Part shown: positions 1 to 64,000 of the stretch, in pieces | Layout of the letters: each line of letters begins with the position of its first letter | Numbering within the stretch: the first letter of the stretch is position 1 | Origin: Gonatopus flavifemur | Lineage: Eukaryota; Arthropoda; Insecta; Hymenoptera; Dryinidae | Direction: 5' to 3' | NCBI GenBank assembly: GCA_018340375.1 | Contig: JAFFJZ010000054.1 | Location: 1,116,001 to 1,180,000 of the forward strand | Length of the DNA stretch: 64,000 nucleotides | Made by a program: the position numbers and the translations under genes | Notes under the pieces: model-generated | Databases searched by the model: none | Told to the model about the DNA's origin: nothing | What the model saw: the letters and a program-made list of their open reading frames with translations, nothing else

Positions 1-1
1 T

Positions 2-463
2 ATGGCTACTGTTTTCTGGGATGCAAGAGGTATTATATACATTGATTACCTTGAAAAGGGTAAAACTATCACTGGTCAATACTACGCAGACTTATTGCAA
101 CGTTTGAGCCACGAAGTGAAAATTAAACGACCTCATCTGGCGGAGAAAAAAATCTTGTTTCATCACGATAATGCACCAGCGCACACGTCAATCGTTGCGA
201 TGGCTAAAATCAACGATCTGAAGTTTGAATTAATGCCGCACCTTCCCTACTCTCCAGACCTAGCCCCGAGTGACTATTATCTGTTTCCTAACCTCAAAAA
301 ATGGCTTGGCGGTAAGAGATTTGCGGACAATGAAGAAGTAATCGAAGCTGTAAATGGGTATTTTGAGGAGCTTGACGAATCAGTCTATAGAGATGGCATT
401 ACTAGACTAGAACACCGCTATGAGAAATGTATCAGCCTTGGAGGAGATTATGTTGAGAAATAA
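2..463 (+). CDS. mariner transposase, C-terminal part (cut by window edge)
   Basis: Cut-and-paste DNA transposase of the Tc1/mariner superfamily, acting on its own terminal repeats. The 153 residues visible are uninterrupted and end in a normal stop. They contain HHDNAPAH (Asp at residue 56) and PDLAPSDYYLF (Asp at residue 91). Exactly 34 residues lie between the two aspartates, the D34D spacing of true mariners. The first catalytic Asp and the N-terminal helix-turn-helix domain lie to the left of the window, so the visible Met is internal. A mariner-type terminal repeat follows about 35-65 bases after the stop. No defect is visible in this part; whether the whole gene is intact cannot be judged. 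Confidence 0.9.
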   Translation: MATVFWDARGIIYIDYLEKGKTITGQYYADLLQRLSHEVKIKRPHLAEKKILFHHDNAPAHTSIVAMAKINDLKFELMPHLPYSPDLAPSDYYLFPNLKKWLGGKRFADNEEVIEAVNGYFEELDESVYRDGITRLEHRYEKCISLGGDYVEK

Positions 464-494
464 AAAAAAAAAATTCTTAAAAACGTTGTTTTTC

Positions 495-530
495 TTGGTC
501 AGGTCGGAAACTTATCAATCCACCCTCGTA
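495..530. repeat. 3' terminal inverted repeat of the mariner, with TA target site
   Basis: The sequence from about 495 reads GGTCAGGTCGGAAACTTATC and ends CACCCTCG before TA at 529-530. This resembles the outer repeat of irritans-like mariners, which read inward with a GAGGGTG start. It fixes the right end of the element whose transposase ends at 463. The left repeat is outside the window. Confidence 0.65.
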
Positions 531-1559
531 TCGATCAGTTTGGGGACTTCACATGAGGTATATTTTTTATTATTGAATTTGCTTTACAAACCGTTTTCTT
601 GGTGTACATTATAACTTCCAGCCGAATATCATGATAAATTCCTGAGATACATCGATTTCCGTATGAAATGATTATTTCGGGGACTTCAGCGCCAGTAATA
701 GATCATTTTGGAGACTACTGCGCTAGTAATTGGTCATTTTGAGGACTTCCCTCAAATATCCGTTCTATTTCAACAAATTACGCATGTGAACCCATCAATA
801 ACCAAAAACGGAAGATCTACAAATCTCTTCTAAGTTGTATGCTGTCATCAGCAGTGAGAAATCTTGATCGGTCCATGGGAAACAGTGCATTCCAAACAAT
901 TCGACTATTTTGAGGACTTATTGGAGAGGAAATGATTATTTCAGGAACTGGAATCTACTTTCTTCATATGCATATTCTGTTCACAGTGATGAGTGAACGA
1001 AGAGGATGAAATGAAGAGTAGAGGCACGTTGAAAATTCAATTTTAATTCCACATTAGCATTTCAATTGATATGATAATAAGCCTCTCAGGAATTATCAGA
1101 ACTATGTACATACGCAATACATAGGATAATTTAGAAGTCTCATTCTTCAGGAAATGAACACTTTGGGGACCTAGAACTATTATAAGATGCTACCCAATGA
1201 GAACAGATTGGTCAAGATGACCTCAAAATGATGTCATTTTTGACAGGTTTTTGTCAGAGCGTACTCGAATCTGATTTCATGATTGTATCTTGACATCATC
1301 GTGACTTCATTTCGACTCAGTGTGATTTTGAAAAATCGATATGCGAGTCTGATCTTTGTTCCCATTTCAAGAATCCTGGAGTCGACTGAGACGAGATTTG
1401 AGGGCATTTAACTTTTTCATTTTCCCAAGTCGTCCTCGAAAAATATGTCAACGCATGAAATCAACAAGAATATTAGAACACCAAATTTTCTATTTTCCCT
1501 GAAGGATCGTTATGAGTCTGACTTGATTCTGTATCAATTTTTGTCTCTTATTCTAACTG
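531..1559. other. gene-free stretch with recurrent TCATTTTGGGGACTTC-like words
   Basis: I see no gene. Variants of a word like GATCATTTTGAGGACTTC recur near 532, 668, 698, 733, 901, 939 and 1155. A similar word, GATCTGTTTGGGGACCTTGA, is part of the 638-bp satellite unit farther right. This stretch may therefore be a very decayed relative of that satellite; the link is inference. Confidence 0.4.
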
Positions 1560-1910
1560 TTCTTGTGAAATTCCCGGGGGAACAGTTGAGATTTGACTAG
1601 ATCCGAATTTTGACCAGATCTGATCAGATCTAATTATATCTGAAAAACTGCAATTTGAGCTGATATTTGTCCACTCACATGTTTAAATTTGGATTCATAG
1701 ATGTGAAAATATCAGAAAACTTTTGGTAATTCAGCAATCAATGCTCATCAAAATTGAATGTGATTTTCAATTCAGATATAACCAGATCTGTCCAGATCTA
1801 ATCAGATATAACCAGATCTGTCCAGATCTAATCAGATCTATTGAGATCTGAAGATATCTGAATCAGATCTTGTCGGCTACAATTCAGATCTAATCAGATC
1901 TGATGAGGTC
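1560..1910. repeat. AGATCTGATC-rich tandem repeat with an exact 30-bp duplication
   Basis: The stretch is dense in CAGATCTAATCAGATC words. A 30-bp unit starting TCAGATATAACCAGATCTG occurs twice back to back at 1772-1801 and 1802-1831, followed by decaying copies up to about 1910. Many BglII-type AGATCT palindromes result. No coding content. Confidence 0.75.
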
Positions 1911-2187
1911 TAATTATATTGAACTTTTTTTCCCCGGGATTCATAATTTCCCTTGTGAAGATATATCTACGCCCAATTACGCTAAAGAATACGGCAAAAC
2001 TGTGCACAAAAAGTACAGAAAAACTATACCTAAAACTACGCGTAAGCGGTTCCGAACACTTCTGTTGAAAGGCGTGAAAGACTACGGTAATTTATGCATT
2101 TTGACTAAAAATTACGTATTTTCAAGCCGAATCAAATATACTCACGCCAAATAATGTTGAAAAATGGGCCGAATTACTCCCAAACTA

Positions 2188-2443
2188 CACGGAGAGAAGA
2201 GAATGGTAATATTTGCCATGCAGTGTAGTACTCTGTGTTATTTCCTCTAAAATCGTGAATATTACTATGTAATAATAGGAGTCTTTACCATTTTTCGGGT
2301 AATAATTCCTATGCAGTATAGTAATTATTACCAGAAGAACGGTAAAGAATTCTATTCTCACATAGTAACATTCACGATTTCACGTAAAATATGACTAAAT
2401 ACTATGTTGGCATAGTAAATATTACCAGTCTCTTCTCTCCGTG
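2188..2443. mobile_element. 256-bp MITE with TA target duplication
   Basis: Terminal inverted repeats begin CACGGAGAGAAGAGA and end TCTCTTCTCTCCGTG. The arms continue inward with matching TGGTAATATTTACC words. TA lies immediately outside both ends (2186-2187 and 2444-2445), as for Tc1/mariner-type elements. It has no coding capacity. Confidence 0.8.
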
Positions 2444-2534
2444 TACTTCTAGGCCCATAGTTTTAGATATTTCCACAGAAGGGCGTAGAAATTCATGGCT
2501 ATTCTGTTGACCAAAGATTACATATACCATAAAA

Positions 2535-2768
2535 AAATTCCTATAGGAAAAGTCCTATAAATGATTTGAAGTAATTAACATATAAAATGGGTTAGGAATT
2601 TTCCGAATTCATTGGGAAGTTTAATAAGAAGTGATGGTAAAAACCACATGTGGTGGGATTTTCATCATCATTTCTTATTAAATTTCTCAATAAGTTCGGA
2701 AAATTCCTAATCCACTTTATTTGTTAATTACTTCACATCATTTATGGGAATTTTCCCATAGAAATTTG
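2535..2768. mobile_element. palindromic MITE of about 234 bp
   Basis: Left arm AAATTCCTATAGGAAAAGTC and right arm ending TTTTCCCATAGAAATT are inverted copies. The match continues through AAATGATTTGAAGTAATTAA on the left and TTAATTACTTCACATCATTT on the right. The centre is near 2650. The exact ends and TSD are not clear. Confidence 0.65.
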
Positions 2769-3740
2769 TACAGTGTATTTTTGAACCATGTCAAATATAT
2801 GTACGCTAAACAAGTTCGGCAGAGTTGAATTCAAATTACTCCCAAGTGCGCAATGTACAATATTCTCGTGAAAGAGCATAGAAATTCATAGTATTCTACG
2901 TATTTCTACGCTGAAATACGCCAATCTGCATTTACTAGCAGGACTGGAATAGTGTGGCTTAAGAATACTCTTGAATCCATTGATTTTCGCCAAATCTCAC
3001 TTTTTCTCACCAAATTTCATTGAATCTCGGACAATGCTATGAGCAAATCTCATGAAATCTCATTTGTCAAAATTAATGGATTCTTCTTATCAGGGTACGT
3101 AGAAATATTCAAAATGGCATAGACCTTAGAGTTTGTACGCTGGAGTATGGTTTACTATGTTTAGTCACCATGAGCGGGTTGACGCAACCTATGAAGGGTC
3201 GTACGGTTTCGTACAAGTTCATAGTATTCCACATATTTCTACGCCAAAGTACGCAATTCTACAGAGGAGAATACAATTCAGTGATTATGATTCAAAAAGA
3301 CGTAGCAATGCGTACAAGAACGTAGAAACGCGTAGAAAATGCGTGCTTCTACGAAGAACTACGCTGAAACGAAGTGTTGAAATGTCAAAATCCCTATAAA
3401 TTTCTGGCTTTCATGTAATTATCTGCAATTCAGTCATTATTATTTTGGTTCCTACGCTGAACTACGTATTTCTACCCCTCCGGAGTGATTTCGCAAAGTG
3501 TTGGAACAGGAGTACGTAATTTTATCCACGTCCAATTACGTAATTCTATGCCAAGTAGCATGGCGTAACTTGCCGTGATTTATCGTAGTGTTTGGCATGG
3601 TTTGGCGTAGAAATATTCCCACAAGGGTTAGTATATAGAATGGATCACCATCTAGCAAATACTTTGAGTTCCAGGGACGTTCTTTGTACAAAATATCATT
3701 TCCACCGCTTAGAAGAACAAAGCTCATTTTCTTGTGGCTA

Positions 3741-4002
3741 CTCTCTACATCTGAATCAGTGGAATTTCACTGGATTGCAGTGATGAGTATACCACTGCGA
3801 ACCAGTGCATATACACTGCGAATCAATGAGTATTCACTGATTTTCACAGTGAAATACGACTAATTGTAATCAGTGAAAAGAACATCCAACTGCAGAATCA
3901 GCGACTATTCACTGATTATGCAGTGGAATTCAACTGATTGAAATTAGTGGTATACTTATAACTGCGGAATCAGTCGAATTCCACTGATTCAGATTTAGAG
4001 AG
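3741..4002. mobile_element. 262-bp MITE with TA target duplication, abutting the satellite
   Basis: The ends CTCTCTACATCTGAATCAG and CTGATTCAGATTTAGAGAG are inverted copies. TA lies outside each (3739-3740 and 4003-4004). The interior is a chain of ATCAGTGGAATTCCACTGAT-like palindromes. The 638-bp satellite starts directly at its right edge. Confidence 0.85.
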
Positions 4003-4788
4003 TAAGTAGCACAAGAGCTCTGAAAGAGTTCTTCGTGAACGAAACGTATTCCTTATGAACTGTTTGAGAAATTGTGTGCCAACCGGGATGTGGGGACATC
4101 ATTCGGAATTGGTCCTGTGCAAGTGCATCGATATCCAGATTCGTATGAGGACTCTTGATATCCTCAGGAGTTGCAAACCTTACACATAATTCTTGATACG
4201 TTATCTATGCAAGGATTTGATGAACTTCTACGTTTCCTCACTTCCACGTGAAAATTCAATTTCCACAGTGACTGAAACTTGAGACGGTGTTCAAGGTCCC
4301 CAAACAGATCAATTCCTTTAATGATCTTACACGGGTCCTCGAACTGATCAATTGGTTGCCTAGAAGGTCTTCAAAATCATCGTTCCATCGTGTTTGTGCG
4401 ATTATACCAAGTCCTTATATTGATCAAACCCCTTCGAGGAAGGCTATCGAGACTTATCAATTCGCAACAAGCACTTTTACGCTTTTGCGAGCTAAATACG
4501 CTGAAATTATGTGATCGATCAAGATCGAATGTAGCCATCGCAGAACCTAATTTGAATACCGGAAATTCGATAATTGACGATGTTCGGCACGGGATTCTCG
4601 TGAGGGATTCCTAGTAGGTAAGCTTAGGAGTTATAATATCCCAAATAACACAAAAGCTCTGAAAGAGTTCTTCAGGAACATATTGTACTTCTTTTGAACT
4701 CTTGTGCTATCCGGGATGTGGGGTCATTATTTGGAATCGGTTCTATGAAAGTGCATTGATATCCGGATTCTTATGAGGACTTTTGGTA

Positions 4789-5263
4789 ACTAGGGTGGAC
4801 CGAAAAACCCGAATTTTCGAATTCCGGAATCTAATGGCGCGGAAAAGTTGCCTTGGAGAAATACAAATCGAACCCAAGAAGAAAAATTCAGATCGGTCAA
4901 GATGTGCCTTGGCGCATCTACTTTGAAATTTCTCAACTCTGACAATTTTCGATGAATAACATATATCTCCTCGAACATGTGTATATTTCACTTTGCAGCA
5001 TCAGAAAATAATTGTTCAGCATATAGACAGAGTATATATTGGGAGATTCTTTTTTGCCAATCAAACTTCTAAGATGCATTCACTCGAGAAAAAAAGAAAC
5101 ATTTTCTCGTGACGCAATCTATTAACCACCCAATAAAAATTAATCATTGTCAATGATCATTTTTATTGCCGAGTCGGTACGATCATTGCGCCCCCTCACC
5201 AGGAACATTTTCTATTGAACTGAGAATCGTGTTTTAACATGCTATTCCTAATGAAGATGCAAC
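4789..5263. mobile_element. insertion of about 475 bp in a satellite unit
   Basis: The satellite unit is interrupted here when compared with its neighbour at 4130-4170. Versions of ATGAGGACTCTT lie at both edges (near 4777 and 5270), suggesting a duplicated target of about 12 bp. The insert starts CTAGGGTGGACCGAAAAACC. I do not recognise its family and see no convincing terminal inverted repeat. Confidence 0.5.
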
Positions 5264-5995
5264 CCTGTCACATGAAGACTCTTGATGTCCTCAGGAGTTG
5301 CAAACCTTAGACTGAATTCCTAATCCGTCATTTATTGGTGTGGTGATACACTCTCACGTTTCTAACTTCTACGTGAAAATTGGATTCGTACAATGACTAA
5401 AACCTTAGACATTGTTCAAGGTCTCCAAACACATCAATTCCTGTTATAATTATGCACAGGTCCTCGAACTGATCAATTCGTTGCTTAGAAGGTCTTCGAA
5501 ATGATCGTTTCATCGTATTTGTGAGTTCATACCAAGTCCTCGTATTGATCAATCCCCTTCAAGGAATGCTCTGGAGATTTACCTATTCGCAAAACGGACT
5601 TTCATGTATTTGCGAACCAGATAAGCTGAAATTATATGACTGATTATACTCGAAAGTAGCCATCGAAGAACCTGGTAGTAATACCGAAAATGCAATAATC
5701 AAGGATGTTGGGCACGGGGTTTTCGTGAGGGATTTCTAGTAGGTGAATTCAGGAGTTATAAAATCCCAGGTAGCACAAAAGCTCTGAAATAGTATTTCAA
5801 GAATATATCGTACTTCTTATGAACTGTTTAGAACTCTTGTGCCATGAGACTCTTGAAATCCTCAGGAGTTGCAAACCTCGGACATAATTCTTGATACGTT
5901 ATCTATTCGAGTGTTTGGTGAACTTTCACGTTTTCTCACTTCCACGTTGAAATTCAACTACCATAGAGACTAGAACTTGAGACGGCAAATCTCTG

Positions 5996-6460
5996 ACAAA
6001 TCTCTGAAAAAACTCTGAAAAATCAAATATTTTTGGAACATCCTGTAAAGACTTTTTTCAGACTTCATCAGAGTTTTTTCAGAGTTTTTCAGAGAGTGAG
6101 GACGAAACTACGATCTGAAAAAATTCCCACAAAACTGAAAAATTCCTGAGATTATTCTGACTATTGAAGAAATTCTCTCAATTTTCAAACCCTTTGTTCA
6201 CATAGGATATTTGAATATACCGTGTGAATCTATTCATAGGGTTTTACATTTTTTAGTAGTCAGAAAAATCTCAAAAATTGTTCAGAGTTTTGCCAGAATT
6301 TTTTCAGAGCGGTATTTCGTCCTTACTCTCTAAAAAAACTGTGAAAAAGCTCTAAAAAAAGTCTGTTCAGGATGTTCCAAAAATATTAGATTTTTCAGAA
6401 TTTTTTTAGAGATTCTCAGAGTTTTTTCATAGTTATTTCAGTGGAATATTTCCGCACGGG
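5996..6460. mobile_element. foldback insertion made of CTCTGAAAAA words
   Basis: Inverted arms run about 5996-6165 and 6250-6460, both containing AATATTTTTGGAACATCCTG and repeated ACTCTGAAAAA words. The empty site GAGACGGTGTTCAAGG is intact in the unit at 4271. Here it is split between GAGACGG at the left edge and GTGTTCAAGG at the right edge. No coding capacity. Confidence 0.7.
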
Positions 6461-6688
6461 AGTGTTCAAGGTCCCCAAACAGATCAATTCCTCTTATGAT
6501 TATACACGGGTCCTCGAACTGATCAATTCGTTGCTTAGAAGGTCTCCGGAATGATCATTCCGTCTTTTTTTTGCGTTCATATCAAGTCCTCATATTGATC
6601 AATCCCCTCCGAGGAATTCTCCGGAGACTCATCTATTCGCAACAAGCACTTTCATGCATTTGCGAGCCAGATACGCTGAAATTACGTG

Positions 6689-6952
6689 CAGTGCCGGATT
6701 AAGGCACAGGCATACTAGGCACAGGCCTATGGGCCCTCACCAATGAAAAAAAATTTTCTTCGTATTTTTCTTGTCAGAATATTTATGCTGAGAACATTCA
6801 ATGAATTAATTGTATTTAAAAATACTACGCTTTTGTTGAATCTGTTTAATAGCTCAGAGTTTTATTTTTCTAACTTATCGTGTTGAAGCTGCCCTTACAT
6901 AGGCCCCCACCAAAGTTTGCCAAGGACCCCACTTCTGGTGAATCCGGCACTG
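6689..6952. mobile_element. 264-bp non-autonomous hAT element with 8-bp target duplication
   Basis: The ends are CAGTGCCGGATTAAGG and GAATCCGGCACTG, a typical hAT terminus. ATTACGTG is directly duplicated at 6681-6688 and 6953-6960. Neighbouring satellite units carry the site only once. The interior has GGGCCC-rich blocks near both ends and no intact gene. Confidence 0.92.
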
Positions 6953-7035
6953 ATTACGTGATAGATCATAATGTAATGCAGTCATCCCAGAATCTAACAC
7001 CGGCAATGCAATCATCCAGGATTCAGGGTTATAAA

Positions 7036-7789
7036 TCCAATAATTTTATGCCATTTTTCGGAAAATATGAACAAAATGCTACATTTTATCTCTTGGAAGA
7101 TATTCCCCACGATCAGCACTGTTCGAGATATTTGCATTACGAAATCAGTGGAATCCTCAAATTCAAACAATTCAAAGATTCGTAACTCGGAAATGTAGGC
7201 TCCATAAAAAAATGGGGAGACACGTGTCGAATATTTTCCTATGTAGAATGCTGAAAAAATATGCCACAGCAATTTAAAAAATTAATGTGAATTTCTTATG
7301 AAATCACCCATTCATATTTTATAGATATACGGAATATTCCATGCTATGTGGGTCCATAAGCGATTCAGTGTGTTTCACGTCATTCCTGTGAGGAAACACT
7401 GACATCCTAATTGAGAGATTGTCAAGTATTCATACATTGTTCGAAATCGAGTTCAGAGATACACGGTGCAATGGATATTCTTCAACCCCCGAACTATCAA
7501 CCGGGGTAGATATCTAACCTAAGAAAACTGCGTGAAACAGGGATTTGATCGTTCTCCAGCACTTCCAAAAGATGTATCACACCTATTCTCAAAATAATGA
7601 AAAAAAAACTCACGAAAATCCGCAAAGCGATTCTCAATAATCGAACAAATCCTCCTGAAAAATTCCAAATCGATTCAAAGCTTCCTGCGAAAGTTACATC
7701 GTGTGGACAGTAGAGAGACTGATGTTTCGGTCTACACCGTCTTGTCTGGCATCCCTGCTGTGGGGGTTGAATTTTTATGTGGAGGTGAA
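7036..7789. other. spacer between the inverted halves of the satellite; nothing recognised
   Basis: This AT-rich stretch separates the + units from the - units. Short frames near 7012-7272 have no recognisable domain. I see no repeat partner for it in the window. Confidence 0.4.
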
Positions 7790-7884
7790 TAAACGTCGGA
7801 ATTCATCGAACACTTTAATAGATAACGTATCAAAAATTGTGTCTGAAGTTTGCAACTCCTGAGGATATCAAGAGGCTTCATCAG

Positions 7885-8120
7885 GAAGTGAGATAAAAGG
7901 AGACTCACCTCGTGGAATTGAATAGGCACATTTTTTTTTAATAATCACTAGTTTAAATATCACCACTCGTGGCGCTGTTGTTCCGAGTGACCCGACGAAA
8001 CGGGTCACTTGGAACAACAGTGCCACGAGTGACGATATTTGAACTAGTAATTATTCACAGAAAAATGTCTCAATTTTTGATAGAGTCCCTTGAGAGCTTG
8101 GTCTCCTTCTATCTTCCTTT
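7885..8120. mobile_element. palindromic insertion in satellite with a 116-bp hairpin core
   Basis: The core at about 7940-8055 is a strong hairpin. CACTAGTTTAAATATCACCA pairs with the downstream TGACGATATTTGAACTAGT, and GGCGCTGTTGTTCC with GGAACAACAGTGCC, around a centre at about 7993. Weaker outer matches (GATAAAAGGAGAC with GTCTCCTTCTATC) extend it to about 7885-8120. It splits a satellite unit. Confidence 0.6.
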
Positions 8121-8771
8121 GTGGGTTTTACACAAATCCGAATATCGATGCCCTTTCATAAAACCGATTCCAAATGATGTTCTCACATCTCGGATGGCAC
8201 AAGAGGTCTGGAAGAGTTCATAGGGAATACGATATATTCTTGCAGAACTCTTTCAGAGCCTTTGTGCTACCTGGAATCGTATAACTCCTGAATTTACCCA
8301 CTACGAATCCCTCACGAAACTCCCGTGGCAAACATTCTTGATTATTGCATTTCCGTTATTATTATTAGGTTTCTCGACGGCTACACTCAATTATGATCAA
8401 ACACACAATTCCAGCGTATCTGGCTCGCAAATGCGTGAGTGTGCTCTTGCGAATAGATAAGTCTTCAGAGCATTCCTCGAAGGGGATTGATCAATACGAG
8501 GACTCGGTATAAACACCCAAGCACGACGAAACGATCATTTTGGAGACCTTCTAGGCAACGAACTGATCAGTTCGAGGACCCGTGTATAATCACAGAAGGA
8601 AATGATCTGTTTGGGGACCTTGAAAATCATCTTGATTTTTAGTCACTCTGTGAGTGGGATTTTCACGTGGAAAGTAGGAAACATAGAAGTTCTTCAAACA
8701 CACAAATAAATGACTTATTAAGAATTATGTCTAAGGTCTGTAACCCCTGAGGATATTAAGAGGGTTTATAC

Positions 8772-9686
8772 ATTGAGCTCTATACATACTGGAGTGCGCA
8801 CTAGCCGTATTTTTCTATAGTATCTGCCGAGACCAGCCAGCTAGAAAGAGAGAAAGCTGGGGGGACACGATTTCCTTGTCTCGCTCATTAGCGTCAAAAC
8901 TATAGATCTCGCTACTATCTTTGTCAAAACATTGAACCTTTTGATGTTTTATTATAATTCCTTCCTTCCCATTTCAATTCATTCACACATAGAACTGAAT
9001 CTTGACAAATCACGTCCTTATTTCAAAAATGAATCACATTTTCTGTATTGCGTCATTTCGTACACATGCCCAATGGGGTCGGTGCCGAATCAACGAAAAA
9101 CCAAATCAACGAAAAAAAATTTACTAGCAGTATGAAGTTGTCATTTTGTTGCAGTATGAAATGAAATTAGTCATAGATCATTGATCAAATTAAACGAAAA
9201 GTAAAAAACATTGATTTGCTAACACAACCCCACGGTAAACTCAATTTCCCTTTGTTATGTTCATGATTATGGTATGGTTATGTTTATGATAACAACAAAC
9301 CGATTTTCGTTCTCTACAGACGTTTGAAACAGTTTGATTGTACCGATCGATTAGGGAGATCATTATTAATTTTATTAGAATGATGAATCACGTGTCTACT
9401 GTAATAAACGGGTGCAGTGAATAGGTTAACATAAAGAATTTTCGTTTAATTTAATCAATGATCTATGAGTTATTTCATTTCATACTGCAACAAAATGACA
9501 ACTTCATACTGCAAGTAAATTTTTTTTCGTTGATTTGGTTTTTCGTTGATTCGTCACCGACCCGCCCAATGTTATGAACTCAGATAGTAACAGTGACGGG
9601 AAAAGAGATCGGGTCCCCCTGAGGTGTCTTTGTAGGTCTCGCTTTTATCGGCTCAGTGCGCTCTCCAGTTTGTATAGAGCTCAATG
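8772..9686. mobile_element. 915-bp element with 9-bp target duplication, itself carrying an insert
   Basis: The ends ATTGAGCTCTATACATACTG and, inverted, ATTGAGCTCTATACAAACTG match for about 35 bases. The satellite 9-mer GGTTTATAC (8763-8771) and GCTTTATAC (9687-9695) flanks it; other units have the site once. A 9-bp duplication fits Mutator-like elements, but no transposase is present, so the family is inference. A second element (9076-9563) lies inside it. Confidence 0.75.
9076..9563. mobile_element. 488-bp foldback element nested in the 915-bp element
   Basis: The ends GGGTCGGTGCCGAATCAACG and, inverted, GGGTCGGTGACGAATCAACG match, and the match continues for more than 100 bases. GCCCAATG is directly duplicated at 9068-9075 and 9564-9571. 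An 8-bp duplication with GGGTCGG ends is compatible with hAT or P-type elements; no gene is present. Confidence 0.88.
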
Positions 9687-11542
9687 GCTTTATACGAATC
9701 CGGATAAAGATATGCTTTCATAAAACCGATGCCAAATGATGTCCCCACATCCCGGATGGCACAAGAGTTCTGAAAGAGTTCATGACAAATACCATATATT
9801 CTTCAAGAACTCTTCCAGAGCTCTTGTGCGACCTGGGATCCTATCACTCCTGAATTTACCTACTAGGAATCCCTGACGAAACTCCTGTAGCAAACATTCT
9901 TGACTATTGCATTTCCGTTATTATCATTGAGTTTTGCGATTGCTACTTTCAATTATGTTCGATCACATAATTTCAGCGTATCTGGCTCACGAATTTATCA
10001 CAGCGCTCCTACGCATAGATAAGTCTCCTGAGCATTCCTCGAAGGAGATTGATCAATATGAGGACCTGGTATAAACGCACAAACACGACGAAACGACCAT
10101 TTTGGTGACCTTTTAGGCGACGAATTGATCAGTTCGAGGACCCGTGTATAATCACAGGCAGGATTGATTTGTTTGGGGACCTTGAACATCATCTTGATTT
10201 TTAGTCACTGTGTGAGTGGGATTTTCACGTGGAAATTAGGAAACGTACATGTTCTTCAAACACACAAATAGATGACTTATCAGGAATTATGTCTAAGGTC
10301 TGTAACCCCTGGGGATATCAAGAGGCTTTATACGAATCCGGATAACGATGTCCTCTCATAAAACCGATGCCAAATGATGTCCCCAGGTCCCGGATGGCAC
10401 AAGAGTTCTGAAAGAGTTCATGACAAATACCATATATTCTTCAAGAACTCTTCCAGAGCTCTTGTGCGACCTGGGATCCTATCACTCCTGAATTTACCTA
10501 CTAGGAATCCCTGACGAAACTCCTGTAGCAAACATTCTTGACTATTGCATTTCCGTTATTATCATTGAGTTTTGCGATGGCTACTTTCAATTATGTTCGA
10601 TCACATAATTTCAGCGTATCTGGCTCACGAATTTATCACAGCGCTCCTACGCATAGATAAGTCTCCTGAGCATTCCTCGAAGGAGATTGATCAATATGAG
10701 GACCTGGTATAAACGCACGAACACGACGAAACGATCATTTTGGAGACCTTCTAGGCAACGAATTGATCAGTTCGAGGACCCGTGTATAATCACAGCAAGG
10801 ATTGATCTGTTTGGGGACCTTGAACATCACTTTGATTTTTAGTCACTGTGTGAGTGGGATTTTCACGTGGAAATTAGGATACGTAGATGTTCTTCAAACA
10901 CACAAATAGATGACTTATCAAGAATTATGTCTAAGGTCTGTAACCCCTGAGGATATCAAGAGGCTTTATACGAATCCGGATAACGATGTCCTTTCATGAA
11001 ACCGATGCTAAATGATATCCCCACGTCCCGGATGGCACAAGAGTTCCAGAAGAGTTCATGAGAAATACCATATATTCTTCAAGAACTCTCGTGCGACCTG
11101 GGATCCTATCACTCCTGAATTTGCCTACTAGGAATCCCTGACGAAACTCCCGTGGCAAACATTCTTGATTATTGCATTTCCGTTATTATCATTGAGTTTT
11201 GCGATGGCTACTTTCAATTATGTTCGATCACATAATTTCAGCGTATCTGGCTTACGAATTTATCACAGCGCTCCTACGCATAGATAAGTCTCCAGAGCAT
11301 TCTTCGAAGGGGATTGATCAATATGAGGACCTGGTATAAACGCACAAGCACGACGGAACGATAATTTCGGAGACCTTCTAAGCAACGAATTGATCAGTTC
11401 GAGGACCCGTGTATAATCATGAGAGGAATTGATCTGTTTGGAGACCTTGAACACTGTCTCAAGTTCTAGTCACTGTGCGAGTTGAATTTCCAGGTGGGAG
11501 TGAGAAAACGTAGAAGTTCATCAAAAACTCGAATAGATAATG

Positions 11543-11941
11543 TAGAGAGCCTCAAGGAAGAGAGTCGCCAACTTGCTGCGCTCTGATTGGCGTAATCGCG
11601 AAGAGCTCCGTTAGTAGCCTCGATATTGAAAATTTGACGTCATCGCAGTATTGTAGTGTACGATTTGTTCCAGGGTGTCATGAAAATAACATCAGCGAGA
11701 CGATTATAAGCTTCTTCATTTCGGTTTGTGAACTACAAATTCATCTTCTTCAATATTTAGGGTCGAATAACATTAGTATGACTGATTACTGATGTTTTTG
11801 TTGTGACAAACTGAAACAAATTATCAACTACAGCACTGCGGTGACGTCAAATTTCCAATATGGCAACTCTCTACGAAGCTCTTCGCGATTACGCCAATCA
11901 GAGCACAGCAAGTTGGTGACTCTCTCCCTGGATGCTCTCTA
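11543..11941. mobile_element. 399-bp non-autonomous hAT-like element in the satellite
   Basis: The ends TAGAGAGCCTCAAGG and, inverted, TAGAGAGCATCCAGG match and continue through ATTGGCGTAATCGCGAAGAG in both arms. AGATAATG is duplicated at 11535-11542 and 11942-11949. Removing it restores the ~638-base spacing of the satellite approximately. No coding capacity. Confidence 0.88.
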
Positions 11942-12148
11942 AGATAATGTATCTAGAATTATGTCCGAGGATTGCTACACCTGAGGATATCAAGAGTCCT
12001 CATACGAATCCGGATATCGATGCACTTTCATAAACCTGATTTCAAATGATGTCCCCACATCCCGGATGGCACCAGAGTTCATAAGAAGAACGATGTATTG
12101 TCGAAGAACACTCCCAGAGCTCTTGTGCTACCTGGTGTTTTATAACAG

Positions 12149-12298
12149 TAGTATGCAAGGAGCCTGACCGTTCATAAGCCCGACTGCTTGTCATTGATTG
12201 AAAACTGGTGATTTCCAGTGAATTCACTAAACATTCCTAGCGATCAATCAATATTAGTGGAGTCGGGCTTATTACCGGTCGGACTTCTTGCATACTAC
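12149..12298. mobile_element. 150-bp palindromic MITE in a satellite unit
   Basis: The arms GTAGTATGCAAGGAGCCTGA and, inverted, GTAGTATGCAAGAAGTCCGA both run into AAGCCCGACT. It interrupts the unit just after the GTGCTACCTGG position. TA dinucleotides flank the match. No gene. Confidence 0.7.
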
Positions 12299-12674
12299 CT
12301 TCACTTTACAATTCTTTAATTTATCTACTAGGAGTGTCTCACGCAACTCCTGTGCCAAACATCGTTGATTGTTGCATTCCCTGTATTATTATCAAGTTCT
12401 GCGATGGCTACATTCAATTGCGATTAATCACATAATTTTCGCATATCTGGCTCGTGAATGCGTGAAAGTGCTTGTTGTGAATGATAAGTCCCCAGAGCAT
12501 TCCTCGAAGGGGATTGATCACTATGAGGACTTAGTATCAATGCACAAACACGAAGAAACGATCATTCTGGAGACCTTCTACGCGACGAATTGATTAGTTC
12601 GAGGACCCGCGTATAATCATAAGAGGAATTGATCTATTTGGGGACCCTGAACATCGTCCTTAGTTGAGTCACTT

Positions 12675-12947
12675 CAGAAAAAAATTCCCGGGCGGGCGGG
12701 ATTCCCATATCCGCATGTGGACTCAGGTTCCTGCCAGGTCCTGCCTGGAACCGCTCTGGTTCCCGCCCGGGACCTGCCAGGTGGTGACCCGAGCGGGAAC
12801 CTGACCCGGCTACTGCGTCTTGGGCGGGAATCTGACCGGTCCCGAGCGAGAACCAGAGCGGTTCCAGGCAGGACCTGGCGGGTCCCGGCCAGGAACCTGA
12901 GTCCACATGCGAATTTGGGAATTTCACCCACCCGGGAATTTTTTCTG
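12675..12947. mobile_element. GC-rich foldback MITE of about 273 bp
   Basis: The ends CAGAAAAAAATTCCCGGG and CCCGGGAATTTTTTCTG are inverted copies. The arms contain matching GACTCAGGTTCCTGCCAGG and CCTGGCxGGAACCTGAGTC blocks. The interior is far richer in G and C than anything else in the window. Open frames on both strands here only read the palindrome. I see no clear TSD. Confidence 0.7.
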
Positions 12948-13056
12948 GGATGCTCAATAATTCATCTGAATCATGGAATTGATTTTATTTTGTGAATTTC
13001 CTCATTTGAAATACATGAAAGATGAATTACATTGAAGTAATAGTACATTGTGCATC

Positions 13057-13190
13057 AAGTGGGAGAGAGTGGAAATTTTCGACGAGTGCGAACCTTACTG
13101 CGCCAGCATAGCGTGCGCGGTAACCACCCGGTTCGGGAATTTTCGTCTCCCACGAGGTGCACCTACTATTTTCTTCAAATACCGCAAAGG
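13057..13190. repeat. dispersed repeat related to 29767-29905
   Basis: Blocks in the same order occur at both places: GACGAGTGxGAA, a GGAAxTTTTC block, a CTCxCCxCGAGGTG block, then TACTATTTT and GCAAxGG. The family is unknown; no terminal repeats are visible. Confidence 0.5.
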
Positions 13191-13287
13191 GAAATGCGAT
13201 TTAGGGGACTTCTTAGGAGAGGTCTGAGATAATCGTTTCCACGACCGATGGCGTGAGCGTAAGAGGAATTGTTACTTCTCCCACTGG

Positions 13288-13404
13288 TGTGGAAATTTTG
13301 CAAATCTGTCAAACTAGGGCACGATACCTCAGTTTTCATACAGGAAAACTGGTACCGTGTGGACAAATTTGCAAATCTGTCAAATTAGGGCACGATACCT
13401 CAGT
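13288..13404. repeat. two direct copies of a ~46-bp unit
   Basis: AATTTTGCAAATCTGTCAAA followed by CTAGGGCACGATACCTCAGT occurs at about 13290 and again at about 13363, with one or two mismatches. They are separated by a short GTTTTCATACAGGAAAAC palindrome. Confidence 0.75.
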
Positions 13405-13472
13405 AAAACTTTTTATTCATTTGTTTATATCTGAAATGTCAAGTCACTATGGTAATTGTAATAGGAACGCGC

Positions 13473-13552
13473 ATAGCACAAGAGTTCTAGAACAGTTCAT
13501 GAAGAATGCAATGTATTCGTATTGAACTCTTTTAGAACTCTTGTGCTATCTA
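13473..13552. mobile_element. solo copy of the ~75-bp GCACAAGAG hairpin
   Basis: TAGCACAAGAGTTCTAGAAC pairs with TTTTAGAACTCTTGTGCTA. The same hairpin is built into every 638-bp satellite unit, but here it stands outside the array. It is therefore probably an independent small element that entered the satellite unit before amplification. Confidence 0.65.
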
Positions 13553-13749
13553 GGGAACCTATCAATTGTGTTGTTTTTATAATTTTTGTTTGTTCCTTTA
13601 TGCTTGAAATCTGAAGTCACTATTGTAATTGTGTAAGGAAATCTACCAATTGTGTTGTTTTCATGTACACATAATAGAAGCATTGATCCTTGTAGATTGG
13701 AATAATATTTCTATTATGTGTATGTAAAAACTTTGTCCACACGATACTA

Positions 13750-14035
13750 CCCAACAAACACCGCAGGTCTTGAAGACATCCAAGAGATGTCTTTAGGAAG
13801 ACATCTTTTAGAAACGTTGAAAAGATGTCTTTTAGATATCTAAAAGACATGTCACTAGAGACATCTCCAAGATATATCGAAATGATATCTTTCAGACATC
13901 TTCCAGAAATGTCGAAAACATGTCTCGAAGGTATTCCGAAAAGACATCTTTTAGATGTCTATCAAGCATGGTCTAAAAGACATTTTGGAACAATTTCTAA
14001 GTGATATCTTTTACATGTCTTGAAAATTATGTAAA
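13750..14035. repeat. AGACATCTTTTAGA short-word tract, related to the MITE at 38457
   Basis: It starts CCCAACAAACACC after TA, close to the CCCAATAAAC terminus of the element at 38457-38710. It is filled with GACATCTTTTAGA and TCTAAAAGACAT words in both orientations. No matching right terminus was found, so it may be a truncated copy. Confidence 0.55.
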
Positions 14036-14837
14036 AGGTAGCGTGAATATCGCACCATATTCCTTGTTTGGAACGCGGAGTGTTCCATTTCCGTGGTTTC
14101 ACTTTCTGCGCGACGACAAGCCAAAATTAACTACACTGTTAAAAATTTCTTGAAATTTCCTGTACTTTTCATGTAGGGGAGAGTGGGGCAAGTTTTCTAT
14201 AGGGGCATGTTTTCCAATGCGTTATAATTTCTTAGTATGCTGGAAGAGCGCGCTGCTGGAGAATGGTCGTGAGTAGTATCATCTAAGGTACCATTCACGG
14301 CAATATCAGGTTATTAGCTGCTTTCATCATAATAAGAGAACTGTTTTCACGATTTTGTCGTTGGTGAGTAAACTTTACATGTGTTCATTCAAATTGAAAA
14401 AAAACGTACTCACGTTATTCTGATTGTTTTGGTTGAATATGTGTATTACAAACCAAATTCCCCTGAATGGAATGATGTGATAATTTTTGTAAATCATTCG
14501 CGTCCATACGATTTTAACCTAGTTCCAAGTTGAAAAACGATGATGGGGGAAAATTTTCCAACGTGACACGGGGCAAATTTTCTCACAAAGAGAATTTGTC
14601 TTGGTCTCAACCAAGTGATTTCAGAGTGTTGCAAATGCATTTCTTATATTATATGATTAGTCTTCGCGATTTTAGGTGAGTTTAGAGTTAGAAAACAATG
14701 ATAAAGCAATGTTTTTCACTGCGGAAAATTATCTCAGTCTCAATCAAATTGTTGTAACGTATTACAAGCAAATTTATTGAAAAAGATAAGCAAATATTAT
14801 TTGATATGATTTATCATTAAGTTTACACAGATTACGG

Positions 14838-14936
14838 ATGGTTCGAAATTATAAAAGGAAAACGAATCGTGGCTCCTACAGCTATGATTCAATGAAAGCA
14901 GCTGTCTTAGCAGTTAGAGCGGGACGACCCTGGTGA
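14838..14936 (+). pseudogene. pogo transposase N-terminus, first half of Psq-type HTH
   Basis: The 32-codon frame begins MVRNYKRKTNRGSYSYDSMK and runs to AVRAGR, then meets a stop contributed by inserted DNA. The start and the basic RKTNRGSY segment are typical of pogo/Tigger-type transposases with a CENP-B/pipsqueak DNA-binding domain. The next expected residues, a SIRGTASDFG helix, are found 499 bases downstream. Codons after 14927 belong to the insertion. Confidence 0.75.
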
Positions 14937-15426
14937 AAATGAAGTGCATACAGAGAACGCGACGGAAGCGCATACGAAGCGAAAAATGTTTCAATTCCCT
15001 CTTCCTGGAGCGTGTGGTGCTCGTTTGCTGTAAAGTGATGGAATCATACGTTCCATATACGCTTCATAAGCTTTTGATCCCGTTTCAAACACGCTTCATG
15101 TGACGTAACTGTATGTTACATCAAGCGTGTGCGAATTATATCTATTCTAAGTTCAAATAATGTTTCTAAGCAAGCAATGCCAACGGCGGTCTATAGCTTA
15201 GTTGATAAGGCCCTCTTACACTATGGTGGAAGTCCCTAGTTCGATTCCCGCAAAGAAGTTTAATTTTCTTTTCTTTCGATTGTATACGCTTTGTTTGTTT
15301 CAATTCCCGCTACACATACTCTTCTTACACCTTTCGTTGAGGCTCCTCATACTTTTCATTAACTTTTCTGTTACTTTCCAGCATACGCTTCATTTACTTT
15401 TCCTTTCTGCTTCCATTTTCACGAGG
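14928..15426. mobile_element. 499-bp insertion splitting the Psq-type coding region
   Basis: It starts CCCTGGTGAAAATGAAGTG and ends, inverted, with CCTCGTGAAAATGGAAGC. Comparing the two halves of the HTH domain defines the insertion. GGGACGA before it and GGGAAGT after it may be a decayed target duplication. It contains repeated TACGCTTCAT words and a tRNA-like segment at about 15187-15260. A CCCTGGTG terminus also occurs at 35704. Confidence 0.6.
15187..15260 (+). ncRNA. tRNA-like (SINE-head-like) segment
   Basis: TAGCTTAGTTGATAAGGC resembles a polymerase III A box and AGTTCGATTCCC a B box, at tRNA-like spacing. The T stem and acceptor stem pair poorly, so this is not a functional tRNA. A tRNA-derived repeat is the simplest reading. 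Confidence 0.4.
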
Positions 15427-15738
15427 GGAAGTATTAGAGGAACTGCCTCAGATTTCGGTATATGCTGCAGAACTTCGAACAACTATTGTAAGGAGTACAA
15501 ATGTCCCTCGAAAGTACTGAACGTATCCGAAATAGCTGAAGTACCCGAAGTACCTGGACCACAAGGAGCTCCACTACCAGTGCTTCCAACAGAAATGCCT
15601 CCGTCTGATGGTTTTGAAAGAATTATGAAGGACTCCGATACCCCTATTATTTTTCCACATTTCGGTTACTTCAAGAGATGGAATGTGAGTGAATTGAAAT
15701 TTCAAGAACCGCATAAAAAATTAATTGTCATCAAATAA
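15427..15738 (+). pseudogene. pogo transposase remnant, second half of Psq HTH plus C-terminal tail
   Basis: The frame continues the domain with GSIRGTASDFGICCRTSNNY and CKEYKC, then a Pro-rich acidic segment (EIAEVPEVPGPQGAP), ending at a stop at 15736-15738. The catalytic DDE region expected after the DNA-binding part is absent, so a large internal deletion has joined N- and C-terminal regions. The hydrophobic stretch read upstream in this frame (15202-15426) comes from inserted DNA and is not part of the protein. Confidence 0.65.
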
Positions 15739-16474
15739 ATGTTCACTGGAATCGAAGAACATTCTATTGACTCTTATGAATATTTATATGATGCGAGACA
15801 AATGAAAATTTTTTATCTAACTCCAGTAAATTTTTCCAGTGTGTAAATTACTTGTATACATTGAATAGCGTTCCTTGATGGGAAGGTGAAGTTTGAAGTT
15901 TTTATGTTTGCTTGTGTAGGTTTCCGATGAGGATCGAATAAAATACTTAATTTGGATTCGAACTTCAATTTCTTATCTATTTTTGGCGATTTTGGATGAG
16001 TGAGAAAATTTGCCCCCATATGGTTCGAAGGTGTTGGAAAACTTGCCCCGTATGTGAGGCAAGTTTTCGCAAGTGATATGACTGCAAATAACACTATTTT
16101 GCAACACCATGCTCATGAAATCATTACATTTATTCATACTAGGTTGTAGTGGAAGCTTCAACGAGTAAAATGGTACCCCAAACGCCTTGAAATATGCAAC
16201 GGGGAAAAATACAAAAATCGACAAAGAAAAAGTGGGAAAACATGCCCCACTCTCCCCTACACATGTACATGAATTTCCAATATTTTATAACTGAAATGAC
16301 TTGTCGTGCACATGTTATTGAAATTTCACATCTTTGTACATGGAATGTAAAATTAATGTACATGTAATTAAAAGAACTTAGAGAGGTGCAGTTCTTGAAA
16401 TTTGAATCGTTTATTGAAACGAACCTGGATTGAGGTGAAATAGTAATTTATAGTTGGGTATAATAAAATATTTT

Positions 16475-16626
16475 GGTAAGGTAGCAAGTGCCCGAAATTG
16501 CATTTACCCGAGAGACAATGATTTGTAAATCCGAGGAAAATTACCAGAAGTTCCTAGCCTTCCTCAAATAGCCGCAGACTTCACTGCTTTCGGGTAGATG
16601 GCCTTTTGGGCACTTGCTACCTTACC
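16475..16626. mobile_element. 152-bp MITE with 8-bp target duplication
   Basis: The ends GGTAAGGTAGCAAGTGCCC and GGGCACTTGCTACCTTACC are perfect inverted copies. AATATTTT flanks both sides (16467-16474 and 16627-16634). The superfamily is not certain from GGTAAG ends. Confidence 0.88.
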
Positions 16627-16689
16627 AATATTTTGACGTGACAAGCTATGGAATTTGCGACTGGAAGTTCATGATGGATTTATGAAATT

Positions 16690-18385
16690 ATTTGACTTGA
16701 TTGACAGATGTGAGGTTAAGTTAGTGAAATCAAAACATAACTGTGAATAATTAGGTTTATCATTAAGAAACAAAAAAGTGAATTATTTTAGTGAAATGTG
16801 CGGTCGTTCTTCAGTCATTGATCAGAATACATATCAGAGACATTCATTATTGAGTCAAAAAGAAATGATTGAATCAGTTATAGTTGTTGTGAAATGGTAG
16901 AAATCATAACTTGTGGGTTCGTTGACAATGATTCTACTCAAGTACTGGAATCAATATTTCTAAAGAAACCCGAAGGTCTAATTCATTTTGTAATAATATC
17001 GGGCATGGAGGACTCATTTGATTGGGAATATTCCAAAAGAATAGAGAAATGAATTTCAAAAACTTGGATTATTCACTTGGAGCGCATCGGATGGTTCCAC
17101 TCTTCAAGTTGAAGAGTACTATTGAAGTTGAAATTTGGAAATTGCCAGGAAAATTCTTATTTTTTCCCGTGAATTTCTCGTTAGGGTGGTGATATACTGG
17201 TGGGAAGAGTTCGAGGGTTGGGTGGAATCTATATTGATCAGAAAAATCCAAATCGTGTTGAAAAAATTAGAACATCTGCCAACTTTGCTTGTGTCCCTTA
17301 GGTAAGGAGTCAAATGTTTTTTATCAAACCAAATTGAGGTGATCAGAGACACATATAAAAACGAGTGAATTTAAGTGGATATGAAGTGAAACAGGGAAAA
17401 GTATCAATTGAAATTCATTGTTTACCATGAAAATGTTAAAAAATAAGGAAAGACTGTAGGGGATCCAACTTGTCTTCCAATATTTTTGTTCCAACAATTT
17501 TATATGATGTTTCTACAAATACATGTTATCTCATACCAATATGTTTACAGAACAGGTTCAAAAACCATGTTCCTGGAATCATTAGTAAAAAAATACACAA
17601 AGGCACATAATACAAGATTGTTGAAACAAAAATATGGGAAGACAACCAGTTAGATCCTCTATAATCTTTCCTTATTTTCTAACATTTTCGTGATAAACAA
17701 TGAATTCCAATTAATATTTTTTCTTGTCTCCATAACACCTTAAATTCACTCATTTTGATGTCTTTTACATCAATTTGATTGAATAAGAACATTTGATTCC
17801 TTACCCAAAAGACGCAAGCAAAGTTAGCAGATGTTCTAATTTGTTCAACACGGTTTGGATTTTTCTGATCACTATAGATTCCACCCAAACCTCAAACTCT
17901 TCCCACCAGTATATCACCACTCTAACCAGAAATTCACCTGAGAAAATAAGAATTTTTCTGGCAATTTCCAATTCTCAACTCCAATAGTACTCTTCAACTT
18001 GAAGAGTGGACCCATCCGATGCGCTCCAAGTGAATAATCCAAGTTTTTGAGATTCATTTGCCTCTGTTCTTTTGAAATATTTCCAACCCAACGAGTTCTC
18101 CATGCCTCGTATCATGACCAAATGAATGAGACCTTCGAGTTTTTTTTAGAAATATTGATTTCAGTACTTGAGTAGAATCATTGTCAACGAACCCACAAGT
18201 TATAATTCCTACCATTCCGCAACAACTATAACTGATCCAATAATTCCTTTTGGACTCAATAATCAATGTTTTTGATATTCATTCTGATCAATGACTAAAG
18301 AACAACCGCGAATTTTATGAAATAATTCACATTTATGTTTTGATGTCAATAACCTAACCTCACATCTGTTAACCGAGTTGCGTTA
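16690..18385. repeat. 1.7-kb palindrome, arms about 850 bp
   Basis: The left arm from GACAGATGTGAGGTTA and the right arm ending TAACCTCACATCTGTTA are inverted copies through to a centre near 17550. Pairs such as GAACATCTGCCAACTTTGC with GCAAAGTTAGCAGATGTTC and GGATCCAACTTGTCTTCC with GGAAGACAACCAGTTAGATC can be followed along the whole length. The arms differ by substitutions and small gaps. No frame of significant length is shared by both arms. A transcript across it would fold into a very long hairpin. Confidence 0.85.
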
Positions 18386-18554
18386 GTTAGTTGACTTCCA
18401 TTGTAATCACAAACACCATACATCAAAAACAACCGAGTTGCAATTTTCACACAGGTTAATAAAATCTATCAATCTATTGTTTGTCATGTTCAACCGATAG
18501 ATCATTGAATCAGATGAGCACGTCATTTATATTGATCTTCTTCCATACTTCACA

Positions 18555-18680
18555 CAGTTGTGCCGGTTTAGCTCAGGTCGTTGAAGTGTTAGGATATTAG
18601 GCAGCGTAGCATTACGTATAATAATCATAGGTAGGTTGGGTTGTAGGTAGGGTTCGATTCCTGTCGAGGTCCAATATTTC
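18555..18680 (+). ncRNA. possible tRNA-derived segment
   Basis: TTTAGCTCAGGTCGTTGAAG resembles an A box, and GGGTTCGATTCCTGTC at about 18651 a B box. The distance between them is longer than in a plain tRNA and the acceptor ends do not pair. It could be an intron-bearing pseudogene, a SINE head, or chance. Confidence 0.25.
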
Positions 18681-18689
18681 CGCTCGATA

Positions 18690-19587
18690 AGATTGGAATG
18701 AAGTGAACGTGGTGGAATTGATAACACTATTCCGAAATATGATTTCGCTCAACATGTAATTTTTTTACCCTTGAAAACATTTTGAACAAAAGCGTGGATA
18801 TTTTACTGAATAATCATTGTAATCATTGACATCTAACAGATATCATAAGGTACGCACTTGGGACTTGAATGAAATGAACATTGTCACATTCATTATACAT
18901 AAGATAATTTTGATTCATAAATGTATGAAATGGAAATTCAAAAAAAAAAATCCGCCCTAACTTCCAGAAAAATGTTTGAAACTTCTTCACATAACATAAT
19001 TCATATAATGCCATCAAATGATATAAATTTCAATGATATCAATTCTCAATTTTCAGAATCTTCTTTATTTTAATGAGATTTCAATAAGTTATTCGTAAGT
19101 TCAAGACTTGATATCTTATATTCCAATGACATTCTCCATAACACTAGAGCGGGAGGAGAGTACATTTTCCCTCCCTAGGGAAGGGAAGTGAGCAACTTGT
19201 ATTTCTCGATTCCAAAGAGGACAGAAAGCTAGATAAATTGATAATTCATTTATGATACAGAGCCAAACATCATATGATACCAATTAGAGAGGGAATATGA
19301 ATGAATTTAACATTCTGCCGTTGGAGTAACCATTCCGTTGATCTCATAAACGGTCTTGACGCGATTTTATGGTCATGCCAGAGAAGAAAAACGTTTGCTT
19401 ACGGTTAAGTGTTTTCACATATAATACTGAATATTATATCGATGAAATGTAATGTTATAGTTACTTCGGTGAATTCTATTTTCAACGCAATTCTGGTTCA
19501 TCAATATATCGAACCATACTTGTGAGACGATTTTATTTTCATTCTCAGGAAAGTATCACGATGAGTGGACTTGACGTTTCTAATATT
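18690..19587. other. AT-rich stretch with no recognised feature
   Basis: No gene, terminal repeats or tandem structure recognised on either strand between the tRNA-like segment and the BEL LTR. Confidence 0.4.
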
Positions 19588-19887
19588 TGATAACGCAGCG
19601 CTATCTTGTAGATCGGGTCCGTAATGAATAACGACTGTATGCCTTGATCGTAATGTCGATTTTATTATAATAAGACAGATTTTCTCGATTCTGTCGTGTG
19701 AGACGTGACTGTTCTTTGTGCCTGCCCACGCGTTACTAATCTAGAAAAAACGAACGAGGTGAAGCTATAACGAAAATCCCCGAGCACCCACGAAAGGCCC
19801 CGGACTGTCCCGAAAATCGCCGATGCAGGCGCGGTTCACACGCAGAATGGATGTTTTGAATACAACGTGATTTCAATTTTGAATACA
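19588..19887 (-). repeat. 3' LTR of the BEL/Pao element
   Basis: About 300 bp, TGATAACGCAG at the left and GAATACA at the right on +, so it has TG...CA ends. It matches 26502-26946 except for the 166-bp insertion there. This copy gives the uninterrupted version of the LTR. The right boundary is set by the neighbouring purine-rich tract and is accurate to tens of bases. Confidence 0.85.
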
Positions 19888-19912
19888 AATTCGCCATTCC
19901 GCCCGCCTTGGA
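19888..19912 (-). promoter_or_regulatory. polypurine tract next to the 3' LTR
   Basis: On - the bases just before the LTR read AAGGCGGGCGGAATGGCGAA. This purine-rich run is in the position expected for plus-strand priming. Assignment rests on position and composition only. Confidence 0.55.
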
Positions 19913-20127
19913 AGGCTGAGCCTTACAAAATTCAGAGTAAAAAAAAAGTGAATTATGATATTGAAATTCAATGCAATCAGTACTTATACGTCTATTTGCC
20001 ATAAACTAATCAGAAGACATTTTCTATTTCGTCAAAAAATAATGAACGCTCAAATCTGAATCAACAATAACATGAGGAAAAGAATAGAATAATGAGGAAA
20101 AAAAAACAAAAAATAATACGATAAAGT

Positions 20128-23100
20128 TCATGATTCGATTTCCTTGGATTCGTTAATTTCGTTGTCTTCAATCGGCAGTAGACATAATTTTGGAACAGAA
20201 CGTTGAGTTCTGTGTTTTGATAGACGCAACGCGGACTGGATCATCCTTTCCGGGATGGACGTCGACGATTCAGCCCAACGGCTAATTTAACGGTGACGTG
20301 TTTTCCTGCTGAATTAGAACCATCATACCAGGAATCAGCTTGAGCTCTGAATGGTTCCATTTCATGCGTTGTTGGAGTAAATTGATGTATTCGCGACTCC
20401 AGCGATTTCAGAAGTGCTGTTTGATTTGATTTAATAATCCCCATCGAGTTAATCGATTAATCGGAGTATCACTGACATCAGGTTCCGGAATACTTCTCAG
20501 TGGTTCTCCGATGAGAAAATGGCCCGGAGTGAGTGCTTGCAAGTCGGTAGGATCGGATGAAAGGGGAACTATGGGTCGAGAATTCAAGCACAATTCTATC
20601 TGGGTGAATATTGTGCTCAGTTCCTCGAAGATCAATTTACTAGAGCCCATCACTCTCTTGAGATGAAGTTTAGCTGCCTTCACGGCTGATTCCCATGAGC
20701 CACCCATATTTGGTGAATAGGGTGGAATAAATTTCCATTTTATCGAATTTTCGTTCATGAAACTTGACACTCTAGGATCGTTAATTGGAAGCTGAACTAA
20801 ATCTCTTAAAACTTTATCTGCTCCCACAAAATTACTCCCGTTATCGGAGTAAATAGTCCTGCGGAACCCTCGTCGGGCAACAAATCTACTCAACGCATTG
20901 ATAAATGCTTCGGAACTAAGATTCGAGACAACCTCAAGGTGTACTGCTCTTGTACAAAAACAAACAAAAAGACACAAATAGGCCTTTCCCGTTACATTTT
21001 GTGAAACCCTCATGGAAAACGGCCTCGCAAAATCTATCCCAGTGGTTAGAAATGGTCGTGAAATTGTCAAGCGAGAAATCGGTAATTCTCCCATGAGCTG
21101 CATGAGCTTTGCAGGCTTGACTCGGAAACAAATTATACACCTCCGAAGCACCGAGCGGACCAATATCGTTCGCGGAGCAATGATAACAAGCCTCGGACTC
21201 CCATATGTAAATTTCGGTAGTGTTCATGCCTGATGATCAATACAGTAAGCGGATGTTTGCCAGGAAGAATTATGGGATGTTTGACGTCGTACTTGAAGGG
21301 GGCATTTTTTAGGCGGCCTCCAACTCTAATAGTCCCATTTGCATCTAAAAACGGACACAATGATGCCAATTTACTTTGAGTTGAGACAGGCTTCTGTTGA
21401 GATAGTAATCGGAGTTCTTTATCGAACGTTTCTGCTTGAGCCAGTCAAATTAATCCCGCGAACGTGTCCTCCAATTCGTCTACGGTCAACGGTCCAGATC
21501 GACGAGCTGGATGATTGAGGGAATTGAACGAATATCTAAAACAATATGCCGCAATTCGCTTCAGTTTCTTGAGTGAAGAAAATTTCGTGAAAATGTTGAA
21601 ACCTGAGGAGTCTTCTCCGTTAGTAACTGTCATAGTTGTAGGTTCCTGTTTCCTTTCAGGGACAGCGACCTCATCGTGATTTTGATCGTCAAGTGGCATA
21701 TTCACAATCCTTTCCCGCAAGAATTCGGGGCCTTCCCACCATAAGCTGCAATCCTTAAGTCCTGATGGAGTTGTTCCCAGAGAGATCAAGTCCGCGGGAT
21801 TCAATTCCGATGAAACGTGGCACCATTTTGTTGTATCCGTCATTCGATGAATTTCGGCAACGCGATTCGCGACAAATGTTGTCCACTTATACGGTTCTTC
21901 CGCGATCCACGCGAGAGTGATCGTTGAATCACTCCAGTAGTAAAAGTCGGCTATTGGAACAGTGATGGATTCCTGAACCTCACGGCACAGATGCGCTAGA
22001 AGTACTGCTCCACGAAGCTCGAGTCTGGGCAGTGACTGATTCTTAGTTGGTGCAACTCTGGATTTGGCACAATGCAGGCGAACCATAGGCAGATCGAATT
22101 CGTTGATGCTTCTGATATACACGCAAGCACCATAGGCTCTTTCGGAAGCGTCAGAAAAACCGTGTACTTCTATTCTAGTGGGACGAAGACAGATGATGGT
22201 TCGCGGAATTCTAATATCGTTGATGTCCCTCAATTGTGTAATCCAATCTTGCCATTGAGTTTTAATTCGATCGGGAACCTGTTCGTCCCAGTCGATTTTT
22301 GCCTCCCAAAGATCCTGTAGTAAAACCTTAATGACGACGGTGATCGGACCAATTAGGCCAAGGAGGTCAAATATCTGAGTGACTGTTGATAAGATCGAAC
22401 GTTTTGTGAGTTTGGTTGTAGAACCAAGAATATCCACCTGATACCTCATAGTATCCGCAACGGTGTTCCAATATACAACTAGAATCTTAGTTCTCTCACC
22501 AAGACCGATAGAAGTTTGATCGTCGTCAATGTTGAGAAGTTGCGGAACATTTGACTTCCACTTCGCTAGTTCAAACCTACCGGAACTCAATATTTTAATT
22601 ATGTCCCTCTTGATTTGTTCGAGTTGGGTAATATCGTTGCTTCCTGTGAGCAGGTCGTCGACGTAAGAGTCACTGGGAATGATCTTGGATGCGTCTGGAT
22701 ATTCGGTGGCGTGATCAATAGCTAGCTGATTGAGGCATCTGATTGCAAGAAATGGAGCACAAAACAAGTCGTAAGTCACTGTACTCAATTGAAAAATCCT
22801 GATGGGTTCGTCAGAAGTCCAACGCCATACTATTCGTTGCCACGTCTGATCCTGCTCTCTAATATTGACATGCCTATACATTTTTCTAATGTCAGCTGAT
22901 AATGCGTAATAGTGCTGCTGAAAGCGTAGAAGTATAGACATTAGGTCCTGTTGTATTGCAGGTCCCACCAACATAATTTCATTCAGAGACTTTCCGTTAG
23001 TAGTTTGGCAAGATCCATCAAACACCACACGTATTTTCACTTTGTCAGCTTCCTCTTTCAGTACCGGATGATGAGGCAAGTAATAGGCAAGTTTTGGCTG

Positions 23101-25368
23101 AATTGTATCCTCTACCTCTGTCATATGATTTAGGTCCCGATATTCCCCCATGAATTCATTATACATTATCCGTAACTCAGGGTACCTGTTCAATCTCTTT
23201 TCTACGCTAAGCAACCGTTTTACAGCAGTCGACTTTGATTCGCCTAATTCAGAAGGAGGTGATTCAAATGGGAGCGCAACCGAAAAACGCCCGTCAAGCG
23301 CTTGTGTGTACGAGGTACTGAAGATTCTCTCACACTCCTGTTCGTCAATCGAGAGTCTTGGTCCTTCAGGGATCTCTTCTAAATTCCAAAATCGTTCGAG
23401 GTGTCGATCTAGATTTATTGTTTCGGTGAAAAAACATTGTGTTCGTAAAGGTGGATTGACTGCAACACTTGAGTGAATAGAACCGGATACGATCCAGCCT
23501 AACCGAGTTTCTTGAAATATTGGCCCATTTCCTGATTGAAATTGACCAGAGCACAATAATTGCCAAAATATAACTGCTCCTAATAATAAATTAATTTTCC
23601 CTGGCACGTGAAAAGATGGATCGGCGAGTTGGACTTGAGCAGGAATCTTGAAATTACTCAAGTCAATCTTCGCAGTTGGCAGCTGATTAGTGAGTTTATC
23701 AAGCACGATGAAAGGCAAATCGATCTCAAAAATAGATGTTCTTGATTCAATAGCAGCATGAACGGTACCTAGAGTATTCGCGTTTGACCCTTCGATACCC
23801 TGAATAGTTATATTCATAGGAGAAGTTCGCAATTGAAGTCGATCATCAAGTTCACGAGTCATTATATTTGACTGCGAACCAGAGTCGAGCAATGCTCTAC
23901 AGGAGTGATTTTTTCCTTGATGATCTCGTATTAAGACTGTTGCAGTCGATAGCAAAACTTGTGAGGTACCAGAAGCCGAATGACACGCAGAAACATTAAT
24001 GTTGGGTGAATTTGAGATTGTATTAGTACCTTGATTCTCGCTGCCATTATTAGAAGGAATCGATGTTTCCGTGGGTTTTTTATTCTGAATTGTTTGCGTG
24101 TCTTTAGCTTGAGATGGCGTTTCAAAATGTAGTAGGGTGTGATGTGACCTTTGACATTTTTTGCATTTGCCAGAGGTACAATTTGAACCATGGAATGGTT
24201 TTAGACAGTTGCGACACAATTTGTGGGCTTCAACTTCATTTACTCGAGACGTTACTGATGAGTTGCGAAATGTATTGCACATAAACAATTTGTGCGCCCC
24301 GTTGCATATGGGACAGTTACTATACGTAGCCAAAACGTGAGCATAGGATGTGCTCGGAGACTGATTCGAAACCATAGTGCCCTCTCGATTATTTACGAAT
24401 TCTCCCTTGCTTTGCATAGGAACGTTATCGATATTCTTGGAACGAGGAATTGACTCCAAGTACGAACATCTGTTCGTCAAAAATGTAATCAGTTCTGCTT
24501 TAGTAGGTAATCCTGCCTTTGTTGCACGCTCCTTTTCCCACTCTCGAATCGTGACTGAATCCAATTTAGGCAATATGATTTGAACCCGCAACGCATCCCA
24601 TTGCTCAACCGGTTGGTCCAATTTTCGCAATACTTCCAAATGCTTTGCTACATCGTTCAAAAGTTGTCGTAAGCTACTATGAGATTCTTTTATGATGGGA
24701 CTTATATTAAGAAGAGCTTGCAAATGAAATTCGGTAATTTTCCGTTTGTTTTCAAATCTGCCTTGGAGCAAATTCCATGCGATCTGATAGTTATCGTTCA
24801 TTACATCTAGAGTTTGAATGAGATCCGATGCCTCTCCTATTAGAGACGACTTTAGGTAATGTAACTTCTGTGCGATCGTCAGTCTGTTGTCATTATCAAT
24901 TAAAGATTTGAACAAATCATTGAAGGACATCCAATTTTGGTAACTCCCATCATATTTCGGCAAATCAATGACTGGGAGTCTTACGGGGATCTGATGAACC
25001 AACTGGCTGTTAGGGTTCAAAGGCGCTTGAACAGGCACCGGCGGTAGTGGTGGTGCATTTAAGACTACGACTTCTGGAGCTTGCTGTACACGAAGAGCCG
25101 AAGCTTGCGCTATTATCCTATGATAATTATCCTCGAAATTTTCGCGTTCTTGATTTTGAGCGTCACTGTCATCCAAATCTTCAATTTGATTCTGGATATT
25201 GTCAAATTCCCTCCACAATTCTGAGACCCCTTCCAACCCACTGGGGAGCTCAACGCACTTATCAACCTCTTGAATACACCTCTGTGAGAATGTCTCGAAT
25301 CTTGTGAGCTTAGTCTTAATTCGACCTCTAATTTTACTTAATGCGGCAATTTCTTCTCTATTCGACAT
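20128..25368 (-). pseudogene. BEL/Pao gag-pol polyprotein, interrupted
   Basis: The first 1307 codons (25368 to 21445) are open. The N-terminus MSNREEIAALSKIRGRIKT leads into a gag region. Zinc-knuckle-like clusters follow near residues 349-415 (CPICNGAH, CRNC, CKKC). Then come a protease motif ALLDSGSQSNIMT near 493, reverse transcriptase with YVDDLL near 903, and RNase H with FSDASERAYGACVY near 1073. A stop at 21445-21447 interrupts the frame before the integrase. After a frameshift or small deletion at about 21133-21163, the integrase core shows its acidic residues in GIDFARPF, SDNGSNF and GGSWESA. Further in-frame stops lie at 20408-20410, 20282-20284 and 20270-20272, with a probable frameshift near 20190. 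The last residues end at 20128. As it stands it cannot make a full polyprotein. Confidence 0.92.
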
Positions 25369-26482
25369 TTTTTTATGGATTCATTTCAAATAAATCACGC
25401 ACGTTAGAGGATTAATGCGTTCAATTGGAACCGTACGAGTAGATAATCAGCGATAAAGAATTGCCTGTCAATTATTAACGGAATAAAATCGCGCTGATCA
25501 CCTCGATAAACCACGCACAATATGTCATATTCAATAACAAAAAAAAACTATCAGAAATTATCAATTCAATCAACAAGAACGACGTTAACTCATCACGTAA
25601 AAATATATATTGAATTGAATTGTAGAGATAATAGAAATAAAAATGTTGATATGAATCGTGCTTGAAAATACAGGGAAGATTTTGAATGTGATTCAAGTAA
25701 TGAGAGGATAAGGAACGAACTCACTCGATCATGATGTGTGGCGGCAGCACAGTTGCATCAAACACACCAATATCCTTTTTGTTTACTAGGCCGCGGTGAA
25801 CCACAACGACTCGATGTTGCAGAGGCTTCCTCCGGCAATGATTGGAAATATCCAGATGATGAAGGATGATGATGATTCGAAGATAAATCACCCAAAAATA
25901 CGATGAAAACAATCGATTTTGGTAATCAATTGTTCCGTTAAATGTTCAACCGCGTCAACTGTCAACGCACGTTATTCGAAAGATCGTCTTCACCAAGATG
26001 GCGGATCGTGCACTTGTGAGAGCGTCTATACGAGACGATGTACTCCGAGCTGATTGACAGCGAAATAAGAGCGTATAGTGTTGTTTTCGTATACAATATG
26101 GAAAGAAATCCGTAGCACGAAAGAATCTGCGTATATGTAAATCGGAAACACGCACTGTTTCTCATTCAATGATTGAGCGCGTATACGTATATATGACATA
26201 TAATACCAGAGACGAAGATGGCGGCACGTAACGACGCGCGTATGTATGAGTGGCTTGCACGCACTGCTCACAATGGCGATGACACCGGTTCACAAATTAT
26301 TCGGCATAATCACGTTGATTAAACTTGCAACCTTTTGAATGCAATAACGATACGTATGTTCGAGGAATTAACCTTGCACGGTTCGAAGTGATGACGAAAA
26401 GATACACCTCTCTCAACCGTCGAGCTGAACGATTATTAGAATGTACTGGAAACGGTAATGGAGACACGTCGATTTCACACTA
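25369..26482 (-). other. BEL/Pao leader between primer site and gag start
   Basis: About 1.1 kb lies between the primer-binding site and the gag ATG at 25366-25368. Short frames on - show no domain and would be upstream frames or noise. The length is unusual but not unique for BEL elements. I see no separate insertion with TSDs inside it. Confidence 0.6.
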
Positions 26483-26500
26483 ATCCCGGACGAGCCCCCA
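26483..26500 (-). promoter_or_regulatory. primer-binding site of tRNA-Pro type
   Basis: On - it reads TGGGGGCTCGTCCGGGAT, one base after the TTATCA end of the 5' LTR. This 18-mer matches the well-known proline-tRNA primer site used by several retroelements. It fixes the strand and the 5' side of the element. Confidence 0.88.
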
Positions 26501-26501
26501 A

Positions 26502-26946
26502 TGATAACGCAGCGCTATCTTGTGGATCGGGTCCGTAATGAATAACGACTATATGCCTTGATCGTAATGTCGATTCTATTATAATAAGACAGATTTTCTC
26601 GATTCTGTCGTGTGAGACGTGACTGTTCCTTGTGCGTTCCCACGCAGTGATGCCAGCATTTGGTCGACCGAGTTGATTTTCCCCCTCCATCAAGCTGTAT
26701 ACAATCAAATTTCTTTTGTCGGAGCTTTGATTGTGTGTGTGACATTTCTATACAGACAGATGTGATGGAGAGGGAAAATCGACTCGGTCGACCAAATGCT
26801 GGCATCACTGTTCCCACGCGCTACTAATCTAGAAAAAACGAACTAGGTGAAGCTATAACGAAAATCCCCGAGCACCCACGAAAGGCCCCGGACTGTCCCG
26901 AAAATCGCCGATCCAGGCGCGGCTCACACGCAGAATGGATGTTTTG
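26502..26946 (-). repeat. 5' LTR of the BEL/Pao element, carrying a 166-bp MITE
   Basis: It shares TGATAACGCAGCGCTATCTT and most of the remaining LTR with 19588-19887. It is interrupted at 26645-26810 by a MITE that the other LTR lacks. Identity with the other LTR stops at GGATGTTTTG (26946). About 30-40 bases of the outer end are therefore missing or replaced. Confidence 0.88.
26645..26810. mobile_element. 166-bp non-autonomous hAT element in the 5' LTR
   Basis: The ends CAGTGATGCCAGCATTTGGT and ACCAAATGCTGGCATCACTG are perfect inverted copies. TTCCCACG is duplicated at 26637-26644 and 26811-26818. The matching point of the 3' LTR (about 19718-19727) has no insertion, so this element arrived after the BEL. 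A second copy of the same length, reversed, is at 53799-53964. Confidence 0.95.
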
Positions 26947-27111
26947 GAAAAACTATGGAATCATCTGAATAATGATCTGAATACAAGACTTCGATAATAA
27001 GCAATTGCTTCAAATCTGACATTCTTCCAATCGGTATTTGATCGATATTTTCTCCATTTTTTTCAATTGTGATTTTTTATTGTAAAATACTTTACGATAT
27101 GTATCACATTT

Positions 27112-27298
27112 CGGTTATATTCAAGGCCATTTCGGTTATATTTGAGCCATTATTGGCAGTACTCTAAGAAGCATGAGACTATTTGGTTATATTCAAGGAT
27201 TTGAGCCAATATTGGCAGTACTCTAAGAAGCATGAGACTATTTGGTTATATTCAAGGATTTGAGCCAATATTGGCAGTACTCTAAGAGAAGCATATGT
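27112..27298. repeat. tandem repeat, ~59-bp unit, about three copies
   Basis: The unit runs from GGTTATATTCAAGGATTTGA through GCAGTACTCTAAGAAGCATG to GACTATTT. Copies start near 27183 and 27242, with a diverged copy before them from about 27112. No coding potential. Confidence 0.85.
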
Positions 27299-28615
27299 TC
27301 AGTTGTGAGTTGACACTCAATTTTGGAATGGTTTTCAATTTTTGTATTATTCAGAAACAATAAAAATTGCATGAGAAAAATATTTCTATCATATGGGTCA
27401 TTATACTTTTGAGGTCCCCTCAAATTTGATACTTCCCCTGAACTTGCATATTGAATGAAACAATGAATCAATGTTTTTGATGGAAAATGACTTGGATAAT
27501 CAAAAAAAGTACAAATTGAATAATGCGAGACAATTTTTGTATTACTGAAAAAAATTTTTCTTACTTCCCAAATCCAAGATCAAAGTTAACATACTGTTCT
27601 AAAACATCATGTCACACGCGTATTTTCATAGTGAAACCTTGGATCTATTCATGATTCTTCCAACAACCAAGATCTTGCAGACCGGAATTGAGTACAAAAT
27701 TAATAGTTCTTTCCAATACTATTGACAAAATTGATGAAATATTTTCCGATACATTTTTTAAGCTTAACGGAACTTTGTCCACATATGCTGAGTCCTTTCC
27801 GTTACGACGTTCTTGAATCAGTGCCATTTTTCTATGAAACGTTGAATACCCAAGAGCTACATACGAATAAACATCCCAGTGCCTATTAACTCAGATTTGA
27901 AGCGCATGATAGCGCTGTGGTCAATAATTGCGTCAGTCAGTGGCATTTTGTACGGTTGGATGCGAGCGTGTGTTTATCAATCACCACTCCGTTATGGGGT
28001 TTTTCTCGGTAAGTATTTGATATATTGGGTTGGTCATTTCTTGTATGGTACATTAATTGGTTCTAATGCAATTAACGTAGCAATAATGTGAGAATATTGC
28101 ATGAATTCGACGTGAGAATTGTTATTGTGAGAAATGTTCTCTGCATGAATCACCATTCCGTTACGGTACCCAGATTACGCAAGAAATTCTCCAAGAGTTT
28201 CTGAAGGACTCGGCATTTGTAAAAAGCATTCTTCAAGAATTCTGAAGTAATCGACGAGTGTTCTTTCAAATTACGCCAAGAAATCATTAATGTCTTAATA
28301 ATAGAACTCTCGCGGAACTCATGTGTTTATTATCTATCAAAATCATTCATAAACATGAGGTATATGTGGATAATTATTGAATGATTGATTCATCTCTTTT
28401 TCTAGGTTCATCAAGTTTTTATTTATCCAACTATCCAACTTATCATTCAATTAATGGAACATATTGAAATTCAAACACAGATAGTGAAAATATCACCTAC
28501 AAAATCGGTCATACTAATCATTGAAATTGTTTGCCAGTATGAATGAATGCCACAATGTTTGGCTTATACACGGGTGGGAAACAGAATTTATATAATTCGT
28601 TTTTTTTTCTCTTAA
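27299..28615. other. gene-free stretch
   Basis: AT-rich. The 70-codon frame at 27879-28091 contains hydrophobic stretches but matches no family I know and lacks supporting context. Short AAGAATTCTxxAAGAG hairpin-like words near 28180-28250 resemble decayed copies of the ~75-bp hairpin. Nothing else recognised. Confidence 0.35.
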
Positions 28616-28830
28616 GGGCATTCATCAGCGGCAAAGTTACTAGATCTCTCCCCCCAGTTTTCTCAACGATTAATGAATATAATCGATTTTAATGAGCAGG
28701 TGCATCTTCTTAGGATATCAAAGAAAGTGCAGCTACTCTTTATTTTTCATTTTATTTGTTCGTTTCTGAGAAAACTGGGGGGGGGGCGATTTTGGAATCT
28801 AGTAACTTTTTGGGAAGGTAGTGAATGCCG
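28616..28830. mobile_element. 215-bp MITE with TTAA target sites (piggyBac-type)
   Basis: The ends GGGCATTCATCAGCGG and, inverted, CGGCATTCACTACC lie inside TTAA at 28612-28615 and 28831-28834. Inner arms match through GTTACTAGATC and CAGTTTTCTCA. TTAA sites are typical of piggyBac elements. It contains a G10 run. Confidence 0.8.
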
Positions 28831-29456
28831 TTAATATCACTAATTACCTATTCTTTTATATTGTAGACTTCAACTAATTATCGTCACTTGATCATTTCTA
28901 CTAAACGCTCCTCTCAATCATGGAAGCCTGCGAGAATTCAACATGTACATTGAATTCGTAGGAAGCTCTCCTCTAGCAGGGACAGAGCTTCGTGAGAGGT
29001 CCTCCAAGTCATCTAAAAGTGTTATTTTAATACTCTCACAGAACATCCAAGGAATTTATTACAGAGCTGTAAATGGATTCTTGGAGGATTCAAAGAACTC
29101 TTTGGAAATTCAACTAAGGAGAGTGACTATGCCTTAGAACCGAAGAAAAATATTTACATCGATCAATGAAATAATCGATGCGTGTGTTGCTGATACAGCA
29201 AATTTGAACACACGAGCAGATCCATGTCTCTAATAACCACAAGTCCTTACTCAGAGTATACGGTTAGATGGAAAGAGATGAACTTTTTCCAAATATCTCG
29301 AAATGTGTCAAATAATTATTCGCTCTCATGACGAGTAAGCGGTACGATACGTACAAGACAAACTCATCGTTGAAGAGAGAATACGGACTCGTTTCAAGAT
29401 TCAAACATTAAAGTTTCACATGAACTGAAAATGAATCAAATCTTGGAGAAGAAATC

Positions 29457-29528
29457 GCCATGGTCAGGAGTCGAACCTGGAACTACCCATAGGTACTGGG
29501 GTGCGTTAGCCAATTACGCCACCATGAC
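29457..29528 (-). tRNA. tRNA-like sequence, glycine-type anticodon ACC, probably a pseudogene or SINE head
   Basis: On - it folds as acceptor GTCATGG/CCATGGC, D arm GCGTAATTGGCTAACGC, anticodon arm CCCCAGTACCTATGGGT, and a T arm with GGTTCGACTCC. The anticodon loop GTACCTA has U33 and anticodon ACC. One T-stem pair and one anticodon-stem pair are mismatched. ACC is rarely or never used by eukaryotic glycine tRNAs. The identical copy at 30474-30545 shares its flanks, so it was duplicated with the palindrome arm. Confidence 0.45.
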
Positions 29529-29766
29529 CCCTGACGACCCCCTTCTCAAGATTTCCTTCAAATAATTACAGAGGATTGAAATTCGAAAATCACCATACCC
29601 ACTCATCTGTTCTACACACATCTACTCATCAATGAGTTACCAGACTTGTTTGAATCCTACAATTCGGCAGAGGATAAACTATAGAATACACCATGTGTAA
29701 TCGCTTCGGTCGATAATTCAACTAAGAAGAGTGACAATGCCTTAGAACCGAAGAATAGTATATTGT

Positions 29767-29905
29767 TCATCAAGGGGGGAAAGTGGGAAATTTCCGACGA
29801 GTGTGAAGTTTGTCTTCCCGAGCCGAAGGCGAGGGAGCCAATTACACGAGTGGAAATTTTCCACTTCTCCCCGAGGTGAGCATACTATTTTTTCCCACAA
29901 CTGCA
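29767..29905. repeat. dispersed repeat related to 13057-13190
   Basis: It shares ordered blocks with 13057-13190, including CCGACGAGTGTGAA, TTTCCACTTCTCC, CGAGGTGAGCATACTATTTT and GCAAGG. It lies in the loop of the tRNA-like palindrome. Confidence 0.5.
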
Positions 29906-29985
29906 AGGAAAGTGAAAATCATCTGTTTAATTGCATATAAAATATTCATATGCATATTTCAGAACGAAAAGATAGTTTGTATATT

Positions 29986-30092
29986 CCTCCCGCTGCAAGC
30001 GGGCAGAAAGTACTTTCCTCCCGTTGCGAGCGGGCAGAAAGTACTTTCCTCCCGCTGCGAGTGGACGGAAAATATTTTCCTCCCGCTGTGAC
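29986..30092. repeat. 31-bp minisatellite, about 3.5 copies
   Basis: CCTCCCGCTGCGAGCGGGCA followed by GAAAGTACTTT repeats, with starts at 29986, 30017, 30048 and 30079, exactly 31 bases apart. Each unit contains a CCCGCTGC/GCxGCGGG-type small hairpin. Confidence 0.88.
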
Positions 30093-30473
30093 ACATTCGC
30101 TTGGAATTCAGCACTTTCTCCCCTAAAAAGAGGTCAGAAAACATCAACTTTCCGTGCAGGTGTGGGAAAAACATATTCACATCGACCAATGAAATAATCG
30201 ATGCGTGTGTCGCTGATACATCAAATTTAAACACACGAGCGGATCCATGTCTCTAATAACCACAACTCTTCATTCAGAGTATGTGGTTACATGGAAAGAG
30301 GTGAACTTTTCCAAATGTGGTGTATTCTATAGTTTACCCTCTTCTGAATTGTAGGATTCAAAAAAGTTTGGTAACTTCATTGATTAGTAGATGTCACTCG
30401 TAGGTACGGTGATTTTCGAATTTCAATCCTCTGTGATTATTTGAAGGAAATCTTGAGAAGAGGGTCGTCAGGG

Positions 30474-30545
30474 GTCATGGTGGCGTAATTGGCTAACGCA
30501 CCCCAGTACCTATGGGTAGTTCCAGGTTCGACTCCTGACCATGGC
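30474..30545 (+). tRNA. second tRNA-like copy, identical to 29457-29528, opposite strand
   Basis: The 72-base sequence and more than 10 bases on each side are identical to the left-arm copy. A-box-like TGGCGTAATTGG and B-box GGTTCGACTCC are intact, so polymerase III transcription is plausible. The same reservations apply as for the left copy. Confidence 0.45.
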
Positions 30546-31089
30546 GATTTCTTCTCCAAGATTTGATTCATTTTCAGTTCATGTGAAACTTTAATGTTTG
30601 AATCTTGAAACGAGTTCGTATTCTCTCTTCAACGATGAGTTTGTCTTGTACGTATCGTACCGCTCACTCGTCATGAGAGCGAATAATTATTTGACACATT
30701 TCGAGATATTTGGAAAAAGTTCATCTCTTTCCATCTAACCAAATACTCTGAGTAAGGACTTGTGGTTATTAGAGACATGGATCCGCTCGTGTGTTCAAAT
30801 TTGCTGTATCAGCAACACACGCATCGATTATTTCATTGATCGATGTAAATATTTTTCTTCGGTTCTAAGGCATTGTCACTCTTCTTAGTTGAATTATCGA
30901 CCGAAGCGATTACACATGGTGTATTCTTTGGAAATTCGTCAAGAGTTCGAAAAAATAATTCTCTCAGAATTAAGTTCCAGAACTCTTTTGAAACGGCTCA
31001 CGAACTATTGTTTTGTCTGGGTAAACCACAAAAGCTGCCGAAAACCATGAGGCGATTGCTGATTTATAGTACATGTGAGCTTGTGTCTG

Positions 31090-31250
31090 CGGGTTTTTGG
31101 GGCCGCTAATTACGAATCTGAGTTCAGATTTTCAAAATTCAATATGACTGACCGAAATCTCAGAATTCAACAAATTACTAATTATGAATCTGGAATCAGA
31201 TTCTGCGAATTTAATGTGGGGGGCTTGAATTCAAAAATTCATTGAATTTC
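31090..31250. repeat. ~100-bp dispersed repeat, GGxxGCTxATTACGAATCTG type
   Basis: It contains GGGGCCGCTAATTACGAATC, CAGATTTTCAAAATTCAATA and a second weaker copy of the same module. Similar modules are at 31430-31600 and 45845-46115. Confidence 0.55.
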
Positions 31251-31267
31251 CTCCCAATTCTGTTAAA

Positions 31268-31425
31268 AGTCAGTCAAAATAATCCGTTGGGGGGGGGGGG
31301 GGGGATTTGATGAGTTTGAGGATCAAATGCATGGCAGTGATTGGTTTGTCTTTTCAAAAGTGGTTTTCTATTTATGGGTCCTCAAACTCATCAAAATAAC
31401 CCTCCAACGGATTACTTCGGCTCAC
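31268..31425. mobile_element. palindromic MITE with a poly-G run
   Basis: TAATCCGTTGG plus a run of about 16 G, then GATTTGATGAGTTTGAGGATC, is inverted at the right as GGTCCTCAAACTCATCAAAA and CCTCCAACGGATTA. CAGT lies near both termini. No clear TSD. The G run is prone to length error. Confidence 0.65.
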
Positions 31426-31429
31426 TGTG

Positions 31430-31600
31430 GTTGAGGGTTACTTGGGTTGCTGATTACGCATCTAGTGTCAGATTTTATGAAATTCAATATGGCAGACTTC
31501 AATTAAAAAATTGAACAAATTCTCTCGAAACTTTGCAGTCCAGCGTTTTTGGGAGCGTTGATCACAAAACTGGGGTCAGATTAGTTGTCAGTTGGAACGT
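31430..31600. repeat. ~100-bp dispersed repeat modules
   Basis: Modules with TTGCTGATTACGCATCTAG, CAGATTTTATGAAATTCAAT and ATGGCAGAC, then GGGAGCGTTGATCACAAAAC, are spaced about 100 bases apart. They belong to the same family as 31090-31250 and 45845-46115. Confidence 0.55.
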
Positions 31601-33838
31601 AATGAAGGGGGCTAGAATGGGACGAACGGAATTTTTTCTTGCAATACATAAGTTCTTATTTCATTTCTTCATGTTCAACTACAATGGACAATCACTTATT
31701 CATTGGTATATCCTTTCTTTTCATTTCAGTGCAACAAATTCTTGAAAGATGGGGCTTTCAGCAGCAGAGAGACAACGTCGGTACAGGTTGGAGATGGAAG
31801 CCAACAAAGAGAAATATGCAGGATGGACCTCAAGTTCTGCTCCATTCCTAAAATTAGGAGGAAGAATGTTTTCCTTTAAATGAAAATAATTGCAACTTTC
31901 CTCAATTAAATCCAAAAAACAATATCCTATATCAACAGTAATAAATTTTTCACGAGTTTATAAAGGATTATATAAAAATTATATAAGGATACTGCCTTTC
32001 TCATGGTTTTCCTATATTTTGGGCACCATCCTGGAACCGGCATATTGAATCCTGGAGAATCGCTAATTGGGTTTGGAAGAATGGACATCCATGACTTTAT
32101 ATGCAGTCAATTGGATATTACATTGAAACTTCTTCGTACCGCAGAGATAGATTGAAAAAAAACACCCAAAATAATGATTTTTCGGAGGAAAATGTCTATA
32201 ACTTTTCTGGATCGAGTTCTACGTTGAATCACTCAACGGCATTCGACAGAAGAGGCCTTGGGCTCTCAGAAATGCTACAGTGAAAATTTTTCCCATGATT
32301 TTTTTTCATAAAAAATTATGAAGTCGGAACTCAAGTGAGAATCCGTGATATTCGCAAGGAGAGGGGTTGAAAAAAAACTTCTGTTGGCAAAACTGTACTG
32401 CTGAGAGTCTCATACACATATATTTGAGTGTATCTGAACAAATACCACATGAAATGTGAAAAAAATCGAGTTTGATTTTTTTCACACGTTTGGACCTTAG
32501 AAGTATAATGACCCATATACTTTACTATCATTCACAGAAAACAATATAAATTAGATTCAAATAGATCTAGTGCATTGAATCCAAAAATCATCGTTGGATC
32601 TTGAAAAAAATGGAATGACTGAAATTTGTTTGGATCTTCTTCAATGTAGATAAATTAACGGAGATGTAATTCATTGTTTTTTTTCAAATACCTAGCATTT
32701 GAAGAAACTACTTGACAATGGAAGAAATTGAACATCTAGTCAATTTTCCGTACGTTTGTTAATTTGAGTGTAGTTTTTATCATACAGATCCACTTGAATC
32801 TCAGTTCATGTATTCAGATTTCATTGGATTTCTTTAATCTTATCTTTTGGACCTATTTACATTCCGTTCGGTGTAATTAGATCATTTTAGATCCAATGCA
32901 TGTATTCATGTCTTCCTGTGGCAAATAGTTTATTGATCTTAGTTTCAGATTCATTCCTATAGAACACCCATTATATAAGAATAATCCTGTACGTCTGAAT
33001 TATTATATAAATTGCGGTGAAAAAAATTAATTCTTGTTTAACTTTATGAGAATTCCTTAACAGTGGTCAAGAAGGACTATTTCGGGCTGGAAATGGAATT
33101 CCTCCAGATATTCATCTTTCACTGACATAACAGCACTTCTTTTGGAATATCTTATGACGTCAATTGGAACATTTCAGGAACTGGGGTTTGGGTTCGTATC
33201 GAGTAGTGTATAATTTCTTTTGGGAGTTACTGTATACTTCATTGGTTCTATGTGAATTCATTTAATTGTCGTCATAATGCATTCTCTTGCGGGAATTCTT
33301 TAAGACATCTCCGAGAACTGTGGCGCTGTGTGGGATGTGATACATTTGTTGCGCTGTGATATGTCCCTCTTATACTTGTAACCTATTTACGGCGATCGAG
33401 ACTGAATACTCCGATGAATCAGCGGGGGCAGTTTTCATTATGTGTTGATTGTTATATTCCTGGTTTTATTCAGGTCTGGGTGCTCCAAGGGGGGTGGGGA
33501 TTTGTGAAACTGAGCTACCTGTCATATGGGTGGGCCTGTTGGCGCCACCCATTCACATTATATTGTATCAGTAAGCCATCGATGAATTAATTACTCTTAA
33601 AAGGGGATATTAGCGGCCCCTGACGATGCAACCCGAGCCAAATCTTTTCTGAAAAATTATTTGAACAGGAAGCAATACAAGGAGAATGTCGCTCTGTAAA
33701 GACCATCTTTATTGATTGAAGGAGGTTTGTACAGAGCGATATTTCGATTCCATTCTTCTGTTTTCAATTAATTTTTGAAAATAGTTTTGGTTGTGTTCTT
33801 TTCTACCCAAAGGGTCATGTTGCATCTTCAGGGGGCGA
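31601..33838. other. 2.2-kb AT-rich stretch with no recognised feature
   Basis: Short frames only, without recognisable domains. Locally GC-richer text at 33480-33560 contains GGGTGGGCCTGTTGGCGCCA but shows no repeat partner or terminal structure. Confidence 0.4.
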
Positions 33839-34349
33839 CCCAGCCAACAAAATCTAGGCAGCGCTTCTGGCAGTGGTGCTACACGGAAAGAACTCTGAAG
33901 CTACCGTAGTATGTGAGCCCGTCGCAATATAGTAGCTTGGCTGCCCACATACGAGCGTAGTGCCGCTGTGTACCAAAGTTGATTCGACAGTCAGCCAATG
34001 TGGTATGACGAAGCACCGAACTGAATTTGCTCCCGTGTAATACCACGATGGTATGGCTTCAGAGTTCTTTCCGTGTACCATTCACTTATACAGTTGAAAA
34101 TATTCTGTACATATATGGCTTCATTTGTGTATGGAAATAGGAGCGACTTGGTAGTATTTTTACTAGGAGCACTACTTGGTAGTGCTTCCTGATAATACTG
34201 GTAGCGCTGAGGTAGTGCTATGTTATAAATTGAATCATATATATGTTATGGTAGCATGCAGTCTCACGGTAACGGAAAAGCTACTACGTTGCTACCTCTA
34301 GCACTGCTAGTAGCGGAAACGTGAGTTTGGAAGCACTTTGCTGGCTGGG
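33839..34349. mobile_element. MITE with CCCAGCCA ends and internal GGTAGTGCT words, carrying a nested MITE
   Basis: The ends CCCAGCCAACAAA and, inverted, CCCAGCCAGCAAAG. The right half is rich in TACTTGGTAGTGC and CTACCTCTAGCAC words. The 194-bp element 33882-34075 is inserted near the left end. The external TSD is unclear. Confidence 0.6.
33882..34075. mobile_element. 194-bp MITE with TA target duplication, nested
   Basis: The ends CACGGAAAGAACTCTGAAGC and, inverted, the same 20 bases, with TA at 33880-33881 and 34076-34077. The terminal CACGGA is shared with the element at 2188-2443, suggesting related transposases. Confidence 0.85.
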
Positions 34350-35237
34350 GATAGTATCACCTCAAACGGATGAGTCATATCAATTGTATTTCCCCCGGGG
34401 CCAGATGGGTGATTATTATTATATTAAGTGAATCGTCCATGTATTCTTTTGAGAATCTGAACATTATATATTTGCATGAGCCAGGTCTAAGTGCCATTTT
34501 GTATCATCCCCGGGGGTTAACCCTGGGGAACATTTTCTGAGAATGAAACTCATTTAGTGCATCAAAATATAGTGTGTTACATATTATAAACTCATGTATG
34601 CGAGATTAGTGATGGGACTCGAGTGGGATTTTTTTAATCGAGTGACTCGCATGAAAATATGAAAAACATCGAGTTTCACTCGAGTAATCATGCAACTCGA
34701 GTGGGATTTTTTGACTCGAATGACTAGTGGGCATGGATGACTCGAGTACAGAATTTCTAGAAGAAGTAGCCTAATTGCATCGATTGATTACTTCTCATGT
34801 AACTGACCAATCATACTTTCGACTTTGGAAGGATCAACCAATAATTAAGCTATTTCACTACTTTTTTTGCCAACACTGCTCGAATGGTTTGTGAGCACAG
34901 ATAAGAGAAAATCAATTTGAATAGCATAACCACACAACGTGAGTTGATGAAAAATCGCAAATCAGGTAATCATGAAATAAGTTGCAAGTGTATTCATACA
35001 AAATTTAGGTAATAAATCATAATACCGAATTATTCTAATTGTTTAAAGCCCAGTAACTTATAATAACTTGTCATAAAACTACTGAGAAATTCTAGATTTT
35101 AACTATTGAGAAAAATTCGATCTTATGAGCATTCGGTATTGTTGTATACTATCCAAATTCATTTATACAATATATTGCACACAAGAACAAAGTCAACATT
35201 TTCGATATTCAACAAAAAATAAAGTTGAGTTTGATCA

Positions 35238-35325
35238 CCCTGGTGGGAAAATTTCAGCAAATTTTATTGAATTTCATTGATTTTATTGAATTTTATTGAA
35301 TTTTATTGAATTTTATTCACATTTT
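35238..35325. repeat. 10-bp tandem repeat (GAATTTTATT) next to a CCCTGGTGGG motif
   Basis: GAATTTTATT is repeated about four times at 35284-35323. It follows CCCTGGTGGGAAAATTTCAG at about 35240, which matches the terminus of the small element at 35704. Confidence 0.6.
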
Positions 35326-35703
35326 GGACATTAGCTTTTCATTGAAAAATAACAAAATTCAACAAAAGTTCGGTAAAATTCGGTCGAACGCGTCCATGCG
35401 CACTTTTATCTTCTCACTGTCCCAAGTCCTAAAGAAATTATGGGATTTTCCTATAGTTTCTTTATGAATTGGTACTTTTATGAGAAATTATGAAAAAAAT
35501 GACTTTTAAGAGGAATTATGAGAGATTATAAGATTATTTTCGTGAGGGGAGAAAAAGGATTGATTGGGTGATTGGAGCATATACTACTGGAGCGAGCATT
35601 GCCTATGATTTTAATACGAATGTTAACCATGAGAAAGGGAGGATCGACTTTTAGGGAGTTTTCTCTCTTTTCATCCAATGAGATTTGAACAGAGATAGCA
35701 CTG

Positions 35704-35765
35704 CCCTGGTGGGAAAATTTTACTTAAAATCTCTGAAAATTTCAGTGAAATTTTTTCCACCAGGG
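35704..35765. mobile_element. 62-bp palindromic element with CCCTGGTGG ends
   Basis: CCCTGGTGGGAAAATTTTAC at the left and AAATTTTTTCCACCAGGG at the right form a near-perfect hairpin. Related termini are seen at 35240 and at the insertion 14928-15426. No TSD seen. Confidence 0.6.
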
Positions 35766-35806
35766 TACTTAAAAGTCAGATCTTTCATTCAATCTTCATA
35801 CCACAA

Positions 35807-35975
35807 CAGAGCTGCCAGATGGGCAGAATTATTGAGGGGAAGTGTACCCCCACTATCGTCCCATGTATATGAGTTACATAATTGTGCATAGGTTTCGTAT
35901 AGATGTGAGATTATGCATATGAAAAATAGTGGGAACACTATTCCCCTCAATAATTCTACCCATCTGGCAGCTCTG
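35807..35975. mobile_element. 169-bp non-autonomous hAT element nested in the 1.87-kb element
   Basis: The ends CAGAGCTGCCAGATGGGCAG and, inverted, CAGAGCTGCCAGATGGGTAG, continuing into AATTATTGAGGGGAA. TACCACAA is duplicated at 35799-35806 and 35976-35983. Confidence 0.93.
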
Positions 35976-36578
35976 TACCACAAGAGAACACGAAGTTACA
36001 AAGGACGTACAATAGAGGTGAATTGAACGGCTGGACATTTGATGGTCCAGTGGATGTTCCATGAACGTGAAAGTACGTACAATGGACCTAAATTTCACCT
36101 AAGAGGTCTGTGTTCTCTTGGGGTATCAACCTAACCACATTTCTTCGTAGCCTTTGATCGCTCCAATAGTATATGATCTAAGATTGGGTGCATTTTTTTT
36201 TGTTATATATTTTCATATTCTAATATTTTATACATATAATATACACATGAATAATATCGTATAGATATTTTATAGATATATGAAATATTCCGTACTGTGT
36301 GGGTACCATGTGACTCGAATGAGTTTTTGGACTCGAGTAAGTTTTTGGATTCGAGTGAATTTTTGGACTCGAGTAACGAGTGAACTCGGCATTAAAGAAT
36401 TTGACTCGAGTCCGACTCGAAACCATTTTACTCGAGTCACTCGAGTGAACAACCACTCGAGTCCCATCACTATGCGAGATTATGAGGGAAATGCTGATTT
36501 CGAATGACTTAAAATCAAGGATAGCAATGGAAATCTGAACCTACAAGGTTAGCTGGTAGAGAATAATATGATAGTAAA

Positions 36579-36796
36579 GGGTGGGACTTCAATACACCGA
36601 ATTCTCTCTGCACCGAAAATTCATGTTCCGAACGCTGATAGACCAAAGGATCATTATGCCGAATGTATTCGATTCGATCAAAACTGCAATTCCTTGTACA
36701 TTCTACAAGAATGAGAGATCTGATTGCTTTCGGTCTATCAGCATTCGGAATATGAATTCTCGATACAATGAGCATTCGGTGTATTGAAGGCCCGCC
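36579..36796. mobile_element. palindromic MITE of about 218 bp
   Basis: GGGTGGGACTTCAATACACC at the left and GGTGTATTGAAGGCCCGCC at the right are inverted copies. The inner arms match at CCGAACGCTGATAGACC and GGTCTATCAGCATTCGG. The target site is unclear. Confidence 0.7.
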
Positions 36797-36924
36797 ATAG
36801 TGAAGGTGTACAGAGGAAAAGTAATTTCATCAGTGATTATCCAAAATTGAACGACATAAAAACCCAACTGCATACAAGAATCTCAAATGAATTCTGAAAG
36901 AAGAACTCTTGAAGAACTCCTGTA

Positions 36925-37080
36925 GAATACAAAGTGTTCCAAAAGCATTTCAAAGGACTCGATTCGTCAGACATTTGCGAGTTCCATTAAAATTCTATTA
37001 GACTTCTCCGAGAATTTCAACGGAACTCGCAAATGTCTGACGAATTGAATTTGCTCCAAACTCTTTGAGAACACTTTGCG
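36925..37080. repeat. hairpin with a perfect inner stem
   Basis: GTCAGACATTTGCGAGTTCC at 36967-36986 is perfectly inverted at 37021-37040. Matching CAAAGTGTTC words at the outer edges extend the hairpin to about 150 bases. The microsatellite begins just after it. Confidence 0.75.
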
Positions 37081-37089
37081 TCCACGTTT

Positions 37090-37313
<224 letters not shown>

Positions 37314-37680
37314 AAGAAAGAGAGGGCGTTTCATGAATCATTAATTTATATTGTTATCACGATTAGGAGAGTAACGGAACAAAGAATACAGAAGATCTGT
37401 TTATAAATACTTTAATACATTCATTAACTCATTAAAATGTCTCATATTCTAACAAATTTACAAAAACATAACAAGGAACCAGTTTGTGATAAAGATAGAA
37501 AAGAGTTGGTTTAAAATTCCATAGATTCCATAGTGTTAAAATATTTAATACATGAGTACGAAAATCAATATCCCTTATTTGAGATACAATTTGTATTAAT
37601 ACTTTTAGTTCTTATAAATATTCAATTGATACAATCATTAATATTTTTGGGTCATTATATCAAGCATTAATGAATCTCCA

Positions 37681-40222
37681 CACTGAGAAAAAAAATGTTT
37701 TGAACCGATGAATTTTTCTTTGAGTCTAAGAAATGAATTCATCCAATGGTATCTGTGGAGTTATTGCATCAACTTCATTTAATATGTGCTTCACACGGAA
37801 GTGGTGGGATCATTAATTGGAATATGAGATACTTAGGATTGATGAAAAAGTTATTGGATGGAAAATTTTGATTTTCGAATTCATGGAATAGAATTTGATT
37901 CAATGAATTATGCATTTGATGGGCAAAAGCCATTCATAACACTGTAGGTAATAACCAACTGTAGTGCCAAAATGATCATTTCTCCTTTCAATAAAATATT
38001 TAATTATTTGAATAAAAAAAGTTTTCAAATAGGAAAATATCAATATAAATGATATAAATATCCCTTGCATTCGAAATAAAATGTTTTCATGAATATGAAA
38101 TGAAAATTTTCTGTAAATAAATCAATATTTGAAACAATGAATATTCTTCCCTATCTAAGAAATTGTTTCATAGAATGTACAAAGAGATTTTCTACTCCTT
38201 CAGAGAACTTATTGATATAAATAAATCTCTCTTCGAATCAATGAAATTCATTTTGATTGGATGAATGATATTTTACAAAATTCCCAAAATAACAAGAAAT
38301 GAGCAGGAGTCAGAGCATTCGCGCAAGGGCGGAGCCAACAACCTTCCTAGTTCCTGTGTAATCTGTAATTTATTTGAAACAATTGGATTATGCGATCACA
38401 TGGTTAATATGATCAAGAAGTTCGAAGAAACTGTTTTTCTCTGCGATCAAGTCATACCCAATAAACATTTTTGGATCAGTCTTTTGGATCAATCTAAAAG
38501 ATATCTAAAAGAGATCTAAAAGATGTCTTATGCAACAAATTTAGATATGTTTAAGACATCTTGCAGAAAGACATCTTTTAGAAATCTAAAGGACATCTTG
38601 GAGGAAGACATCTAAAACATATCTAAATTTGTTGCATAAGACATCTTTTAGATCTCTGTTAGATATCTTTTAGAGTGTTCCGGAAGACTTCCATAGAAAT
38701 TTTTATTGGGTATCCGTTGATGATGTTCGATGCCGGAACCTGAAAGAAATATTTATTAGGACGGAACATTACTTACTATAGGTTTACGGTGAATTAGTTC
38801 TTTATATGCAAACTGTACTGCAGGACGATAGCTTGTGAGAAAGCATTGCCACCTTCTGAGAAGTAAACGCAATTTGTCGGAGTGAATTCAATACATTTTT
38901 ATTTCAAAGACATATTTCTTTGTTCCAATGAATTCATAAATTCGATCGATCTATCCGGTTTATGGACTCGATGAAACCTTTATTCGCAAAAAGCACTGGA
39001 ATTTTGCAGAATGTATAAAATTTTGACCTCATCAAACGTAGTATTGACGAGAATAATCAGGTTGACAGTTTATTGACTAGAATCCTTCTTCAATCATAAA
39101 TGAAAATTTTCAATGAGCTAATTTTTTAGATGTTACTGAAGTTTGAATCGTTTATTGAAACTAATTAACCATCGAATAAGATGATATTCAACTATTAAAG
39201 CCCAACAATCTTGCAGTACATTATTTGAACGATGTTTCTTGTGGCAAAGAATTCATTCGAAAAGATATGTAACCATGATTTATCAGATTTCGTGAGTTTT
39301 GATTTTCGTTTTGTTTCTATAAACGATTCAAACTCCGAGAACCCATTTATTAGCATGAATAAAATAGCTCCATCTGATTTGAATTCCCAAATCATGGGTT
39401 ATAATACTTCATTTTATTGATTTCAAAACTATCCAAACCATCATTGTTCATATGAAATCTGTTCTATAAAATAGATTTTATCCAAAGAAATTGCTCTGAA
39501 GTTTGAACAGAAGAAGTATCTCCTTGTGATCATGAATTTAGTTTTCTGTTAAAAAAATAGAACTCTCGGAATTAAAATTCACAACTATTCGGTATATGAT
39601 TTGATTTTATTATCCGAACAAAACCACTTGTATTCAAATGAATGAGATTATTATACTCTCAACTGTACCGGTTTATGAATAACAGTATTCTTGGTCCTAT
39701 AACTTCATGTTCTTGAATATAATAATTATTTTATCAACCTGATCTTGCGTTGTTTTTCTCATGATGGGAGGAGTTCATCATTCGTAAGCCATGTCTATTC
39801 ATTTTATGAAATATATTTTCACTTGGAGTCAATAATTATTTTGGTGAAGGAAACAATAATCATGTCAAATACATGATTGTTAAGAATTTCAAATACTGAG
39901 TATAATCAACCTCGATTTCTACGCGAAACTTTACGTTACAAAATTGAAGTTGTATTTCATTGATTTTCACTTTGGAATTCATCAAATCAGAGTCATAAAT
40001 CAGATAAAAGATGATATTGACAAAAATAATTAGTTATTCAGTCAATAGAGTGAATTTTTAATTTCAAAAAATAAATTTCAATGGGCTGATTTGATAGTAC
40101 GAATGAAACGACTTTTTATGTCTATGAAATTATTTTAGAGTCAAAAAGACGTTTATTGAATGCAATGAAATGGGAATCAATGAAATCAATTTCATTAATT
40201 CCAAGAATTTTTTTTCTCAGTG
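37681..40222. mobile_element. 2.5-kb non-coding element with CACTGAGAAAAAAA ends
   Basis: CACTGAGAAAAAAAATG at the left is inverted at the right as ATTTTTTTTCTCAGTG. The interior is AT-rich with no gene and a nested MITE at 38457-38710. A 20-base word like TTTGAATCGTTTATTGAAAC occurs at 39142 and, inverted, near 39312. No clear TSD, so the ends are only moderately certain. Confidence 0.5.
38457..38710. mobile_element. 254-bp MITE with TA target duplication
   Basis: The ends CCCAATAAACATTT and, inverted, CCCAATAAAAATTT, with TA at 38455-38456 and 38711-38712. The arms share AAAAGATGTCTTATGCAACA in inverted form and are filled with GACATCTTTTAGA words, as at 13750-14035. Confidence 0.82.
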
Positions 40223-40309
40223 CAACAGTATCTGAAAATTATACATCAAATAAGGTAGTACAAAAGTTAAATAAAATTTATATCATTGCATTACTTGAAT
40301 ATGCCGAAG

Positions 40310-40425
40310 AGTTTAAATAGCGACATGCGATACCATTGGATGAAATAAGAGGTAAGATGTTTTCCTCTATGACTTCTCTTCCTATATAATCACATCGCAT
40401 GCATGTAATTTCACCTCAATGCTCG
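40310..40425. mobile_element. small palindromic element, GCATGCGAT family, copy 1
   Basis: CGACATGCGATACCATTGGA at the left and, inverted, CATGCGATGTGATTATATAG at the right. A CATTGGATGAAATAAG block is shared with the copy at 41050-41190. Confidence 0.55.
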
Positions 40426-40852
40426 ATACTCCATCCTGCATAGCAAAGCAAAGCACACCACATCAGGAAGTTTGAAAAAAGTTCTTGAGAATTCATAATG
40501 AATTTTTTTGAATTCCAATTGACTCTCTATGAACTTCCCTTGAACTAGTGTGCTTTACGGAACGAAATTTCAGCTCCAAGTTACTGAAAATATTAAAAAA
40601 GAGAAAAAAAAAACATAGGCCGGAGGGAGCACCACGTGTTACTAGTCATGCGCCAGTCATCGAAATACTTACCCATTTTTTTGGGGTTTAATTTCATTAG
40701 CGTCACTTGAATTTCTTTTGGTTAATTTGTTCAACATTCCATTCCTATTGTTTACAGAATTATTCACTCATTTTTATACATAAATTACTACCCCACCCCT
40801 TAGTCAATTTATGATCATAAGAGAAATGTTGTTCCCGCTTCTAAAAGTTTTA

Positions 40853-40990
40853 GGCCTCTCTCCCATGGAGCGGATAAGTGCAACGCGGAACTCATGAGAT
40901 TGGTTGATTCGTAGTTTTATTTGGAAATACCTAGGAATCAATCAATCTCATGCGTTCCGCGTTGCGCTTTTCCGCTCCATGGGAGAGGCC
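40853..40990. mobile_element. 138-bp palindrome with GGCCTCTCCCATGGAGCGG ends
   Basis: GGCCTCTCCCATGGAGCGGA and its inverse at the right continue through GCAACGCGGAAC and ATGAGATTG with few mismatches around a ~30-base loop. The target site is not evident. Confidence 0.75.
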
Positions 40991-41049
40991 CCTTAAACAT
41001 CAAGAATAAGGTAATATCGGTTTCCATAAATCACATGTTTCCATAAATA

Positions 41050-41190
41050 AGAAAGCCCAATTACATGCGTGCGTTTGCTGCATGCGATATCATTGGATGA
41101 AATAAGTTGTAAGGTTTTCCCCTGGGACTTCTCTTTCCATCTAATGACATCGCATGCAGGAAACGCACGCATATAATTTCACCCTTGAGC
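41050..41190. mobile_element. small palindromic element, GCATGCGAT family, copy 2
   Basis: TGCGTGCGTTTGCTGCATGC at the left and, inverted, TGCGTGCGTTTCCTGCATGC at the right. The interior GATATCATTGGATGAAATAA is shared with 40310-40425. Confidence 0.65.
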
Positions 41191-41214
41191 TTACTACGCA
41201 TCAAAGAGTACGTT

Positions 41215-41690
41215 CAGGGTATCCTGTAGTTTCTAGAGTTACTCCCTGTCTCTACCAATTTTACTCAAAATTAATTGATTGTAATGGTTAGAAAGATCTA
41301 GTAACTCTAAGTACTATGGGATACTCTGAGGGCCTTAGGCTGGCCTGCCATCCCGAGTGAAAACAAGTCGGTCTGGTGGAGATCACTGGGCGATCAATTG
41401 TCCAAGTATGGCCAATAAGACAATCCCATACGTTGGGCAGATGGGAATGAATCGCTCATGAGTATGGCACTCGTATAGCTCCAGGTACTCGAAAAAACTC
41501 GAAAAACAGAGACTTGAGCCATACGAGTGCCATACTCATGAGCGATTCATTCCCATCTGCCCAACGTATGGGATTGTCTTATTGGCCATACTTGGACAAT
41601 TGATCGCCCAGTGATCTCCACCAGACCGACTTGTTTTCACTCGGGATGTCAGGCCAGCCTGAGGCCTCAAGAGTATCCCATAGTACTATG
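41215..41690. mobile_element. near-perfect palindrome of about 378 bp beside a smaller inverted repeat
   Basis: The left arm from 41310 (AGTACTATGGGATACTC) and the right arm ending 41687 match almost base for base for about 165 bases. The loop is about 35 bases (41480-41515). The outer word recurs a third time, decayed, as CAGGGTATCCTGTAGTTTC at 41217. The near-identity of the arms implies recent origin or correction between arms. Confidence 0.8.
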
Positions 41691-43959
41691 ACTGTAACTG
41701 ACTTTTTCAATTAAAAAAATTGACTTTTTTGTGAAAAATGGTGTATTTTTGTTTAGTCCTGGAACGCAACCCCCGATTTCCCATAAGACCAATGTTTTTT
41801 TATACGCGGTTTTTTTTACACGCGTATTAACGGATTAACCGCGTATAACGAGGGACGCCTGTATATGACATTGAATTCACGTTTTCACATCATATACTTT
41901 TTTGTCATTTAATTGCGTTCATCTCCGAAATCATGGGTTGTATTAGTAGATCTGATAGGTGGAAATTGAAGGGAGGGTTTGTGTTCTCCCAATTGGACTA
42001 TCAAGCATTTCAATACATCTCGCCATTTTTGAGATATAACAGGAGATTTAGAAAAAAAACACGAACTTCCGAAATGTTGAGCTCTTTGCAGCACATGTTA
42101 ATCTAATTCAATCGGACTGAGGTTTCACATACTTTATTTTGATGAGAATTGAAACCCATTTAGGAGGTGAGAGCACAGAAATTGGGAAATATTCGAAATA
42201 AGGGCCACCCTCTTATATACACACCCCTGTGCAATCATATATGTGACATATTTTATAGATACATGGAGTATTTTGTTTTGTGCAGGAATATTCATGAAAC
42301 ATGAATTTTTAACGCCATTCCCAGAACTAAAATTGAACGTCTGTTCAAATATGATAAATAACGTAACAGACACAATCGAATTCATTAGTCGTATATTCAT
42401 CAATCTTTTTTGAAGAAGAGAGGTCTGAAAACAAAGAATAGCTTTGACAGGAAATCGAATAATTCAAACACAGAAATGTTGATCAGAGCTATAAATACAT
42501 GTTCGAATAGATGATACTGGTGGTCGTGTTTAAAAAGAAAATCATTGCATCAATGTATTAGAGGTATCCATTCCTTACCTTAAAAAAAATGAAGAAACAT
42601 AATTTCTGCGTATCTTTCGGGCCTTCTACAGTGGTGATTTTGATAATTATTATTGCGGTAAGATCTGTGATGATAGTTTAAAGTTATATACTTCTTTATT
42701 GTAACGGTTATGAAAGAATTCTCCTGACTTGTGTGACTGTACACTTTGAAAAATTTCCACGAGGAGATTTCCATATTCTTGACCTACCGATAAGAAGAAT
42801 TTCCTTGATCCAAGTAATATTTTCTCTAGATTAGCAAATTTTACTCGAACCAAGGAAATTTTCCTTGTGGGTGGGCCAAGAATACGTTGCTTTCCTCAAC
42901 CATAACCCAACCTGAAAGCGAATATCCACATGATATTAAATCAATACCAAACTGATCGATTTTTATTGAATTTTGATGCCGTTCCAATACACTACATATA
43001 AATTCGATATCAAATCGAAGGTCGACAGATTTCAATTTCCGGCTGGGAAAAAAACATTTCTGCATGTGTATACTGAAACAATGTGAGCGGTTGAGTTGAA
43101 TCACATTCCAGATAGCGTACCTACTTCAAAAGCATTTGAAAAGAGTTCACAAGAACTCTTGACAAATTTTTTTTTATTTTTTTGGAGGGAGTGTACTACA
43201 TAGAAAGTTACACTAGTGAAAAAACATTCTACGTATAACCCATGTTCAATTATTGAAGAATACGTAAGTACTGTTAACCCGCAAAGCACGCTGGTCTCGT
43301 TGAGGTCATGTAGAATTCTTTGTGAATTCATTGTGGCATTCTCTAAGAGTTCCCGTTATGACGGTTTAAAATGAGTTCTTGATGAATCTAGGTCTTCGGA
43401 ATCAATTCTTACTCAGATGACATGTAAGCTTGTCATAAATCTGTTAGACTTTTCGTTCGATTGCTTCTGGCTTGTTATTGACAACTTCGTCAGAGTGAGA
43501 TTGCAATAACTCTACTGCAAGGGTTTTGTAAGCTTAAACCCTTGTCGTGTGTCAACTAGTAACCTTCCATCAATCTTGTTACAAGCCTGCCTTACAACAT
43601 TGCCACAAGATTAAATTGCTATCTGGGTAAAGAGTTCTCAAGAATTCATTATAAATTCTTTTGGAACTGACATAACATGAGTTATTTTTGAACACGCTCG
43701 CGGTGCGTAAAAAATTCCATGGAAAGACGTATATACATTGAAAGGAAGCGTCTAGTTGAATATTTGACAGCTTGGACTTTTAGTCACTGTAAATAAAAGA
43801 TTAGATACGCCAACTGAATTTTATTTGTTACAACTAAATTTTTTATTCCCATTGAATCAATCATTTCACTCATATTTCAGACAACTAGACTTGTATTCAG
43901 CCCAGCTGAAATGTAGCCAGCGTAAATAAAAATCTAGCTGCGGCAATTAACACTTAGTT
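41691..43959. other. 2.3-kb stretch without a recognised gene
   Basis: AT-rich, short frames only. Pieces resembling the ~75-bp hairpin (AAAAGAGTTCxxAAGAACTC) occur near 43135 and 43630. Nothing else identified. Confidence 0.35.
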
Positions 43960-44185
43960 ATCCCAGCTAGGTACCTTTCTCTTAAAATGCGGTGTCCCAG
44001 AATCCAAGATCCCGAAATGAAAATGTTCAAAAAGTCCAAGAGTCGAAAATGTATCAATTAGTATTATAAATTTCCAGTGGGCCTGAAGCGAGTCATGAAT
44101 CATTCTATTCCAGACTCGTGAAGCCTCATAACATTTTCATTTCGGGACTTTCAACTCTGCGACATCGGACTTTCGGGCTCCTGAA
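43960..44185. repeat. inverted repeat with CCCGAAATGAAAATGTT arms
   Basis: GATCCCGAAATGAAAATGTT at about 44008 and AACATTTTCATTTCGGGA at about 44130 are inverted copies. CCCGAAAG-like words nearby extend the similarity loosely. Confidence 0.5.
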
Positions 44186-44585
44186 ATTCTATCTTGATGA
44201 AAATTAATATGGGATGTTCAATTCGAACAGTACCTATCAGGTCATATGTCGCCATGCATGAGAACTTGTGCTATATTTTCAGTTCAACCATATAAATTCA
44301 TAATCGAAATTGTCACTCAAATTCACATAAATTATTCATGCGCTGAAATTTGAATTGTTTATCGAAACAAATTTATAATGAGAATGTGACAAAATCGAGT
44401 GTGATATTCATGACAATGCTCGAGATTCACTTTTTCAGTGATGAATGTTGGTCAAATATCATTCAGAAGAAATGAAGACTTACACATTGTAGTAATTTTA
44501 TATTCGATTACAAGTTGATTCCGATATGAATGATTAGAAGAAAAAACTCTGCCAATTGGCACATGGCTTCTTCCTTCCTAATCAA

Positions 44586-44945
44586 CCAATTATGATGAAA
44601 CTTTTGGAAATATCGTCCACCAATGCGGATTGCTGGAATCTCTTTTTCCATATTTCTCAACCGATTCGATGAACCACTATCGGATCATAACTAGAACGTA
44701 GTATAAGTTTCATTGCAATCAGATAACAGGGAGCGAAAACAGGTGCTTGTCCCAAATTCACAATTTCTGATAACATATTTCCTTTCTGTCTCCCGTTTGT
44801 TGGTAAGAAGCGGGTTGAAACTTATATGGGACCACTATTAGCACTGCTTAAAACTGTAGTGAAAATTTCTTAACGATCGGATGATAGGACCGGAAGATAT
44901 CCGCATGACAGCGGCATTTACGGAATTTTCAAATAATACCGTATA
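44586..44945. repeat. dispersed repeat, copy related to 54230-54590
   Basis: It shares ordered blocks with 54230-54590: TTGAAACTTATATGGGACCA, a GTxGTGAAAATTTC block, CGATCGGATGATAGGACCGG and AAGATATCCGC. Family unknown; no terminal repeats found. Confidence 0.6.
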
Positions 44946-44961
44946 ACTAACCCTGCACATA

Positions 44962-45258
44962 CACGGAAAAAAATAATCTGCCCATTCAACCACAATAGTA
45001 ATTATTTTTACCACAAATTGGACTAAAATTTGGGACAGGTACAAAGCTTAGTAACGTAGAATACAAGCTTCACATATAATATAAAGCAAAACGATATATT
45101 TGTAACCAGATCACCAGTAACACTTGAAACTCATTGTGGTAAAGTATACCACAAAAATTGAGTTGAATGTATCCAGATATTGTCATAGTGTTTAGTACAC
45201 ATTTGGAGTAGAAATTACCACAAATTTTTGATGAACATGAAAAAAATTTTTTCCTACC
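44962..45258. mobile_element. possible MITE with CACGGAAAAAAATAAT end
   Basis: The left end TACACGGAAAAAAATAATC resembles the CACGGA termini at 2188 and 33882. TACCACAAAxTTG words recur in both orientations. A decayed right end, AAAAAAATTTTTTCC, lies near 45255. Confidence 0.4.
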
Positions 45259-45844
45259 TTCTTACCGTACTCACTGTCGGTAAGTATTTAGGATAACATA
45301 GGTTAGGATTTAGGATGTTATGCTTTTCTCTATTCGAGAAATTTTCATTCCTTGGAGAGATTCGAAACCAGCCTACCTAACCTATCACCTACCTAAAGAA
45401 CCGATCCTAACAGTTTGAGCTAACACGCGATACGATTATATAGTAGATAACTGTCACTTATGGTCATAATGTTACAACGTCTGATATATTATAAAAACAT
45501 TTAATGTATTATAACTGAGGATGGTACATGTATCAACGTTTTCAGCATATACTCGTATTAATTCGTTTTATTGATTGATCTGAGCAGTTTGCAGGAGTTC
45601 ATTGTTCACTCGAGCGAAATTATTGATATATTTATAAATGTTTTCTTTTTATCATATCACTTTATACAAGCTGATTCATAATTTAGTTCATGGACTGAAG
45701 TTCAATGAAATCAAATAAATTTCTTAGTTGATAAATGTCTATTAGATTCGATATCAAATACAATATTTATTTCCATAAATTGAGGAATGTTTTAAAACAT
45801 CTCACATTAATACTTCGCGTTATTGAACTCATTTCACTGCACGA
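45259..45844. other. gene-free AT-rich stretch
   Basis: A TAGGATAACATAGGTTAGGA block near 45290 is echoed by CCTAACCTATCACCTACC near 45380. Otherwise nothing recognised. Confidence 0.35.
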
Positions 45845-46115
45845 ATTTACTTTACTCATGGATCTTGGGGATCGCTGAATACGAATTTGTTGTCAAAAAA
45901 CCGAAAATCCAGAAGGCGGATTCAATATGGCGGACGAAAATTACAAAAAGCCATCAGATTTGCTTGAAACGCAGTACTAGGGGTTTTTTTGGGTCGCTGA
46001 TCACAAATCCGTTATCGAAATTCCGAACCCCAAAATGGTGTATCCAATATTGCAGACAAAATTGCGAAAATTCTTCGGATTCCCTTCAAACTCGGGTCTG
46101 TACAGCCAAATAATG
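45845..46115. repeat. ~100-bp dispersed repeat modules, two copies
   Basis: GGGGATCGCTGAATACGAAT followed by TTCAATATGGCGGACGAAAA, then GGGTCGCTGATCACAAATCC followed by TGTATCCAATATTGCAGAC, about 120 bases apart. Same family as 31090-31250 and 31430-31600. Confidence 0.65.
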
Positions 46116-46241
46116 CCTGCCTTGGGTCATTCAGCCGCAAGTCCCTATATAATGCAGAATGAACACAACAATTTCATTTGAAATCATTTTTGTATTTCCA
46201 ATCATTCAAATAAGTACATCATATATGACTTTAAACAAGTT

Positions 46242-46340
46242 ATTATTCTGAATCCACATCGTCATCATCTTCATCATCATTATCACACTTCTGATTATTA
46301 TCTCCATCATTATCGAACGGCTGATCATTCCCTAGCGATT
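46242..46340 (-). pseudogene. acidic C-terminal coding tail, possibly of the adjacent transposase
   Basis: On - one frame reads QPFDNDGDNNQKCDNDDEDD followed by DDVDSE and a stop at 46242. The run of Asp/Glu codons looks like a genuine acidic protein tail rather than chance. It lies beyond the 131-bp array, on the same strand as the RAG1-like gene. The array may therefore have separated it from that gene. Alternatively it is a simple GAT repeat. Confidence 0.3.
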
Positions 46341-46359
46341 TCGTTCTTACCGAAATGTT

Positions 46360-47110
46360 TGGTAAGAAATTGGTAATTTTGTGGTTTGGTAATATTGTGG
46401 TTGGAAATTGGTTATATTGTGGTCAAATCGTCGTACCGTTTGTGACTTTTTTGTACTACATAATTACCAACAAATCACTAAACGATCGGTATTTTTATGG
46501 GAGAAGTTTTGGACACATTTTGGTAAAGAATAACGGAATCAACAGGATGTACAATTCGGTTCCTTTTTGGAAAAAATATGCCTGCCATTATCGCAAATGG
46601 GAGGATCAAAATTGGTAAGTTTTTGGATAATTTCGAGTTCATCACCATGAAACCAGCGAATCTTCAGTGCTATCGATTGGTAACAATGTGGTTCCTTTTT
46701 GAAAAAACATCTTGGAAATACCCCTGATGGGAGGTACCAAATTGGTCAGTTTTTGGTGACTTTCCGGTTCATAACCATGGGATGACCGAATTTGCATTGG
46801 TACTCATTGGTAACAATTTGCTGCTTTCTTGGAAAGAGTATACCTGGAATTACTGCAGATGGAAGGAACAAAATTGGTCAGTCTTTGGATAATTTCCGGT
46901 TCACAACTATAGAATTGCCAAAACTTCAGTGCCACTGATTGGTGGAAAGTTGGTTCCTTTTTGAAAATAATATGCCTGGAATTATCGCAGATAGAAAGAA
47001 CTAAATTGGTAAGTATGTGAATAATTCCCGGTTCACAACCATAGAATTACCAAAACTTGAGTGCGACTGATTGGCAATAATTTGGTTCCTTTTTGGAAAA
47101 AAAGCCTGAA
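46360..47110 (+). repeat. tandem array of ~131-bp monomers, + orientation
   Basis: Blocks containing GGAxCAAAATTGGTAAG occur with ATTGGT starts at 46611, 46741, 46873 and 47005, giving spacings of 130, 132 and 132. Each monomer also has a GGTTCCTTTTTGGAAAA block and a TTxCGGTTCA block. The array meets an inverted array at about 47110-47130. Confidence 0.85.
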
Positions 47111-48130
47111 ATTACCGCAGATGGGAGGAACCAAATTGTAACCAATGCAGGATTCTGAACATTCGGTAAATCTTCGTTTTTTAACCACGAAGCAACCAAG
47201 AAATGACCAAGAAGACCATTCCTGTGATCTGGTGAAAAAAGGGGTTTTGTTCCAAAAAGGTACCGAATCGTGACCGATGAGTAGCACTGAATATTCGGTA
47301 ATTTTATGGGTGTATACCGGAAATTTACCTAAAACTGACCAATTTGCTTCCTCCTATTCGCGGTAATTTCAGGCATTTTTTTTCCAAAAAGGAACCAAAT
47401 TGTAACCAATGCAGGATTCTAAACATTCGGTAAATCTTCGGTGTTCGATCACGAAGCAACCAAGAAGACCATTCCTGTAATTTGTTAAAAAAAGTGGTTT
47501 TGTTCTAAGAAGGTACCAAATTGTGACCGATGAGTAGCACTGAATATTCGGTAATTTCATGGTTGTATACCGGAAATTTACCTAAAACTGACCAACTTGG
47601 TTTCTCCTATTCGCGGTGATTTCAGGCGTTTTTTCCCAAAAAGGAACCACATTGTAACCAATGCACGATTCTCAACATTCGGTAAATTTTCGGTTCTTAA
47701 CCACGAAGCAACCAAGAAATGACCAAAAACACCATTTCTGTAAACTGTTAAAAAAAGTGGTTTGGTTCCAAGAAGGTACCGAATCGTGACCGATGAGTAG
47801 CACTGAATATTCGGTAATTTTATGGGTGTATACCGGAAATTTACCTAAAACTGACCAATTTGGTTCCTCCTATTCGCGGTAATTTCAGGCATTTTTTTCC
47901 AAAAAGGCACCAAATTGTAACCAATGCAGGATTCTCAACATTCGGTAAATTTTCGGTTCTTAACCACGAAGCAACCAAGAAATGACCAAAAACACCATTT
48001 CTGTGATCTGGTGAACAGATGGTTTTGTTCCAAAAAGATACCGAATCGTGACTGATGAGTAGCACTAAAGATGCGGTTGTTGGTTATTTTGTGGTAAGAA
48101 AAAGTCACAAACGTACCGAAATTTTTTGGC
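47111..48130 (-). repeat. inverted array of the same monomers organised as ~263-bp dimers
   Basis: The word TTGTAACCAATGCAGG recurs at 47136, 47400, 47652 and 47915 (spacings 264, 252, 263). Each period holds two related halves, one with ACCAATTGTAACCAATG-type text and one with CCGAATCGTGACCGATGAG. Each half carries ATTCGGTAA, matching the monomer of the + array in reverse. This is a higher-order dimer repeat. Repeating short protein frames in it are not genes. Confidence 0.85.
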
Positions 48131-50192
48131 AACTTTTTGGTAACCTCAAAATTGCTAGGGTCAGCACAACAAAACGTAGGCGGTTTCAACATACTCAATA
48201 CAATGCTATTAAAGTGGGCTGTATGTTTTCGGGATTTTTTTCGCTCATTCATCACAATAGGATCTGAGGATACCAGCATCCAGTTCAATATGTCACTATT
48301 CGTGTTAATTCTCGAAGTTTTTCTGGAATAACAACGTCTCAATCTTTTATACTTTTTATGGCCTGTCTCAAGGACATCTTCTGACAGTTGACCCACTGGC
48401 AAAGGTGAAGATTTAATAATATCAGCTCCATGTATCAACAGTTTGTGAACAGTGGCACTCATTTTGTACCAACTATAAAGCGAAACAGCCATTTGTGCTG
48501 TTTCAAAGCAATATTTTTGAAATTCTCCTTCTTTAACGTGGTGCCCACGAGAAATAATGGGAAGTATATTTGCAAACCGTTCTATCAGTTCTTTATCGAT
48601 TCCTGTTATCTCAGAGACAAGTGAAGGATTCTCAAAAAATTTTCGTGCCGTGTTACCATAATTACTATTACCTCCCCCTTGTTTTGGTTGATCAACGAGT
48701 CCCATTCTCTCGTAAAATTCAGTAGCCAGCTTACTTTTTCTTTCCTCAACTTTTCCTTTCGCATCATCACCTCTCGCTTGCCACTGCTGCAATTCCAATT
48801 TATATGCTATATGCAGTAAATATTCATAGCATCTAAGACGTGCATGAAGGACAGAAATACCAAATTTGAAAACGTCTTCAATACACACTTCTTGAGTTCC
48901 TCCAGATCGTTTAAATCTTTAGGCGTTGCCTTACAAACATTGCACGCTTGCGAACTTGAAGTATCAGTCAAAATATTAATTGTCTTCCCATCTAACATTG
49001 TACAAAGGAGAATGTGTTTGAATTTTATTTCCTTAGAGCCCAAAACGATTACTGTAGGTTCCAATTGCAATATTTGTGTTTGTATTTCGTTATACTCTTC
49101 TCTCACATTCTGAACATTTTCTTTCTTTATTTTGAATCCAATCGGACGGCAATACCTCGTTGATGATGGTGTCGTGTTCTTCCAATATATATCTTTTTAT
49201 CATCACCATTAGATTCACACATTTGTAGGGGTACAATCGTACTTAAAATTATATTCGAATCTGCATATTCTGAATTACTTAAAAATTTTGTTTGTATATA
49301 CTGTGTCCACCGCTGCCATCTGAACCCCATTTATGATAAACGTCGATAGTATCACAGTCCTCCGAAATATTCTGCGGTATGACATCAGCCTGTACTTGTA
49401 CCAGACGTTGTATAGTATGCGTAAGAAGATCTACTAGCGGCACCACAGCCTCGTTTTCACTTACCCTAATATTTGCAGGATAACATTTCTTTTTTGCCTC
49501 TGCTATCACATGATATGAAGGATAAATATCAGCGTCTTTTTTTTTGCTCCAAGTCGCATTGTTTTATAATCTTCTTTTGTCAACTGAAGATCCACTAGGA
49601 GACCTAAGGCTTCTTCAGGGCTGTACGGTCTGACAATCGCAGAGGATTGTGTATCACACATCTTCTTCATCATTTTCAATTGCTGGGGCGTGGATTGAAT
49701 GGCAAATTCCACAACTTCGACTGCAGTTTTTTTGCCCCATTTCACCAAGCTTGATTCTGCAGCGAAGCACACTTTTTCTAAACTGAGATTCGACACAATT
49801 GGTTTAATATGTCTTTGCTTACTACGTACACAACTCTCTTCTAACAATTCTTTTGGCCTGCCACTTCTTTTTGAATTCGAATGTTTAGGTGTTAAAGACG
49901 GAAGCTGTGATGGCTGTATTACCGGAAATTCCAAGTTTCCGTCAAGCCATTTCATGTGCTTCTTGTTGGAATGCTGATACACATAATTACAATGCCGCCA
50001 TTTTATGAGCAGTTTTGTAATAAAAACTTTGATAATAAGTTTTATTCGTTTCTTATAATATTCAGGAATTCCAGTAACATCATACTTATCTAATATACAC
50101 TGCAATAATTCTTCATTACACTTCAATGCCGAGAAGTTGTGAAATTTTGAACTTTTCAATAACGTGAATAGTTCTCTTCTTTGAATCTTCAT
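48050..50192 (-). pseudogene. RAG1/Transib-like transposase gene, at least four frameshifts
   Basis: Five consecutive frames on - read one protein family. The start MKIQRRELFTLLKSSKF is at 50192. After a break in an A-run near 49545 comes YHKWGSDGSGGHSIYKQ, resembling the segment around the first catalytic Asp of RAG1. After breaks near 49270 and 49195 comes YCRPIGFKIKKEN, then CNVC near 48940. After a break near 48870 come VLHARLRCYEY, VHKLLIHGADII, and SEDVLETGHKKYKRLRR. The CxxC, the HxxxxH and the Glu about 21 residues later reproduce the order and spacing of the RAG1 zinc site (C727, C730, H937, H942) and catalytic E962. Few true stop codons occur between the frameshifts. The last codons run into the 131-bp array, so the natural C-terminus is displaced. 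I found no terminal repeats for the element. Placement in Transib proper or a sister family is open. Confidence 0.65.
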
Positions 50193-51521
50193 TCTTTTTT
50201 CTTTTCAATAGAATCACCACGACTACCTAATAAAAATACACTTGATTTACTAAAAAGGGAAATACATGGTTTTTTATTTTATTGTTTCATACTAGGGATC
50301 AAATGGTATTTCAAACTGTTGCGAAAAATGTGTAGTACTTCGGAAAGCCAGAATTTGATATATCATAAAACATGTATGAGAGGTATACTGCGTATCACTT
50401 GTCATGTTAATAATCATTGAAATTTAAAGTACATACCTGACGCTTCTGTATCTGTGGTGAATATCTTTAATATGATTTCGAATTGAGGGAAGTGGGAAGA
50501 GCGAATTTATTCCATTGACATTTCGACCGTATGCAACCGATATTAGCGAATTAGACAATGCCTTATGATTCTGACAAATTTTTCGTGATTGCTCCTATGT
50601 GATCTGAGAGATCTTCCTTCACAAAAAATTGAGAGAATTCTTTGGTTGGACACTGTTGGAGCCGGTTTTTGTTCCATTTCGTAGGTAAGCCTTTCATCTG
50701 CAACCTCCAATATGTAAGGTGATGGAACTCAGTGGAACTTTTTACTTTTTCTTCGAAAACCAAACGAATTTTAAGATGCAGAGGTATAAAAATCACATGC
50801 AATCATTGCTCTGTCATAATTTGTTACTCAATGAATTGATATTCCTCTGATTTTTAGTTTATTCTATATACTTTCAGTAGTAGATTCCATGTTCAAAAAG
50901 TTCAATCAGTTCACTTTTCGAGATACAGCGTCTCTGTGAACATAGTCGTTATTCTACTGTCTCTGGTCATGCGAATGATACCTCAGGGAAGGGTACTTTT
51001 GAACTGGTACAAAAGGGCAGGCGGGAGGAATCAGATCTTCTCATATCTGGATTCGAATACTTGAGACATTACTTTACTCATCTCAATGGTCCAATATCCC
51101 CAACTGCAAACTTCATTTTTTGAATTTTGTCGTCGTAAATGGCAGTTTCGGCCCCATGTGCCCTGGTAGAAATTTGTCTAGGTGTCTCATTTATCATCCA
51201 CGTACTAGATGAGACCCACGAGGGAGCAATCGGATAACACATTTCAGCCAATTTGACTTTAGTGCTCAAACATTTGGTTGGTTTATGTAGATTTTTCATA
51301 CGTCAACTGATCGTACAGTAACATTGACAGTCCATCAACACGGTCAGAGGAATAAAAGGAAGCCCCAACGTTTCAATTTTTCATTCGGGATTATTTTATG
51401 GGAATAAATTTAGAAGCAACGTTCTTGACTGGAAATCACATGTCGAAATACATTGTTACCTCATTCATAGGTGTGATTACACAGAAAACACATGATTTCA
51501 CATTTCAAATTGAGCCCACGG
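50193..51521. other. region upstream of the RAG1-like gene; nothing recognised
   Basis: If the gene belongs to a transposon, its left terminal repeat should lie here, but I cannot identify one. Short frames at 50563-50802 and 51078-51299 have no known domain. Confidence 0.35.
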
Positions 51522-54038
51522 AAAGCATAACCGACGATGCGTTCGAAAAGCGGTAAAAGTATTGTCCAAGCCGCCACGTGAAGGTTCGACAAAAAAATCG
51601 GAATCTTGGAAATCTAAAAGGACTGGGTGATAGGGCTTGAAAAATCAATCTGAGTCCCCCTTACAATTTTTTTGTATGATCGATAGTTTTCAAGAAAAAA
51701 AATAAAAAGCACCTATTTTTTTAAATTGAAAATCAATGTTTTTCAACATTAAACTCTTCGTAACTCGGCCATTTTTTCATGTATCGTAATCAATCTTGCG
51801 TAATCCGACTCGTAAGACTTTACCGATGACGTGTATGTTGGAAAAATTTGTGAAACTTAATAGAAAATTATGAATATTTTAATCCGAAGTAAAAACCACG
51901 TTCTTCATACTTTGCGTTGAAAAAGTATCGGGGGAAGTATGAGCTACGAAAAACTTCCAGCGATAAAGTTGTTCGTTAGTGTATGGAGGAACTTTGTGGA
52001 AATTTTCAGATCGATTGAACTATTAGTTCCAAAAATACAGCGATTTTAATATGAACGCGTAACGAGAATTGTTCATCATTTCGCGTCGTGTTAACGGCTG
52101 AATATTGGAGTCCATAGGAAAGATTGTAGTTATTCGATTTTTCAATGCGTGTTTATGTTTTTTGAATTAGGGAATTCAAATATTGAATTATTTTGGCACG
52201 ATTCGTTATTTGCTTTCCTTACAAATAAATTCATTGTTTATAATGTTTTTATGAATAAACCATTCACTTTGAAGAAAAATTGTCTTTCGAACAAGAGAGG
52301 TGACTTTATTCTATGAAACAAAAAACTTCGTACACATTATTTTTTACAGAATAAGAAAAGTTTTGTTGAAATAATTTTCCCATAAAACCAATATTTCGGA
52401 TGTGAAATCGTCTCAAATAAATAAAATTTACGATCACTCAGCCAAAACCGTTCGTAATTCCTTGAAAATTTGCATACATATTCTGTATGCATTGAGAAAG
52501 TCATTGGGTTGCTTATAACGATGGGAATATTAAGTATATTATTCAATCATGTTCAATAATAAATTTATACTAATCAAAATCGTGCTGTGCCAATTTTGTT
52601 GCGTATACTTTCCATGTGATACTGCTCCCAGACACGGAGCCTACGCTTTGTTCAATATCTTCTACATTTTTTACAGGATAATTTCAAGTTTCGTACAAAA
52701 CCTCTTAAAAGATGAAGGAACAAATTTGCCGCTTAAAATTTTGCGAACTTGGAAGTTTCCTTGATACTTTTCCTCCATGAAATGGCACAGCACGGTTTTG
52801 ATTGGTATGAATTTATTATTGAACATGATTGAATAATATACTTAATATTACCATTGTTATAACTAAACCAATGACTTTTTCAATGCATACGGAATATGTA
52901 TGCAAATTTTCAAGGAATTTCGAACGGTTTTGGCTGAGTGATCGTAAATTTTATTTATTTGAGACGATTTCACATCCAAAATATTGGTTTTATGGAAAAA
53001 TTATTTCAACAAAACTTTTCTTATTCTGTAAAAAATAATGTGTACAGAGTTTTTTGTTCCATAGAATAAAGGAACCTCTCTTGTTCGAAAGACAATTTTT
53101 CTCCAAAGTAAATGGTTTATCCATAAGAACGTTATAAACAATGAATTTATTTGTAAAGAAAGCAAATAACGAATCGTGACAAAATAGTTCAATATTTGAA
53201 TTCCCTAACTCAAAAAACGTAAACACGCATTGAAAAATCGAGTTATTACAATCTTTCCTATGGACTCCAATATTCAGCGGGTAACACGACGCGAAATGAT
53301 GAACAATTCTCGTTACGCGTTCATATTAAAATCGCTGTATTTTTGGAACTAATAGTTCAATCGATCTGAAAATTTCCACAAAGTTCCTCCATACACTAAC
53401 GAACAACTTTATCGCTGGAAGTTTTTCGTAGCTTATACTTCCCCCGATACTTTTTCAACGCAAATCATGAAAAACATGGTTTTCACTTCGGATTAAAAAA
53501 TTCATAATTTTTTATTAAGTTTCACAAATTTTTCCAACATACACGTCATCGGGAAAGTCTTACGAGTCGGATTACGCAAGATTTATCACGATACATGAAA
53601 AAACGGCCGAGTTACGATGGGTTTAATGTTGAAAAACATTGATTTTCGATTTAAAAAAATAGGTGCTTTTTATTTTTTTTCTTGAAAACTATCGATCATA
53701 GAAAAAAATTGTACGGGGAGACTCAGATTGATTTTTCAAGCCCTATCACCCAGTAACTTTAGATTTTCAAAATTCCGATTTTTTCGTCGAACCTTCACCA
53801 GTGATGCCAGCATTTGGTCGACCGAGTCGATTTTCCCTCTCCATCACATCTGTCTGTATAGAAATGTCACACACACAATCAAAGCTCCGACAAAAGAAAT
53901 TTGATTGTATACAGCTTGATGGAGGGGGAAAATCAACTCGGTCGACCAAATGCTGGCATCACTGACCTTCACGTGGCGGCTTGAACAATACTTTTACCGC
54001 TTTTCGAACGCATCGTCGGTTATGCTTTCCGTGGGCTC
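51522..54038. mobile_element. 2.5-kb element with ~1.07-kb terminal inverted repeats, non-autonomous
   Basis: The ends GAGCCCACGGAAAGCATAAC and its inverse. The arms run 51522-52592 and 52783-54038, the latter enlarged by a nested 166-bp MITE, around a 190-bp centre. AATT lies just outside each end (51518-51521 and 54039-54042). The arms share blocks with the arms of 57801-63144: GGTAAAAGTATTGTCCAAGC, GGGTGATAGGGCTTGAAAAA and GGGGAAGTATGAGCTACGAA. No transposase gene is present. The central 190 bp reads without a known domain. Confidence 0.9.
53799..53964. mobile_element. second 166-bp hAT MITE, reversed, in the right arm of the 2.5-kb element
   Basis: Same length and ends as 26645-26810, in opposite orientation. 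ACCTTCAC is duplicated at 53791-53798 and 53965-53972. The left arm keeps the uninterrupted site near 51577-51584, on the other strand. It therefore inserted after the long-arm element formed. Confidence 0.95.
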
Positions 54039-54229
54039 AATTATCAATTTGAACAACATTCTAGCAATTTCCTGATGTATCTGGACGGGCGCAGGCTAGG
54101 AAGTGCGTTACAAAACTAGCTAGGAACTAACCTAATATCCGGGAAAGCTAGCTGGGCCCATCTAATTCCCATTCATAATTTCTACTAGGGTAACACCTCG
54201 CGCATTGGATATGTTACAAATTTCATGGC

Positions 54230-54620
54230 ATTCGGATGATAGGGACATAGGGGAGGCATGCTTCTAAAATACTATCAAATAACGTGGATCGCAGAAGAGA
54301 ATTTCCCACAGTTTCCAACCGATTAGGGTGGAACTCATATGGGACCACTATCGGATTGTAACTAGAACGTTGTATGAGTCTCATTGCAATCGAACAATAG
54401 AAAGAGAAGATATGCGTGGTCACAAAATCACGATTTTTGATAACATTTTCCCTCATCTCCCCCGTTATTCTGTAACAATTATGTTGAAACTTATATGGGA
54501 ACACTATCAACACTGCACGTAACCGTGGTAAAAATTTCATGACGATCGAATGATAGGAACGGAAAATATCCCCGGTCGCAGAATGTGCACACACACACAC
54601 ACACACACACAAATAGACAG
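54230..54620. repeat. dispersed repeat related to 44586-44945, ending in (CA)n
   Basis: Successive blocks such as CATATGGGACCACTATCGGA and TTATATGGGAACACTATCAA, each followed by a GATGATAGG-type word, suggest internal repetition. It ends in about 24 bases of CA at 54589-54612 followed by AAATAGACAGACAGG. It may be the tail of a longer element; the family is not recognised. Confidence 0.5.
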
Positions 54621-54747
54621 ACAGGCACGAAACCAAAAGTTTTCTCCGAGTTTGGAGGAACATTTTGGCCTGAGAGATTTTCGGTTTGGAGACCAAAAAA
54701 TTTTCGGTCTCCGAGGACGATCACAAAGCTCTCCTCTAACGAGGAAG

Positions 54748-54866
54748 CAATACCCTAGCATGCATGTACCATGGGGCCCCCCCGGCCCAGCATGGGCCTC
54801 ATCCTACCAATATGAGCTCAAGACTGGACCAGAGTGAGGCCAGAGTTCATACACGCTAGGGTATTA
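54748..54866. mobile_element. possible small element with AATACCCTAGC ends
   Basis: AATACCCTAGCATGCATG at the left and, inverted, AATACCCTAGCGTG at the right enclose a GC-rich interior. Only about 12 bases match well. Confidence 0.4.
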
Positions 54867-54896
54867 ATAATATATAATAATTTTTTTGCTTCCAAG

Positions 54897-55038
54897 TAGT
54901 GATGCCAATTCTTAGAAGAATCGATTCTTTTTTATTCAAAATACATAAAATTTTCATCGATATTTTATAGGAATCTATAAAAACTAAATACTTTGTCCAT
55001 GAAGAAGAATAAATTCTGTTGAAGAATCGCCATCACTA
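54897..55038. mobile_element. 142-bp non-autonomous hAT element
   Basis: The ends TAGTGATGCCAATTCTT and, inverted, TAGTGATGGCGATTCTTC. CTTCCAAG is duplicated at 54889-54896 and 55039-55046. The TAGTGATG start is shared with the 1.87-kb hAT at 34607, suggesting related mobilising enzymes. Confidence 0.93.
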
Positions 55039-55436
55039 CTTCCAAGAACTCAAAGTCTCCATAGCAAGGGAAAACTTCCAGAAAATATCCATACAATATT
55101 TGTTTCAGTTATCATGAAATTGAGTACTTGAGGGAAACTGAATAAGGTCCTGACTGGAAAGTCAAGGATAAATATATTTTCTGTACTGAGTATTTGAATT
55201 ATATTCATATGAGTGCTAGGCAGTATGTTATCAAAGAGTATTCGAAATACGTATTTCAGAAATACTTGTATTTCAAATACGTATTTGAAATGCATCAATT
55301 ATCATGATTTCATTCTTTTTTCTATTTGGAGCATATTTTTGTGAATATTTCACTGAAACAGGAAATACTTCCTCTAGCCAAAGAGAATTATATATACTCT
55401 ATACATTCATTCCAATAATTATACATAAAGCATATA

Positions 55437-56733
55437 CAGGGTGTCCCATTTTAATCTTTAAATGCAAATATCTCAAAAACATGCATCTTCAACCAAAAGT
55501 ACTTCATACCAAAATTGTTATACAAAGAGGGGGCCACAAAACTACGATATCAGTTCCATCATAGATGGCGTTATGATCGATTAAAATGGGGTCAACATCA
55601 TTTTTTTGAACGGCAACCCCCACTTTTTATTGCATATCTTGATTCTACGCAAAAAACTGAGTAACTTTTGCGTGAAACGTTTTTCTAAATTTTTGAAGAT
55701 GGCGCCACAATCGATGAAAAATAAAGTCTATGAAACAATATGCGGATATCTTGTGGAATGCGTCCAAGAGCCGGGATATCTCATTCGAATGTCGTTGTTA
55801 AGAAAGGGGACGACACAATGGCGGTATCAGTTCCATAGTAGATGGCGCTGTGGTCAGTAAAACTGAGGTGAACTTCAATTTTTTGAATGGAAGTACCTAC
55901 TTCTTATAGCATATCATGATTCTACGCGAAAAATGAGGAAGTTTTGTTTGAAACATTTTTCCTAAATTCTTGAAGTTCAAACAGTGGAAAATGAGGTTGA
56001 TGAAATAGTTCTATTGCATTAGAAGAGTTACATTGAATTGAAGTCTTTTACAATGTTTTGGACATGACATTTGTTGTGTTTTGTGTTCGATTTCTTCTCT
56101 GAAATTATTATTGTTTTGATTTATTTGTTGAGCGTTGCTTCACATATAATGCAGTAGAACTTTTTCATCAACCCCATTTTCCACTGTGTCCATCTTCAAG
56201 AATTTAGGAAAAATGTTTCAAACAAAAATTCCTCATTTTTTCGCGTACAATCATGATTTGCGATAAAAAGTAGAAGTTTCCATTTGAAAAATTGAAGTTC
56301 ACCTCATTTTTACCGACCACAGCGCCATCTACTATGGAATGGATATCGCCATTGTGTCGTCCCCTCTCTTAGCAACAACATTCGAATGAGATATTTCGGC
56401 TCTTGGATGCATTCCACAAGATATCCGCATATTGTTTCATAGACTTTATTTTTCTTCGATTGTGGCGCCATCTTCAAAAATTTAGAAAAACGTTTCAAGC
56501 AAAAGTTACTCAGTTTTTTGCGTAGAATCAAGATATGCAATAAAAAGTGGGGGTTCCCGTTTAAAAAAATGATGTTGACACCATTTTAATCGAACACCAC
56601 GTCATCTTTGATGAAACTGATATCGTAGTTTTGTGGTCCCCTCTTTGTATAACACCTTTGGTATGAAGTACTTTTGGTTTAAGATGCATGTTTTTGAGAT
56701 GTTCGCATTTAAAGATTAAAATGGGACACCCTG
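55437..56733. mobile_element. 1.3-kb foldback element with CAGGGTGTCCCA ends and TA target sites
   Basis: CAGGGTGTCCCATTTTAATC and its inverse close the element, with TA at 55435-55436 and 56734-56735. The arms are about 579 bp each (55437-56015 and 56155-56733) around a ~140-base loop. Each arm contains a ~280-base direct duplication: CATAGATGGCG near 55561 and CATAGTAGATGGCG near 55835, both followed by GATTCTACGC blocks. Short frames in both arms are mirror images and not genes. Confidence 0.88.
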
Positions 56734-57800
56734 TATAACTTATTTTTACAAAGGCCCTGAAAAACGTTTTGGAAAAATTTCCGAAATTCTTATTCAAGAT
56801 CCGTTTTTTCAGTATGTCCTATTGAACATTCTTCTTGTGAGAATACTACATTTTGGAGCAGAAATTCATGAAGCGGTGCAGGTATTTCCAACTTCAAGGC
56901 ACTTGAGTACTTCCGCTTTATCCTTATCTAATCCGGAGCATTGCGTTTCAAATAATGACATTGAAACCAGTCACATAACGCAGCCCTTGGCACCTAATCG
57001 ATGTTGAACGATAAAAAACTGTTACCATTTGTGGGTTCCATTCAACAAGAGAGTGTTCATTTGATTCTATTTATCAATATCTGCTATATTTGGAAGAGCA
57101 CCACATGTCTTTGAAACACATCGATTGGGAATTTAATTAGATGTTTGAAATATGAAGATAAACTGAAGAAGTTTGTTCCTACAATACCATTTATTACACA
57201 TGTGGAGAGATATCAATGTATTCTATGTAATTACACTTCCTGTTGTGTACAATTTGATTGGAGAATATATTCAATCAGTTAGTTAATTGACTTTCGTGTG
57301 ACGAAGACAATACATAAAAAGTGAAGAGTAATACATTCAATTGAGCCTCCTCGATTATTTTTTATGTATTTCAATATAAGTATTTCCCACGAAGAATGGA
57401 GATTATATGCAATACTTGCTCACCTTATCCTCAAAGTTAATTAGAGAACCGTTTTTTAGGGGCTTTTATACTTCTCATTAATTTATTTTAAAGATCTATT
57501 TTAATTCAATGTGTTTGAAATATAAGATATATTTTGATATTTAAAATAAATTTTCCGAAGTATTTCATATTTTCTTTTTTGAAAAATATTTTCCAGAGTA
57601 ATTTGTATTTTGTATTTGAAATATTTTTTAGGTGTATTTTGCTCAACCTTGGATCACGTCAACGAAACTTCTATCTTTCGTAAAGACACAACATGATGAG
57701 GATGGTTTTATGAAGTATTTATATTATTCTAAATAGTATCTATATCTCTTGAATACCTTACGATATTTCTGCAACGTCATTCAAAGCTACTTGCAGAATT
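56734..57800. other. AT-rich stretch with no recognised feature
   Basis: No gene or repeat structure recognised. Short frames only, such as 56822-57007, with no domain. Confidence 0.35.
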
Positions 57801-58939
57801 GAACCCACGGGAAGAAGAACTCGACGAGCGCTCGAACCGCGGTAAAAGTATTGTCCAAGCGGTCACGTGGGGAACCGAAAGAAAAGTCGGAATTTTGGAA
57901 AACTAAAAATACTGGGTGATAGGGCTTGAAAAATCAATACGAGTGTTCGTTTACAATGTTTCTCTATGATCAATAGTTTTCGAGAAAAAAATTAAAAAGT
58001 ACCTCTTTTTCTCGTACTAAAAATGAATGTTTTTTCATCTTAAACTCGTTATAACTCGAGCAGTTTTCAACGTATCAAGATGAGTCTTGCAGATTCTGAT
58101 TCGGAACACTCCTCCGAAGATGACGATCTCGACAAAATTTTCAAAAATTGATGCAAAATTAATGAAATTTCAATTTGAAGTGAAAACTTGGTTTTCAACG
58201 GAGAGGAAAACTTTGCATTGAAAAAGTGTCGGGGGAAGTATGAGCTACGAAAAACTTCCAGCGACAAAGTTGTTCGCTAGTGTGCGGACAAACTTTATGG
58301 AAAGTTTCAGATCAATTGGACTATTGGTTCGAAAGATACAGCGATTTATCCATCAGCTCGCAACGGAAATTTCTCATGACTCTACCTCGTTTACCTGCTG
58401 AATATGAGGATCCGAATGAAAGGTTGTATTCACTCGATTTCTCAACGTAGATTCATGTTTTTTTGGTCGAAGCATCCAAATATCCAACTATTTTTGCAAA
58501 ATTCGTTATACATTCTTTTTTTTTTGAACAATCTTTATTCAACGCATCATTGTTCAATCCTTATTCTGCAAGATGAAAATTAAAGATTGAACATTTGTGT
58601 GCTCTCTCGAACTCAATACTTTCCGAAACTTATTTCACGATTACTTGGCCAAATCTTATCGGAATGATATAAACATTGATATCCAGATTCGATGTGTATT
58701 GCCGAAGCTTGTAAAATGATTCGAATGATGAAAACATTTCGTTTTTCAATAATATTTGATAACGAATTAGTGGCTCTCAGGCTCGTGTTTTCCGAGTTTC
58801 AACGACACAAAGTGTCGAGCGAAATGTGAAATTAAGAAAACTTCGAACAATAAAGTTATGCTCTTATGTTTGAGGAAGTTTTCCTGGAAATTTGAAATTA
58901 ATCGAACAAAAAATATGGGATTTATGATTTATGTAAAAC

Positions 58940-59468
58940 GATTTCGTCTTATGAACGGGTCCTGTATAACATCATATTCATGTCTTGAAATATATTTCAG
59001 ACAAGTTCAAAATGTCTCATGCAACGTGTTTGGATATCATTCACATCATATATGACACATACAAACCTCGTGATAAAAGTTCATTATTTGTACTTTTTCT
59101 TCAGTCATAAATGATTTGGAAATGCTAGTGAACTTTGAATTGTTTATAGACATGATTGTCGAATTGAATTCGGACAAATTTAATTCGAATTCAATGTTAC
59201 CCTAACAGCACAACTGCTTTCCGTTACCTTTAGATACCTTTCTGAAAGGTGTTACACGCATCGGTTCGTTAATACAGCGAATTTCTATTCAATCCACTTA
59301 GCGAAGACGGATTCATTCAGATAGCGAAATCTTTTTTCTCCGTGTAATGAACCAAAATTGCCCCCCTTGGACACAATACACTGTAAAAGATTCATGTAAA
59401 TAAACGATTCAAACTGCATACAATATATTTTGAACCAAAAAAAGAAATTATATCATTAGAGTGAATAA
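58940..59468. other. interval between left arm and 3' end of the gene
   Basis: No gene. It contains a TTTGAATTGTTTATAGAC word near 59134 and its inverse AAACGATTCAAACT near 59400. A GAGAAAAAAGATTTCGCTAT block on - near 59320 resembles a MITE terminus. It could be a small decayed insertion in the 3' region of the gene. Confidence 0.4.
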
Positions 59469-61806
59469 TCATTCTTTATTTTTAGGTTTTCTAATTGATA
59501 TTTTCGAAAATAAGTTTTCAAAAAATTTCAGACCTTTTGGACTCAAATATCTTAATAAAGTTTGTAAATCTTTCATCTTCTCTGCACTTATGCCAGTTGG
59601 AGCAGCTGGTGGTGATTTGCATAATGCATGTAAACTCACTGAAGATTTGATGATATGAATTTTTGGTTCTCCATTGTAACTTTGGAATATATTGATTTGA
59701 CCGTTAGGAAAATATTGAATCCGTACTGCTTTGCTGATTTGCAGATTCTTAATATTTTTGACATTTTCCTGTAACAGAACCTCATAATCTCGGACTGGGC
59801 AATCTACTTCTCTGACAATTTTAAATGGTGGATTTCTTGCACTTTCTATGAGATCAATGTAGTCTTCATCCGTTTCAATAGTTTCAAGTTGTTCCTTTTT
59901 TTTGCCATATACCCCGAAATTCCGATCGCAAGAGCAGTATGAATGTCCACGAACTGGATACACATGTTCAAATTCAAGTTGCAATTCTTGAGCCAACGAT
60001 GATAAGAAAGAGACGAGGAAACGGTTTTTATTCTGACCACCGCAACCATCCGAAAATAAATAAATTTTATTGTAATAATTAAGCTCCAATTCTTTCTTCA
60101 TTGCATGTAAGATAAAATTGCACACAGTATTACCACCTTTCTTAAAATTTCCTTCTAAAAAAAAGAACATGTAACTTCTGCCATGTTCACCGGAGACATG
60201 CACGTTAAAAACGTGTAGCCAAAGCAATCTCTTGTAGAACTGATCTGATACAGGAATTTTCGGCAAAGGTAAATTTTGACCGAAATCAAATTCAAGACAT
60301 AACACATTTTCTTCTGCCAACATTTTCTTCTTCAATATTTTGTACTCTTCTATACTTTTTTTATGCTGTTTGAACTCATCACCAGGATTGTTTTGCCGCT
60401 CTTGTTCAAAACACATGTTACGAACATCAGTGCGTGGTATTGAGAAAGAAAAATTCAAATGACGATTAAAATATTGAGAGTAGGTTGATAAATCAATCGG
60501 AGGATTTTCACAACCTGTTTTCGCTGTATAATATTCCAAAAACAGAGCGTATATTTTTTTCAGTGTTGAATTAGGATGATCAAAATATTGTAAACTAGAC
60601 GTTTGACCGGCTTGACGTTTATAATGCGACTCAGAGTGTGGGATTAACAAACAGTGTTGATGGATCATTTGTTTTACATCTTCGGTCAATCGCACTACGT
60701 GATTTCCATGTTTTCCCCGACTATCTTCGATAGTTTCATTATGTAATATCTTTTTCTGTATAGTTGTGAATCGCCCTTGTCCTATGTTCAATAAATTACA
60801 TAAAAATTTTGACAAGTCTTTATGTCACCGAATTCGACATGCAAAAAATAATTCCACAAAACAACTTCATTCTGCGCATTTCCTGTAACATTTGGCGCTC
60901 TCTTTTTCAATAATCCAGCGAGGAAAATATTTTGAGAATCATATTTGCCATAGTTCCAAAATGTGTCATGAAATTTTTGTTGTTGTTAAACAGGAATATT
61001 TTGGAAACACTGTTTTACGCAGCACGAATTTACGGGTTTGAATTGCTTAGCTGCAATAGATTTCCCAGAAGTCGAAACATATTCTCGTCCCTGTAATACC
61101 AAATGATCGCGTTATACAATTCGATATTCCAAACACTATCCAAGTTCTCAACATTGAATAATTATTTTTAAGTAATAATCTTGTATCGACTGTAACACAC
61201 TATTTAAAAATTATTTCAGTAATGTATCAATTGTATTTCATTCTTTCATCTTCATTACATTTCAATATTGTTCCACAAGAATATATCAATAATCTGTCAA
61301 CTGAAACGTTACCTATTTGCAATGTCTCAGATATATTACAAAGGAAACATTACAATGAAATATTCCATAAATGTTCTTGAAATATTTCAAAAATAATTCA
61401 GAAATCTTGTATCGCAATGTAAGATTAGCGGACATTGCAATATTTGTGAAAGGACGTTGAAATCTCAGTACGACATGCAGCAATATTACAAGAATATTCC
61501 AATATTTCAAACGTTAGATTTCTGCGGTCGTAATGAAATCTTCGATGCTCTATGGGTTGGATGACTGTTAGATACAGAAATATTTATACATCGATGACTG
61601 CGAAAATACAATGTATTACGTCTCAGTTATGCATGGGAAATTAAGAAATTTGTTGACAGCACCATTCCATTGCACACTGTATTATACTAAATATATATAC
61701 GGAATATACAAACCTCCTTTTTAGCCTTTTTATTTTTGTTCTTCATCCAGTTGTTTGGATTTCTTGGACGTTTTCGACCAGTTTTTGAACTGTTTTCATC
61801 AGACAT
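59469..61806 (-). pseudogene. DUF7869-like transposase gene, two exons, one stop and one frameshift
   Basis: Exon 1 (61806-61714) starts MSDENSSKTGRKRPRNPNNW and is basic. A GT donor at 61713 and a TTACAG acceptor ending at 61091 bound a 623-bp intron. The join is in phase and gives KAKKE followed by GREYVSTSGKSIAAKQ, as in the insect family with a KRxRNxxxWKxN and YVSSxGKxVxAK N-terminus. Exon 2 runs to 59469. Its 448-residue open part has Asp 177 in LEFDFGQN, Asp 256 in FSDGCGGQNKN and Asp 297 in CDRNFGVYGKKK. This is a plausible RNase H-like catalytic set, as annotated for DUF7869 proteins. A TAA at 60986-60988 and a single-base-type frameshift between about 60821 and 60840 break the reading; otherwise about 570 residues are conserved. 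The frames upstream of 60815 are in phase with exon 1. The function as transposase of the surrounding element is inferred from position. Confidence 0.8.
61715..61806 (-). CDS. exon 1 of the DUF7869-like gene
   Basis: Thirty-one codons (93 bases including 61714), rich in Lys, Arg and Asn, with NNWMKNKNKKAKKE at the end. The basic segment could serve nuclear entry or DNA contact. It is too short to stand alone, and its role depends on splicing to 61090. Confidence 0.65.
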
Positions 61807-61919
61807 TATTATTACACTAACCCGGAAAATAAATTCAATAATAAAATTGTTGAAAATGTGGAATTATGCACTTTTTCTCACATCGGAGGGAGCAATGTTT
61901 TCTATTCTTACGGTTGCAA

Positions 61920-61935
61920 TTACTATATAGGCATT
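61920..61935 (-). promoter_or_regulatory. possible TATA box of the DUF7869-like gene
   Basis: On - the sequence CCTATATAGT lies about 120 bases upstream of the ATG and inside the 200-base interval between the right arm and exon 1. Position and consensus fit a core promoter; there is no other support. Confidence 0.35.
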
Positions 61936-63148
61936 TGTTTTTATTTGATGTTTTGTGTCTTCATTCGTCAACACCGAAGTCCTGCGTGCTCGGCGGCTCC
62001 GCTTGTTTTACATAAATCATAAACCCCATATTTTTTGTTCGATTAATTTCAAATCTCCAGAAAAACTTCCTCAAACATAAGAGCATAACTTTATTGTTCG
62101 AAGTTTTTTTAATTTCACATTTCGCTCGACACTTTGTGTCGTTGAAACTCGGAAAACACGAGCCTGAGAGCCACTAATTCGTTATCAAATATTATTGAAA
62201 AACGAAATGTTTTCATCATTCGAATCATTTTACAAGCTTCGGCAATACACATCGAATCTGGATATCAATGTTTATATCATTCCGATAAGATTTGGCCAAG
62301 TAATCGTGAAATAAGTTTCGGAAAGTATTGAGTTCGAGAGAGCACACAAATGTTCAATCTTTAATTTTCATCTTGCAGAATAAGGATTGAACAATGATGC
62401 GTTGAATAAAGATTGTTCATAAAAAAAAACAATGTATAACGAATTTTGCAAAAATAGTTGGATATTTGGATGCTTCGACCAAAAAAACATGAATCTACGT
62501 TGAGAAATCGAGTGAATACAACCTTTCATTCGGATCCTCATATTCAGCAGGTAAACGAGGTAGAGTCATGAGAAATTTCCGTTGCGAGCTGATGGATAAA
62601 TCGCTGTATCTTTCGAACCAATAGTCCAATTGATCTGAAACTTTCCATAAAGTTTGTCCGCACACTAGCGAACAACTTTGTCGCTGGAAGTTTTTCGTAG
62701 CTCATACTTCCCCCGACACTTTTTCAATGCAAAGTTTTCCTCTCCGTTGAAAACCAAGTTTTCACTTCAAATTGAAATTTCATTAATTTTGCATCAATTT
62801 TTGAAAATTTTGTCGAGATCGTCATCTTTGGAGGAGTGTTCCGAATCAGAATCTGCAAGACTCATCTTGATACGTTGAAAACTGCTCGAGTTATAACGAG
62901 TTTAAGATGAAAAAACATTCATTTTTAGTACGAGAAAAAGAGGTACTTTTTAATTTTTTTCTCGAAAACTATTGATCATAGAGAAACATTGTAAACGAAC
63001 ACTCGTATTGATTTTTCAAGCCCTATCACCCAGTATTTTTAGTTTTCCAAAATTCCGACTTTTTTTTCGGTCCCCCACGTGACCGCTTGGACAATACTTT
63101 TACCGCGGTTCGAGCGCTCGTCGAGTTCTTCTTCCCGTGGGTTCAATT

Positions 63149-64000
63149 TGAGTGCTCGCACACACTCAAGGAGGTACATACGTCTAGGAGCTTAAAAAAA
63201 ATTACTTTCCATTAAATTTCTTACAGGAATGTATTGGCTCTATGATTACAAGACTTCGGATATACTTTTGTGGCATACTGGACTATATTAAAAAATTCTT
63301 ATCAAATATTTCATTTCAAAATGGTGAAGCTATGGTCCAGTGTATCAGAAGGCGTTCAAAAGTTGCCGTGCAATCTAGCTCGTTGTAGACCGCAATTTGC
63401 AATACAAATTTTTTCCACTTGATACATGTTTAGCTCCTACTTGAGTGACAACATATGTAACAAAAATGCAGAATTTGAAAGATGACACCAAAAACCAGTC
63501 GAAGTTGAGTCAACTTCGCGGCGAGATTCTCCGTATCCAAACTCATATGCGGTTGGCTCCACTGCATTTTTTCTCAGTGTACCTCAAAAAAATAGAGTCT
63601 GACATGGAATGCGATAGGCAGGTAATCATCGCACTCAACACATGTACTATATGTCACTGATAATCCGAATTGGCTCTTGCTTGGTTGTAGCTCCCACAAC
63701 CATGTTTATTGATTTCAGAATTTATGAAGTCTCAAACGTTCTCAATTACATTCGTGTCCCTAATGAAAAAATGTCGTTGAAATTTATTGAATATTATGAT
63801 TTTTTTGTTGAATGTGGTTGAGATTGATGTTGAATTTCGTTAAATTTCGTTCAGATTTGGCACAACTTTTCAGAAAAGAACAATAAAATTCAACAAACAA
63901 CAAAACAATTTGACAAAGCAGTTCAATAAATTTCAACATAATTCGTCATGACCTTTCAATTAAGTATATTGATATTTATTGAGATCTTTTGGTAAATAAT
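63149..64000. other. AT-rich stretch, mostly unrecognised, with a weak inverted repeat
   Basis: The frame at 63445-63660 has no recognisable domain. From about 63765 to 63955, GAAATTTATTGAATATTATG is echoed in inverted form by TTCAATAAATTTC. This resembles the GAATTTTATT-rich tract at 35250-35390, perhaps the same decayed element family. Confidence 0.35.

Follow-up and report, generated by a model that had tools for sequence, protein, structure and literature searches.

The window, i.e., the 64,000 nt of Gonatopus flavifemur DNA analysed here (GCA_018340375.1, contig JAFFJZ010000054.1, forward strand, 1,116,001-1,180,000), contains an element of 5344 bp (57801-63144) in which a DUF7869 gene lies between two kilobase-long inverted arms. 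We consider it, at a probability of roughly 75%, a once-autonomous DDD cut-and-paste DNA transposon of the Sola superfamily, most likely of the Sola2 type, where the superfamily name is given by traits only. The kind of element is not new, as the published description of Sola fits (DDD, 4-bp target-site duplication (TSD), terminal inverted repeats (TIRs) of up to 1124 bp). The superfamily and its Sola2 group reportedly go back to Bao et al. 2009. DUF7869 proteins occur in many insects, where they are listed as uncharacterized or hypothetical. With the present assignment, the Pfam family PF25273 gains a likely function, annotators should not count DUF7869 genes as host genes, and family surveys gain a measurable unit of arms, breakpoint, and target.

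Inverted arms, copies, and target-site duplication

The original prediction described nearly identical arms of about 1.14 kb with AATT outside both, and this arrangement is real. According to the arm alignment, the left TIR (57801-58939, + strand) comprises 1139 bases and starts with GAACCCACGGGAAGAAG, and the right TIR (62005-63144, − strand) comprises 1140 bases. Between 57797-58939 and 62005-63148, 1135 of the 1143 aligned positions are identical, with one 1-base gap. The longest exact inverted match of the arms is 398 nt, compared with at most 24 nt in 50 Markov shuffles. AATT lies flush against the outer edges at 57801 and 63144. The two tetranucleotides (57797-57800 and 63145-63148) are assigned as TSD copies on the basis of the family-wide AATT ends and the empty sites of two other copies, L029 and L012. 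Family copies elsewhere contain about 160-250 more bases near 59257, where the window copy runs short, which the first reading of the sequence had missed.

The host genome was searched with the arm start, giving at least 41 matches (40 scored of 1049 candidates), and with the protein, giving at least 95 (94 scored of 1654); both counts are lower bounds because only part of the candidates was scored. Dispersed copies on many contigs share the breakpoint between AATT and GAACCCACGG, and their flanks are mostly unrelated. AATT is present at both ends in 15 of the 16 family copies for which both ends were seen, six of these being paired by position only, and in 5/6 complete elements of other families. 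The exceptions are L010 within the family (GAAT/AAAT) and L057 among the elements of other families (GATT/AATT). In addition, three family ends seen singly read TATT or AAAT.

The 4-bp duplication is seen when filled sites are compared with their mirror empty sites. The filled site of L029 reads gaaggt-AATT-(element)-AATT-tatgatttt and its empty counterpart ggaggt-AATT-tatgatttt. For L012, the corresponding sites are tattaac-AATT-(element)-AATT-gatag and tattaac-AGTT-gatag. At L014 and L054, two abutting elements have one AATT in common. A host gene within an inverted segmental duplication, with no transposon involved, could be suspected from the large inverted duplications of this assembly (L015, 9.66 kb, 98.9%). 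This reading is already refuted by the breakpoints shared among copies with mostly unrelated flanks and by the paralogous empty sites, and we give it practically no weight.

To examine arms at diverged gene sites, six places were fetched from the 94 scored. The diverged DUF7869 gene copies L053, L054, L055, and L057 all lie inside long inverted repeats (4/4), with arms of 2.17 kb in L054; hence, a gene without arms was not seen among the four. Within this one genome, the members of four distinct groups of DUF7869 sequences show the full transposon layout and an AATT target, namely, the window's family, L057, L053/L054, and L055. We had also considered L056 as a fifth diverged gene because of a protein identity of 74%. 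At the DNA level, L056 matches the gene stretch of the window at 96% and the arms at 92-95%, and it is therefore a decayed copy of the window's family. Other places with 74-77% protein identity, some with many stops, may likewise be decayed family copies. The copies, shared breakpoints, and AATT duplication thus bear out the proposed architecture and support the view that the gene moves together with its long inverted arms and duplicates AATT at the target.

Element B, which had been overlooked in the window (51508-54042 with its AATT copies), is a long palindrome without a gene (51512-54038) that belongs to a related family, with AATT at 51508-51511 and 54039-54042. Its arms are 94% identical to each other and about 75% identical to those of the main element. 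Gene-less arms with different breakpoints were not seen, as both element B and the second element of L014 break between AATT and GA. Such gene-less relatives were presumably mobilised in trans. Three islands of the main element's left arm (+ strand) are fully conserved in the left arm of element B, namely, 57839-57860 (22/22), 57911-57938 (28/28), and 58229-58264 (36/36), and are candidate transposase-binding sites. A 25-base arm island had 0 matches among viral and prokaryotic contigs, where relatives of the protein were also looked for, and none of the 43 and 106 pattern-matching stretches, respectively, was confirmed. A 166-bp MITE (53799-53964) with the 8-bp duplication ACCTTCAC sits in the right arm of element B; we take it to be of hAT type, judged by this duplication.

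The DUF7869 gene and its predicted product

The central gene on the − strand and its clean in-phase intron were correctly recognized. Exon 1 (61806-61714, − strand), assigned from the aligned N-termini of relatives, consists of 31 codons and is basic (GRKRPRNPNNWMKNKNKKAKKE). The intron (61713-61091, − strand) is of phase 0, reads GTTTGT...TTACAG, and has the same junction in relatives. Exon 2 (61090-59469, − strand) of the DUF7869 transposase gene was assigned from open frames and the PF25273 match. At the intron junction, 14 of the 55 relatives shown read Q/GxxY, an apparent run-in through the acceptor.

The window copy is broken. As claimed, exon 2 is damaged by a stop and a frameshift: the first stop is at 60988-60986, and the frameshift lies just upstream of 60824. 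The 451-codon open frame downstream (60824-59469, − strand) bears the catalytic domain and matches Pfam PF25273 (DUF7869) above the curated threshold (E 7.8e-13, 48.9 bits, cut-off 26). In other copies of the same genome, the catalytic frame is still open, and the family may still be active. When spliced, an intact gene would give a transposase of about 570 aa with a basic leader, an N-terminal part rich in cysteine, and a conserved CxxC...H cluster preceding the catalytic core.

All three acidic motifs of the original prediction (FDFGQN, FSDGCGGQNKN, and CDRNFGVYGKK) were found, and their aspartates are invariant. In an alignment of 50 sequences including the window protein (open-frame numbering), D180 is conserved in 50/50 and D259 and D300 in 49/49 each, a single row being gapped at the latter two. 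The structure, predicted with a pLDDT of 90.9, has the order b1-b2-b3-aA-b4-aB-b5-aC, i.e., a predicted RNase-H fold. The best matches of this model are Metnase (3k9j) and Mos1 (4mda), followed at lower rank by retroviral integrases and Sleeping Beauty (5cr4). The full-length relative P0013 gave the same structural matches. The Foldseek first pass was weak by itself, with NurA, Argonautes, and UvrC listed alongside Mos1 and TnsB, and the PDB sequence comparison had no transposase among its matches. The conserved DDD and the predicted fold support the proposal that the DUF7869 proteins here are transposases.

In the likely mechanism, D180, D259, and D300 would bind two metal ions in the RNase-H core. 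The transposase would recognize sequences within the long arms, cleave the element at both ends, and insert it at AATT, where the two target strands would be cut with a 4-bp stagger. Repair would then produce the AATT duplication.

Comparison with known transposons

Sola is characterized by a DDD transposase, a 4-bp duplication, a length of 2-9 kb, and TIRs of 11-1124 bp (PMC10741241, PMC3627910), and Sola2 by an AT-rich 4-bp target, AWWT (PMC3627910). The window family is alike in the DDD within an RNase-H fold (D180/D259/D300 and the predicted model) and in the 4-bp duplication, here given by the two mirror empty sites and the AATT common to abutting elements. Its size (5344 bp) is within the reported range, and AATT in 15/16 family copies fits AWWT. 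Its arms (1139-1140 bp, and 2.17 kb in L054) are longer than the reported maximum of 1124 bp. The likeness is one of described traits, and the gene here has one intron at a conserved place. The literature search gave no result for Sola in arthropods under a strict all-terms query, and none of the four papers listed for AATT and Sola contained AATT.

A DDD transposon with the same mechanics could instead belong to a superfamily that is yet undescribed. Several searches favor this reading. Pfam detected DUF7869 in 47 of 50 DUF7869 proteins and listed 12 further families with one member each, and no named transposase profile matched any of the 50. This includes rve, although integrase cores are structural neighbours (Ginger has an integrase-like transposase). 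No Sola or transposase name was among the 120 relatives listed from each of three protein searches; the names were uncharacterized, hypothetical, unnamed, or DUF7869, and P0190 is evidently misnamed. The third of these searches, aimed at Sola-named proteins, gave 1034 relatives, with no Sola name among the 120 listed. No mention of DUF7869 or PF25273 was found in the literature searched. However, the described Sola traits and the Sola2 AWWT target are all found save for arms slightly above the range, and the missing Pfam match is little proof if Pfam has no Sola model. We thus consider a new superfamily rather improbable and keep the Sola assignment.

Mos1 has a DDD triad, and mariner elements have a TA duplication and short ends. 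Mos1 and the transposase domain of Metnase (SETMAR) are alike in RNase-H fold and DDD triad and are the best structural matches, but the sequence identity is about 10%, and the window protein has an extra N-terminal part. PiggyBac and Kolobok also duplicate 4 bp of A and T only, but this is TTAA, whereas it is AATT here.

Kilobase inverted repeats are also known from Foldback/Galileo-type elements (P superfamily) and Mutator-like elements. For Galileo of Drosophila, one copy is described whose TIRs measure 1575 and 1608 bp; the TIRs are termed dynamic and the target is palindromic, but the duplication is 7 or 8 bp and the transposase family is another one (PMC4168063). As the duplication here is 4 bp and neither the window protein nor the 50 DUF7869 proteins matched a P or Mutator profile, an element of this type is very improbable.

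Arm divergence and mirrored flanks

Recent movement had been claimed from the near-identity of the arms. Arm identity is a rough clock only: within-copy arm divergence ranges from 0.10 to 2.02% among the eight copies measured, and in three copies arms and host flanks were apparently mirrored together. The arm divergence of the window copy is 0.70%, the fourth lowest of the eight. Private changes in both arms versus one arm number 2/14 in L009, 1/16 in L012, 0/15 in L016/L031, 1/15 in L029, 1/3 in L013, 2/2 in the window copy, 8/2 in L010, and 7/1 in L011. General gene conversion between arms, considered from the within-copy identity, was rejected, as these counts show independent arm divergence in four copies. 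The counts of L010 suggest that its arms were homogenised or that a diverged lineage moved late; those of L011 are explained by its mirrored flank.

Flanks are mirror images on both sides in 3 of 22 complete copies. Divergence of flanks versus arms is 0/298 vs 1/1012 in L011, 10/448 vs 26/1103 in L030, and 0/367 vs 3/2166 in L053. By their coordinates, these three are at exact palindrome centres, and L012 is about 18 bp off one. A preference for palindrome centres was rejected, as flank divergence equals arm divergence in the three, which speaks against palindromes that predate the insertions. L029 is an insertion into a host palindrome far older than the element (9.18% vs 1.76%).

Tentatively, the kilobase arms might rewrite adjoining host DNA if repair of a break near one end used the other arm of that copy as template, passed AATT, and mirrored the flank, although we consider this doubtful. 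Inverted copying inward and outward could give longer arms and seed host palindromes. The mirrored flanks may also be an assembly error. They offer a testable route by which palindromes could arise from long-ended transposons. In L030, the mirrored stretch terminates in a (TA)n run, and in L053 and L054, part of the transposase gene is engulfed by the inverted repeat.

Arms and gene of the main element

The arms of the main element, AATT included, lie inverted at 57797-58939 and 62005-63148 of the window, as defined by arm alignment. The original prediction described them as near-identical, inward-facing arms of 1.14 kb, and this holds. They are identical at 1135/1143 aligned positions with 1 gap, and their longest exact inverted match is 398 nt, compared with at most 24 nt across 50 shuffles. 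The pairing is far beyond chance, and the finding is real. The gene between the arms, on the minus strand, has a first exon of 31 codons, a phase-0 intron of 623 bases and a second exon bearing PF25273 (DUF7869), so that the predicted in-phase intron is confirmed. Its junction is considered common to the relatives because 14 of the 55 with a printed N-terminus read Q|GxxY at the same place, an apparent run-in through the splice acceptor. The two breaks expected in this gene copy were located as a stop at 60988-60986 and a frameshift directly upstream of 60824.

Element B is a second, gene-less palindrome at 51508-54042 (arm alignment; no strand assigned), with AATT at both outer edges. Its arms are 94% identical to each other (1100/1170) and ~75% identical to the main element arms over the first 700 bases. 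Both elements begin with AATTGARCCCACGG, whose 4 exact matches in the window are exactly the four ends of the two elements; with up to 2 mismatches, 5 matches are found vs 0.52 expected. The left arms of both elements share three perfectly matching stretches (22, 28 and 36 bases), which are candidate binding sites. The right arm of element B contains a 166-bp MITE (53799-53964) with 48-bp ends and an 8-bp duplication, ACCTTCAC.

Host copies and the target-site duplication

In the host genome, a 636-Mb assembly (G000), the window corresponds to G000:C354:1116001-1180000. The proposed search of this genome was run and gave at least 41 matches to the arm start (first 100 bases; 40 scored of 1049 candidates) and at least 95 to the protein (94 scored of 1654 candidates). 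Among these 94, matches other than the window itself are 57-97% identical to its protein, and a stop-free match to residues 3-451 occurs at no fewer than six places besides the window. A 57-58% identity group occupies at least 19 of the scored places, 17 of them carrying two TGA and one TAA, a pattern that would fit multiplication in trans of an already broken gene; the stops were counted, not matched by position.

Both ends were seen in the window copy and in the fetched stretches L009-L013, L029, L030, L031/L016 and L058. In six further family copies the ends were paired by position, the middle not being wholly read (L033/L020, L035/L023, L039/L038, L040/L017, L044/L045 and L051/L052). AATT stands at both ends of 15 of these 16 copies, the exception being L010 (GAAT and AAAT), and at 12/15 lone ends of further copies, the others being TATT (L022) and AAAT (L026, L042). 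These counts cover the fetched stretches that contain an element end.

As AATT is palindromic and found at almost every end, it might belong to the arm. This was rejected by the empty sites, which answer the proposed comparison of filled with empty sites, and by the AATT that abutting elements have in common. A host palindrome carries L029 in one of its arms, and its opposite arm, the empty site, has AATT only once; the empty site of L012, likewise in the opposite palindrome arm, has a single AGTT. In L014, two elements abut with one AATT in common, as do the L054 element and its neighbour.

In each of the five copies examined first (L009-L013), the gene either carries breaks or has lost a part. 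L011 has its gene in the opposite orientation to that in the other complete copies, and arm positions 330-452 are missing from both of its arms.

Diverged DUF7869 genes and known transposons

Six gene places from the protein search (L053-L058) were fetched to test for arms. L058 is a family copy. L056 has 74% protein identity, yet its gene-stretch DNA is 96% and its arms are 92-95% identical; judged by its DNA, it proved to be a decayed copy of the same family, with AATT at the left end and the right end beyond the fetched stretch. The remaining four are diverged: L053 and L054 (60% protein identity, one group), L055 (58%) and L057 (64%), with 67-74% DNA identity to the window gene stretch (aligned parts, longest match each). 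Long inverted repeats enclose all four, the arrangement that the original prediction proposed to look for around DUF7869 genes elsewhere. L053, L054 and L055 have AATT at both ends, and L057 has GATT and AATT. Element B and the second element of L014, in which a search for a DUF7869 match found none, also have AATT on either side, which gives 5/6 complete elements of other families. In L053 and L054, the arms reach ~2.2 kb because part of the transposase gene, copied in inverted orientation, lies within the inverted repeat.

Judged by published traits, we regard the main element as a probable member of the Sola superfamily, Sola2-type. Sola elements have a DDD transposase, 4-bp duplications, sizes of mostly 2-9 kb and TIRs of 11-1124 bp (PMC10741241); amoeba Sola2 elements have AWWT duplications, described as consistent with Sola2 (PMC3627910), and curated bivalve Sola1 elements average 5445 bp (PMC10294476). 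Galileo is a structural parallel in its long dynamic TIRs but differs in its 7-8-bp duplication (PMC4168063), compared with the 4-bp AATT here.

Mirrored flanks, age and other features

Host flanks are mirror images on both sides of L011 (G000:C186:74427-81148; at least 298 bases), L030 (G000:C370:5373500-5379730; 448 bases) and L053 (G000:C365:366500-376000; at least 367). Because these flanks diverge to the same degree as the arms, they suggest that arm and flank were inverse-copied in a single event; they may also be an assembly error. The other 19/22 complete copies show no mirror across the inspected outward stretch of 16-26 bases. Host palindromes of greater age surround or adjoin L012 and L029. 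L015 (G000:C323:49378000-49387700) is a 9.66-kb palindrome, 98.9% identical, containing two element ends that face outward; it is either a real inverted duplication or an assembly error.

Within-copy arm divergence is 0.70% in the window copy, 1.59% in L009, 0.18% in L010, 0.10% in L011, 2.02% in L012, 0.44% in L013 and 1.76% in L029, with 23/1140 columns in L016/L031; the between-copy median is 2.56%. Recent movement had been proposed from arm identity. Going by its arms, the window copy is among the younger members of its family, but a broken gene and 0.7% cannot be dated without a rate.

Three adjoining open frames (327, 129 and 232 aa) lie at 47935-50204 on the minus strand; a Pfam search of them gave no match at E 0.01, and our impression is that they resemble another broken insect transposon gene. 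A BEL/Pao-type retrotransposon occupies 20408-25380 on the minus strand, with a 1311-aa frame containing DUF1759, Peptidase_A17 and RVT_1, followed by an integrase (rve) frame.
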